Of a DNA stretch of 48,875 nucleotides, positions 1 through 48,875 are shown in pieces. The notes beneath the pieces are model-generated. The model saw nothing but the letters and a program-made list of their open reading frames with translations. It was not told the DNA's origin and did no database searches. Every line of letters starts with the position of its first letter. Positions within the stretch are counted from its first letter, which is position 1. Origin of the DNA: Stentor roeselii (taxonomy: Eukaryota; Ciliophora; Heterotrichea; Heterotrichida; Stentoridae); contig RSEH01000318.1 of NCBI GenBank assembly GCA_006503475.1, positions 1-48,875 on the forward strand, written 5' to 3'. Position numbers and translations under genes: made by a program.

Positions 1-1
1 A

Positions 2-1096
2 ACATCCAGCAATGAGACTACAAACAACAACAGTAATCAAACCTCAAACAATGAAACAAACATAAATAATGAGACAAATACTTCAAATCAAACAACTGAC
101 ACCAATCAAACCTCTTCTGAGAATCAAACATCGACCGAAAATAATCAGACTGATAATTCAACTGAAGGAAATCAAACAGATGCCAATCAAACTTCTTCAA
201 ATAATCAAACTTCTAACAATAATACAGTTGAAAATAATGAAGACAATAATCAAACAAGTGATAATAATGAAAATCAAAACAATTCTAATAACCAGTCCAC
301 ATCTAGCAATGAAACAAGTACAAATCAAACAAATAATAATAATCAAACTGGTGGCTTTAATGATACCTCGAATCCTTCGAATGATACATCGACGAATGGT
401 TCATCGAATCACTCGAGTGACAATAATCAAAGTAATGGTTCGAATGAAACTTCAAATACTTCAAATGATACATCAAATACTTCGAATGAAACATCGACGA
501 ATGGTTCATCGAACCACTCAGATGATAATGTAACAGAATCCAACCAAACTAGTTCAAATAATTCAGAAACTTCCAGTGGAAACCATTCTACAGAGAACGG
601 GACTTCAAACAGCTCAAATTCTTCAGAACAATCTGAAACAAACCAAAGTAGTTCAAGTAACTCAACCAGCAACGATTCAGCTTCTTCTAACAACACAAAC
701 AACGAAAATCCCTCAAACAATGCATCAAGCGAATCAAATAACACTGACCAAGGATCCTCAAACACTTCAGTGAATACAAATTCATCAAGTTCAAACCAAA
801 CAACTAATTCATCCGATGTTAAAAATGAAACCTCGTCCAATCCTGCAACAACAGAATGTGAATGCAAGGAAAGAGTAAAATCATCAGATATTTTCATTAG
901 TTTCAAGCAAGAATCATCTAAAATCGACTCTGCATCCTTAAAAAAATCAATAATTAAAGAGCAAGTGCGATTTGGTAAAGAAATAATTGCAATTCTGGCC
1001 ATTTGTTTACTATTAACAGCGTTAATTCTTCTAATATTCCGACGAAAACAACCAGAAACAAGAGAATCTTTAATTAATAAATTAATGACCTACTAA
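2..1096 (+). CDS. Partial N-glycan-rich type I membrane protein (5' end outside window)
   Basis: The frame is open from base 2 to the TAA at 1094-1096, so about 364 residues of the C-terminal part are present and the start lies upstream of the window. The first ~280 residues consist almost only of Asn, Ser, Thr, Gln, Glu and Asp and carry roughly 50 N-x-S/T sequons (NQT, NET, NDT, NGS, NHS). This looks like a heavily N-glycosylated extracellular stalk. A segment reading SNETSTNGSSNH occurs twice in near-identical form (about 381-425 and 484-528). A short ordered part with an ECEC motif follows, then one hydrophobic span (EIIAILAICLLLTALILLIF), then a cytoplasmic tail starting RRKQ. The topology fits a type I surface protein. 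The ligand-binding or enzymatic head, if any, is missing, so no function is assigned. Confidence 0.85.
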   Translation, partial: TSSNETTNNNSNQTSNNETNINNETNTSNQTTDTNQTSSENQTSTENNQTDNSTEGNQTDANQTSSNNQTSNNNTVENNEDNNQTSDNNENQNNSNNQSTSSNETSTNQTNNNNQTGGFNDTSNPSNDTSTNGSSNHSSDNNQSNGSNETSNTSNDTSNTSNETSTNGSSNHSDDNVTESNQTSSNNSETSSGNHSTENGTSNSSNSSEQSETNQSSSSNSTSNDSASSNNTNNENPSNNASSESNNTDQGSSNTSVNTNSSSSNQTTNSSDVKNETSSNPATTECECKERVKSSDIFISFKQESSKIDSASLKKSIIKEQVRFGKEIIAILAICLLLTALILLIFRRKQPETRESLINKLMTY

Positions 1097-1242
1097 CTCA
1101 AATTCCTTAAAATCCTAAAAATTAATCAAAACTTGATCAAAAATCGAAAAAATCGGAAAAATCACTAAAATAAAAAACCAACCCAATCTAAAACCTCTCA
1201 AATCGGTCACTTCATAATAAACCATCTCAAATAACCTTAAAA
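1097..1242 (+). promoter_or_regulatory. Intergenic region and presumed promoter of the DENN gene
   Basis: The 146 bp between two same-strand genes are rich in A and C and almost free of G on the coding strand. The same composition is seen upstream of other genes here (15,682-15,965 on +; 18,640-18,830 read on -). I see no TATA-box of fixed position or other recognisable element. Confidence 0.35.
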
Positions 1243-3012
1243 ATGGATTCCCACGACCTAGACTTCAACTACTGGAACTCTCGTAAAATAAAAATCGTCG
1301 AAGAATACAACAATTTACGTTCCCTGAAAAATGAACACCAAAAAAAAGTCGAAGAAGAAAAAAAGCAACTCGAAGAAAACCAAAAAAAAATCGCAGAACT
1401 CGAAAAAAAAATTAAAGAAATGACAGACATCGCCGAAGAGACTTCACGAAAATCATTAGCGACGCCGAATACTTCCCTTTGCAAGTCCTCAACTCAGACC
1501 TTCCTTCGTCAAGAAACAAAAGAATTCGGTTTAGAAGTCTTATCAGAAAACAAAGAAATCGAGGCAAAAGAAGACGATAATCTTTTTGAATGTTTTTTCA
1601 CTCTTGGACAAACTTCAGGTTCAAGAGAACCACGAACTCTTTTTTGTTACCCTGAAGAAAACGAGTTTTCAAATGGGCCACAAGCCAGGGTGTTAGCGAA
1701 CTTCGCCTTTCCGACTGAAATCCGAAGAAGTAAGCATAAATTAAAAGAAATCGAGAAAAAACTCAAGGAAATTTTTGATTCACCTTTGAAAAGAGATGGA
1801 AAACACTTTGTTTTTTCTGTTAAAAGTGATGTCGAAAAACCTCCTGCTAAGTATCGAGAAAGAGCGAATTATAAAAAGGATTTGGTTTATTGTTGTTGTG
1901 TTTTTATTGATGAAATCATGGACTCTGTTGATGGGTTTTACATCATTCAGCCTAAGTGCTATTGTCTTGTCAGCTATTTTCCTTGTTTTGAGTTCTTGTT
2001 TGAGCTTTTGTTTTTTTTGATTAGGCAGAAAATTGAGTCGGATAAGGATTTGCTTTATCCAAGTAGTGATCGCCAGTCGGTTAAAACGGATTTTTCTGGG
2101 TTTGACTTGGAGGATCAGAATGAATCGGTGTCGTTTGAGGATAAGAGAAGTTGCTCCCAGATACATACTACTGAAAATGTTTATGACTTGCAGGGACCTA
2201 TACAGAGGATTATGAATCGTGACCCACCTGATGAATTAATTGCCGTTCTTCGACATTTCAAAAACAAAAAAGCAATAACCAAAGACCTAACTTTCCGAAA
2301 TTTCGAAAGTAAACAACTAATGGGTTTCAACTTTCTAGACAGTCTTTACTTCTGCCCAGTGATCTTTTCCCTTCTCCGATACGAGGACTTCTGGTACATA
2401 TTCTGTGCGATTCTTCAAGAAAGTTCAGTAGTATTCAAAGGTAAAAACCTAGACCACATAAGCAGCTGCGTCTTAGGATTCCACGGAATAATCCGTCCTC
2501 TTTACTGGTCCCACGTATTAACTCCAGTCCTCCCTTCCTCATTACTCGACATCCTAGAAGCTCCATTTCCTTTACTTGTGGGTCTTCCATCAGACTCCAA
2601 CTTTCACTTCAGCAAAAAGCACAGTCATTTAATAATCGTCGACCTTGACTGTAAAAACGAGGAAAAAATGATTTCAAAGCCTTTAGCCCAGGACAACTCA
2701 GTACTTCTTCCAAACTACCACAACAAGACACTGCATTACTTATACAACAAGACAAAAAAACTGGAAAATCAAACAGCGATGATCACTGAAATAGTGACTG
2801 AAATAAAAAGTTTCATTTCTAACCATTTCAGCAAACTTCACAATATCAAGACAAACATTCAAGGTCTCGAAAGGGTCGACGAGGCGATTCAGATCCTGAA
2901 AGACCACAGCTTGGAAGACATCGACTTCAAGATGAAGTTTTACAATACCCAGATGAGCATCAACTACATTGAAGACTTTTACCTGCATAAAATCACGAAG
3001 ACCTGCAAATGA
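1243..3012 (+). CDS. DENN-domain protein, probable Rab guanine-nucleotide exchange factor
   Basis: 589 residues, ATG start, TGA stop. Residues ~20-65 form a charged coiled coil (KKVEEEKKQLEENQKKIAEL). A tripartite DENN module follows. The uDENN-like part at ~117-145 has the LFCYPEENEF motif. A cDENN-like start at ~240-260 reads LVSYFPCFEFLFELLFFL. The most diagnostic stretch is at ~378-450: ILQESSVVFKGKNL, then LYWSHVLTPVLPSSLLDI, then LEAPFPLLVGLP, followed by an IIVDLD strand. DENN proteins exchange GDP for GTP on Rab GTPases in membrane traffic. The family assignment rests on these motifs; the partner Rab cannot be read from sequence. The C-terminus (480-589) is helical. The 3' end is convergent with the RING gene, with 4 bp between the stop codons. 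Confidence 0.85.
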   Translation: MDSHDLDFNYWNSRKIKIVEEYNNLRSLKNEHQKKVEEEKKQLEENQKKIAELEKKIKEMTDIAEETSRKSLATPNTSLCKSSTQTFLRQETKEFGLEVLSENKEIEAKEDDNLFECFFTLGQTSGSREPRTLFCYPEENEFSNGPQARVLANFAFPTEIRRSKHKLKEIEKKLKEIFDSPLKRDGKHFVFSVKSDVEKPPAKYRERANYKKDLVYCCCVFIDEIMDSVDGFYIIQPKCYCLVSYFPCFEFLFELLFFLIRQKIESDKDLLYPSSDRQSVKTDFSGFDLEDQNESVSFEDKRSCSQIHTTENVYDLQGPIQRIMNRDPPDELIAVLRHFKNKKAITKDLTFRNFESKQLMGFNFLDSLYFCPVIFSLLRYEDFWYIFCAILQESSVVFKGKNLDHISSCVLGFHGIIRPLYWSHVLTPVLPSSLLDILEAPFPLLVGLPSDSNFHFSKKHSHLIIVDLDCKNEEKMISKPLAQDNSVLLPNYHNKTLHYLYNKTKKLENQTAMITEIVTEIKSFISNHFSKLHNIKTNIQGLERVDEAIQILKDHSLEDIDFKMKFYNTQMSINYIEDFYLHKITKTCK

Positions 3013-3016
3013 TTAG

Positions 3017-3643
3017 CTAAAAGGTCTTTTTAGACTCTTCTAACACTTTTCTTAGAATTTCATCGTCTTCCATTGAGTAGTCCTGAATAGTGAGTACTGT
3101 TAAAGTGTCGTAGTCCATCTTGTGACGTGATTTCAAGTGAACTGATAAGTTTGGACTACGGTAGGAAGGGTCTCCCCAGGGCATCGACGTGCATATCGGG
3201 CAGACTGCCGCTTGTCTTGGGTGCGCTTCGGAATAATGAGAGACTAAACAACCTCTGTCAAGGTTTTTTAAGGAACAACTGGGACAGTTGAAAGTCCATC
3301 GATTTTTTACCTTTTCTTTAGGAAGAAGGACTTTTATATTTAAAGAGTTTTGAGATTTCTTGCATGAGTCGAAATGATTATTCGCTTCTGAACATTGGAT
3401 TTGCTTTTGACAGATGCAGGTTATCAGGGTGTTAGAGATTGAGGATTCTAGGATTTTGTTTAGAGATAGGTCTTCTGGGTATATTGATGAACGGCAGTTT
3501 GGGCAGGATGAGTTCGGGTTTTCACAGAGGATTGTGTTTAGGCAGTCTGCGCAGAAGACCTGCTTGCAGAGGAGATGAGTCACCGGGTTGTTTAGGACTT
3601 GAAAGCATATTTTGCATTTAAAGTCATCAGCTATCTTTTCCAT
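3017..3643 (-). CDS. RNF114/RNF166-type RING - zinc finger - UIM ubiquitin ligase
   Basis: 208 residues, ATG start, TAG stop. The order of parts matches the RNF114/125/138/166 family. There is a RING at residues 10-50 (CKICFQVL...CKQVFCADC...CPNC), a C2HC finger near 75-93, a C2H2-like finger near 118-142, and the family's signature second finger (VCPICTSMPWGDPSYRS then HLKSRH) near 146-175. A C-terminal ubiquitin-interacting helix reads DDEILRKVLEES. The family consists of E3 ligases that bind ubiquitin chains. One oddity: the RING usually has C-x-H before the C-x2-C pair, but here it is C26-K-Q28, so the zinc-binding His is Gln. His23 nearby might replace it, or activity may be weakened. 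The gene is convergent with the DENN gene and 15 bp downstream of the CDC50 stop. Confidence 0.85.
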   Translation of the reverse strand: MEKIADDFKCKICFQVLNNPVTHLLCKQVFCADCLNTILCENPNSSCPNCRSSIYPEDLSLNKILESSISNTLITCICQKQIQCSEANNHFDSCKKSQNSLNIKVLLPKEKVKNRWTFNCPSCSLKNLDRGCLVSHYSEAHPRQAAVCPICTSMPWGDPSYRSPNLSVHLKSRHKMDYDTLTVLTIQDYSMEDDEILRKVLEESKKTF

Positions 3644-3658
3644 TCTTAATAAACTTAT

Positions 3659-4573
3659 CTAGTACTTCCAAGATAATGGATCGCCCTCTACTTTTGGCTT
3701 GTACAGAAGCCAAGTCGTTAAAAAGACCATTCCTCCTAAAATGCAGAAACTTCCAGCTGAAATCAAAATAATCCCTAAAGCCGGGCTTTTTCCTCCAAAA
3801 GCATTAGCATTACTCAAAACAAGATACTTCTTTCCATCCCATTTATGAACCGGGAAATTATCCTCAATAGTAACCTTAACTTTTCCTTTTTTCACATCTT
3901 TTTCAATAATTCCCCAGAGTTTTCTAAAAGTTGAAAAAGGTGAAATTTTCATCCAACTTCTAAATCGATTATCGATATTCATCCATTGTTTTTCCTTATC
4001 ATCGCTATTCTTAAAAATTTCCTTATCAACATCATAAACAATATCATCGTCAGTGATAGTATAATCATCAATCTTAAAAGTATCATTAAAGACACTTCTT
4101 GCAATCATGCCGCAAGGATAAGCCACGTCATCTCCATCAAGATTCTTTTTCGACTGGTCGTAGTATCCTTTGAAGTCTTTGTTGTACTTGGCAGGTTTGC
4201 ATAAGTCAAGTTCTGACTCTAAAGGGTCTCCATTTCTGAGCTGGGTGTAACTTTTGGACCTGACGAAAAGTCGATGATTCTGGTAAAAGTTGGTCAGTTT
4301 GTAGTAAATGAAAACAGGTTCTGGGATCTCTTCGTCGATATCTAGGTAAATCGTGCATTCTCCTTTTGAGTCCTTTTTACAGTTGTCGTAACGTTTTGTT
4401 ACTTCTTTGATGTCTTTCGAAAGAGCGTAGATTGGGAAGCCGAATATGTAAAATACTGAAGCGAGTGTGAAGAAAATGATAAAAATTACCTTTGGAGTGT
4501 AATTTGGCTGGAAGGATGGAATTCGCTGTTGTTTAAAGGCTGTGTCCTTTGGCTTGTTTTTCAGTTCAGACAT
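3659..4573 (-). CDS. CDC50: CDC50/TMEM30 family P4-ATPase flippase beta subunit
   Basis: 304 residues, ATG start, TAG stop, a normal length for the family. It has a short cytosolic N-terminus with the family motif FKQQRIPSFQP, a first membrane span at ~29-51, a long lumenal domain, and a second span at ~265-291. The lumenal domain shows the typical IYYKLTNFYQNHRLFVRS segment, paired cysteines (CKKDSKGEC; CKPAK...YPCG), the N-glycosylation site in RSVFNDTF, and WMKISPFSTFRKLWG. CDC50 proteins are obligate partners of P4-type ATPases. They escort the ATPase from the ER and support phospholipid flipping at Golgi, endosomal and plasma membranes. The 5' flank (4574-4774) is a 200-bp divergent promoter region shared with the hydroxylase gene. 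Confidence 0.92.
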   Translation of the reverse strand: MSELKNKPKDTAFKQQRIPSFQPNYTPKVIFIIFFTLASVFYIFGFPIYALSKDIKEVTKRYDNCKKDSKGECTIYLDIDEEIPEPVFIYYKLTNFYQNHRLFVRSKSYTQLRNGDPLESELDLCKPAKYNKDFKGYYDQSKKNLDGDDVAYPCGMIARSVFNDTFKIDDYTITDDDIVYDVDKEIFKNSDDKEKQWMNIDNRFRSWMKISPFSTFRKLWGIIEKDVKKGKVKVTIEDNFPVHKWDGKKYLVLSNANAFGGKSPALGIILISAGSFCILGGMVFLTTWLLYKPKVEGDPLSWKY

Positions 4574-4774
4574 TTCAAAGAATTATTAAGATTTAATAAG
4601 GAAAGGATTTTTTTTTTTAAATTATTATAAAACTTCACCAGACTTGGAAACTCCTTAATTTTAGAATAGAATCAAATTGTGAATAAGTCTCAGTTTTTAG
4701 GCTATTAGAAAAGTATCAACTAATCATCAAGTTTTTCTCAAATATGGAAATCCTGTGGTTATAATTACTGATCA
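4574..4774. promoter_or_regulatory. Divergent promoter region between CDC50 and the AlkB-type gene
   Basis: About 200 AT-rich bases separate two outward-facing start codons, so they must hold both promoters. A T-run at ~4610-4619 reads as an A-run on the CDC50 strand. No further motif was recognised. Confidence 0.4.
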
Positions 4775-5938
4775 ATGTCTAGAATAATCCTTTTCTCATC
4801 GACCCCTTACTACTTGAACTCAATTATTACATTGTTGCATATTTACATGACTGAGTACTACAACCAGCCTTATTTCGTGATTTGGGTGATTTACAGTCTC
4901 ATTCCCTTCCTGGACCAGATAGTCCCTCCAGACAACACAAATCCCACACCAGAGGAAGAAAAGCTTCTAAAGTCTCAATGGAAATGGAAAATTCCAATAT
5001 ACCTCTTCATATTCATGGAGTGGGTGACTTTACTATGGTCCTTTTCCTACATATCAAGAAATGATTTATCCCTGTTGAACTATTTAGTTTTCGTACTCGC
5101 TCTATCCAACGTGAGCGCGATCGGTTTCCTCTTTTCCCACGAGTTATTCCACAAGAAAGACACCTTAGGCAAAGTAGTAGGAACCTTCGACATGCTAAAA
5201 AACCTTTACATGCATTTTTACTCAGAGCACCTTTACGGCCACCACAAATACGTTTCCACTCCAGAAGACCCAGCAACGGCGGCATTCGGTCAAACTCTCT
5301 ACTCCTTCATCCCCAAATCAATAACAGGCTCATTCAGAAACACTTGGAACCGAGAAGGTCAAAACATGTTAAAACAAAAGAAGAGTTTTTACAGTCTCGA
5401 GAACAAAATGATTCAATGGCTTTTAATCGAAGCAGCTTTCGTCTTCTCTGTTTGGTTCTTCCTTGGAAATAAATGTCTCGGGCTTTTCCTAGCTCAGGCA
5501 TTTTTATCAACCTGCCTGCTGGAAACGATAAATTACATTCGGCACTACGGCCTTCTTCGTAAGAAGATGAAAAACGGTCAATACGAGCCGGTGACGACGA
5601 AACATTCTTGGAACGCGCCTCAGACGGTTCAAAACTGCATCTTGTTGAAACTTCAGAGACATTCTGACCATCATGCAAATGCTTACAAGCCTTATCAGAT
5701 ACTTCAAAGCTGTGAAGACTCTCCCAACCTTCCTTGTGGATACGCAGTTTGTGTCTTGGCAAGTCTTTTCCCATGGGCTTGGTTCAGCATCGTCAACCCT
5801 TTGGCTGAAGCGACGAATAAAACTGGCAAGCCCAGTGAAGAGCAGATGAAGAAAAGCACTGATGCTTTGAAGGTCTGGCTTGTTGCTCAGGTCGTTGTCA
5901 CCAGTGCCGTTTGGGGACTTCTCTCCATTAATGCTTAG
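4775..5938 (+). CDS. AlkB-type integral-membrane di-iron alkane/fatty-acyl hydroxylase
   Basis: 387 residues, ATG start, TAG stop. All histidine clusters of membrane alkane 1-monooxygenases are present and in order: HELFHK at 122-127, EHLYGHH at 151-157, NYIRHYGLLR at ~253-262 and LQRHSDHHANA at ~293-303. Several hydrophobic helices surround them (~15-50, 71-120, 205-250, 320-335). Known members are non-haem di-iron enzymes that hydroxylate the terminal carbon of alkanes or acyl chains, using electrons from rubredoxin. No rubredoxin is fused or adjacent here. The family is mainly bacterial and also occurs in scattered protists and fungi, so transfer is possible. The substrate in a ciliate is unknown; lipid or secondary-metabolite hydroxylation is more likely than alkane growth. 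Confidence 0.88.
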   Translation: MSRIILFSSTPYYLNSIITLLHIYMTEYYNQPYFVIWVIYSLIPFLDQIVPPDNTNPTPEEEKLLKSQWKWKIPIYLFIFMEWVTLLWSFSYISRNDLSLLNYLVFVLALSNVSAIGFLFSHELFHKKDTLGKVVGTFDMLKNLYMHFYSEHLYGHHKYVSTPEDPATAAFGQTLYSFIPKSITGSFRNTWNREGQNMLKQKKSFYSLENKMIQWLLIEAAFVFSVWFFLGNKCLGLFLAQAFLSTCLLETINYIRHYGLLRKKMKNGQYEPVTTKHSWNAPQTVQNCILLKLQRHSDHHANAYKPYQILQSCEDSPNLPCGYAVCVLASLFPWAWFSIVNPLAEATNKTGKPSEEQMKKSTDALKVWLVAQVVVTSAVWGLLSINA

Positions 5939-5939
5939 T

Positions 5940-6146
5940 CTAACTAAATTTGAAGGATTTTAAGGCGAGTTCTGGGTAAGTGCTTGTCGCTGATTTGTAA
6001 ACTTTCATGTTTTCAGAGTTGGGAAGACCGTCTGCTGTGTAGAGGTTTTTATTTTGAAGGTTGAAAATCGTCACTTTTAGAGAGTACCTAGGTTTTTGTT
6101 ACCGTATTCTGAGTGGAGTGGACTGGTAACTGGATTGATATTGCAT
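5940..6146 (-). CDS. Small spliced ORF (63 aa) or 3' exon of the upstream gene
   Basis: After removal of a 15-nt intron (6088-6102) this strand encodes 63 residues from ATG (6146-6144) to TAG (5942-5940). The product begins MQYQSSYQ and ends LALKSFKFS; it matches no family I know. Without splicing the frame hits TAA inside the intron, so the splice is needed for coding. The stop codon lies 1 bp from that of the hydroxylase gene, the usual tight convergent arrangement here. The frame is the same as that of the gene at 6192-7196, separated from it by only one TAA and two more intron-like 15-mers. It could therefore be the last exon of that gene, now cut off. Confidence 0.5.
6088..6102 (-). other. 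15-nt intron
   Basis: On the minus strand this reads GTAACAAAAACCTAG, exactly 15 nt with GTA and AG ends. It carries an in-frame TAA, and its removal joins two open frames. Introns of 15-16 nt are known only from heterotrich ciliates such as Stentor and Blepharisma. Confidence 0.6.
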
Positions 6147-6170
6147 TTGTATTCTTATTATGGGTACCGA

Positions 6171-6185
6171 CTGGGAAGATTTTAC
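6171..6185 (-). other. Candidate 15-nt intron between two ORFs
   Basis: GTAAAATCTTCCCAG on the minus strand is again exactly 15 nt with GTA...AG ends. It lies in the 45 nt between the TAA of the Cys/His-rich gene and the ATG of the small spliced ORF. It would sit in a 5' UTR if the genes are separate, or inside one gene if they are joined. Confidence 0.35.
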
Positions 6186-6191
6186 AGTCTT

Positions 6192-7196
6192 TTAGATATT
6201 GCCTAGGTTTTTTTTACAGATAAAAATGTAGATAAAGTCTTTTGAGTTACGAATGTCGATTATTTTTATTTCTTTTTTTTTTAATATGAAAAATGAGCTG
6301 GAATCGAGAAGGTTCTGGGATTTCAGGAGAAACTTCAAGACTTTAATGTGGCCTTTTCTTGTGGTTAGTTCTTCTTTTGATGAAGTGGTTGTTGAGTAGA
6401 TCCTGTGAAATTGATTACAGATAAATTCAAGATTTTCTTGATGTTTTAAAGTTTTTATCACTTTTGAAGACTCGAGAAAATCGTGAAGGTTATCAATGGT
6501 AAGCTTTCTTGTAACCCATTCGCAGTTGTAAAGAAGCGTCTTGAATAAAAGTTTTCTTTTGAAAAGATGAAGAAAGTAAATATCTTTTAACCCTAATAGC
6601 TTCATAAGTTTTCTTTCAAGAGAACTGATGAAACAACTGGATTTAAATGAAAATTCTTTCAAAAATCTAAGAAAAGCTTCTCTGAATAACATCAGTCTGA
6701 TTTTTAAGTATTGCTCTTCATTCCTTATCTGATCCTTTCCCATTAAAATTTCTGGATTAGTTGTAAGTTTGTATAAAATATTCTGATTGAAAAAATCCCT
6801 CACATTTCGTGAATCCATCACTTTAATAAGTAATTGTTCATCTCCTTTTACTAGAACCTCACAAGGGCCATTAGGATCATTCTTAGTATATCTTTCTCGA
6901 TACTTTTCCAGCTGTTGGTAAACCTTTTCTTCCACTTGTCGCTTCAAGTTGAAGATTTCTTGGAGATATTTACTGAATTTTTTAGTGGAGTGGTTGTAAG
7001 CTTCTTGATAGGTATAGATCCAAGGGTCGATTTCAACACTGAAGTCGTCTCTGGGAACATAAAGCAAAGAATCTTCATGGTGAGAGTTGCACTGGCATTT
7101 ACTTTCGTGATCTTCACAGTGTTTGACTTTGGAGTCACAAAGACAGATATAAATTGCATTCTGATTACACCCAGAGCACAAATAAGAGTTTTCCAT
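6192..7196 (-). CDS. Cys/His-rich N-terminus, helical protein of unknown function
   Basis: 334 residues as read, ATG start, TAA stop. The N-terminal ~45 residues carry a dense Cys/His pattern (CSGCNQNAIYICLC, then CEDHESKCQCNSHH) that resembles a B-box-type zinc-binding module. The rest is predicted helical with charged segments (KRQVEEKVYQQLEKYRERY) and ends in a short hydrophobic strand region. B-box plus kelch proteins are numerous in heterotrichs. This one would be such a protein truncated just where the propeller should start, but I see only a suggestion of that. A 15-mer GTAAAAAAAACCTAG at 6217-6203 could be an intron; removing it changes only five residues near the end because it is in phase and lacks a stop. 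Confidence 0.65.
   Translation of the reverse strand: MENSYLCSGCNQNAIYICLCDSKVKHCEDHESKCQCNSHHEDSLLYVPRDDFSVEIDPWIYTYQEAYNHSTKKFSKYLQEIFNLKRQVEEKVYQQLEKYRERYTKNDPNGPCEVLVKGDEQLLIKVMDSRNVRDFFNQNILYKLTTNPEILMGKDQIRNEEQYLKIRLMLFREAFLRFLKEFSFKSSCFISSLERKLMKLLGLKDIYFLHLFKRKLLFKTLLYNCEWVTRKLTIDNLHDFLESSKVIKTLKHQENLEFICNQFHRIYSTTTSSKEELTTRKGHIKVLKFLLKSQNLLDSSSFFILKKKEIKIIDIRNSKDFIYIFICKKNLGNI
6203..6217 (-). other. Candidate 15-nt intron near the 3' end
   Basis: GTAAAAAAAACCTAG on the minus strand has the length and ends of a heterotrich intron. It shares its last six bases with the intron at 6088-6102. It is in phase and stop-free, so the ORF alone cannot show whether it is removed. Confidence 0.45.
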
Positions 7197-7325
7197 AATA
7201 ACTAATATAATTTCATTAAATCTACTTTTATATTCCTTCTAAACACTGAATCAAATTCTTCTTTCATTCAAATTAATACTCTAATCCTTCAAATCATTCA
7301 ATTAAATTACTAATTCCACAACTTT

Positions 7326-7853
7326 CTATTGTCTTGAGTGTCTCGGTGAGTACAAAGGTGGTAATTTTGCAGGTTTAATAGAAGTAGTTCTTCCTCCCTT
7401 CTTTTTAATATACTCGACATGCGACTTTTTCGAAGTGGCTGAACAAATATCAGGCTTTAAGTACTCAAAGCGAGGCTCGACCTTTCCTTCTTTGACTTCT
7501 CCGAATTTTCTCATAGGAAAAGCTGGAATCATCGGCAGGTCTCTTTTTTTGCTGACCATTTTGTTAAGAGCTTCATTCAAAGTTTGATAAGGCACTGCGA
7601 GCTTTGTTAGTTCTACCAGTCGTTCTTTTTCTTCTTTGTTTTCAGGCAAATCATGAATTTCAACTTGAGGATGGTCTTCTAAAGAGTTCTGTGAAGAGTT
7701 CTGTGATGAGTTATTTGAAATCCCTGGCCTGGTCAAGTGTCCTGTTGGAAGGCGGACTGGAGAACGCTGGCTTGGAGAGTTTTGATAGGATTTTGACTTT
7801 TGTTTCCAGCTTTGGCTTAGGATTATCGATTCGATGTCACTCATGTGATCCAT
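7326..7853 (-). CDS. Hypothetical basic, low-complexity protein
   Basis: 175 residues, ATG start, TAG stop. The first 60 residues are Ser/Gln/Asn/Pro-rich and probably disordered (including SSQNSSQNS). A helical stretch at ~70-105 (KEEKERLVELTKLAVPYQTL) follows, then a basic tail with KKKGGRTTS and a Pro-rich end. No domain was recognised. Its upstream flank faces the spliced + strand gene at 8140. It is a coding prediction only, supported by ORF length and by the neighbours' spacing. Confidence 0.6.
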   Translation of the reverse strand: MDHMSDIESIILSQSWKQKSKSYQNSPSQRSPVRLPTGHLTRPGISNNSSQNSSQNSLEDHPQVEIHDLPENKEEKERLVELTKLAVPYQTLNEALNKMVSKKRDLPMIPAFPMRKFGEVKEGKVEPRFEYLKPDICSATSKKSHVEYIKKKGGRTTSIKPAKLPPLYSPRHSRQ

Positions 7854-7980
7854 GGTTTATTAAATCATGTAAGAATAATTTTGAGATGATTTGTTTGGTT
7901 GAGGATCAGAGCCTTTTAATTATCGAGGATTAGAGAAGGTCTTTAGAATGAAAAAATATTAATGTTACTGAAAATTGATT

Positions 7981-8152
7981 TTTTAATAAACTACTGAGAA
8001 ATTTCTTTATAAAGCTAAAGTCAGCCCTTCCTGAATTTTAAAATCTTTTTAAAATGACTGACCTTTTTTTAATAAACTACTAAGAAATTTCTTTACAAAG
8101 CTAAAATCAGCCCTTCCAGAATTTTAAAATTTTTATAAAATGACTGACCTTT
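7981..8152 (+). repeat. 86-bp tandem duplication of promoter plus start codon
   Basis: Two direct copies (7981-8066 and 8067-8152) match with about six substitutions and no indels that I can see. Each copy contains the same AT-rich flank and the same beginning of a coding sequence, ATGACTGACCTTTT. The second copy leads into the real gene at 8140. In the first copy the frame runs only nine codons before TAA. The duplication therefore left a decoy start codon 86 bp upstream of the functional one. Confidence 0.85.
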
Positions 8153-9081
8153 TCGAAGAACTTCAAGAAATGGGTGAAGTAGACGAAGACAACTTTATCT
8201 ATCTAAACGAGCAAGGAAAAGCTGAACTGAAACACGAACTAATCTTCCGTTGGAGACAGTTCGCAAGTAAAAAGATCCACATAACCTGCCGTGCATCGTA
8301 ATCTCCACACAGTGACTCAATAAGTTACTTAAAGACCCTTCTTCTAGTATCCATGGAAAAGTACTCAATTTTCCTCGGTCTTCGAAACTTAAAAATAGTA
8401 AACATCCAAAACTCTAAAGAATCTCTTCCAGATGTAAAAACCATTCAGAAAGGGCAAATCGGGAACTACCTCAAGTCAGAAGGCGTCTTCACCTTCGACC
8501 TCGAGTCAAGCGACCAGTGGCTGGAGGTTCAAATCGACTTCCGCGACTTAGCCGCCGTGATTTTTTTCGAAGTGAAAGTTCCACTTGAGACTCCCATTGC
8601 AAGTCTTCGAAAGTTCATTTGTGACCTGCTGAACCACATTTTATTCGCAGAAAGTAATTCTTTGACTTACTCTGAAGAACAGATCATCATACAAAGAATT
8701 AAAATGACTGAAGAAGTCCTTCTCGCCACTGACCTTAAAAGTTCCATGGTGACTCAAACTTCAAAAGTAAGGAAAATCAAAGACTTGAATGACGGGCAGA
8801 CAGTAGGTGAGACAATGAGTTATATCAACAGGTACGTCTTGTGTACACCACTTGCTGGGAAGGTCGGGCAAAGTGGAGTGAGACGTAAGAGTATTATAAG
8901 AGAAGCTTATAACCCGACTATTATGAAGGTCCTTCAAGATACCAGCTTTAATTTTCAGGTAAGGGCTCCGAGGACTGAACCTAAAATATTTAGAAAAAAT
9001 AAGGGAGAACCTCTGAAGTCGGGAGAAAAACCGGTCGTTGATGCGCAGAACTCTTCGGTTTGTAATTGTTGTATTGGGTGA
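8140..9081 (+). CDS. Hypothetical protein in two exons (308 aa)
   Basis: Exon 1 starts at ATG 8140 and would stop at TAA 8299-8301. A 15-nt intron at 8298-8312 (GTAATCTCCACACAG) removes that stop and joins the frame, as ...CRAS-DSISYLK..., to the long ORF that starts visibly at 8353. The spliced product is 308 residues with a TGA stop. Exon 1 is acidic then basic (FEELQEMGEVDED; FRWRQFASKK). The middle is mixed alpha/beta, and the tail is basic and ends in a CNCC motif. No known domain was found. If TGA were Trp, the product would gain only seven residues, so this gene does not test the code. The next gene (GET3) starts 33 bp downstream. Confidence 0.8.
8298..8312 (+). other. 15-nt intron with in-frame stop
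   Basis: GTAATCTCCACACAG splits a Ser codon (TC|T). Retention gives an immediate in-frame TAA, while removal gives an uninterrupted frame from 8140 to 9081. This is the clearest intron in the window and the main evidence, with the telomere, for a heterotrich ciliate. Confidence 0.88.
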
Positions 9082-9114
9082 ATTGGAATGGACTGGGAGT
9101 TCTAGAATATAATT

Positions 9115-10089
9115 ATGGCACTCAATGCAACACTTAGAGGGATTGTTGAACAACGATCGCTTAGGTGGATCTTTGTTGGCGGAAAGGGAGGGGTTGGTAA
9201 GACTACTACTGCTTCGTCTTTAGGAATCTTGCTGGCTCAGCATAGGGAAAGTGTTTTAATCATTTCCACGGACCCGGCTCATAATTTGAGTGATGCTTTC
9301 AATCAGAAGTTGGGATCTAGTCCTACTCAGATTGAAGGAGTGCCAAATCTCTACGGTATGGAGATCAAGCCAAACGTGAACGCAGATAGCATTGACTTCC
9401 CAGACATCTTCGGAGTAGTCCCAGACGAGACATCGAAAAGCTTAATAGCAGAGATCGTGAATTCCATTCCCGGTATAGACGAAGCAATGAGTTTCTCCGA
9501 AATGATGAAAAACGTGAAGACAATGCCCTTCAGTGTGATAATCTTCGACACAGCTCCAACAGGTCACACTTTACGACTTCTGAACTTTCCTAACCTTCTC
9601 GACAAGGGCTTATCAAAGATCGTGACTTTAAAGCAAAACTTGGGAACATTATTCAGTCAGTTGTCAGCAATGATGGGAAGAAACAATGCAGACTTGACAT
9701 TCAACACGATTTTTGACAAGATGGAGCAAATGAAGGGAGTGATTGAAGAGATAAACGGACAGTTCAAGGACCCTGCTTTGACTACTTTTGTAGTGGTTTG
9801 CATTCCTGAGTTTCTTTCCATGTATGAAACTGACAGACTCGTCACTGAATTGATGAAGTTCGAAATTGACGTCGGACATATTGTCATCAATCAGGTTCTT
9901 TTCCCTGATGACCAGTGCAGAATGTGCTTGGCTCGAGAAAAGATGCAGAATAAGTATATTGTTCAGATTAAAGAAATGTTTGAAGACTTTCATATTGTGC
10001 TTAATCCACTACTTGATGATGAAGTTAGAGGAGTTCAAAGGCTCACGCTTTATTCTCAGTTCTTGCTAAATCCTTATAGATCAAACTAG
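9115..10089 (+). CDS. GET3: GET3/TRC40 (ArsA-type) tail-anchored protein targeting ATPase
   Basis: 324 residues, ATG start, TAG stop. It has the deviant Walker A with signature lysine (GGKGGVGKTTTA, residues 22-33), switch I STDPAHN, switch II in FDTAPTGHTLRLL, and the late NQVLFPD motif. The eukaryotic zinc-binding CxxC (CRMC, near 266-269) supports Get3 dimers. The C-terminus has the family's NPLLDDEVRG. Get3 is a cytosolic homodimer that takes tail-anchored membrane proteins and delivers them to the ER receptor. The single-copy length fits the eukaryotic form and not the doubled bacterial ArsA. The 3' end converges with the gene at 10,094, with 4 bp between the stops. Confidence 0.96.
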   Translation: MALNATLRGIVEQRSLRWIFVGGKGGVGKTTTASSLGILLAQHRESVLIISTDPAHNLSDAFNQKLGSSPTQIEGVPNLYGMEIKPNVNADSIDFPDIFGVVPDETSKSLIAEIVNSIPGIDEAMSFSEMMKNVKTMPFSVIIFDTAPTGHTLRLLNFPNLLDKGLSKIVTLKQNLGTLFSQLSAMMGRNNADLTFNTIFDKMEQMKGVIEEINGQFKDPALTTFVVVCIPEFLSMYETDRLVTELMKFEIDVGHIVINQVLFPDDQCRMCLAREKMQNKYIVQIKEMFEDFHIVLNPLLDDEVRGVQRLTLYSQFLLNPYRSN

Positions 10090-10093
10090 ATAA

Positions 10094-10753
10094 TTATAAT
10101 TTTTTATGCAGGATGTTTCTTGTAATGTTCTGGATTTCTTTTGCTGCTTGGTCGGGCATTTCAATGTTTTTTTTCGGTTTGAATTTGATAATCACATCAT
10201 TTTTCCTTAGCTGTTTTTTCAATTTGATTTTTAAGTCCTTGGTCTTCTCAATAATGCCCCTAGGACTTCTCAATCCATCCTCCATTCCCTGCCTAGGAAC
10301 ACTTCCCCTTCTCGACTGTGTTTTAGTATTTAAAGAACTATCAGGTCTCTCAGGGCTTTTACTTAAAAACATGAAACTTTGTTTGAGTTTTTCCTTTCCC
10401 TGAGGGATAAGCTTCAAAATTTCCTTTTTATTCTTCAAATAAATATTTAAGGAATTGATTTCTTGCCCCGAAGGCTCAGTTTCTTTCTTCTGCAAGTTTT
10501 GAAAACCTTGCCAAACTTTCGGGACTTTTTTTAGTTTTTTATCAAACTTGTAATCGAGTTTATCCAGTCTTTTAATCTTCTTTATCTTGTTTGGAGAGAT
10601 TATTTTCGCTGATTTTGACGTCGGCTCATTGCATGGCCCTGGGGAAAGTTCTGGACTGATGCAAGCAGAATTAGGGATTTCTGGAATGGGACTCAAAGCA
10701 TTCGAGTCGGTTAATCGGAAGGAACCGATGAACTTTTTGGGATACGGTAACAT
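10094..10753 (-). CDS. Hypothetical lysine-rich protein
   Basis: 219 residues, ATG start, TAA stop. Pro/Ser-rich at the N-terminus, then strongly basic with repeated K-rich stretches (KIKKIKRLDKLDYKFDKKL; KDLKIKLKKQLRKN). It ends in a helical segment, AAKEIQNITRNILHKKL. No domain was recognised. The charge suggests nucleic-acid, tubulin or membrane-surface binding, but that is only inference. It lies tail to tail with GET3 and 280 bp downstream of the eIF4A stop on the same strand. Confidence 0.6.
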   Translation of the reverse strand: MLPYPKKFIGSFRLTDSNALSPIPEIPNSACISPELSPGPCNEPTSKSAKIISPNKIKKIKRLDKLDYKFDKKLKKVPKVWQGFQNLQKKETEPSGQEINSLNIYLKNKKEILKLIPQGKEKLKQSFMFLSKSPERPDSSLNTKTQSRRGSVPRQGMEDGLRSPRGIIEKTKDLKIKLKKQLRKNDVIIKFKPKKNIEMPDQAAKEIQNITRNILHKKL

Positions 10754-11032
10754 TTTAAAGATTTATCATTAATAAGTGAACTGAATTGCATGCTTATGGA
10801 GGACGAATAATTTTTTCTAATTTTAGAAAAACAAAGATTCAAGACTTGGTGAATTTAATGATTTAAGCAAGTAAAGAGTTCCAAAGACAGTTGACCAGTA
10901 ATCTTAAATTAATGCTTATTTTTTTCAATTAAATAAACCACCCTGAAGCTCTTCACCGATTAACAACCATGGAAACCCCTTCAACAGAAACTCGATTCCC
11001 CTAAAGACAATTAACTTCTACCCAATAGTTAT
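10754..11032 (-). promoter_or_regulatory. Intergenic region, promoter of the lysine-rich gene and eIF4A 3' flank
   Basis: 279 bp between two minus-strand genes. Only a spurious 11-codon ORF (10,969, + strand) is present. A short imperfect dyad TTTTTTCTAATTTTAGAAAA lies near 10,811. No other element was seen. Confidence 0.3.
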
Positions 11033-12229
11033 CTAGAGTAAATTACTAAGATCCTCCGGCAGTTCCTCAATGCTAGTGTTATAATGCTGTTCCAAGTCCT
11101 TCAAGAACTGTGCATCGGATTCAGTGACGAAGTTGATGGCGACTCCTTTCCTTCCGAACCTTCCACTTCTTCCAATCCTATGCAAGTAGTTCTCGTAATT
11201 CGTGGGCATGTCGTAGTTAATCACAAGGCTCACCTGCTGAACGTCGATTCCTCTTGCAAGCAAGTCAGTCGTGATCAAGACTCGAGTCGATCCAGTCCTG
11301 AACTCTTTCATGATCAGCTCTCGCTGGGTCTGGTCCATCTCTCCGTGCATGTAGGACACGACGAAGTCTTTTTCAGTCATCTGCTTGGTTAGAAACTCAA
11401 CCTTTTTCCTAGTGTTTGCGTAGATTATAGCCTGGGCTATGTCGAGGTTTTCGTATAAGTCCGCCAATGTCGCGAATTTCCAGTCTTCCTTCTCGATTGG
11501 GATGTAGTATTGAGCGATACCTTCTAAGGTCAACTCGTCTTTCTTTACTAGGATTCGGATTGGATCACGCATGAAGTCCGTTGTTAGTTTTAGGATTTCT
11601 GGAGGCATTGTTGCTGAGAATAAACAACATTGCACGTTACCTGGCAAATGACGGAAAATTTCTTGGATCTGGTCTTTGAAACCTCTTGATAACATCTCGT
11701 CTGCCTCGTCTAATATGAAGATCTTCAGGTGCGAAGTGGACAAATGGTTTCTCGAAATCATATCAAAGACTCTTCCAGGAGTTCCAACCACGACATGTAC
11801 TCCTCTTTCAAGTATCCTGATATCTTCCCTGACAACAGTTCCTCCAATGCAAGCATGACAGTTGATTTTCAAATACTGTCCAATCTGAAGGACGACTCGG
11901 TGGATCTGTTGAGCCAATTCTCTGGTGGGGGCCAAGATGAGTGCCTGGCAATGATTGATCGAGTTGTCAATGAGTTCCAGCATGCCTACAGTGAAAGTTG
12001 CAGTTTTGCCAGTTCCCGACTGTGCCTGTGCAATCGTGTCCCTTCCCAGAATGATCGGCTTGATTCCCTTTTGCTGGATAGCTGAGGGCTTTTCGAACCC
12101 GTAAGAGTAGATTCCCCGGAGCAGTGTCTGCTTAAGATTCATATCGTCGAAAGTCTCAGTCACTTCGCTCCAATTGGAATCAATTACGAATTCTTCTGTT
12201 TGCTCCATCAACCTCCTATTATAATCCAT
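11033..12229 (-). CDS. EIF4A: eIF4A, DEAD-box RNA helicase of translation initiation
   Basis: 398 residues from the ATG at 12,229-12,227 ([10 protein letters not shown]), the standard eIF4A length. The frame stays open to a GTG at 12,259, but that is not a credible start. All helicase motifs are intact: Q motif [36 protein letters not shown] in [32 protein letters not shown], and [13 protein letters not shown]. The phrases [16 protein letters not shown] and [18 protein letters not shown] point to eIF4A proper and not to the exon-junction factor eIF4A3/FAL1. eIF4A unwinds mRNA 5' leaders as part of eIF4F in the cytosol. It diverges from the gene at 12,284 with only 54 bp between start codons. 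Confidence 0.96.
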
Positions 12230-12283
12230 TCGTCTTTCAGAGGAAAGTATGGTTTTCACAGATTACTTAAAGACTTTCTAAAT
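12230..12283. promoter_or_regulatory. 54-bp divergent promoter of eIF4A and the 153-aa gene
   Basis: Only 54 bases separate the two ATG codons, so both promoters and both 5' UTRs must fit here or reach into the opposite coding region. Extremely short divergent spacers fit the compact style of this part of the window. Confidence 0.45.
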
Positions 12284-12745
12284 ATGAACCCCACTACTCT
12301 GACTAGTGACCGCTACGGAAAGGCCTTTGAAATGAGGAGGAACTACTCAGGCCATGATTCGCAACCTGCGAAAAACCCTTTACGTGGTGCTGGCTCTGCG
12401 AAGAGCTTGAAGAAGACTCGAAAGGATTACGATGAGCAGTTGAAAAGTGTTTTAAAGAACTCTGGACTACAAACGGTCAGGTCTTTGCCCCGTCTTCCTT
12501 TTGCATCTCCAAAGGTTCATAACTTAGACATGAAAAAGGTTGAAGGATTAAAGGATAAAGACTGGGAGTCCAAACAAAAGTTTCACTCTGTTCGAGAACA
12601 GAAGAAAAAAGTGACTTTTTTGATGGCAAGTCCGAAAAGCGACCCTAAACAAATCGACTACAGTAGACTGCTCAATCAGGATATTTTGGAATTCGAGAAA
12701 AGACTTGAGTATTACAAAAACTCTTTAAAACATCAGGGTGATTAA
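12284..12745 (+). CDS. Hypothetical basic protein (153 aa)
   Basis: The frame is open from a TTG at 12,200, but the first ATG is at 12,284 (MNPTTLTSDRYGK), which also clears the eIF4A start; I use it. The product is 153 residues, basic and rich in Lys and Ser, with a helical C-terminus (ILEFEKRLEYYKNSLKHQG). No domain was recognised. Its TAA overlaps the TAA of the convergent 979-residue gene within a shared four-base TTAA. Confidence 0.6.
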   Translation: MNPTTLTSDRYGKAFEMRRNYSGHDSQPAKNPLRGAGSAKSLKKTRKDYDEQLKSVLKNSGLQTVRSLPRLPFASPKVHNLDMKKVEGLKDKDWESKQKFHSVREQKKKVTFLMASPKSDPKQIDYSRLLNQDILEFEKRLEYYKNSLKHQGD

Positions 12746-15681
12746 TTATTTATATCTAAACAGGTCTTTAAACTTTCAAGTCCATATATCACGGGTTTTC
12801 CGTTGCGATACTTGATGTTAATAGCAGGAATTAGTGATTCTGTTATATAATAGTCAAGAGTGCTTAAAGAGCAATGAGCTTCAATGATGACTTTATCAAG
12901 ACAAAGAGTAAGAACATTGATTCCTCTGACCATATTCAAGACGATTTCATTTTCCTTTTCAAAAAACATGATAGTCCAATTTTCTCCTTTTAAAGAAACT
13001 TTTTTCTTGATGATGATTTTTTTTTTATCTACCTTATGAAGTCTTTTTCTAGTCCAGTACCCTCGATAATTTGCCTGAATCCTTTGAGCGTATCGAGAAA
13101 GATCAATCTTGCTCTTGCTCAGGTCGATGTAAAGCAAGTCAGGTCCCTTTACAACAAGCATGTACTTGGAGACATAATACGCGATAGAAATCAAGTTTTG
13201 CTTGGGAATCTCTGTTTTTTCACTTATCGTGTCAAGGTCAATCGTGATGATACTGATGGAGTCACTGAAGACGTTATGCTGAAGTTTAAACACCAGCATA
13301 ATCTCTTCCAGATAAGACTTCGAAAGACTCATCGACACAATGTAATGTTTCGAATTGATTCGTAGACCTGTCCTGAAGATCAGTCGATCAAAGATCAAGT
13401 CACTTGTATTGACCACGTCTTTATAAACTATTGAAAATTTCAAAGTTTCTCGGCCTAGCTTCAATTGTGGGAAGTGATCAAGTGAAAGGTACCGGCTTAG
13501 ATATCGAAAATAAGGAAGTTTGAAAGGAATCGGCTCGAATAGGTTTAGACTGTACTCAAGATGCTTGTGGAACAGGTTGAGCTTCAGGCAATTTTCTTGA
13601 GTTGAGTAGATAAATGAAAGTATTGAAGTCTGCTTTTTCGGTCTTAGGTAAATCGTGATTCCTTTACTCACTGCGTTGCCCTTTCTCACAGAATATCCTC
13701 TGTAAAAGCTTTGAAGCTTTGTTACTTTCTTTTTCCTGGACTGGTTGTTTATCCGAAGAACTTTTGGAATGTTGCCTTCCTTTGACTTTAGATGTAATTT
13801 GACTTGTCCGAATTTTACAGTCAGAAGCTTCGCAAGGACGTCGATGTTGCGACCAGTGATCTGCTCTTGGATTCCATAAACGACTTTCAAGTACTCTTTA
13901 TTGACAACACAATAAGAAACTTTCCTACTTTCCGCATTGATTGATTCGATGAGGAACTTCTGGTCTTTAAGAAAATTGACGACTGAGATTTTAACGAAAA
14001 AATCATTTTCATGAACAGTGAGTTCTTTGTTGTAATACAAAAGTTCCATTTTGTCCTCTAAGGGCAAGTCGACTTTCAGTGTTTTTTCTTCTATTGTGTA
14101 AAAAGTAAGAAACTTTTCTCTCGGGATCTCGAAAAAGTTCACATTTAACTTGTCAGTGAAAGTTGTGATCTGGCTTAAACAGGTCATCACGGACTTCGAG
14201 GCGTAAGCCTCTGCTAAAAAGTCAGACCTGGGCTGTTGGATGGTGAATTTAAACAAGCCAGAGTAACCATTAAGGTAAAAATACCCTTCCAAGAAGTTTA
14301 TCTTCACCAGCTGCCCGAGAACCAGTTTATTATTAACAAGGTCCAGATATGGCAGGATGTCCTCCGTGATAAAGTTGGTCAAACCCTTCGCAGCCGTCAT
14401 TTTCGTGTCAAGAGAAAACGTCTGGTTGTTGTACTGCACGACTGTTGTAATGATTTTACTTTGTTTTGTGTAGTAAAAAGAAAAATCGCACTGAACGTAC
14501 ATAAAATAAGCCTTTTGACTTGTCACTAGAATCCTTTCGAATTCCGTTGGAGTGATTTGATGAGATTTCGGCTCAGAAAGCTGTAAAATCGGTCTTTTGA
14601 GAATCACTCGTTCAGCACCTTTGAAGCTCATCGAAATTCCACTTTTTTCACTTTGGAAAGAACTCGATTTTGATGAAGAAGTTTCGAGGTTTTGAGAACT
14701 CTGAGAAAAAGTTTTGTTTAAAGACGATTTTGAGTCGTTGAATTTTGGGAAAACTATCAATGTTGGAAGAGATTTTTTTGAATAGTCGGAACTTGGAATA
14801 AGGCTTTGCATCAAAGGACGGATGTTTTTAAGGGTGTATGGCTCGACTTGGTAGACTGAACTTCGACGGTTTAGACCTGGTGGCTTTGGTTGATGGGATT
14901 TTTTAGGGTTTTTTAAGGTTCGACCCATGTCTTGACCTTTTTGGGATGATCTACGAGGCAGGGCAACTGAGGTTTTTCTTAGATTTGATTCGAGTTTTAG
15001 TATTTTTAAGGCGATTTCAGTGTCTTCAGCTATTCCAGGTCTCAACTTCCGTAGTCTTTTCGCTTTGTCAAACCAAATGTTAGCCTGATTAAGATCTTTT
15101 AACTTTTTAAAACTTTGAGCATAAGCAAAGTAACTTAAAAATAAACATTTCTGCAGTTTATGTACTTCATCATTCTGCTTCTGGAGCATTTCTTCGCAAT
15201 ACCTGACAGCAATTTTCGAGTAATTCAATGATTTTTCAGGTTTTTTAAGACCTAGCCAGGCATTAGCAGCGACGACATTCACGAGACCATAAATGGAAGT
15301 GAAAAGTTTTCCAATTAAAAGCAAAAAAATTGACTTTTCAGCGAACCATGCACTTAATTCAAACATTTTATCATTTAAAGTCATTTTGCTCAGGTCAAAA
15401 AGAAGACTTGAAGCGAATCCTAAAGTGTCTAAAGACTTGCTTGCAGATAACTTGATAGCAAGTGCTTCAAGAGTTGATAAAATTCGAGATCTTTCATTAT
15501 TTTGAATGAATTTCAAGAAAAACTTCTGAAGTTTTTTAAAAGCTTCTTTTAAAATGTCCTGTCTTTCAATTGGGCCGTATTTTCCTTCTATGAAACTGTA
15601 AAGGTTAAGAAAGTTGATGTAGTCTAAAGGGTCTGAACTTTTTTGGATTTCTTTCCAGGTAGATGAAATATCAGATTCCAT
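12742..15681 (-). CDS. Large IQ-motif protein with TPR-like N-terminus
   Basis: 979 residues, ATG start, TAA stop. Residues ~1-230 look like helical TPR-type repeats (KPEKSLNYSKIAVRYCEEML; AYAQSFKKLKDLNQANIWFD). A Ser-rich basic linker occupies ~230-370. The rest is made of repeated beta-rich modules of about 100 residues. Two calmodulin-binding IQ motifs are visible: KLQSFYRGYSVRKG near 654 and RIQANYRGYWTRKRLHK near 870. IQ motifs bind calmodulin-like light chains, so a cytoskeletal or ciliary scaffold role is plausible, but I do not recognise an orthologue. The beta modules following each IQ site look alike, which suggests internal duplication. Confidence 0.75.
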   Translation of the reverse strand: MESDISSTWKEIQKSSDPLDYINFLNLYSFIEGKYGPIERQDILKEAFKKLQKFFLKFIQNNERSRILSTLEALAIKLSASKSLDTLGFASSLLFDLSKMTLNDKMFELSAWFAEKSIFLLLIGKLFTSIYGLVNVVAANAWLGLKKPEKSLNYSKIAVRYCEEMLQKQNDEVHKLQKCLFLSYFAYAQSFKKLKDLNQANIWFDKAKRLRKLRPGIAEDTEIALKILKLESNLRKTSVALPRRSSQKGQDMGRTLKNPKKSHQPKPPGLNRRSSVYQVEPYTLKNIRPLMQSLIPSSDYSKKSLPTLIVFPKFNDSKSSLNKTFSQSSQNLETSSSKSSSFQSEKSGISMSFKGAERVILKRPILQLSEPKSHQITPTEFERILVTSQKAYFMYVQCDFSFYYTKQSKIITTVVQYNNQTFSLDTKMTAAKGLTNFITEDILPYLDLVNNKLVLGQLVKINFLEGYFYLNGYSGLFKFTIQQPRSDFLAEAYASKSVMTCLSQITTFTDKLNVNFFEIPREKFLTFYTIEEKTLKVDLPLEDKMELLYYNKELTVHENDFFVKISVVNFLKDQKFLIESINAESRKVSYCVVNKEYLKVVYGIQEQITGRNIDVLAKLLTVKFGQVKLHLKSKEGNIPKVLRINNQSRKKKVTKLQSFYRGYSVRKGNAVSKGITIYLRPKKQTSILSFIYSTQENCLKLNLFHKHLEYSLNLFEPIPFKLPYFRYLSRYLSLDHFPQLKLGRETLKFSIVYKDVVNTSDLIFDRLIFRTGLRINSKHYIVSMSLSKSYLEEIMLVFKLQHNVFSDSISIITIDLDTISEKTEIPKQNLISIAYYVSKYMLVVKGPDLLYIDLSKSKIDLSRYAQRIQANYRGYWTRKRLHKVDKKKIIIKKKVSLKGENWTIMFFEKENEIVLNMVRGINVLTLCLDKVIIEAHCSLSTLDYYITESLIPAINIKYRNGKPVIYGLESLKTCLDINN

Positions 15682-15965
15682 TTATGACCAGTGATAAACA
15701 CTCAAGTCCATACTCCAGGAAAAATCTTAATCAATGAAAAACCCTTATTTTTAACCTCAACAAAAACTATCTAAATAAAAAAAATCTAAACCTTGCCTCA
15801 ACTTTTAAAAAATCCTTAAAAGTTCCCTTCAATATTTAAAAACACCATCAAACCCTTAAAACCCTCAACAAAAAAACCTCTAAAATCCCATCACGCCCAA
15901 ATATTTCCTCCTCTACCCACTGCTCAATTATCTCTTCAACTCCATCCAATCTCTCCATAAATCAA
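15682..15965 (+). promoter_or_regulatory. Divergent promoter region, strongly G-poor on the + strand
   Basis: 284 bp between outward-facing starts at 15,681 (-) and 15,966 (+). The + strand has long A/C/T runs with very few G, which is the same composition as other upstream flanks here. No recognisable motif. Confidence 0.4.
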
Positions 15966-17243
15966 ATGTGGGCAGCAAACGAGCCAATAACAGCAAGACG
16001 TCAAACCCGTTTAAAGTTCCTCGAGCAAGAATCCGACCAGTTGCGGACCTACAAAAGTGACTTAGAATTTTGCTTGCTAAACACGAAGCGTTTATTATCC
16101 GAGATGATCTCTGCCCAAATAGTGGTGTCCCACCGTCGAATTGATTCTTCAGACACAGAAGTCGTCTCCCACGTGCCTCTGAAAACAGTGGAAAGCGCTT
16201 TAGAAAAGAACCTTCAGCTGATCTTGTCACTTAAAAAAACAAAGCGTGATAGAGACCTGGTATTGGGAAAGGTCCTGATCTCGGAGCAGTTGGCGGATGA
16301 GACAGTGCGAAAAGAACATGAAATTATTCAGGAGTCGGAAGACCAGGCGAATGACATTCGTTATGTTTTGGATAAGAAGGACCTGAGGCTTAATAACTTG
16401 AAGTCGAAGGTTGAAGCTATTGAGTCTGAAATCTCGAAGCTGAAAAATGAGAGTCTTGCGATTTTGACACTCACTGAAGATAATCTTGCACTTTTTAAAC
16501 AGTCGGAAAAAATCAAGAATTCTTTGTCTAGGGTTTCGAAAAAATTACAAATCACTGAAAGTCAAACTGAAGAACTTAAGATTCATGCCGTGCAGCTACA
16601 GGAAGCTATTGAACAGTTCAAAATTCTCTCTAAAAATCCGATGATTAGAAGCAAAAAGGGGAATAATTTGGCTAGTACACAGATACTTGATTTGACTTTG
16701 AATTTTGATGTTGATTATAGTGATAGTAGTAGTAGTGAGGTTTGCTTTCCGGATAAGTTACAAGTTGAAACCAAAGTTAAACCTAATTTACCTAAACTTG
16801 ACTTTACGAGGGTTTTGAAGGGTGCGGATAAAACCTCTCAGCCTACTCATTTTGCACAGGTAAAGTCAAAGACCGAGTACTTGGAAAAGATGTGTAAGGA
16901 AAAAACCGAAATTTTAAATAGTTTAAGACAAAAAATCAAATCTCAGCTCATGAAAAACGCAGAGTTGGTCAACATGCAAAATGAAAAATCTTCAGCAAGC
17001 AGGCCGGTGGTGGAGAAAAAAAAGAAAAAGCGAGCCATGAGTAACGCTTTAGATTATCTCACTCCAGAAGTAACTGATGTTAAAAAAGAAGTGATTATCG
17101 ACGTTGAGGATAAATCGGCAAGAATTTCTATTGAAAGTCTGGATAACATGTCTAGTTTTAATGGAAGTGAAGTCGAAAAACTCGACTTTCAAGAACCAGA
17201 TTCGATTTTGTGTGAGTATATCCATGAAATTAACCAAAAATAA
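15966..17243 (+). CDS. Coiled-coil protein
   Basis: 425 residues, ATG start, TAA stop. Residues ~15-225 are predicted to be nearly continuous coiled coil (NLKSKVEAIESEISKLKNES; SKKLQITESQTEELKIHAVQ). A Ser/Asp patch (DYSDSSSSEVC) and a second coil at ~300-345 follow, then a basic spot KKKKKRAMS and an acidic tail. No enzymatic domain. Such proteins are usually structural (basal body, cortex, cilia), but this is inference. It is convergent with the CDPK gene, with 10 bp between the stops. Confidence 0.7.
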   Translation: MWAANEPITARRQTRLKFLEQESDQLRTYKSDLEFCLLNTKRLLSEMISAQIVVSHRRIDSSDTEVVSHVPLKTVESALEKNLQLILSLKKTKRDRDLVLGKVLISEQLADETVRKEHEIIQESEDQANDIRYVLDKKDLRLNNLKSKVEAIESEISKLKNESLAILTLTEDNLALFKQSEKIKNSLSRVSKKLQITESQTEELKIHAVQLQEAIEQFKILSKNPMIRSKKGNNLASTQILDLTLNFDVDYSDSSSSEVCFPDKLQVETKVKPNLPKLDFTRVLKGADKTSQPTHFAQVKSKTEYLEKMCKEKTEILNSLRQKIKSQLMKNAELVNMQNEKSSASRPVVEKKKKKRAMSNALDYLTPEVTDVKKEVIIDVEDKSARISIESLDNMSSFNGSEVEKLDFQEPDSILCEYIHEINQK

Positions 17244-17253
17244 TAAGATATGA

Positions 17254-18639
17254 TCAGTTTTGAAGGAAATTGCAGAATTCTTGGAAGTCGATATAGCCAT
17301 CACCGTTTGTGTCTGCTTCTGTCATCATTGTTTTCAGCTGGTCCACTGAGTAGTTGGTATGAAGAACATCCATGAACTCTTCAGGAGAAATATTTCCATC
17401 CCCATTGACATCAATATCCGCAAAAACTTTCCTCAATTTTGCCTCATTTAATTCCTTATTCCAGTCAATTAAGGAAGTAATAAACTCAGAATAAGTCACC
17501 ATTCCAGTTTTATTCGTATCCATCGAAGCGACTAAAGCCAAAGGATCCTTAATTTGCATTCCAGACTTCTGAATACATTCAAGAATCATATAAGAAGCCA
17601 AAACTCCTTGTCCACTAGAGTCAACTTCATTGAAGATACTGAGAAGTCTCTCAATATCTTCAGTCATTGAAATTTTTTTCGTCATGAAAGTCAACAACGC
17701 CTTTTTAAACTTGCTTTTTTTTGAATACAAGGCAAGGTTGTTGATACTTTTCTTGCTCAACCTCTGATTTTTCGACTTTCTGATGAATTTTCGTAGCCAC
17801 TCACCGTCAAATATATCCTGAGCAGTGCATCTTTTGCTGGAGTCAACTTGAAGCATAGACCTTAAAAGACTTTTAGCTTCATCTGAAATAGTTTCCCAGG
17901 CATTTCCAGTTAAATCAAGTTCAAGGTTTTGAATCGAAATAAAATGCTCATCTTCTTTCACCCTGTCAGAAAAAGGTAAACTTCCAGAAAGCATCAGATA
18001 AAAAATAACACCTAAACTCCAAATATTGCTACTTTTTGACAAATGTCCTGAAAAATCTTCAGGGGCTCTGAAGTGGAAAGTTTTGTCATTTTCCGAAAAT
18101 TTCGAAAAATTTATGAGTTTCAATGACGAGTCTTCATCAATATTCGAAAAAAAGATATTTTCTGGCTTTAAGTCTCTATGAACAATGCTATTTTTGTGAA
18201 GATAAATCAAGGCTGATGTGATCTGTCGCATGTAAAGTGCAGCCAGATGTTCTGAAAAATGCATTCTGGATGAAATCCTTTCAAGTAGTTCCCCTCCCGA
18301 GCAGTATTCAGTAACAATGTGCAAGAAATTCGCCTCTTGATAAGCCTCATAAATTTTTATGATGTTCGGGTGGTCGAGACTTTGCAAAGTTTGGACTTCG
18401 TAAAAGATTGAATTCAGTTTGGAGCCTGATGTTTTGATTGACTTTATTACGCGCGCTTCTTTTGTCAATTTGTCAGTTGCGAGAAAAATCGATGTTCTGG
18501 GGTTTTCTGATATCGTTTCTTCGATCGTGTAGAAATCACGGTAGTTTTGCTTTTTTATCTTTACTTCTTTTGTGGGAACTAAAACTCCTGAGCGTTGTCT
18601 TGGATTTTTTACTGAGTGACTTGAGATGCATTTACCCAT
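17254..18639 (-). CDS. CDPK-type calcium-dependent kinase with degenerate active site (probable pseudokinase)
   Basis: The frame opens at ATG 18,660, but the second ATG (18,639) begins MGKCISSHS, a textbook N-myristoylation plus palmitoylation signal, so I start there. Numbers below count from the upstream Met. The kinase domain spans ~44-290 with ATP-binding Lys73, Glu88 and HRDLKPEN (161-168) intact. The DFG motif is N184-F185-S186, the glycine loop reads TISENPRTSIF, and the Asp of DxWSLG is Asn212. A junction helix precedes four EF-hands. Loop 1 (347-358) is degenerate; loops 2-4 (381-392, 417-428, 450-461) are canonical (e.g. DVNGDGNISPEE). Loss of the Mg-binding Asp implies little or no catalysis, so a Ca-switched membrane scaffold is likely. 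It ends in TGA right after EF4, the natural end. Confidence 0.9.
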   Translation of the reverse strand: MGKCISSHSVKNPRQRSGVLVPTKEVKIKKQNYRDFYTIEETISENPRTSIFLATDKLTKEARVIKSIKTSGSKLNSIFYEVQTLQSLDHPNIIKIYEAYQEANFLHIVTEYCSGGELLERISSRMHFSEHLAALYMRQITSALIYLHKNSIVHRDLKPENIFFSNIDEDSSLKLINFSKFSENDKTFHFRAPEDFSGHLSKSSNIWSLGVIFYLMLSGSLPFSDRVKEDEHFISIQNLELDLTGNAWETISDEAKSLLRSMLQVDSSKRCTAQDIFDGEWLRKFIRKSKNQRLSKKSINNLALYSKKSKFKKALLTFMTKKISMTEDIERLLSIFNEVDSSGQGVLASYMILECIQKSGMQIKDPLALVASMDTNKTGMVTYSEFITSLIDWNKELNEAKLRKVFADIDVNGDGNISPEEFMDVLHTNYSVDQLKTMMTEADTNGDGYIDFQEFCNFLQN

Positions 18640-18933
18640 TGGTTTATAATGGCTCTTCATTTAAAATTGTTTTGGGCTTTTTGGAAGGATTTGGAGGGAT
18701 TTTAAGAATTTGAGGATTGGTGGAATTTTTGATGCATGATTGATAATTGGGTTTAGAAAGGTTGGAAAAAGATTGGGAATTAATTTTGGGTTATTTGAGG
18801 ATTTGAGTTTTAGAGGAAAGGAATTGAGATGAGATTGCTTTAGGCAACTACAAGATCGTTTTAAATGAACTGAATTCTTAGTTTTATGTGTCAGTTACTC
18901 ATAAGTTAAAATATTTTTAAATAAAAATTCAAA
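18640..18933 (-). promoter_or_regulatory. Upstream region of the CDPK gene
   Basis: About 290 bp that are G/T-rich on the + strand, meaning A/C-rich and G-poor on the strand of the CDPK gene. No ORF or motif of note was seen. Confidence 0.35.
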
Positions 18934-19074
18934 ATGGATCTTTTTGAATTTCATCCGAAATTCGTTTCTTTCCCTAATCTTCCCGAATCCTCTAAAAACA
19001 ACTCATCCAGATCCAAACTCCCTTTTCCCTTAAAAAAACCTAAAAAACCTAAAACTTTCCTAAAACTTTCCTAA
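18934..19074 (+). CDS. Possible small lysine/proline-rich protein (46 aa)
   Basis: ATG to TAA, 46 codons, starting MDLFEFHPKF and ending in a basic run LKKPKKPKTFLKLS. It fills most of the gap upstream of VID27's 3' end and overlaps that end by 15 bp in convergent orientation, an arrangement common here. There is no homology evidence, so it may be a chance ORF. Confidence 0.3.
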   Translation: MDLFEFHPKFVSFPNLPESSKNNSSRSKLPFPLKKPKKPKTFLKLS

Positions 19075-20808
19075 AACTTCAATGCCTTCATTAAACGTGA
19101 CAACCGCCTTTTCACTTCCAGGTATGAACTCTCCCTTAACAACCAGATTTTTTTTTTCAATGATTTTATACTTCTCCACTTTTCCTTTCTGCACCATTTT
19201 AAAGTTCCAAAGAACAAGCCACCTGCCAGTCGATGTCAAAATAATTTCTTCTTTCCCATTTTTACTAAACTTTGCAGGTGTGAATTCAGTTTTCGTGATT
19301 TGAAGCTTGAGAAGGTCTGAAGGAGCCAAAACAAGTTTTCTAGCCTTTCTCGGCCTTTTCGAAATAGAAGCTAAAAAGCCATTGACTCCAAAAGCGAGGG
19401 TGGGCATGACGATAAGAGCTTCAGAAGAAGTTGCAAGAATCCACTGAGAGTCTAAAGTGACCTCGATGCTTTTAATGGGCAGGCCGAAGCCAGGAAAGCG
19501 AGTTTTTGCCTTTTGACCTACTTTCGAGTAGAGTTTTATCTCGCCTGACTCGCAGCCGACAGTGAGATGCTCGTCGAAAGTAGGAGAAAAACATGAAAAA
19601 CGAGGGGCAGTTGAATAAGAGTAGCTTTGGACCACGTAATTCACTGACCGTGGGTCGATACGGTACATGGAAGACCTGCTTAGTGCTAAAAAGTCGCAGG
19701 ATTCTTCACAGGAAGGGAAAGAAATACCTTTTACATCGTTTTTATAAGGAAGAGAATGACTTGAAGTTATTTTTTCTCTTGCGAAGTCGAAGGTCAAGAC
19801 AAGGCTTGGCTCGAGTTTGTTGCTTAGAAGAAGCTTTGATGATGAAGGCAAAAGATAAGTCGGCAGAATATCGCAAATGTCGCGAGAAGGATGAGGATAT
19901 GAAAGAAGCGAGGTGGAAATCACTTCTTGTGATGAGTTTGAGAAAACTGTCAATGAGTTTTTACTTGATATGAATGTTTGAATTCCTGATGAGGAGATTG
20001 ATGAGTCCGTGATTTCAGGAATTATTGAGGAGTGAAGGATTTCGTCTTGTGAGTCTTCTGAAAACGTCTCGGAGTCGCTTTGGTCGCTTAAAGATTGATT
20101 CAGCCAGATGAGATGTTCGTGTGTCAGAGGTTTTGCTTTGATTTGAAACTGTGAAACTTTGATTAAGGTTGAGTCTAGAACTTTTTGAAGATTTTCGACT
20201 GGCTGATCCATTCTGAACGAAAATACAATTCGAGTGTCTTGTTCTTCTTGAATCCACTCAACTTTATTTTCATTTTTAAAAGTCATGAAGTGAAAGTCTT
20301 GAGTAAGATAAACTCTCATCAAGATTTCATCGTAGTCGACAATATCCAAACTGAATAAAAACTCAGAAAGCATAACAACTACTAAAATAACAGTTGATTT
20401 TGAAATATCTTCTGAAGAAAGCAGGTCACCAACTGAAAAAAATAAAATTTTTTCAGAATTTTCATAACATTTTGTGATTTTCTGCTTTATTTTTGGCTCT
20501 TCTGTGAAAATTATTGGAAGGGTTGTCTTTTTTTGGATTTGGACAAGGTCCGCTTTATTTTTGAATATAAATAAAAATTCTTCTTCTGCTGTTGTCCAAG
20601 AAATCATTGAAAGACTTGTGTTTGGCTCGACTTTCGCTTCTGAGAAACTTGATAAATCTCGGAGATTGAAGGATTTGTTTAGAAATTTTCCTGAAATAGA
20701 TAATTGAGTTGAGGATAGCGAAAAATTGCAAGGAATTTTCACGGAATTATGAAGAAAGTCACCTGGAAAGGTTTGAGGTTTGAAGAGTGATTCAATCCAC
20801 TTTTTCAT
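19060..20808 (-). CDS. VID27: VID27-family protein
   Basis: 582 residues, ATG start, TAG stop. The C-terminal half carries the VID27 beta-propeller signature: FLALSRSSMYRIDPRS, FSCFSPTFDEHLTVGCESGE, IKLYSKVGQKAKTRFPGFG, PIKSIEVTLDSQWILATS. The N-terminal half has a PH-like strand pattern and a Ser/Asp-rich linker (~245-290). The yeast protein is larger (about 780 residues); the missing part is N-terminal and linker sequence. Yeast Vid27 was linked to vacuolar import and degradation of fructose-1,6-bisphosphatase. The biochemical role is unclear. This is the intact parent-type copy of the rearranged pseudogene at 37.3-38.5 kb and the last gene of the dense core. Confidence 0.9.
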   Translation of the reverse strand: MKKWIESLFKPQTFPGDFLHNSVKIPCNFSLSSTQLSISGKFLNKSFNLRDLSSFSEAKVEPNTSLSMISWTTAEEEFLFIFKNKADLVQIQKKTTLPIIFTEEPKIKQKITKCYENSEKILFFSVGDLLSSEDISKSTVILVVVMLSEFLFSLDIVDYDEILMRVYLTQDFHFMTFKNENKVEWIQEEQDTRIVFSFRMDQPVENLQKVLDSTLIKVSQFQIKAKPLTHEHLIWLNQSLSDQSDSETFSEDSQDEILHSSIIPEITDSSISSSGIQTFISSKNSLTVFSNSSQEVISTSLLSYPHPSRDICDILPTYLLPSSSKLLLSNKLEPSLVLTFDFAREKITSSHSLPYKNDVKGISFPSCEESCDFLALSRSSMYRIDPRSVNYVVQSYSYSTAPRFSCFSPTFDEHLTVGCESGEIKLYSKVGQKAKTRFPGFGLPIKSIEVTLDSQWILATSSEALIVMPTLAFGVNGFLASISKRPRKARKLVLAPSDLLKLQITKTEFTPAKFSKNGKEEIILTSTGRWLVLWNFKMVQKGKVEKYKIIEKKNLVVKGEFIPGSEKAVVTFNEGIEVLGKF

Positions 20809-22184
20809 TAGATATACTGGGGGAGGATGGGGATTAGTTTAATTGGGGATAAGTTAATAATATTTTTAATAAATTTATACAGTTTGGTTTGGATAGTGTG
20901 ATTGAGTGATCCTTTTTTTCTTATTTTATTGATGATTCAACAACTCGATCAAATAACAGGCTATAAATGTATGAATCATGTAATTCTAAAATCTAATTTA
21001 TTTCTTAAGTATACACATTATGTATCCTTAGCCTTCAGACTGTGTAGAGGAAATGAATGAGATAATCTATTAAAAAATTTACTTAAAATATATCTCCAAT
21101 CAAATCATATCATTTTTCATTGAAATATAAGATATTAGAAATACTGTGAATCTAACTTATCTTTTCTTTTCTTCAACTTTAGCTTCAAAACTTTGAAATC
21201 GCATTCGGTCTTGCTTTGTTAAGCATCTTTTTCCATTCTATAAAAAAACTCTACACCAACTGAAGGTTTAGAAAAGATTGAAAAAAATTTAGACCTATTA
21301 AGCAGATGCTCAACAAAGCAAGACCATCAAGCAACTCCAAAATTTCATTGATCGTTTTTGCAAATGTTTTCGAAAAATAGTGAAAAATTATTCAATCGGA
21401 TATATTTCAAACAACAACGCGAGAAATAATTCGTTTGATAAAAGTTCAATAGAAGGTTAATAAGTTTCTAGATATAGCCTTTTCATTTTTCTTCATTAAG
21501 TTTCTTTGTTTCCAAATTAAAATCTATTTCATTACTTTTGAAATACTTGAAGTTTTGGGTAAAGCTTTTTTGTTAGTCAATTCAATTATTAGCCTGAATT
21601 ATTCTGACAAATATTTTGAAAAAATTTCGATTAATTAACCTTAGTTAGTCTATTCTAGAGTAAGTAATACCAATTTATATTCATAAACAAGAATCATGTA
21701 CTTGCTGTCAAATAATCAATTCTTCAAATGGCAATTAAACTTATACCTAATTAGAGTAAAGTTTGATTTTTAAGTATTCTGATCTTTAATATTGATTCTT
21801 GAATAAAAATTAGCACAGACTTATAAAATTCTTGTCAATTTTCATCCCTTTTACGAATCCCTTGTAAGTATTCAAAAATTGAAATTTTATGAGGTTACCC
21901 TACTGGATTAGTTGATTCATGCATACGGTATTGATTTTTTCACCGCATAAACTATAATTTGATTTCTTCATCATACTTTATTCAGCTTTCCTTGCAAGAT
22001 TCGAACCTTTGAACATAAACTTACAATCCGGTTGCCTAAAAATTCAGATTCACCTAGAAAGAGTATATTATAATAGTGCCTAAGTTTGAGGAATTGTTCA
22101 AAGTTGGATCTAGTTGTTGAAATATATACTTAAACTTTACTACATCTAAATTCAAGGTAGATTTTTATTAAATCATAGCCATAA
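20809..22184. other. AT-rich non-coding gap at the core/subtelomere border
   Basis: 1.4 kb without a credible ORF. It holds an inverted repeat (21,207-21,325) and a tRNA-like B-box (21,994-22,007 on the minus strand). GC content drops visibly compared with the region to the left. The last ~100 bp presumably contain the promoter of the AAA/nuclease gene. Confidence 0.6.
21207..21325. repeat. Inverted repeat, 21-bp arms, 77-bp loop
   Basis: Left arm 21,207-21,227 begins GGTCTTGCTTTGTT and right arm 21,305-21,325 ends AACAAAGCAAGACC. The arms pair at 20 of 21 positions. No matching target duplication or longer terminal inverted repeat was obvious by eye. It could be a hairpin RNA, a remnant of a small inverted-repeat element, or a fold-back replication or recombination site. 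Confidence 0.7.
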
Positions 22185-24308
22185 ATGTATTCAAAGGTAT
22201 TCAAGGCCTTGAGTCTGCGAAAAAATTCTCTTTTGACTAGAAATTTCTCAGATGAAATCAAAAAAACAAAAATCTTTCATAGTGGAGGGCATTTCGATGA
22301 ACTTCTATCTGGAAGATATGTGTTTGCTGACAAGTCTTTGTTTATCAGATCTATCTTGAATCGGAAAAATCTTCTAATCACTAGACCTCGAAGATGGGGA
22401 AAATCGTTGAATTTGGATATGGTCAGGTCATTCTTCAGTCCAAAAGTTTTTCAAGATGGGACTTATGCTGTTGATGAGCAAAAAAAAGATGCTTTCAAAA
22501 AACTTAAAATCGGAAAACTACCTTATCCAGAAAATCCTTTCATTTCAAACAGTAAAGAAAAAAAAATCATTGACCTTCAAGGTACAGTTCCTGTTTTTAA
22601 AGTTACATTCGATGATATTGCTAGTCCAATGTCTACAAAAGATATTGACCATCAGGTTGCAGATATGTTGATAGACTCTGTAATGGCACACTCTTACTTA
22701 CTTAAGTCATCGAAGGTTGATAGCCTAGTGTTGGGGCATCTGATGGATGCATATAATAATGGCTATAAAGGGTATGAAAGCCTTAGTTATATTGCTATAG
22801 CAGGAACAATAAAAATACTTATTAGTGCTATAAGCGCACATTTTAATTCAAAAGTCATTATACTTATTGATGAGTATGATAAATTCCTTGTATCATTGGC
22901 TGATCAAAATAATGAATTATATGATCATGGGTTAGGATTATATACAAAGCTACTTTCACCTCTTAAATCTAGTGAATCAATAATCCAATTAAGCATTTTA
23001 GTAGGGGTCTCAAAGCTAGGTAAAACTAGTGTCCTCTCAGGATTAAATGCTTTTACCCATGATTCAGTGCAAGCACCTCAGACTGAAGAGTTCTTTGGAT
23101 TAACTGAAAATGAAATCGAAACTTTAATAAGCGAAGCAAATGAATTAACAGGCTATAAGTTGGACGAAAAGGATATAAAAGAAACACTTAAAGAGCGTTA
23201 TAATGGATACAAAATTGGAAGCTCAATAATTTATAATCCTTATTCAATAATGAACTCTTTATATTCATTAGCCGATGATTACGCATATCCAGAATCAAAA
23301 AAGAAGGAAAAGGAAAATATATACCTCAACTACTGGGCGAATTCAGGTTCAACTAAAATTCTTGATGATTCATTCAAATATTTTAGTAATGAAAAAGAAA
23401 TTGAGTCATTGATTAAAGAAGGATTTGTAAATTTCCGTCCGGTTGATTCATACATAATGAAAATAGAAAATGATTTAAAATTAAATAATCCAGATTTAGA
23501 CTCGAAAGGGACAGACTTATTGATTAAGACTTTATGTGCAGATAAAAATGTTTTTTTAACTTTCATGCTCGATACAGGATATTTAACACATGTAAAAAAA
23601 AATGAATATAAGATTCCGAATAAGGAAGTATCAGAAACCTTCCTCAAACGCTTAATACCTATATGGTTAGGACTAAAATATCCTAATTTTCATGATAACC
23701 AACTTGATGACTCTCATATCGAAGACATCAAATTTTTTTGTGAATCGATACAGAAAAACTTTTTAGATAAAACAATTCCAAACGATGACCCTGAACATTT
23801 ATTCCAAGATTTGATTTATTTTAGCCTGTTGAATCAAAAATCTAAATTGGCAAATTATTTAGCTGAAAATGAATCAAGTTATAATACTAGAAAAAGAATG
23901 GATTTAATATTACTTCCTATTGAAAAAAGATCAGAGACATTATTTGTATTGGAGCTAAAAAAAGAACCAAATAAACCAACAAATACTGAAGTAACCAAAA
24001 ATAACGAAAATGATGCAATAAATGAAAAAAAAAACATCATAAAATTACGAGAAAGACTAGAAAATAGTGCAATCCACCAGATTATGGAAAGATACACAAA
24101 GTCAGTGGAAGCCATTTTAGAAAAAGAAAACTACATAAAAAAAATAACCCTTCGAGCAGTAGTATTCGTACTTGAAGAAGGTAAATGGATTATATCAGCA
24201 AAAGAAATCACATTTGATGTAACTAGCTTTACTCACGCAGTGAAGGCTTTCAATAGTGGTCTCATACCGAAACAGAATCTATTCGAAGTATTAGATCAGT
24301 TTAGATAG
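22185..24308 (+). CDS. AAA-ATPase-like plus PD-(D/E)XK nuclease fusion protein (bacterial-type family)
   Basis: 707 residues, ATG start, TAG stop. After a basic N-terminus (1-22) comes the AAA-ATPase_like domain (PF09820 type): YVFADKSLFI, the P-loop variant LLITRPRRWGKSLNLDM (Walker A Lys73), Walker B LIDEYDK (227-233), FFGLTENEIETLI, and RYNGYKIG...IYNPYSIMNSL (339-359), with YWANSGS beyond. GYLTHVK...IPNKEVSETFLKRL links to a C-terminal PD-(D/E)XK nuclease-like domain (PF08011/DUF1703 type) with Asp573 (KRMDLIL), Glu590-x-Lys592 (LELKK) and Q632IMERY. Such proteins are common in bacteria and scattered in protists; their function is unsettled. The N-terminus lacks acidic residues up to 22 and ends RNFS, like a mitochondrial presequence with an R-3 cleavage site. 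The gene is intact, intron-free and AT-rich. Confidence 0.93.
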   Translation: MYSKVFKALSLRKNSLLTRNFSDEIKKTKIFHSGGHFDELLSGRYVFADKSLFIRSILNRKNLLITRPRRWGKSLNLDMVRSFFSPKVFQDGTYAVDEQKKDAFKKLKIGKLPYPENPFISNSKEKKIIDLQGTVPVFKVTFDDIASPMSTKDIDHQVADMLIDSVMAHSYLLKSSKVDSLVLGHLMDAYNNGYKGYESLSYIAIAGTIKILISAISAHFNSKVIILIDEYDKFLVSLADQNNELYDHGLGLYTKLLSPLKSSESIIQLSILVGVSKLGKTSVLSGLNAFTHDSVQAPQTEEFFGLTENEIETLISEANELTGYKLDEKDIKETLKERYNGYKIGSSIIYNPYSIMNSLYSLADDYAYPESKKKEKENIYLNYWANSGSTKILDDSFKYFSNEKEIESLIKEGFVNFRPVDSYIMKIENDLKLNNPDLDSKGTDLLIKTLCADKNVFLTFMLDTGYLTHVKKNEYKIPNKEVSETFLKRLIPIWLGLKYPNFHDNQLDDSHIEDIKFFCESIQKNFLDKTIPNDDPEHLFQDLIYFSLLNQKSKLANYLAENESSYNTRKRMDLILLPIEKRSETLFVLELKKEPNKPTNTEVTKNNENDAINEKKNIIKLRERLENSAIHQIMERYTKSVEAILEKENYIKKITLRAVVFVLEEGKWIISAKEITFDVTSFTHAVKAFNSGLIPKQNLFEVLDQFR

Positions 24309-27007
24309 AAATAAATTTATTGATTCGGTTTATTATAGTGAACTTATTATAAAATTCTCTTTAAATTTGATATAAGTGATAAAGTATAATGCCCATAAAT
24401 GCCATCAAAGATCAGTTTAGTTTTGAAAATACTTCAATCATTTCTAATGCAGGAATACGATATTGGAAACAATCAATTTAATCTGCTTTCTTCTGAATGA
24501 CTTCAAAGAGTGAGCTCACCTTATTGTAAGCTTGATGATAATCTTTTCTTTTCTTCGCTCGGATGTCTTCAAGTTGAAAATTTACCAAACATTTCAATGA
24601 AAACCTTATTTTTTTTAAGTTCAATATTGAGGACTTGTGAAATGAACTCGGCTGTGAGGCACTTTCTTATGAAAGGGGTATGTAATTCTAGTAGAACCAT
24701 TTAAAAAAAGGTCTCACTTATATTTTTTTTATATATTTAGAGACCAGATGCCTCGAACATTGAAACTCTTTAGAGTTTGGGAATGAAATCGTGGTGGCTT
24801 GAGATTTTGATTCATTTTTATCCTGAAAAATTTAATTATGAACTAGCTAAAGCTAAGAATCTTTGTTTATAGAGAATTTAATGTGTTAACTATATACTTA
24901 ATATCCTAAATCAACATCAACTTAATTCTATATATCTATAAATAATTCATAATCTTATGCTTCAAACTACATCAATCATTTTAATATTTGTATATCTAAA
25001 ATCACTGTTTTATATTTTAATATTCATCTCTCCTAATTTAAGTATATAAGCTATATGTTCAAAATAGTTAAGGTAACCTTAGAAATTTAGAATACAGGAA
25101 ATTTATTTGATTAAAACTAAATATTTCTGTTAGTTTTATTTATAGTGAATACTATTGAGACCAGCATTATTTCCAATGTCATAGTCTTGTAATCGAGATC
25201 CTTGAAATTTATTCCATTTCCCGCAGCTTATGCTAAAATTCATTTGTATGATATATCTTCATATAAGTTTGTATTCAGCATTATAAAGTTTTTCCTAAAA
25301 ATTAAATGATTCATCTTGTAAATCAATTGATTGTTTGAAGTAATTCCAGTAATCATCCTAAACAATTTTCTTTATTCTATTCATCATAAACAGTACAACC
25401 CATAATTATATTCAATATTTCCTCTAACTCCACTTGCTTATCCTCAATCAAAACTCTTTTATACTCAAAAAATCTCAGAATAAAGTAAAAACTTTACCTC
25501 ATTCATAAGTAATCATTCTCAATATAGTCACTCGACAAACATCAACAATACAAAAACTCTTCAATTAAATCCAAAATCAATCAAACTTACTCTAAATCTA
25601 TCGAGGTTTAAATAATTATACAAAGCATTATTTATTGCAATAAAGATAAAGACAATCATCAATATCTTTCAGAACAAATAAAAACACTTCAAAGGAAAAA
25701 AAACATTTATAATTTTGACCCCATGGATTTTTGGTAAATCAGCCTTTTGTTTTGGCATATTGAACCATTTTTTTTTTTTACCTAGGGGAAAAATTTAAAT
25801 TTTTTCAAGTTGATTTTTTTCGATTGCAAGTAGTCATTAGTCGTCTTTGGGAGATTTAGACTGATTAACTCACAAAATTTAAGTTTTTAATTTAGAAATA
25901 CAAACGAGAAAAAGGAAAAAATTTCATTTTCCATATTTATCTAACAAAAAGTTAATATTTCAAGGCACATACAGCCTTATTAGATGAAGTTATGTGGACT
26001 TTTAAAAAGATAGCATTTATGTTTTGATCGTAATCTTGAATATTTCTGTTTTTTCTGGGAAATTTTGGATTTTCTTGTTGAATTAAGTGTCTTGAGCTTG
26101 ATTCTTCAATGAATTTCATCAGTTCTCTAATATCGTAGAGTTACTTCAGTCTAAATTATTCATTTTTTTATAATAATTATTCTGACACAACTCTCAAACT
26201 TTTGCAGATAGCAGAAAAGTTATAAGTAATCATTATCAACAAAGTAGCCCTTTTAAGTTGACTCAAAAGTTTACTTTCACTAAGTAAAAATTTTAGTTAT
26301 ATCTTCACAAGCCAAAAATTTCCAATTTTTAAAGAAACTATAAAATTACCAGAATTGGGAGTGAGATTGCAAATGCTCGGTACTTAGTACTACACTTCTA
26401 TCCACTTATGCCCTAGCGGGTCTATGTTTTTCATCAAAATATTTAAATTTACTGATTGCGGTCAGCAATCAATCTAGAAAGCTAGCCTTGTTTGATCGAA
26501 TGTAACCTCATAATAAAATACAATCGAGACTACTCTCAAATAAAACCTGCTTAAATTTCTCTGACTTTCAGAAGTTTTTCAGAAATTCCAAAATTTCCAA
26601 AAAATTTTGTCTTCGAAAAGTGAAAATTTGGGTCCTATCAAGAACGATTAGTTATAAGTTCTACATAAAAACTCAGTAAACGTTGAATATCAAAATTAAA
26701 CAATTTTAAATCGAAATTTATAGTCGAAGAGAAAACAGTCTAATTTTAGGTTGAATCGATCAAGTGTTTTTGAAACTTTCTTAAACAATTAAGTTTAGTT
26801 AACCTAGATTGATGTCTTTTTGCAAAACCTAGTTGCAACTACTTAAAGAGAATAAGCTATCTATGAAATAATTATTATAAAATTGTCTCCTACCTAAATT
26901 GTACTAAATCTCGACATATTTTGGATATTTTGAAACTTTTTGAAATCAAGGTGTAGATTTTCCGACCCCCACCAGTATTAATAGCCGACACTCTTTATTT
27001 TTTTACA
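24309..27007. other. AT-rich intergenic region, 2.7 kb
   Basis: Apart from a doubtful 67-codon spliced ORF on the minus strand (24,478-24,700), I see no coding sequence. A short imperfect hairpin (GGTCTC...GAGACC) lies at 24,710-24,745. Homopolymer runs occur at ~25,770. The last 60 bp before 27,008 are C-rich (CCGACCCCCACCAG near 26,961) and probably belong to the promoter of the giant gene. Confidence 0.55.
24478..24700 (-). CDS. Doubtful small spliced gene or gene fragment
   Basis: On the minus strand an ATG frame starting MVLLELHTPFIRKC runs 40-odd codons. A second frame continues it in similar style (AKKRKDYHQAYNKVSSLF) to TAA at 24,480-24,478. A GT...AG segment of 19 nt (GTAAATTTTCAACTTGAAG) would join them into 67 residues. 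Nineteen is longer than the 15-16 nt usual for this lineage, so a frameshifted relic is equally likely. Both parts look like genuine helical protein. No family recognised. Confidence 0.3.
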
Positions 27008-30000
27008 ATGATTTTAGCACTTATTTTGTTAGGTGTTACTGCCGGGCTTAAAAGCTTCGGAGATATTGAATACGCAGACGGATTCGGACCGTTAACAGTT
27101 GATTGGCCAAGCTCATGGGTTGTAAGCAGGATCCAAGCTGACTCGAATTACGTGGGCACTGCTAATTTGATTTATATTTACTTTAATGTTGATAACCTTG
27201 ATTCAACTTCAACTTATACAGCAACAATCAGTATGCCGTCAGAAACTGAAGAAACAGTTTGCACAGTGGCTCTTTATAATAGTAATGCTGGGGATTGGGT
27301 TGCAACTTGCGATTACACTTTCACGACCACGACTTATGTATATGGACCTATTAAATTTGTCCTCTCAGAGTCAGCAAATGGTCGAATTATAGCTCAAGAC
27401 CAAGCCCTTGGATTCCTTGCTCTTTGGGAAGGATCACAACCTACTGCGGACTCTACCATGACTGTTAGCTACGGAGATGAGTCTGAGACTGCTACTCACA
27501 TTGTATCTGCTGAGGAGTCTCTTAAATTCAGTTTTACTCTACCTACAACAAGTGGGATTTATAATGGTGATTATTTCGAAATTATTCCTGATGGATTCAG
27601 TATTGGAGCTCCTACTGTCACTATGGATTCGACTCTAGAGTCATCAAGTTCCTTTTCTAATCCAGCAGCTGTAATAATTATTGACGATAACGAAACTCCT
27701 TCAGACAGCTCTGACGATACTGTAGAAAAGATCTACGTCTACGGATGTGTTGATGATGTTGCAGCAGGAAGCGTTATTACATTTACTCTCACCAAATTTT
27801 TTAATCCAAGTGTTGTCACTTCAGGAGGTGGTAATTTGTGGACACTCAAAGTTTACAGATATGGAACTAAGACTCTTATTGCTCATTATACAGCAACCGG
27901 ACCTAGCACTGGAGTTACTGCTGGAGCAGTCACTGTAAGTAGTTGGACACCTTACACTTCATCAGCTTTTGATATTGCAACGAATATTGTTACAGGCTTA
28001 GAAGCATACTGGACTTTATCATTTAAGATGGATCATGATGTTCCTATTAATGGAACAATTACAGTCACATATACAGGTGTTACTATTAATGACTATGATT
28101 TGGTTACAAGTGCTGAACAAGCAAAAGCTGCTTTTGATACAAATGAGATGGTCTTCGCAACAACAACAGGAAGCTCTTCATTAAGTCCCGAAATTACTTC
28201 AAGCACTGTGTGTGTCATCACTGTAACAGGAAGTGATCTTGTAGCTGGATCAACAGTAACACTAATAAATTATTTGAAGATTTCATCTGGTTCATCAATT
28301 ACTGCTACAGTTGCGACTAAAATGGGTAGCGATGTGATTGATCAGCAAAAGACTGCATCATCTGTGGCACTTACTTCAACTGGAAATACAGTCTATTCAA
28401 GTACTGCAGCTGTTTGGATTGCTGAAGCGAAGAATGATGCTGATGAAATAACTGCTGTGAATCAAGTAGAAAAATATGGACTTGTGATAAAATTCACTCC
28501 AGTTGTGGACTTGGCTGCAGATCAACTTATAGATATATATTTGCCTTATGCTATTGGAAGTACTGCAAATTCTAAAAACATTGTATTTAGTAGTCCTTTA
28601 TGGGGTGTTAGTAATAACGAAAATGCATTTGCCACTGATACTGTTTCTACAGGAACTGATGCAGGTTCAGTTACACCCGGTACAGGAAAAATTACTTTTA
28701 AACTTGCTGGTTCACTAACTAATTCAGCTGGAGGCATCTTATATATAGGATCAACATCTAAAGATAATCCAGGTAATGTTTATACTCCTCTTCTTTCATT
28801 ACTAGAGCCAAGTGAAGTAATTATCAAATATACTGTTAGTTTAAAAACCTATTATGAATCTACACTATTGTCTTTTGAGTCTGCAAGTTTCTCAAATAAC
28901 CCAACTATCAACTTCTTGTGCATAGATCTGTCTTTGAATGGTAACCCAGTTAAAGTTGCATATACTCCAAATGCTTATACAATCTCTTCAGGAGCAACTG
29001 TTAAAACTATGTTTGCTTTCAATGATGGTTCTAATCTTGATTTGAGTCTTGGAGATTTAACAGAAGGTGATATTTACCCCTCGTCAAGAGGCGATTTGAA
29101 GCTTGATTCAGATGGAAATGTTTATTTCACATCATTAACTTCAATAAGTGCAACCGCCACAGAATTTTATATTCCACTTCCAGCAGTGGCACAGGGCAAA
29201 ACAGTGACTGTTACGATTTCAATATGGATTACTCCAAAAGGTTCTGTTTCTAGTTTCCGTATTTACAAAGATACTGCTGCAACATCTGCCACAGCAGCCC
29301 CTGGTTCTTCTGTTGGGGATCCAGCTGCAGCAGCTTTTACATCTAAAGTTGCTACATTAGCATCAGTTACCATAACTTTGAAGACTGCAACCGCAGCTGA
29401 CCTTAATGGTAATGGGGCCGATACAGATTCATCAGTTCCTTATTCAGTAGTTCTTATTTTACCTGGTGGATTCACAACAACAGATTCGAAACTTACTCCA
29501 AATGCACTTGTCTCATCTAGCGCAGGTTTCTCATTCAATGTTTACTTTAAAGAAAACTTTGGCACTATAAATGAAGGAATTGCTTCGAGTTATTCACTTT
29601 CATTAACTCCACCATCATGGAAAATTGTTAGTGGTAATTATATTTTTGCAATCGCTTACTCTGCTACCTTAAATGATGCAGAATGCACAGCACTTGAAAA
29701 TGACATAGACTCAACTGATGGAGATATCACTGTTTCGAATTATGCACCGTCAACAGTTATAAACTATTCATACAATTCAAGAACAACATCAGGTGTAACA
29801 ATTACATTCAAGGGTGGAAGCACAATTGTCAAAGGTTCAGTCATTTCAATCGAAACTGGTTGGTCAGGTTCAACCCTTAGTGACTGGAGCGTTAAAGCAG
29901 GATCTGTAACACTTGTAGGAAGTAGTTTTGTATCAGGTGTTTGGACTTCTGGACCTATTAAAGCTGATATCCCTTCAACCACTTCTGTTGTTGTTACTAT

Positions 30001-33000
30001 CAGTAAAGTCAGCCGCCCTGCATTCGGAACTACTACTACGTTTCAAGGCTTCTCATCAATCACTATTGACAATGAGGATGGAGATGGTTACTTAACATGG
30101 ACAAATAATGATCAAACAACAACAACTCCTTCAGATCCAACAGTGAAAAAACAAGACACATCAAAAGCATCAATGTGGGTCTTTCCAAATGCTGCTGGCG
30201 CTACAGGTGTTTATTTCGGATTGTCATTCACTTCAACTTACCTCATCCCATCAGGAGCAACTATCGCAATTCAGGGTTCATTTGAAGACAACTCAAACGT
30301 TAGAGAAGATCTTTGGTGCTCACACTCATTCACGTCAGCATCTATCACAAGTGGTACTCTAACAATCAACCTTTCAGAGGATCTTACTGCTGGAGGAGTA
30401 TTTGAATTCGTTTTAGACTACGCAATTGATATCGACGCATCTGCCACAACTTCAACTTTAAGCCAAGTTCTGGTCACAGTGACTTGCGATGATTCTGCTT
30501 CAACAGTAGTAATTGCAGATACAACCTCAAATGCAGCAAGCCAGAAATATTCAATTACTACATCACCAACAAACACAATAACAGAGTTTTCATTCGATTC
30601 AGAGTCAAAGGATGCTGGATTTGTTACTTGGTATGAATTCAACTTTACCTTAAGTGCAGCTTCTCCTGAGGAATTCTGGGTTAATTTGGACTTCGATAGC
30701 GGCTACGATGCCATCCCAGGCCCCGGATATACTTTTGTGGATACTGGTGACTTGATTCTTATCCCAGCCATGGACAGTGATGGTGATGATCTGTTTTGTA
30801 CTGCTTCACATTGGGTGGTTTCATGCTATTTTGATTATGTAGTTGAGGAGAGCACACAACTCAGTTTTTCACTGGAAATTTACAATGGACAATCTAGTGG
30901 CTTGATTCATGCTTATATCGTAGATAAAGACGAGAAGCTCCTATACAAACCCTATTATTCATCATCTAGTACAGATAAACTTACTTTTACAAGCAGTTTA
31001 CAAAACTCAATCGATTTATACTTCGCAGATACTGAATACACTGATTCTACAAAAACAGAAAACAATCTTGAGCTTTGGGCTTTCGTTGACATTGCAGCCA
31101 AGGCAGACAGTTCATTTGGTGTGAAATTCCCGATGCCATATGAGTTGACTTTAACCGAAGAAAGCACAATAGATTGCTCAATTAGTTACTATAACTCCGA
31201 TGAAGAAGACGACGTCATTGAAACAGTTCTTGATTCAACTTGCGAAGTTGACGGAAACATGGTTTACTTCACTCTCGCTGCCGATCAGACCTTCACCGAC
31301 AACAACTGGACCTTATTCACAATTTATGATCTTGACACTCCATCAACCGGCTTTAAGAGAACACAATGGAGTTATGAAGCAGCAGGATTGGATTACTCAT
31401 CAGGCTCATTCTGTCTTCTTTACTTCAACAGTGAGGAAGTCGCTTCAGGAGCCTCATTTGATAACTTGAACGCCGCTTTCACTGAGTTCGACGAAATTGA
31501 TGACTACATCAGGCTGGAAGTCAACAACCAGTTAAGCGTCCAAGTCACCCCAGGAACTGCGGGAGGCCCATATAAAATTACTTCAAGTGATGATGAAGTT
31601 GATGCCTTGTCACTTAAAGTAACAGTTCAAAAAGATTCAGACACTGAAGATATTTGGTTGAGTGATGAAGGAGTCTATACCCTTGATTATTTGAACACTG
31701 AAGCTGAATTTTATATCGGAGTTGAATCCGGAACTCCTTTCGGAATTTATTACCTTAGATGGACTTTAGAAGAAACTCAGTTTAAAGGATCTAGCAAGAA
31801 ATATTTGAAACCAAGAGCCACTGTTGTCGAAATTTCGGATAAAAATGTCTATAGTATTGCTTTTGATTCTGAAACAATTTATGTTTCTCCTGGATATCAA
31901 AGCTACCCTGTCTCTGTTTCTATTGAAAAGGAAGATAGAGAAGTTTATCCATATATTGGAGTTGAAGTTAGTTTCGAGCCTCAAGACTCTACTGTGGGTA
32001 TCTCAGTTTCACCGGAAATCGTTACACTTGACATTGACTGGACTACAAACTTCTTTGTTATAGAGTGCTCTGATTGTGTGGAGGGAACTGAATACACCCT
32101 GAACGTAACTCTCGGTGGTGAAGACGCTGCAGCTTTCAAAACCGTTTCCACAATTTCATTCTTATACGATTACGCAACCACAGAATTACCTGATATCACA
32201 GTAACTCTTGACGAAACAACATCAGTAGGCTTTGACTTCAATGTCAATTCTAACACTAGAGCAATTGTAAGTTGGATCCTTGTCTCAGAAGATATCGCTG
32301 CCGAGTATAATTTAACAATGGACACTATTGAAGAATATGCTTATACTTATGGTTCAGACGGCGGTAAAACTGTTGAAGACTATATTGAAGAAATTCAAGC
32401 TGATTATGATTTAGCCTACAGCGAAAATGATGAATACGAAGATATTGCATACGAACTTCTCATTATCGGAAGCAGCATTTTCGTTCCAGGCCAAGACTTG
32501 GTTGAGGCTGGTGATAATCTCGTGAGAACTTTCGACTTCTTGGTTGCAGATTCCACTTACAAGGTTGTCGCATTTGCCGATAACTTTTCAGGAAATCCTC
32601 CAGATGAAGTTTCTCAAGAAGCAACAACTCTTACTTTACCACCTATTGGAGAACTTACGATTATATTGACAAGCAGTTCTTTCGATGCTACCACCCTTGC
32701 TGAGCAGATCGCAGCTGCTGCCAAATGGAGAACAGAATTAATCTATATCAATGATGACAGAAGAAGAAATCTTCAAACCTCTCTCTCTGGGTATGCCTAT
32801 GGCGACCTTTCATCGAAGATTTCAGCAGCTGATGCAATCAATAATAACAAGGATGCTATTGGTCTTGCAATTGGAGGAACTATTTCAGCTACTGCAATTG
32901 ATATTGCTGAGTATGATGATGGAGATTTCGACGATTATGAATGGATTACTGATAATGGAATCTATCTCATGCTCAACTTTACAGCTTCTGTTGATGGAGA

Positions 33001-33334
33001 ACTCATCTGCACTATTGAAAACGGAACAGATTTGGTGCTTTCTACTGATGACGTGTATAGCGGAGTGAGTGAATCAGGAGAAGATATTGGAGTTGAGCCT
33101 GTGGAAGTTACTGCAGGTGAAGAATCATATCAAACATGGAACTTCACTGAACTCGGCTATGGTGAAAGCACTTATACAGTCAACTGTATCATTTGCAATG
33201 ATTTCCCAGGACTTCCTTCATGCTCAGATGTGATTAGCACTAACTACACTTACACTGGAGAAGAAGATAATAGCGATAATGATTCAAGCGCTAGCGCTTT
33301 AGTGATTGCGATTGCTACTTATCTCTTAATTTAG
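27008..33334 (+). CDS. Giant secreted, probably GPI-anchored surface protein (2108 aa)
   Basis: One uninterrupted ORF of 2108 residues, ATG to TAG. It begins with a short signal peptide (MILALILLGVTAGLKSF) and ends in a polar spacer (DNSDNDSSASA) plus a short hydrophobic tail (LVIAIATYLLI), the form of a GPI-attachment signal. The body is Ser/Thr-rich, beta-strand-rich and low in Cys, with many N-x-S/T sites; it looks like a string of beta-sandwich modules of ~150-250 residues with recurring phrases such as VTFKGGSTIVKGSVISI and VTGSDLVAGSTVTLINYL. The last ~600 residues are more acidic. No enzymatic motif was seen. Ciliate surface-coat and immobilisation-antigen-type proteins share this plan and often sit near telomeres. 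It has no visible nucleotide-level tandem repeats and no introns. Confidence 0.85.
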   Translation: MILALILLGVTAGLKSFGDIEYADGFGPLTVDWPSSWVVSRIQADSNYVGTANLIYIYFNVDNLDSTSTYTATISMPSETEETVCTVALYNSNAGDWVATCDYTFTTTTYVYGPIKFVLSESANGRIIAQDQALGFLALWEGSQPTADSTMTVSYGDESETATHIVSAEESLKFSFTLPTTSGIYNGDYFEIIPDGFSIGAPTVTMDSTLESSSSFSNPAAVIIIDDNETPSDSSDDTVEKIYVYGCVDDVAAGSVITFTLTKFFNPSVVTSGGGNLWTLKVYRYGTKTLIAHYTATGPSTGVTAGAVTVSSWTPYTSSAFDIATNIVTGLEAYWTLSFKMDHDVPINGTITVTYTGVTINDYDLVTSAEQAKAAFDTNEMVFATTTGSSSLSPEITSSTVCVITVTGSDLVAGSTVTLINYLKISSGSSITATVATKMGSDVIDQQKTASSVALTSTGNTVYSSTAAVWIAEAKNDADEITAVNQVEKYGLVIKFTPVVDLAADQLIDIYLPYAIGSTANSKNIVFSSPLWGVSNNENAFATDTVSTGTDAGSVTPGTGKITFKLAGSLTNSAGGILYIGSTSKDNPGNVYTPLLSLLEPSEVIIKYTVSLKTYYESTLLSFESASFSNNPTINFLCIDLSLNGNPVKVAYTPNAYTISSGATVKTMFAFNDGSNLDLSLGDLTEGDIYPSSRGDLKLDSDGNVYFTSLTSISATATEFYIPLPAVAQGKTVTVTISIWITPKGSVSSFRIYKDTAATSATAAPGSSVGDPAAAAFTSKVATLASVTITLKTATAADLNGNGADTDSSVPYSVVLILPGGFTTTDSKLTPNALVSSSAGFSFNVYFKENFGTINEGIASSYSLSLTPPSWKIVSGNYIFAIAYSATLNDAECTALENDIDSTDGDITVSNYAPSTVINYSYNSRTTSGVTITFKGGSTIVKGSVISIETGWSGSTLSDWSVKAGSVTLVGSSFVSGVWTSGPIKADIPSTTSVVVTISKVSRPAFGTTTTFQGFSSITIDNEDGDGYLTWTNNDQTTTTPSDPTVKKQDTSKASMWVFPNAAGATGVYFGLSFTSTYLIPSGATIAIQGSFEDNSNVREDLWCSHSFTSASITSGTLTINLSEDLTAGGVFEFVLDYAIDIDASATTSTLSQVLVTVTCDDSASTVVIADTTSNAASQKYSITTSPTNTITEFSFDSESKDAGFVTWYEFNFTLSAASPEEFWVNLDFDSGYDAIPGPGYTFVDTGDLILIPAMDSDGDDLFCTASHWVVSCYFDYVVEESTQLSFSLEIYNGQSSGLIHAYIVDKDEKLLYKPYYSSSSTDKLTFTSSLQNSIDLYFADTEYTDSTKTENNLELWAFVDIAAKADSSFGVKFPMPYELTLTEESTIDCSISYYNSDEEDDVIETVLDSTCEVDGNMVYFTLAADQTFTDNNWTLFTIYDLDTPSTGFKRTQWSYEAAGLDYSSGSFCLLYFNSEEVASGASFDNLNAAFTEFDEIDDYIRLEVNNQLSVQVTPGTAGGPYKITSSDDEVDALSLKVTVQKDSDTEDIWLSDEGVYTLDYLNTEAEFYIGVESGTPFGIYYLRWTLEETQFKGSSKKYLKPRATVVEISDKNVYSIAFDSETIYVSPGYQSYPVSVSIEKEDREVYPYIGVEVSFEPQDSTVGISVSPEIVTLDIDWTTNFFVIECSDCVEGTEYTLNVTLGGEDAAAFKTVSTISFLYDYATTELPDITVTLDETTSVGFDFNVNSNTRAIVSWILVSEDIAAEYNLTMDTIEEYAYTYGSDGGKTVEDYIEEIQADYDLAYSENDEYEDIAYELLIIGSSIFVPGQDLVEAGDNLVRTFDFLVADSTYKVVAFADNFSGNPPDEVSQEATTLTLPPIGELTIILTSSSFDATTLAEQIAAAAKWRTELIYINDDRRRNLQTSLSGYAYGDLSSKISAADAINNNKDAIGLAIGGTISATAIDIAEYDDGDFDDYEWITDNGIYLMLNFTASVDGELICTIENGTDLVLSTDDVYSGVSESGEDIGVEPVEVTAGEESYQTWNFTELGYGESTYTVNCIICNDFPGLPSCSDVISTNYTYTGEEDNSDNDSSASALVIAIATYLLI

Positions 33335-33956
33335 TTAAGTATTGATTTTAAAACTTGTCTTACTTATATATATATATAAATCACTTCATTGTTTGAGATA
33401 GATGAATTTCATCTAAAATTTTCTTTTTTTGATTTTTATTCTTCCCCTTCATAGAATGATTAAGTTTCAAACACAATAAGCATGCATATAATCTTAAAAG
33501 TATTACTTAATAAAGATCTATCCTACTTAAAGCATAAAATCATTATTCTCTAGTAAATTAAGAATTTATTTGATGCTTATAAATATAATTGTTATCCTAT
33601 ATTAATTTTATAGTTGAATTTGGATTGGTAAAGTGTATTATATATTTGATTCAGATATTGATCAATCTGGATAATTGTAAGATTACTTTGAATATAATAA
33701 TAAAAATGTCAAATTGAAGAATATATGGAAGCTTACAATTCCTAGAATAGAGCAAAACTGAATACTCAATCAAACTTGAATAGTAAAAACAAAACTTTCA
33801 TAGTTCGAAACCTCATTTAAGCCAGAACTACAGCTTAGAGATGCATTAAATTTTTTTATTTAGATCAAATACTAAAATTTTCCTTAAAAACAAATCATCC
33901 TATTCTTTTAATATATAAATCAACTAAACTAATAACCCAAATCCCAATAATAATAA
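33335..33956. other. Intergenic region with TA microsatellite
   Basis: 622 AT-rich bases between two same-strand genes. A (TA)n run sits at about 33,365-33,378, just after the giant gene. I see no ORF or RNA gene. Confidence 0.5.
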
Positions 33957-36900
33957 ATGGATATTCTTGAAGCAATCTATAATGTTTCCTTCTTGTCAAC
34001 ATTGGAGTGCTCTTATTGTAATAAGGATATTTCAAAACTGGAAGCACTGAACCATAGCCAGTACTGCAAAAAGCAAAAATCAGATGTTGATCATCATCAA
34101 TCAATAGCTTTTTATTTCTATAAGGAATTCAATGATAAGCTAGAGAAATTTATCCTAAGGCTTAAAATATTTAGAAGTTCTATATCAAATCATAGCATTC
34201 CAAAACAATTAGAAAACGAACTCAAAGATTTTGAATCCTTCTCAGAAAACCTTCTTAATGTCTTTGAAAGATCATTGAAAATTAATAAATTAACTTGTCA
34301 AGAACTTCAATTAATTGAAAAAAATGTCTTTTTGGATCAAATCAACTTCAACTTCAAGAATTTCCTTAGAACTATAAAATTATCTGAAATAATAAGAACT
34401 AAAAGAAGGTCTATAGAGTTAATTTGCTCGAATCCTACAAATATTGAGTTTATTTATGGATTTAATTATGATGTTAAATTCCTCACTAGAAATTCTCAAT
34501 TCACTGAAGATGGTCACTACTTAGCTATCGCCGAATGCAGTAAAATCATGGTTTTTTCAATCCCAAACTTTGAATTTTTATGCCGAATCAGTGATAATCG
34601 AAGTCCTCAAATTGGATTAGCTGGAAAATTGCATTTTTTGATTTATCAGCACAGAGACTATTCCTTAATAATTTTCAACTTTCGAACTAAAACAGTTATC
34701 AATCAGATAAAAGTCAATCATGAAAATCCTGTGCTAATAATCAAAGTTTCTCCAAATTTTGCCTATTTTGCAGTAAAATTTCTTTCAAAAAAAATTTTAT
34801 TTTGGGATTTGACTGAAAATACTAAATTTTTATCATTTCCCAATGTTGAAGACCGGAATTTCATCTTTATGCAGGAAGAAGGTAAAATCCTTTTATTTGA
34901 TAGCACAATATACATATATGATTTTAAACAAAAAATATATGTAAAAGAAATAGAAAAAAATGATTTGAAAATTGAGTTTCTGGTTTCAATCAAAGATGAA
35001 ATTCTAGTTTATACCGATAAAAAGCATTTGAGGATCCTTAACATGAATGATGATAGCAAATCTTATCTCTTTTCATGTAACTACCAAGTCTTTTACCTAA
35101 CCAAAGACCTTCGATATTTATGCGATTCTCAAAACAATGTATTAAAGATCACAAAAGGAATGATCACAAATTCATTCAACTACAAAGAAGTACTAAAAAA
35201 TGACATCTTTGGCTTTGTTCCCGTTTCGTCGCCTTATATCTATTGTGATCAAATTCGGCAAAGTAGAGGCAAAGTTACTGCAACGGTTATTGAATATATA
35301 TTAAAAAAGACCTCGATACAAGCCAATGATAATTTCTATGAAAAGCATATCTTTACTTGGAACTATATTCACAAGATCGTTAGCAACAACTCAAAGTTGA
35401 TCTTGTATTCCTGGGATTTAAAAAATAACAATCTGATGTTCACTCGTGACTTTAGCAAAGAGTTTAAATGCAGGTCATTTGATAATCAATATTTGATTCT
35501 GCAAGATAAAAAAGTGAATCATTTTTGGAATCTAGAAACTAAGGATCATGAGTTTTACTGTTTCGATCAAAACTATGCAGAAACAAAAAAATTCAAAGAA
35601 ATGAAAAGATTTTCTTTTACTCTAGAAAAGAAATTTGTGGTTATTCCTAATCCCAGTAAAATGATCTTCAATGTTTATAAGAGCAAACTACTGAACCTTG
35701 CTTTTAAGAGTGAGATCATGCCTTTTATTGATAAAGTGAATGGAGAAATAGTTACTTTAAATGGAAATATTGTGAAAAATTATGATGTTGCTACTCATAA
35801 ATTAAAATATTCAGTAGAAATTGGAGAATGCAAACTAATCAACTTCTTTATGTTCCAGTCACTTTTATATCTGTTTTACAACAAAAAAGTCAAAGTTGTC
35901 AATCCTGTTAGTAACGAGAAAGTTACTCGATTGAAACTAAAGCAAATAACTGACTATAAAGAGGTGTTCTTAGGTTTTTCAAACAATCATATTCTGTTGA
36001 AAACAGAATCAATATTGATAGTTCACTCTGTGATGAATGGAAATCTGAAATCATTTACTTTTGAAGCTGGAGAGGCATTTGAAGTCCATGATTTTTGTTT
36101 TCAAATAGAAACTAATTTCCTTTCAGTTACCTATTCTCTGAATATGTCAAAAGATCATTTCCAGCATATAGCAATTGACCTAACTCAAGGAAACTTGATA
36201 TTAAGACACGTTTCGAACTCTAAATTCAAGCCAATGATTGCCGATGATTTATTAGTAATTCTAAATTCAAATACTTTTAATATCATCGAGATATCAAGTA
36301 ACTTAATCAGAGCTCAGATTCCTTTATCGTCAACTTGTTTCCAGGTCCTGAATCAAAAGTACATTTTAATGTTCAATCAAGATTCCTATGAACTCTTTGA
36401 CGTTCATGACGTCAACAAAGTTAAGAAATTTAAAATTGAGAAAGATTCCGAAATAAAATTAACCCATGATCAAAAACTTCTCATTACATTTTCAAGTGCA
36501 TGTTTGCAAGTTTTTGATTTTAATACGACTATGCTTCTTTTTACTAAGAAGTTCAAAACTGAAAAATACTTAGATTTTAAACTTTTGGATGAGGATATGT
36601 TAGTTGTTTTCAATGAGAATATGGAATTTTGCATATTAAGGATAAATAAAGGAATCAAAAAAGTATCAAAATTTGTTCTTCATCAAGACAAATGGAATGA
36701 ATTCGTATTATCAGATAATAAAAAGCACGTAATCATATTTGGTTCAGAGTCCTTCGCTGTTGTCGAAATTGGAAGAAAGATAATTATAATGAAAAAAATC
36801 TTGTTCAAGGAATTCTGTAGGAATAGGAAATACTTTGTTTTCATTGGTGTTAATCAGGCAATAACAATCATGCGCATTGAGGATTTGCAATTCTTTGATG

Positions 36901-37016
36901 TTTTCTTGAGCCCTAGTAAGCAGATTACTGTTGACTTTAAAATTCTTGATGATCGAATCGTTGTATTTGATCATGAAAATTCGATACTTTACATCAAAGA
37001 AATGGATTACTTTTAA
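33957..37016 (+). CDS. Zinc-finger plus WD/beta-propeller-like protein (1019 aa)
   Basis: 1019 residues, ATG start, TAA stop, no introns. The N-terminus holds a C2HC zinc-finger pattern: Cys19-x2-Cys22, then H-x3-C in LNHSQYC. Residues ~45-150 are helical. The remaining ~850 residues are a long series of ~40-residue four-strand blades without strict WD dipeptides (LAIAECSKIMVFSIPNFEFL; VKFLSKKILFWDLTENTKFL; KLLITFSSACLQVFDFNTTM), enough for two propellers. Proteins of this type usually act as scaffolds. The domain reading is from strand periodicity and sporadic FWDL/VFDF ends, not from a named family. It is AT-rich and Lys/Ile/Asn-rich like the AAA/nuclease gene. Confidence 0.75.
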   Translation: MDILEAIYNVSFLSTLECSYCNKDISKLEALNHSQYCKKQKSDVDHHQSIAFYFYKEFNDKLEKFILRLKIFRSSISNHSIPKQLENELKDFESFSENLLNVFERSLKINKLTCQELQLIEKNVFLDQINFNFKNFLRTIKLSEIIRTKRRSIELICSNPTNIEFIYGFNYDVKFLTRNSQFTEDGHYLAIAECSKIMVFSIPNFEFLCRISDNRSPQIGLAGKLHFLIYQHRDYSLIIFNFRTKTVINQIKVNHENPVLIIKVSPNFAYFAVKFLSKKILFWDLTENTKFLSFPNVEDRNFIFMQEEGKILLFDSTIYIYDFKQKIYVKEIEKNDLKIEFLVSIKDEILVYTDKKHLRILNMNDDSKSYLFSCNYQVFYLTKDLRYLCDSQNNVLKITKGMITNSFNYKEVLKNDIFGFVPVSSPYIYCDQIRQSRGKVTATVIEYILKKTSIQANDNFYEKHIFTWNYIHKIVSNNSKLILYSWDLKNNNLMFTRDFSKEFKCRSFDNQYLILQDKKVNHFWNLETKDHEFYCFDQNYAETKKFKEMKRFSFTLEKKFVVIPNPSKMIFNVYKSKLLNLAFKSEIMPFIDKVNGEIVTLNGNIVKNYDVATHKLKYSVEIGECKLINFFMFQSLLYLFYNKKVKVVNPVSNEKVTRLKLKQITDYKEVFLGFSNNHILLKTESILIVHSVMNGNLKSFTFEAGEAFEVHDFCFQIETNFLSVTYSLNMSKDHFQHIAIDLTQGNLILRHVSNSKFKPMIADDLLVILNSNTFNIIEISSNLIRAQIPLSSTCFQVLNQKYILMFNQDSYELFDVHDVNKVKKFKIEKDSEIKLTHDQKLLITFSSACLQVFDFNTTMLLFTKKFKTEKYLDFKLLDEDMLVVFNENMEFCILRINKGIKKVSKFVLHQDKWNEFVLSDNKKHVIIFGSESFAVVEIGRKIIIMKKILFKEFCRNRKYFVFIGVNQAITIMRIEDLQFFDVFLSPSKQITVDFKILDDRIVVFDHENSILYIKEMDYF

Positions 37017-37264
37017 GGGATTAGATAATAGATAGAATTAGGTTTAATTTAATTATTTGCTTAGTAATTTAAAAACATCTATAAATTTAGAAGCATAAAT
37101 TTAAATGATGGATTATAAGTTATTCTTAAAACAAGCTATCTCATAGATAAATTACTCGAAACAAGTTCAGTTTCAATGAAGTGATAAAACTCGGATTCAA
37201 TTTGTATGAGTATATCAATGATATTAACAAAAAATTATATTACATGATCACCTTTAAGTGATTC

Positions 37265-37990
37265 ACAGATTTCGTTCCCCAATTCTTCGAAGGTTAATCT
37301 TTCAGATCTTAGACTTTTTTTTATATCCTCCCTTGATCGTTAATGCTTCAGATAAGCAACAAATCCAAACCAAACCTGGTCTGAACCTTCTACTTCGCAA
37401 GAAAATAAGACTTAAGGCATCCTCTTCTTCAGTAAAAGAGATTTTTCTCCTGGTTGTTAAAAATCTTACTATTCTTAGTGCTAAAAAGTCTTACATTTGC
37501 CCGATTAACCCTGGCCATTTAATTGCGTGGTCTAGAGCGACTCTTATTCTAATAATTTCATTATTAATGCTTTTGTCCAACTGCCGAAAACTTTGACTGT
37601 CAGCTGCGAGTCAGACAAGATAAAACTTACTAAAAAGTAGGTCGAAAGGCAAAACTCGCTTTCCTGACTCACATAAAGAACATCGTGATCACTCCAACTC
37701 TTCGTTGATCATAAATGACCTGTTTAGAACTTCTGCTCACTGTCATTCCTGTATAATTATTTTCTTGCCTTTCATTTCGAAAAGACCGAAAAAAACACTC
37801 TTTTTGGGATCCTGAGATGTTCAGCAGCTTCAATTAACGATAACGAACTTCACTCCCAGATGATTTTGCAGGAAAGAGAACTGATAAGAAATAATTTCAA
37901 CTTCGAATGGCACGCATCTTGCTATGTGAAACTTTAGAATGTTACAAAAAGGGAAACTTGAGAATTAAAATCTTTGAGCAAAAACTCAGG
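37265..37990 (+). pseudogene. VID27 pseudogene, 3' half, inverted
   Basis: Read on the + strand, this matches codons ~290-556 of the VID27 gene at 19,060-20,808. Anchors visible by eye include CAGATAAGCAACAAA (37,350 region), GCGTGGTCTAGAGCGACT, CAGCTGCGAGTCAGACAAGA followed by AAAGTAGGTCGAAAGGCAAA (~37,600-37,660), and CATTTCGAAAAGACCGA (~37,775). The frame is broken by stops (for example TAA in the KLYSKVG segment) and by small indels. It lies on the opposite strand from the other half of the same pseudogene. The 112-codon frame at 37,258-37,596 is an accidental remnant of it. Confidence 0.85.
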
Positions 37991-37994
37991 TAGC

Positions 37995-38470
37995 TATTTA
38001 TATTCAAACTACCTGATGAGGAGATAGGCGAGTCTATTATTTTAGAAATAAGTAAGATAGAGGTAATCGTCTCATGAGTACTCTAAAATTGTTTCGGATT
38101 TCTATGGTCACTTTCAGATTGATTCAGCTAAAGAGACCTTAATTTTTCAGAAGTTTTTCGTTGATCTTAAGTTCCGAAACTTTACTAATGCTGAAATCAG
38201 AACTTTTTGTAGCTCTATGAATTTTTGATTCATTCTTAATCACAGACGACTAGCGTAAAGGTTGACTTTTTTAGGATTTTCACAAGGTCTGCTTTTTTTG
38301 AAATAAATGAAAATTTTCTGGTGTTCAAGAAATCATTGAATGACTCGTGTTTGACTTACTCTTCTGAGATCCTTTATAAGTCTCGGAGATCAAGAATATG
38401 CGAATAAATTTTCCTTAAAAAGACAAGTGAGTTGAGAATAGCGAAAAATGCAAGGAATTTTTATGCTTAT
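37995..38470 (-). pseudogene. VID27 pseudogene, 5' half
   Basis: In the same orientation as the intact gene, this matches codons ~1-275 of VID27 with an internal deletion of roughly codons 100-205. Anchors: CCTGATGAGGAGAT (~38,010), AGATTGATTCAGC (~38,117), CAAGAAATCATTGAA (~38,325), AAGTCTCGGAGAT (~38,375) and GCGAAAAATGCAAGGAATTT (~38,440). Similarity continues upstream of the start codon (GTGATTCAAC...ATCAAGTAATTCTA), so the flank was copied too, which favours DNA duplication over retroposition. Confidence 0.85.
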
Positions 38471-38591
38471 ATAGTATGATAGTGGTTTTAATATTAGATT
38501 AAGTGATTCAACCACAAATTATATAAACGCTAGATCCATACGAATCAAGTAATTCTATCTTCATGATATCACTTAAGATCATATTTAACTC

Positions 38592-39044
38592 TTAACTAAA
38601 CTCATTATAAAACCTCAGCTTACTAACACGGCAGTGCAAATAAATGCTAGCGCAAATAGTGCAGAGAATAAGTAAGTACGCTAAGATCAAAATAACCTCG
38701 ATTATCCCTCCTAGACTTCTACTTTCATTATTCAAATAAGTTCCTAATGATTCAATTAGAGGAAAAGTTGTAGTTATAATGAAGAAAATCAAGAAGATTA
38801 TCAGGAAAACATTCAAGCTATCTTTATGGCTCGCATTTGGTTTGTTTAGAATACATAGGCCATATATTGCACTTGTCAATCCTTGAAGCATGATAAAAAA
38901 AATAAAGATATAAAATATCGTATACTCTGTAACATACCATGACATTCCGCTAAGGATCACTCCAACAACGCACTCTGATAATAAAATGATCAAAGAAATA
39001 TTTAAACTCTCAATCTTTTCATAATCATCCTGATAGTTTTCCAT
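38592..39044 (-). CDS. Four-helix membrane protein, unknown
   Basis: 150 residues, ATG start, TAA stop. It shows four hydrophobic spans (~17-35, 41-63, 77-97, 112-135), a tetraspan layout with a short acidic N-terminus (MENYQDDYEKIE) and a basic C-terminus. The third span is extremely Phe/Ile-rich (VFLIIFLIFFIITTTF). No family signature such as CCG was seen. It is an intact frame in a region full of relics, which speaks for a real gene. Confidence 0.6.
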   Translation of the reverse strand: MENYQDDYEKIESLNISLIILLSECVVGVILSGMSWYVTEYTIFYIFIFFIMLQGLTSAIYGLCILNKPNASHKDSLNVFLIIFLIFFIITTTFPLIESLGTYLNNESRSLGGIIEVILILAYLLILCTICASIYLHCRVSKLRFYNEFS

Positions 39045-40599
39045 TTTATAAAGCTTTAAAATTGAATAATAAACTATTTCAATGCTTTCATGATTTTTTC
39101 GGCAAATTAATCTGGGAAATTGTTATTAAATATATGCCTTTTCTTGAAGTACTTATTTGAATAATTGAAACAATACAAATATTATAATTTTATAGATAGA
39201 GATTTGTGAAATTATTTCAAATTAAGAAATTTATTAGTAGAGTAATAGGATTAAAACCTAAGAATAATAATTTATTTTGGGTTTATCTTGAAAATACTTA
39301 CAGTTTTTCTCTAATTTTTTTAATCCTGGTGAATTGAAATTGTCTTCGAAAAGAATCAATAACTCCAAAAAAGATATTTGTTGTTAATTAAGATAAATCT
39401 CTCTAATATTAAGTTTGACTTACCTTGACTAAATTTTATTCTCAAGCGTGAGCATTAATCATTGATAATAGATAAAGAATTATTATAATTTCCTAATGGT
39501 CTAATCAGAAATTCCTCAAAGATAAACACGATAATTAGAATATTTAAAAAATCAATTCTAGTAATTCAGTAATATGTATCTAACCTGCTGCAACTCATAT
39601 AAATTCATCGTCCAAAGTTTAACCAAATCCCTTTTGCATTTCAGATTTGCTCTTCAACTACAATTAACTAAATAATAAAATTTTCACAAATTTAAGTAAA
39701 TCGAAAGTATAAAATTATATTCTTTCTGTTTTATGAAACAACTAAAAATAAATTTTAAACCACTTTTCCATTTATCCAATCACTCCTTTTAAAATTATCA
39801 AATCTCCTCATTTCTTACTTTAATTCCTTTCAAAAGTTTCGATTGAACTAATCCCAAACAGATTTTCAGGACAAAAACTACTGAAATTACTCTAGCAGAT
39901 ATAAAACCTTCAAGCTCTAGAGTCCCCCCTTTCACTTCCAAACTTTCTCAAATTAACAACAACAAAAATCTGGTTTTGCTCCATGCAAAACAAAATATTC
40001 AGACTGAAGATAGAAAAATCTGAAGAATTATCACTAATCCTCAATTCAAGAAATTAGCAAATAGTTATTGGCAAGAATTCCAAAATATATATGATTGTGT
40101 AAAAAATCAGCACTTTTCAAAATTCTATTGAATTTTTTCAGTTTTACTGACTGGATTCCGCAGTATATCGATACACATGCAAGAGAAGATACTATGATCA
40201 TTAGTCAAGCTGTGATATATTTGATAGAGAATCAACAAATATTGTCCTAACATGCCAATAATAATTTGCTTTTTTTCTTGATGCTCCATGAGTATTCCTG
40301 AATGATGGGAAAATGTTACAAATGGAATTAGAAAGAGCTGGAAAACAGACAAAATTCATGTTCTTTTTTAATCTGCTTGTGATATCACCATTACTCTGTG
40401 CAGAGATATTTATATAGGCTGAACATAAGATTCTTATCAGAAATTAAGAATCAATTAGGATGATGTCAAGTTTAGCTTCTTTAGAAATGATGAAGAAATT
40501 CAAAGGGATTCATTATTTAATATTCAAGATTTATTAATATCTAAACAGAAAAATTTAAACTTCACATAGTATGAGATGAACGGAATATTTTATACACTA
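39045..40599. other. AT-rich region with a possible coding relic
   Basis: 1.5 kb without an intact gene. From 39,793 to 40,368 the + frame has 192 codons broken by eight TGA and one TAG but no TAA, which is odd for such AT-rich DNA (see findings). On the minus strand a 75-codon frame without ATG start (40,352-40,125) overlaps it. Which strand, if either, once coded is undecided. Confidence 0.4.
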
Positions 40600-40950
40600 A
40601 TCCTCTATCAAATATTTTAGTAGGATTAGAAGATGCAACATCAAGATATTAAATGTTTCAATGATAAGGCCTATGAATACTCCTTACTATGAAGGATCAT
40701 TATGCTAAAGATAGAATATCTAGATTCTTCTTTATTTATAAAATTTTTAACAAAAATATATCACCAAAATAGAGACAAGAAACTGGAGAAGTTTGCATTG
40801 ACTTGTTGAAAGAGAGATATACATCAGATATGAAAATCAGTAATCGATTATCGAGAATTTGTTTTCTCTTTAGTAAACTAAATCCGTTCAATGATAGTAC
40901 TGCTAATTTATATTGAAAACATAAGCTAATTCAATAAAAAGGCAAAAACT
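40600..40950 (+). pseudogene. Ubiquitin-conjugating enzyme (E2) pseudogene, copy 1
   Basis: Across two or three frames the + strand gives the E2 fold in order: SNILVGLEDA, then MIRPMNTPYYEGSL (family I-x-G-P-x-x-T-P-Y-x-G-G), then FIKFLTKIYH (family FxTKIYHPN), then TGEVCIDLLKERYTS with the catalytic Cys in the right place, and then SRICFLFSKLNPFND (family LLSIxxLLxxPNPxDP). Frameshifts and stops separate these parts, so it cannot be expressed as one protein. It resembles E2s with a TGEICLDLL active-site strand; I do not assign a subfamily. Confidence 0.75.
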
Positions 40951-41049
40951 TTAGAGGATTATTTTAATTCATTAAGTTAATAAGATTTTTTTAAACTTTA
41001 AATTCCAAAGTAATAAAAAAGCTTGATCATAATAGACTATCATAAAAGT

Positions 41050-41350
41050 AAATCAAGAAATTAGCATGAATCAAAACTCATTTGACCATTTCATATCCCT
41101 AATGTGCTTATTGGATTAAGAAATAATAATATAAAATGGATTGCTCATATAACTGGGCCCAAAGATACACCTTATTATTGTGGAAGCTTCATTATGCACA
41201 TAAATTTAATGAGAAATACCCGCTAGGAAACATTCTTCATGGTGCAAACCATTTTGATACTTTCTATCTACTATACAATAAATACATTATCAAAAAGGAT
41301 TACTGCGAAAGATTTTATAAAAACATTTTGATTCAATTATGTATATGATC
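41050..41350 (+). pseudogene. Ubiquitin-conjugating enzyme (E2) pseudogene, copy 2
   Basis: The + strand at ~41,091-41,200 reads IPNVLIGLRNNNIKW followed by IAHITGPKDTPYYCGSFIMHI, a clear E2 core. A frameshift then leads to FNEKYPLG and a degenerate tail (KKDY...NILIQLCI) matching the helix after the active site. The catalytic Cys strand is not recognisable. The 70-codon frame at 41,136-41,348 starting MDCSYNW is the wrong frame over the first half and should not be annotated as a gene. It follows copy 1 by ~100 bp in the same orientation. Confidence 0.75.
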
Positions 41351-42330
41351 TATTCATATGAGTTAGGGATTTAGCAATATTATTAACAGAAAATTAACAC
41401 TAAAAAGTTTTTTTATAATTAGATATTCGAATCTAACTTGAAAATGGTATAAAAGTATTAATGATAACCGAAATTCTTATTCACTAGATCAAATATCTAA
41501 ATAAATTTGAACCAAATTGTTCATCAAAATCGAAATTCAGTAAATTTTTATGAAATTTATAAAATTAGTTTTTTTTGCAATATATATGGCAATCTTGTAA
41601 AGCCTCCAAAGTACCCTATATCTAAGGATTATATGTAATCTGACTTAAACTATCTTTTACGCCAAATAAATGTCTTTTACAAAAAAACGATGCAATATTA
41701 AAAACTTAAGTATAATTGTGAAGCATAATTATGAAAAATTATTCTTACACGTCCATATCACCTTTGATGATCTAAGTGTTCAGTAAACAGAATTATGCTA
41801 AAAAAAATCCAAATTTACGGATTCTAACTTTATGGATTATAAATTAAAAACAAGAATGAAATTTATTCATAGCTAGTGTTTTTTTGAAATTTTAAATATA
41901 ATTATTTACATTAATCTTATTAATTTCTAGAATTATTCATAATTTTTTACTTCAAAGATTACATTTAATTAATAGATGGCTTGGTTTTTTAATAAAATCT
42001 TTAGGTTCAATCTCAATTTTGCTAAGAAGGGAATCTTTATCATTAACCATTAGCTTTACTTTCTACCTTTAATTAATAAAAATCACTTAAATGCTCTATA
42101 AATTTTCAAAATTTTGCGATACTCAAAATATATCATTCATAAATTGTCCAAAATTTCTTTGATTTGAGTCTCATATCGTTTCCTCCACATTTTATTAATT
42201 TTCGCTAAAAACTAGCCAAAACTACTCTATATTTTGAGTTAGCGATTTATTATCTGAAGGATTTATGACTTTTTTGAATGATTTATCTTTTTGTGCTCAA
42301 CAAATAGGATTTAAGGAAAAAGATTTTAAA
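41351..42330. other. AT-rich region, nothing recognised
   Basis: About 1 kb of very AT-rich DNA between the E2 relics and a minus-strand relic. No ORF, repeat or RNA gene was seen. Confidence 0.5.
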
Positions 42331-42950
42331 ATTCAATATGCTTTACAGGAATCACTAGAAATCGCAATTCCTGTCTTTATCCTTCTTTTAATCATTTCAT
42401 GTAAAGGTTCTCTACTTTATCACTAACAAATTCAATAAAACGCTCAGTATTATTTCCTCTGAATGCCTCCAATAATCCAGTTTTCTCATTAGAGAGCTCT
42501 TCCTTTACTATATTTAACAATCATCAATCTCTGCAATTTGTGTTTCACCTCAAATAGATAGGCTTGTTTCTTGAACATAAAATATAGCATCTAATGCCTT
42601 GAATTTAAGTAGCCATTTTACTTAAGGCACTTATATTGTATCGCTAAGCAACTATGAAAACTTTTAATTCAATACTTCATTCATATATTAGAAAATCAGT
42701 ATTCGAATTTTTAATTTCACATTTTTAAGCTAGGTTCCTGCTGTTGATGATATATAAGCTTGGTATTAGGTATTTTTGCATCAATATTATTGTTTCAAAA
42801 TAATATTTCGTTTCCCTTCCACACTTTAAGAAAACTTGATCAATGTTTATGATTCCAAATCCTGATATCATTTTGGGGTGTTTCCTCAGTAATCATAATC
42901 TCATATAACTCTATACTTCTCATTAATATTTAAATTAAAAAATATGAGGA
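42330..42950 (-). pseudogene. Coding relic of an unknown protein
   Basis: Several protein-like stretches follow each other on the minus strand. At 42,930-42,720 the frame reads RSIELYEIMITEETPQNDIR and on, with only TGA stops. At ~42,620-42,510 it reads FKALDAIFYVQETSLSI then GETQIAEIDD. At ~42,510-42,400 it shifts frame to IVKEELSNEKTGLLEAFRGN then ERFIEFVSDKVENLYMK. Their acidic/hydrophobic balance is unlike translated noise, but I recognise no family. Frameshifts and stops exclude an intact gene. Confidence 0.4.
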
Positions 42951-43639
42951 AAACTAAGGGTCAAATGATTAGATTATTTTCTGGGTAAACTTCAGAATTT
43001 GAACTATGTTTCATATTGTACAATATTTATAGAATTGAATGCTACAAATTTTTAAATACTAAATTATAATAAAGCACTTATCTATGTTTTTGATAATTCA
43101 TCTCCATTTTTTAACATTCAGAATATTTCTACAATTTTATAATCATAGCTATATATTAAAATGGATCTATCTTTTTTCTATTAGACCTCCATTTTATTAC
43201 AAGAATTCCATTATAGCTACATTTTTTCATAGCAAACTGTTAAGGTGAATCTATCTTTAATATATCAGATCTCGAATTTATATAGCAGCGATTTATTAAC
43301 CTTCTGGCAATTCAGATTCTCCAATATTTTTTAATTTTTAAGTATATTTTTAAAAATATAAGATATTTAATCTATTTATCTTTTATCAAATCAGGATAAT
43401 CTTCCAATCTATTATTGTAATGGGATCCTTTGAGAAAAGTGATTATATAAAATAAAGAGTTATCACTCCCATATCTTAAAAGAGAATTATCATGTTTGAT
43501 AATAAGTTTATATTTATATGCTCTCTTTAAAAACTTTCTACTATGATTTATTGATATATTGTAAATAATTATATTTTATGATATCATTTAATTTGTTTTT
43601 ACTCAAAAAAACTAACTAATGCAATTACTTTATATATTG
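42951..43639. other. AT-rich region, nothing recognised
   Basis: About 0.7 kb of AT-rich DNA up to the left edge of the segmental duplication. I see nothing in it. Confidence 0.5.
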
Positions 43640-46110
43640 TATAAGGCGAGTTCTTCACTTCGCATTTCTTTAGAGTAAAAATTCATAATTTTATTAATAA
43701 ATTGAATATCTTCTCTAAAAAGTAATAATCTAAGAGTTTTAATTAACTATTTTCTAATTTTGCGTTTTCGTATCATCATCCGCTGCTGGATTTCGACTAT
43801 CGATTAAATCTTCTTGTCGCTTAGCAATTTTTTTATCATTTTTAATCTTAGCCATATCTCTTTTATGATTTAGTTCTAATTCTTGTCTTTTTGTTTCATT
43901 TTCCATCTTAGCTAGTTTTCTTTGATGCTTTTGTTCTAATTTTAGTTTTTGTAATTCATGGTCTCTATCCTTATCTCTCTCTAGATAATTTATTGTTTCT
44001 TTATATAAATCTTCACTATCAGCATTAAAGATCATTCTAGACTCTTCGATTGTATATCTTTCTTCGTATACTACTTCAAATTTTCTTCCAATCATTTTAA
44101 CTTGATGTTTTGGATAATTGAAATTATTGTTATTGTATGCATTTACTTGTTTTTCTCTTTGATCTTCATTGTATACGGATTCGCATTTTTCATTTGGGCC
44201 CAATATTGCAAGCATTGGCTGTTTAATCAATTGGGTTTTTGATCTAGGTAAGAAAGACATATTTATATTATCTTCATTTTTCCATGATATAAATAATAAA
44301 AAAATTTGAAGATAGATAAAATGTCGATATTGTAAATTTTTCTTACTACTTGGTAATATTAATCATTAAGAAAATTTTTGCATTTCGATAAGTGAAAAAT
44401 GATATAAAAAGTTAACTACTCTTAGTAAGAAAATCTATATCTACAAAAATTTATATATTTATATTTTTCTATCTCTTATTAATGAAATCAAATGAATTTA
44501 CCTAGTGAATAGATATCTCTACATAAAAATTTCAATCCTTGGTGAAAAATTCAATAATTTTTCTTTTCATTTAATTGTAGTAGACACCTGCAGATTTCTC
44601 AAGAACACTAGTAATCTTTTTTATAATCTATAATAAACAAATTATTTCGAGATATTCATACATGAATCAATGCAAGAATAAGTGAAGAAACGAAATTTCA
44701 TATATAAAATCTGATAATTTACTCTTAGTCAGCATTCAACTATACTCTCACAATAATTATTCAAAACAAATTCAATCATTATTGAGATAATATCTCTGGC
44801 AATGAAGGCTATACATATTGACATTTAAAACTTTTCCTGTGATAAAATCACTCTATATTATCACAATTTTTCACCCTAGACACATCAAGTACTATACTTT
44901 AGACATTCCTTATTTAGATATGTTTAAATTAATATCATGATTATTTATAGCCTTTTTAAGTGAATTCAGTAGAGTATTTATGAGAAATTTTTAAAATTTT
45001 TTTGTATTCTTTGTAAATATAAATCTAAAATTCCACAAGTACTTCAAGCTTCTAAAATTTTATTTTACCGAGGGATTTCTACTCTTTTTAGTACATTACG
45101 TTAATTCCTTGCATTTTTAAGGATATTTAATCAAACACGAAAGACTTTTTTTAAATTGAAGTGAGGAAATTCTATTGTAAAATTTATTCGTTCTCTGCTC
45201 ACATAAAGGTATTTATATTATACACACTTTGTTTTAGATTAAATAATTTAAATAGCTTAAACTAGTAAATATTTGAAATATCTTTTCATTTGATCATGAA
45301 TTCTTAAATAAGTCTTAATAAAATATAATCCTAAATACATAAATGCTTAAAAAAACTAAAACTCTGAAAACAAAAGAGTAGTCTAATGACATTCATGCAG
45401 CTTTGAAAACATATTAGTAGTCATGAAACTCTGAAAGTCAGAAAAACAATAATTTCAAGACGGAGAAATCTGCGGCGACTTCCCAAAGAACATTTTTAGT
45501 TCTGAAATATTTCGAACGAGGCTACGGCGAGTACTACTAAGTGGCAGCTGTTACTTTCAAGGAATTATCAAAATGAAATATATTCAAAGCCTTAAAAATT
45601 CTCCTAGAATTCAAATAAATAAGCGAAGGCAAATATTTTCACAACAAATACACGATAAGGGAAGTGCACCTTGGCAAAAGAATGTTCAAGTTGATAGCTC
45701 AGCATAACAAGAATTTCATGGTCGTTTAATATAATAGAACTTAAAACTATTTGGATATAGAGGACCGAGTATCAGGCAGTTCCAATTTGGATAAGGATTA
45801 TTTCTGATTAAATTATCTATTTTAGTTTGCTTGAACTGCAAACTAAGTATTAAAAGATTCTTTGTACTTTCCTACTCCTTTCATAGAGACTCTAGCAAGA
45901 AGATTATTTGTATACTGTATAAAATTGATTCGATAAATTTAAAGCTTGATGCTATTTTTATATAATGGAAACCAGTATTTTAAAATTAAAGATCACTTCT
46001 TGTATTCTAAATAAATCGGTAAATTCCTTATAAGCATTCGTAGTTTAGGCTGCCTTTGATCGATATTTTTGCAGTAGTTTATATAATTATGAATATAATT
46101 TACAATTCAA
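43640..46110 (+). repeat. Subtelomeric segmental duplication, unit A
   Basis: Unit A (about 2.5 kb) aligns in the same order and orientation with unit B (46,530-48,640). Shared anchors in A: ATAATTTTATTAATAAA (~43,687), AAGAGTTTTAATTA (~43,732), TCACATAAAGGTATTTATA (~45,200), AATTTAAATAGCT (~45,245), GAATTTCATGG (~45,710), AGGCAGTTCC (~45,775), TTTATATAATTATGAA (~46,077). Identity is high at the ends and low in the middle, so the duplication is old. Each unit holds one minus-strand ORF near its left end. Confidence 0.75.
43754..44260 (-). CDS. Duplicated subtelomeric coiled-coil protein, copy A
   Basis: 168 residues, ATG start, TAG stop. An N-terminal motif (PMLAILGPNEKC) and a TIEES segment (~residue 70) are followed by a long charged coiled coil (LQKLKLEQKHQRKLAKMENE; NHKRDMAKIKNDKKIAKRQE). 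The copy B protein at 46,628-47,086 shares the motif order: GPNE, RE-x-Q, IG-x-K, TIEE, KLxLEQxHQxxLAKxE. The two proteins have diverged strongly, yet both frames remain open in otherwise decayed DNA. I know no family. Confidence 0.6.
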   Translation of the reverse strand: MSFLPRSKTQLIKQPMLAILGPNEKCESVYNEDQREKQVNAYNNNNFNYPKHQVKMIGRKFEVVYEERYTIEESRMIFNADSEDLYKETINYLERDKDRDHELQKLKLEQKHQRKLAKMENETKRQELELNHKRDMAKIKNDKKIAKRQEDLIDSRNPAADDDTKTQN

Positions 46111-46529
46111 CCTAAGCAATTCAACTAAAGTATTTTTTTCTATTTGTTAAAAGTTTTCTCTCTTGGTATCTTCTGCAATACATTAACTCTAAAAAATATT
46201 TTTATAAGTAGTAGCTACAGACCAAATCTTCTTTACCCCTTTCTAGTCGATTCAATTGCTAGATAATTAAAGATTGTAATATTTTTTAATTATATTACAT
46301 TTTCGCACTCTAGAGAGTATGCCTTATTTTTAGAATCTTAGTGTTTTGGGTTGACCCAATTAAACCAAGTACCTTTGAGCTCATTTGGATTAGTTATGAT
46401 GATTGTCTTGTATCATGAGCTGATTGGTGAATTTTTTAAAGTAATAAAGAGAATACATTGAATTATTCTGATTATGAATTGATTATATCATAATAGTAAT
46501 CTTAAATATGAGTGTCTGTCTTATTCATA
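44261..46529. other. Non-coding or decayed body of unit A and spacer
   Basis: 2.3 kb with no intact ORF. Around 45,470-45,740 the + strand gives protein-like fragments in shifting frames (KYFHNKYTIREVHLGKRMFK), and the matching part of unit B gives others (TTTTLIREIYLAKLRNLERN). Both look like a second gene of the unit that has decayed. A short palindrome, TTGGGTTGACCCAA, lies near 46,347. Confidence 0.4.
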
Positions 46530-48640
46530 TTACTTTTGAGCAAGTTTGATAATTTTATTAATAAAGAGGATATCTTTTCTAAAGATTAGTAAGATAAGAG
46601 TTTTAATTACTTGTATTAATTATCTGTTTACTTTGGTACCCATCCTCGACTCGCTCCTAGCCGGTTTCCATATTTTAATTCAGCTTCATGCTTAGCTATT
46701 TCTTTATCACTTTCAATCTTAGCTAGTTCTATTTGATGATTTTGTTCTAATTCTAGCTTTTTTAATTCAAATTCTCTTTCTTTATTTTGAAATTCTAAAC
46801 AATCATGCATTAAGTCGTTAATATGAGCACAACATAAATATATTGGTTCTTCAATTGTACGAGCTGTTCCATCAACTATTTGGTTTTTTTTTCCAATCTT
46901 TAGAAACATGTTTTGATTTGGATTATTAGCCATATGTTGAAAAATCTTGAATTGATTTTCTCTTGGATTTTCTATGTGCACTGGTAAGATGCCTTCATTC
47001 GGTCCAGCTAGTGCTAGTTGTTTCACTTTACCTAATTCGCTTTTAGCTCTAACTATTGGCCAAGATATATTAATTATATTCATCATTCGATAATAGGAGT
47101 GATATAGATCTATGTTTTGTAGATAATATACATAATGCTTAAACTTGATTAACTTAATATGGATTTTTTTTTCACTATCAATAAGGCATATCTCGTTTTT
47201 ATGATACCTTTATCCATCTGATGCTAATAAATTTCTCATAAAATGAATAAAGCAACTTCTTTATTTTTTCTAGTCTCCAAATTCAGCATATGGTAATCTT
47301 TTATATAGATAAATTTTTTGAATAAAGCTGGCTCATAATAGCAGTTTAACTACTACTCCTACTATAAATTACTGTGAGGGATCAAAAGTTATCTGTTTAT
47401 ATGAAGTAATTTAATTAAAACATTGTTGAATCAGATATGTTCAAACCACTATCCTGATTGCTTTGAGCCTTTGAAATGAAATCGGTAGAGTAATTATGAG
47501 TAAGTTCATCAATGTCTAAAGCTTTAAATGTAAATATGAATTTAAAAATTACACAGTAAAAATGAAACTGAGAGTCTTAAACTTAATTTAAGAAGAAATT
47601 TAAACTCTTTCGATTATTTTACAGTCGATTCCCTGCACATAAGTAAGCCTCTACTGAAAATTAACATAAGGATGCGGAAAGATTTTATTTATTTTAAAAA
47701 TTGTATATTTATTCTTCCTCTTCTCACATAAAGGTATTTATAAAATTTTTTTATTAATCAAGTAATTTAAATAGCTAGAACTAGTGAACATTTGAGAAAT
47801 CATTTCATTTAAAATGAATAAAAATTATTATAGATTTTGAATAAGTCTAAATAATATAGTCCTGAAAATTACAATATTAAAAAAAATAACACTCTAAGAA
47901 TAAAAAAATACTCTCAAAGATTTTTGGTGACTTACCAAAAAACAATTTCATTTGGAAATATTATAAAAAAAAAACATAAAATTAAGACACAATGGGTCGA
48001 CTTTAAAACGTACATTTTGTTTTTCTAAAAAATTAGAAAAGGATGCTTAAAGCCAGTACTAAGTTATAGCTATACTTTAGAGAAAAGAATCAAAAAAACG
48101 ATGTTCAAGGCCTTGAAATTTACTCCTGAAATGAATTTAATAAAAGCACCCCAATATTAACAACGACCACACTAATCAGGGAAATTTATCTTGCAAAACT
48201 AAGGAATCTTGAACGGAATTTCTTCAAATTGAAAGAATTTCATGGCTGCTTAAGATGATGATAATTAAAACTATATGGGATTTAGAAGTAGGCAGTTCCG
48301 GTAGAGTGAGCATTTAATTTAATTAAAATTATCTACTATACTTCACTGAAACAAAAGACTTGCCATCATCATGATCTTTGTACTTACCTGCCTCTATCTC
48401 TGGTGATCAATTGAAAAAATTGTTTTTATTATGTTTGAATGATTTGATGAACTTTAATGCTACCTACTCTACTTTTATATCATAAGCCTGTATTAAAAAG
48501 TTTTAAATCACTTTATGTATAACAAAAAAGTCTTTCAATTTATTTTAAAAATTTCGTAGCTAATCTTGTTTTTGGTGAAATATTTGCAGTGGTTTATATA
48601 ATTATGAACTTAATTAACAAGTAATTTTTTCAATATCATT
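46530..48640 (+). repeat. Subtelomeric segmental duplication, unit B
   Basis: Right-hand partner of unit A, about 2.1 kb, reaching to within ~80 bp of the telomere repeats. It carries the same anchors in the same order (ATAATTTTATTAATAAA ~46,552; TCTCACATAAAGGTATTTATA ~47,725; GAATTTCATGG ~48,236; AGGCAGTTCC ~48,290; TTTATATAATTATGAA ~48,592). The different spacing from unit A shows indels in the body. Confidence 0.75.
46628..47086 (-). CDS. Duplicated subtelomeric coiled-coil protein, copy B
   Basis: 152 residues, ATG start (double Met), TAA stop. The N-terminal half has QLALAGPNEGILPVHI, PRENQFKIFQHM, KIGKKNQIVDGTARTIEE and a Cys-containing helix. The C-terminal half is a charged coil (FELKKLELEQNHQIELAKIE) shorter than in copy A. 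It occupies the same position in unit B as copy A in unit A. Conservation of the open frame and motif order suggests a functional gene. Function unknown. Confidence 0.6.
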   Translation of the reverse strand: MMNIINISWPIVRAKSELGKVKQLALAGPNEGILPVHIENPRENQFKIFQHMANNPNQNMFLKIGKKNQIVDGTARTIEEPIYLCCAHINDLMHDCLEFQNKEREFELKKLELEQNHQIELAKIESDKEIAKHEAELKYGNRLGASRGWVPK

Positions 48641-48720
48641 CAGAATTTTTTGGAATCATATGACAAACATAACCACAAAAAAATATTTAAAAAATCAGAT
48701 AGTTTAAGATTAAACCATCT
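47087..48720. other. Body of unit B and telomere-adjacent DNA
   Basis: 1.6 kb without an intact ORF. Most of it belongs to unit B. The final ~80 bp before the telomere are AT-rich and show nothing. Confidence 0.5.
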
Positions 48721-48875
48721 TTAGGGTGTTAGGGTGTTAGGGTGTTAGGGTGTTAGGGTGTTAGGGTGTTAGGGTGTTAGGGGGTTGGGGGGGGGGGGGG
48801 AGGGGGGTGTGGGGGAGGGGGGGAGAGGTCGGTGGGGGGCGTAGCAGTAAAGAAGGTAGGGGGGTAGGGTGTTGG
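48721..48875 (+). repeat. Telomere, (TGTTAGGG)n, with degraded tail
   Basis: Seven perfect TTAGGGTG units start at 48,721 with the G-rich strand running 5' to 3' toward the window end, as expected for a right chromosome end. From ~48,780 the sequence becomes an irregular G-rich tail that still ends in TAGGGTGTTGG. The tail looks like basecalling or assembly noise over further telomere units. The 8-base unit is that of Stentor and Blepharisma, not the TTGGGG of Tetrahymena. Confidence 0.93.

Follow-up and report, generated by a model that had tools for sequence, protein, structure and literature searches.

The genome of this ciliate carries about 45 loci for proteins of the DUF1703 type (i.e., an AAA-ATPase domain followed by a PD-(D/E)XK nuclease domain). 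Comparative evidence supports a mitochondrial-type presequence at their N-termini, and, on aligned sequences, the nuclease triad has been lost repeatedly in copies that stay open. One member lies in the window (i.e., the whole 48,875-nucleotide contig analyzed here, C251); the larger finding is the family rather than the window gene alone. We give roughly even odds to the reading in which these proteins are imported into mitochondria and evolve as a conflict or defence repertoire that keeps nuclease-dead copies. The features of the window gene are as follows.

22171..22184, plus strand: diverged, shortened start-site element, from the listing of 35 copies (window copy).
22185..24308, plus strand: coding sequence of the AAA-ATPase/PD-(D/E)XK protein (707 aa, TAG stop), from the open frame and a PF09820 match.
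22185..22247, plus strand: putative mitochondrial presequence, residues 1 to 21, with cleavage between RNF and S, from the R-2/R-3 rule and the same RNF-S in this ciliate's mtHsp70.
22383..22406, plus strand: Walker A motif RPRRWGKS, residues 67 to 74.
22611..22832, plus strand: fast-changing segment, residues 143 to 216, with the highest dN of the family (0.33 to 0.35) and a dN/dS of 0.98 to 1.15.
22863..22880, plus strand: Walker B motif LIDEYD, residues 227 to 232 (DEYD, 229 to 232).
23199..23210, plus strand: YNGY motif, residues 339 to 342.
23901..24080, plus strand: PD-(D/E)XK core D573, E590-x-K592, and Q632, in columns that align with 76 bacterial relatives.

The frame of the window gene runs for 707 codons without interruption. 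The codon preceding its ATG is TAA and the stop-to-stop frame starts exactly at this ATG; thus, splicing aside, the N-terminus is unambiguous. A Pfam profile search matched residues 36 to 283 to PF09820 (E = 1.6e-29; 103.6 bits; cut-off, 26.1). P68, G72, and K73 of Walker A are invariant in the alignment (all 28 ciliate rows and all 76 bacterial ones), and Y339, G341, and Y342 of the YNGY motif are kept in the bacterial relatives. A reading made earlier from the sequence alone (the sequence-only reading) held that all motifs of the two-domain family are intact, and each was found, including Y637 beside D573, E590-x-K592, and Q632. The catalytic residues of the window copy are therefore complete, and both ATPase and nuclease activities are predicted from them. 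The same reading called the gene a bacterial-type two-domain protein in a ciliate. The PF09820 match, the aligned nuclease columns, and eukaryotic neighbors such as a kinase with EF-hands and CDC50 bear this out, but PF08011 (PDDEXK_9) stayed below the Pfam cut-off in the window copy (13.3 versus 25.5 bits; E = 0.085). Half of the family members searched (14 of 28) matched PF08011 at an E value of up to 1 (best, 1.3e-11). By its alignment with DUF1703 proteins over most of its length, the window protein is one that would work as they do, although the PF08011 profile test fails. Sequence comparison with PDB gave a single weak match (E = 0.035), NCBIfam profiles gave no match, and no PADLOC defence family matched at an E value of up to 10.

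Nine of the ten window ORFs scanned have Pfam matches that are eukaryotic in kind (e.g., the kinase with EF-hands, CDC50, DENN, and VID27). The window ends in TGTTAGGG repeats, and this repeat, together with TAA, TAG, and TGA at ORF ends, fits what we take to be a standard-code heterotrich such as Stentor. The repeats begin at about position 48720, i.e., approximately 24.4 kb from the gene, and two ORFs of >1,000 aa lie between, which does not support the idea that the gene adjoins a telomere. After the regular repeats, positions ~48781 to 48875 hold irregular G-rich letters, which are probably low-quality assembly.

A search of 44.39 Mb (522 contigs) for PF09820, which served as the genome copy-number check proposed with the sequence-only reading, gave 46 matches on 26 contigs. 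Two matches on contig C144 are probably one decayed copy, which leaves about 45 loci. Of the 46 matches, 28 fall in frames of 620 aa or more that hold no stop, and the family also includes fragments and broken frames. With the window protein as the query, 61 stretches of the genome matched, and the best paralogue was 43% identical over residues 4 to 606. Of 35 family frames read, 33 start with Met. Within 79 kb of contig C144 (L016 to L022) there are six family copies (four having frames of >620 aa, in addition to two decayed ones). On contig C158, L035:5281 (minus strand) and L036:2138 (minus strand) share a frame break after approximately 52 codons, downstream of which their long frame is open (dN/dS, 0.40 [0.30-0.52]); an internal start, frameshifting, or shared decay could each explain this. 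By eye, L144:1-60, at the start of contig C252, resembles the tail of a further family copy cut at the contig end.

The family is old. A tree was built from 29 ciliate rows and 79 prokaryotic rows (a further prokaryotic locus, out of 80, was too short for the length limit). All ciliate rows grouped in one clade (support, 100) whose stem is long (0.86); within it, a clade of six rows (support, 98) contains the window copy, itself on a long branch. Compared with 28 relatives one by one, the window copy gave a synonymous divergence of at least 1.36 or saturation every time. A single deep clade with near-saturated synonymous sites indicates an old family and argues against a recent transfer. The notion of a lone or recently transferred gene thus fails, since about 45 loci exist and the copies in the tree make up a single deeply diverged clade. 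The proposed phylogeny check, which asked whether the gene nests among old ciliate copies, refuted recency only; an older bacterial origin of the family remains likely. The searches covered prokaryotic, viral, and plasmid collections, so a source or relatives in other eukaryotes may exist. Identity over the best segment was 23 to 30% for the 80 prokaryotic relatives kept among the matches listed. Support is weak (74) for the branch that connects the ciliate rows with their nearest prokaryotes, a place where long branches meet. There were also 43 matching plasmid records (best, ~26%), some from symbionts of protists, which do not settle the donor. Eight IMG/VR viral contigs (L133 to L140) encode distant relatives (24 to 29% identity).

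No signs of mobile elements were seen in the 45 homology blocks listed (at least 600 bases), which have no common ends. The blocks begin approximately 50 to 1,140 bases upstream of the copies, or at the 2.5-kb limit in one cluster, and end up to ~1.6 kb downstream (L023 is cut by a contig edge). The flank of the window gene (24330 to 26900) is mostly unique, with two short pieces that recur on C276, C383, and C121. Among these flanking bases, a 125-base stretch (24452 to 24576) recurs at 84 to 86% on C276 and C383, and its minus strand resembles a short coding remnant. Of the 46 family matches, 22 are no more than 10 kb from a contig end; the expectation was 16.5 for those same contigs (P = 0.03) and 10.8 for the whole genome (P = 0.0003), with clustered copies not being independent. 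In a subset of 35 matches, which left out eight matches and three decayed pieces on C144, the count was 14 against 10.7 expected (P = 0.11). The excess may reflect breaks of the assembly within similar copies. Telomere repeats were present at two of 12 contig ends read (i.e., the start of C70 and the end of the window); five of the ten ends without them were read for 60 bases only and may still carry such repeats. A telomere association of the family is possible.

Of the 76 bacterial rows, 75 have a complete D..ExK triad (the remaining row has a gap) versus 13 of 28 ciliate rows, counted on ciliate rows of at least 640 aa and with four of the 80 bacterial loci outside the length limits. Two of the 13 intact ciliate rows are copies whose 5' end is broken. 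Mapped onto the ciliate tree, triad state needs 10 changes (at least 9), and still 9 when D-to-E is scored as intact; the intact and dead labels are scattered as in shuffles (380 of 500 were as low). The P-loop lysine is kept in all 28 ciliate rows, and the Walker B glutamate position has E in 23, D in 2, and a loss in 3. These three losses (L032, L037, and L038) occur in full-length frames that also lack the triad D and K.

The proteins are under overall constraint, with a dN/dS of 0.29 to 0.79 in the 25 closest paralogue pairs listed. Pairs without the triad are still constrained (L037/L038, 0.64 [0.52-0.83]; L029/L032, 0.54 [0.44-0.67]; L016/L017, 0.29 [0.13-0.63]). Segment values pooled over 10 paralogue pairs were 0.25 to 0.35 around Walker A and B and highest in dN over residues 143 to 216. 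Values near or above 1 also occurred over residues 1 to 39, 401 to 459, and 663 to 689 (up to 1.21, on few sites); for no segment was a dN/dS above 1 demonstrated in the ten pooled pairs.

The sequence-only reading described a basic, acid-free N-terminus with an R-3 processing site, and this description held: residues 1 to 21 have five K/R, lack D/E, and finish with RNF, followed by S22 (the window copy reads MYSKVFKALSLRKNSLLTRNF, then SDE). Controls from the same genome, with cleavage points placed by eye, read MLSRISSTFSRSLIRSF, then GAK (Cpn60); MLRLASHLSRSVLSRNF, then SKA (Hsp70); and MVMRSLSRVFSNPVSRFF, then SEA (ATP synthase beta). The arginine is absent at this site in L051, which we read as ATP synthase alpha from its sequence. 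Citrate synthase was tried as a further mitochondrial control and rejected; four of its 8 matches were retrieved, and the three best lack a presequence of this type. Among the 33 family members that start with Met, 46 to 54 residues precede the conserved DK[ST] (48 before DKS in the window copy), versus usually ~22 to 26 from the likely start in bacterial relatives, some of whose starts are uncertain. This extra stretch is basic and in most members ends in R-x-F before S or T or in R-F before S. Seven of the 33 frames have an earlier in-frame Met, for which we took the later Met, as it lines up with where the other copies start.

We scored N-termini by a presequence rule (i.e., an R-2/R-3 site at the right distance, with at least three K/R and no D/E upstream of it). 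It was satisfied by 20 of 33 family N-termini versus three of 77 other ORFs (at least 150 aa, from the fetched loci rather than a random gene sample), two of which are Cpn60 and ATP synthase beta, and none of 75 usable bacterial relatives (of 80). Tolerating one acid raised the family count to 24 of 33. A narrower first rule (R-3 only) gave six of 33 family members and two of 77 other ORFs; because the rule was broadened after R-F before S had been seen in the main clade, the count of 20 is not blind. A net charge of at least +3 without acid in 18 residues was found in 28 of 33 family members, five of 47 others, and none of 75 bacterial relatives. Median amphipathic moments were 0.59 for the family, 0.34 for the background, and 0.47 for the bacterial relatives, and four mitochondrial controls ranged from 0.55 to 0.73. 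The proposal of a mitochondrial-like presequence thus stands on the family comparison and is less well served by the window copy itself: its moment (0.35 over 14 residues) is the weakest among seven N-termini compared, and the pooled dN/dS of ~1.0 over residues 1 to 39 suggests that constraint on the full N-terminal extension is not strong. Together, the comparisons support a mitochondrial presequence beyond the window gene, with import as its predicted consequence.

Directly 5' of the ATG, many family copies (35 copies listed; e.g., L009 to L036) share the element TCAG[AC]CATnTTTATA. In ~300 kb examined, 27 family starts carried its loose form, as did two broken family copies; one further occurrence lay elsewhere. 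Genome-wide, the strict form CAGMCATNTWTATAATG occurred 24 times, versus none for a reversed control. Twenty-three of the 24 are at family copies (17 at copies read, of which two are broken, and 6 by coordinates only), and the remaining one runs up to the edge of contig C25, with no readable gene there. Upstream identity between the two clades (excluding the window copy, L023, and L032) was 72% over -1 to -17, 27% over -18 to -40, and 38% over -41 to -59, and fourfold-site identity between them was 34%. A reading of the element as coding sequence was rejected on the TAA that stands directly before the ATG in the window copy, in L032, and in five other clade-2 copies. The element is private to the family and may act as a promoter, initiator, or 5' untranslated region, through which the copies might be jointly regulated.

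DUF1703 proteins (PF09820 AAA-ATPase_like plus PF08011 PDDEXK_9) are described from bacteria and archaea (Knizewski et al. 2007, PMC1913061). The ciliate proteins share their domain order, the RPRRxGKS Walker A, the DEYD Walker B, D..ExK, and the motif IV Q, but differ in the extra N-terminal presequence and in the often incomplete triad of the paralogues. Another report describes such proteins as scattered over prokaryotes, sometimes amplified, with a role that is not known (PMC6387759). The expansions in Cardinium and in a midge Rickettsia are likewise of a role stated there as unknown (PMC6387759). Cardinium cCpun has 25 diverged paralogues, 10 of 25 with predicted signal peptides (PMC6387759). 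The ciliate resembles it in having many diverged paralogues per genome; the signal peptides address the Cardinium proteins elsewhere, and Cardinium is a bacterial symbiont, unlike a ciliate nuclear genome with proteins of mitochondrial-type address. Also reported there is a DUF1703 homologue as part of the Tribolium castaneum Medea factor (PMC6387759), which is similarly of bacterial origin in a eukaryotic genome; unlike the ciliate family, Medea is an insect embryo-arrest element with no mitochondrial address described there, and we compared the two by description only. PF09820 is also listed among the domains of RdrA of RADAR, PARIS, and Old-tin in PMC10952713, and the window protein shares it with these systems by that listing while matching no PADLOC profile. 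We found no description of such a DUF1703/PF09820 family in ciliates, or of nucleic-acid conflict of this kind inside mitochondria, in the open-licence literature searched.

Several other accounts have to be weighed. The window gene could be an ordinary mitochondrial DNA-processing enzyme, with the other copies as dispensable duplicates, as its full intactness, its presequence, its long branch, and its near-saturated synonymous divergence from its relatives would allow. We consider such a housekeeping role in mtDNA maintenance improbable, given the ~45 loci with broken copies among them, the incomplete triad in 15 of 28 full-length rows, and the constraint on the nuclease-dead pairs L037/L038 and L029/L032. 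Dozens of diverging copies, half without the full triad, are not predicted by a single housekeeping task. Similarly doubtful is the suggestion that the extension is some other basic N-terminus (nuclear, or a binding tail). The low amphipathic moment of the window copy and the dN/dS of ~1 over residues 1 to 39 agree with it, but RNF-S is common to mtHsp70, few other ORFs pass the presequence rule, and no hydrophobic stretch suggestive of a signal peptide was seen.

We rate slightly lower still a decaying expansion, in which copies spread by ordinary segmental duplication are now eroding with no present function. It would account for the fragments and broken frames, the variable ends of the duplication blocks, and a dN/dS that is often 0.5 to 0.8 and near 1 in several segments. 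Against it, 28 of 46 matches remain in long stop-free frames despite near-saturated divergence between clades, and the presequence and start element are retained. A selfish toxin-antidote system, in which active copies threaten the mitochondria of unprotected cells or progeny and dead copies, keeping presequence and P-loop, serve as antidotes by entering the complexes of the active ones, seems to us about as unlikely as the housekeeping role. The reported Medea homologue (PMC6387759) and the open, constrained frames of the dead copies speak for it. However, L032, L037, and L038 lack the Walker B glutamate too, the shuffle-like scatter of labels also fits relaxed constraint, and the active/dead pairing and the complexes are hypothetical.

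We favor the conflict or defence repertoire over housekeeping on account of the high copy number, the broken copies, the fast segment between Walker A and B, and the repeated triad loss; turnover and a rapidly changing recognition segment are what a defence or selfish system would lead one to expect. Under the favored reading, the ciliate lineage would have acquired a DUF1703-type gene from bacteria, most likely once and long ago, followed by expansion to about 45 loci. The protein would be made in the cytosol and imported into the mitochondrial matrix via a cleavable presequence, with the processing peptidase presumably cutting after R-N-F (i.e., after F21). There, it would work as an ATP-dependent nuclease or nuclease-type sensor, in which the ATPase, on sensing or remodelling its nucleic-acid target, allows the nuclease to cut it. 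The target could be foreign DNA or intruders in the mitochondrion (defence), or the family could itself be a selfish system.

A bolder and rather improbable extension would make this a nuclear multigene system aimed at mitochondria, comprising dozens of co-regulated imported AAA-nucleases. Active copies would act as killers or sentinels of mtDNA and nuclease-dead copies as antidotes or dampers, and cells or mitochondria without the matching repertoire would be eliminated (e.g., after conjugation). A ciliate that apparently addresses dozens of DUF1703 proteins to its mitochondria, with a start-site element in common and the nuclease triad lost repeatedly, offers a handle on the role of this protein family and would place nucleic-acid conflict within mitochondria.
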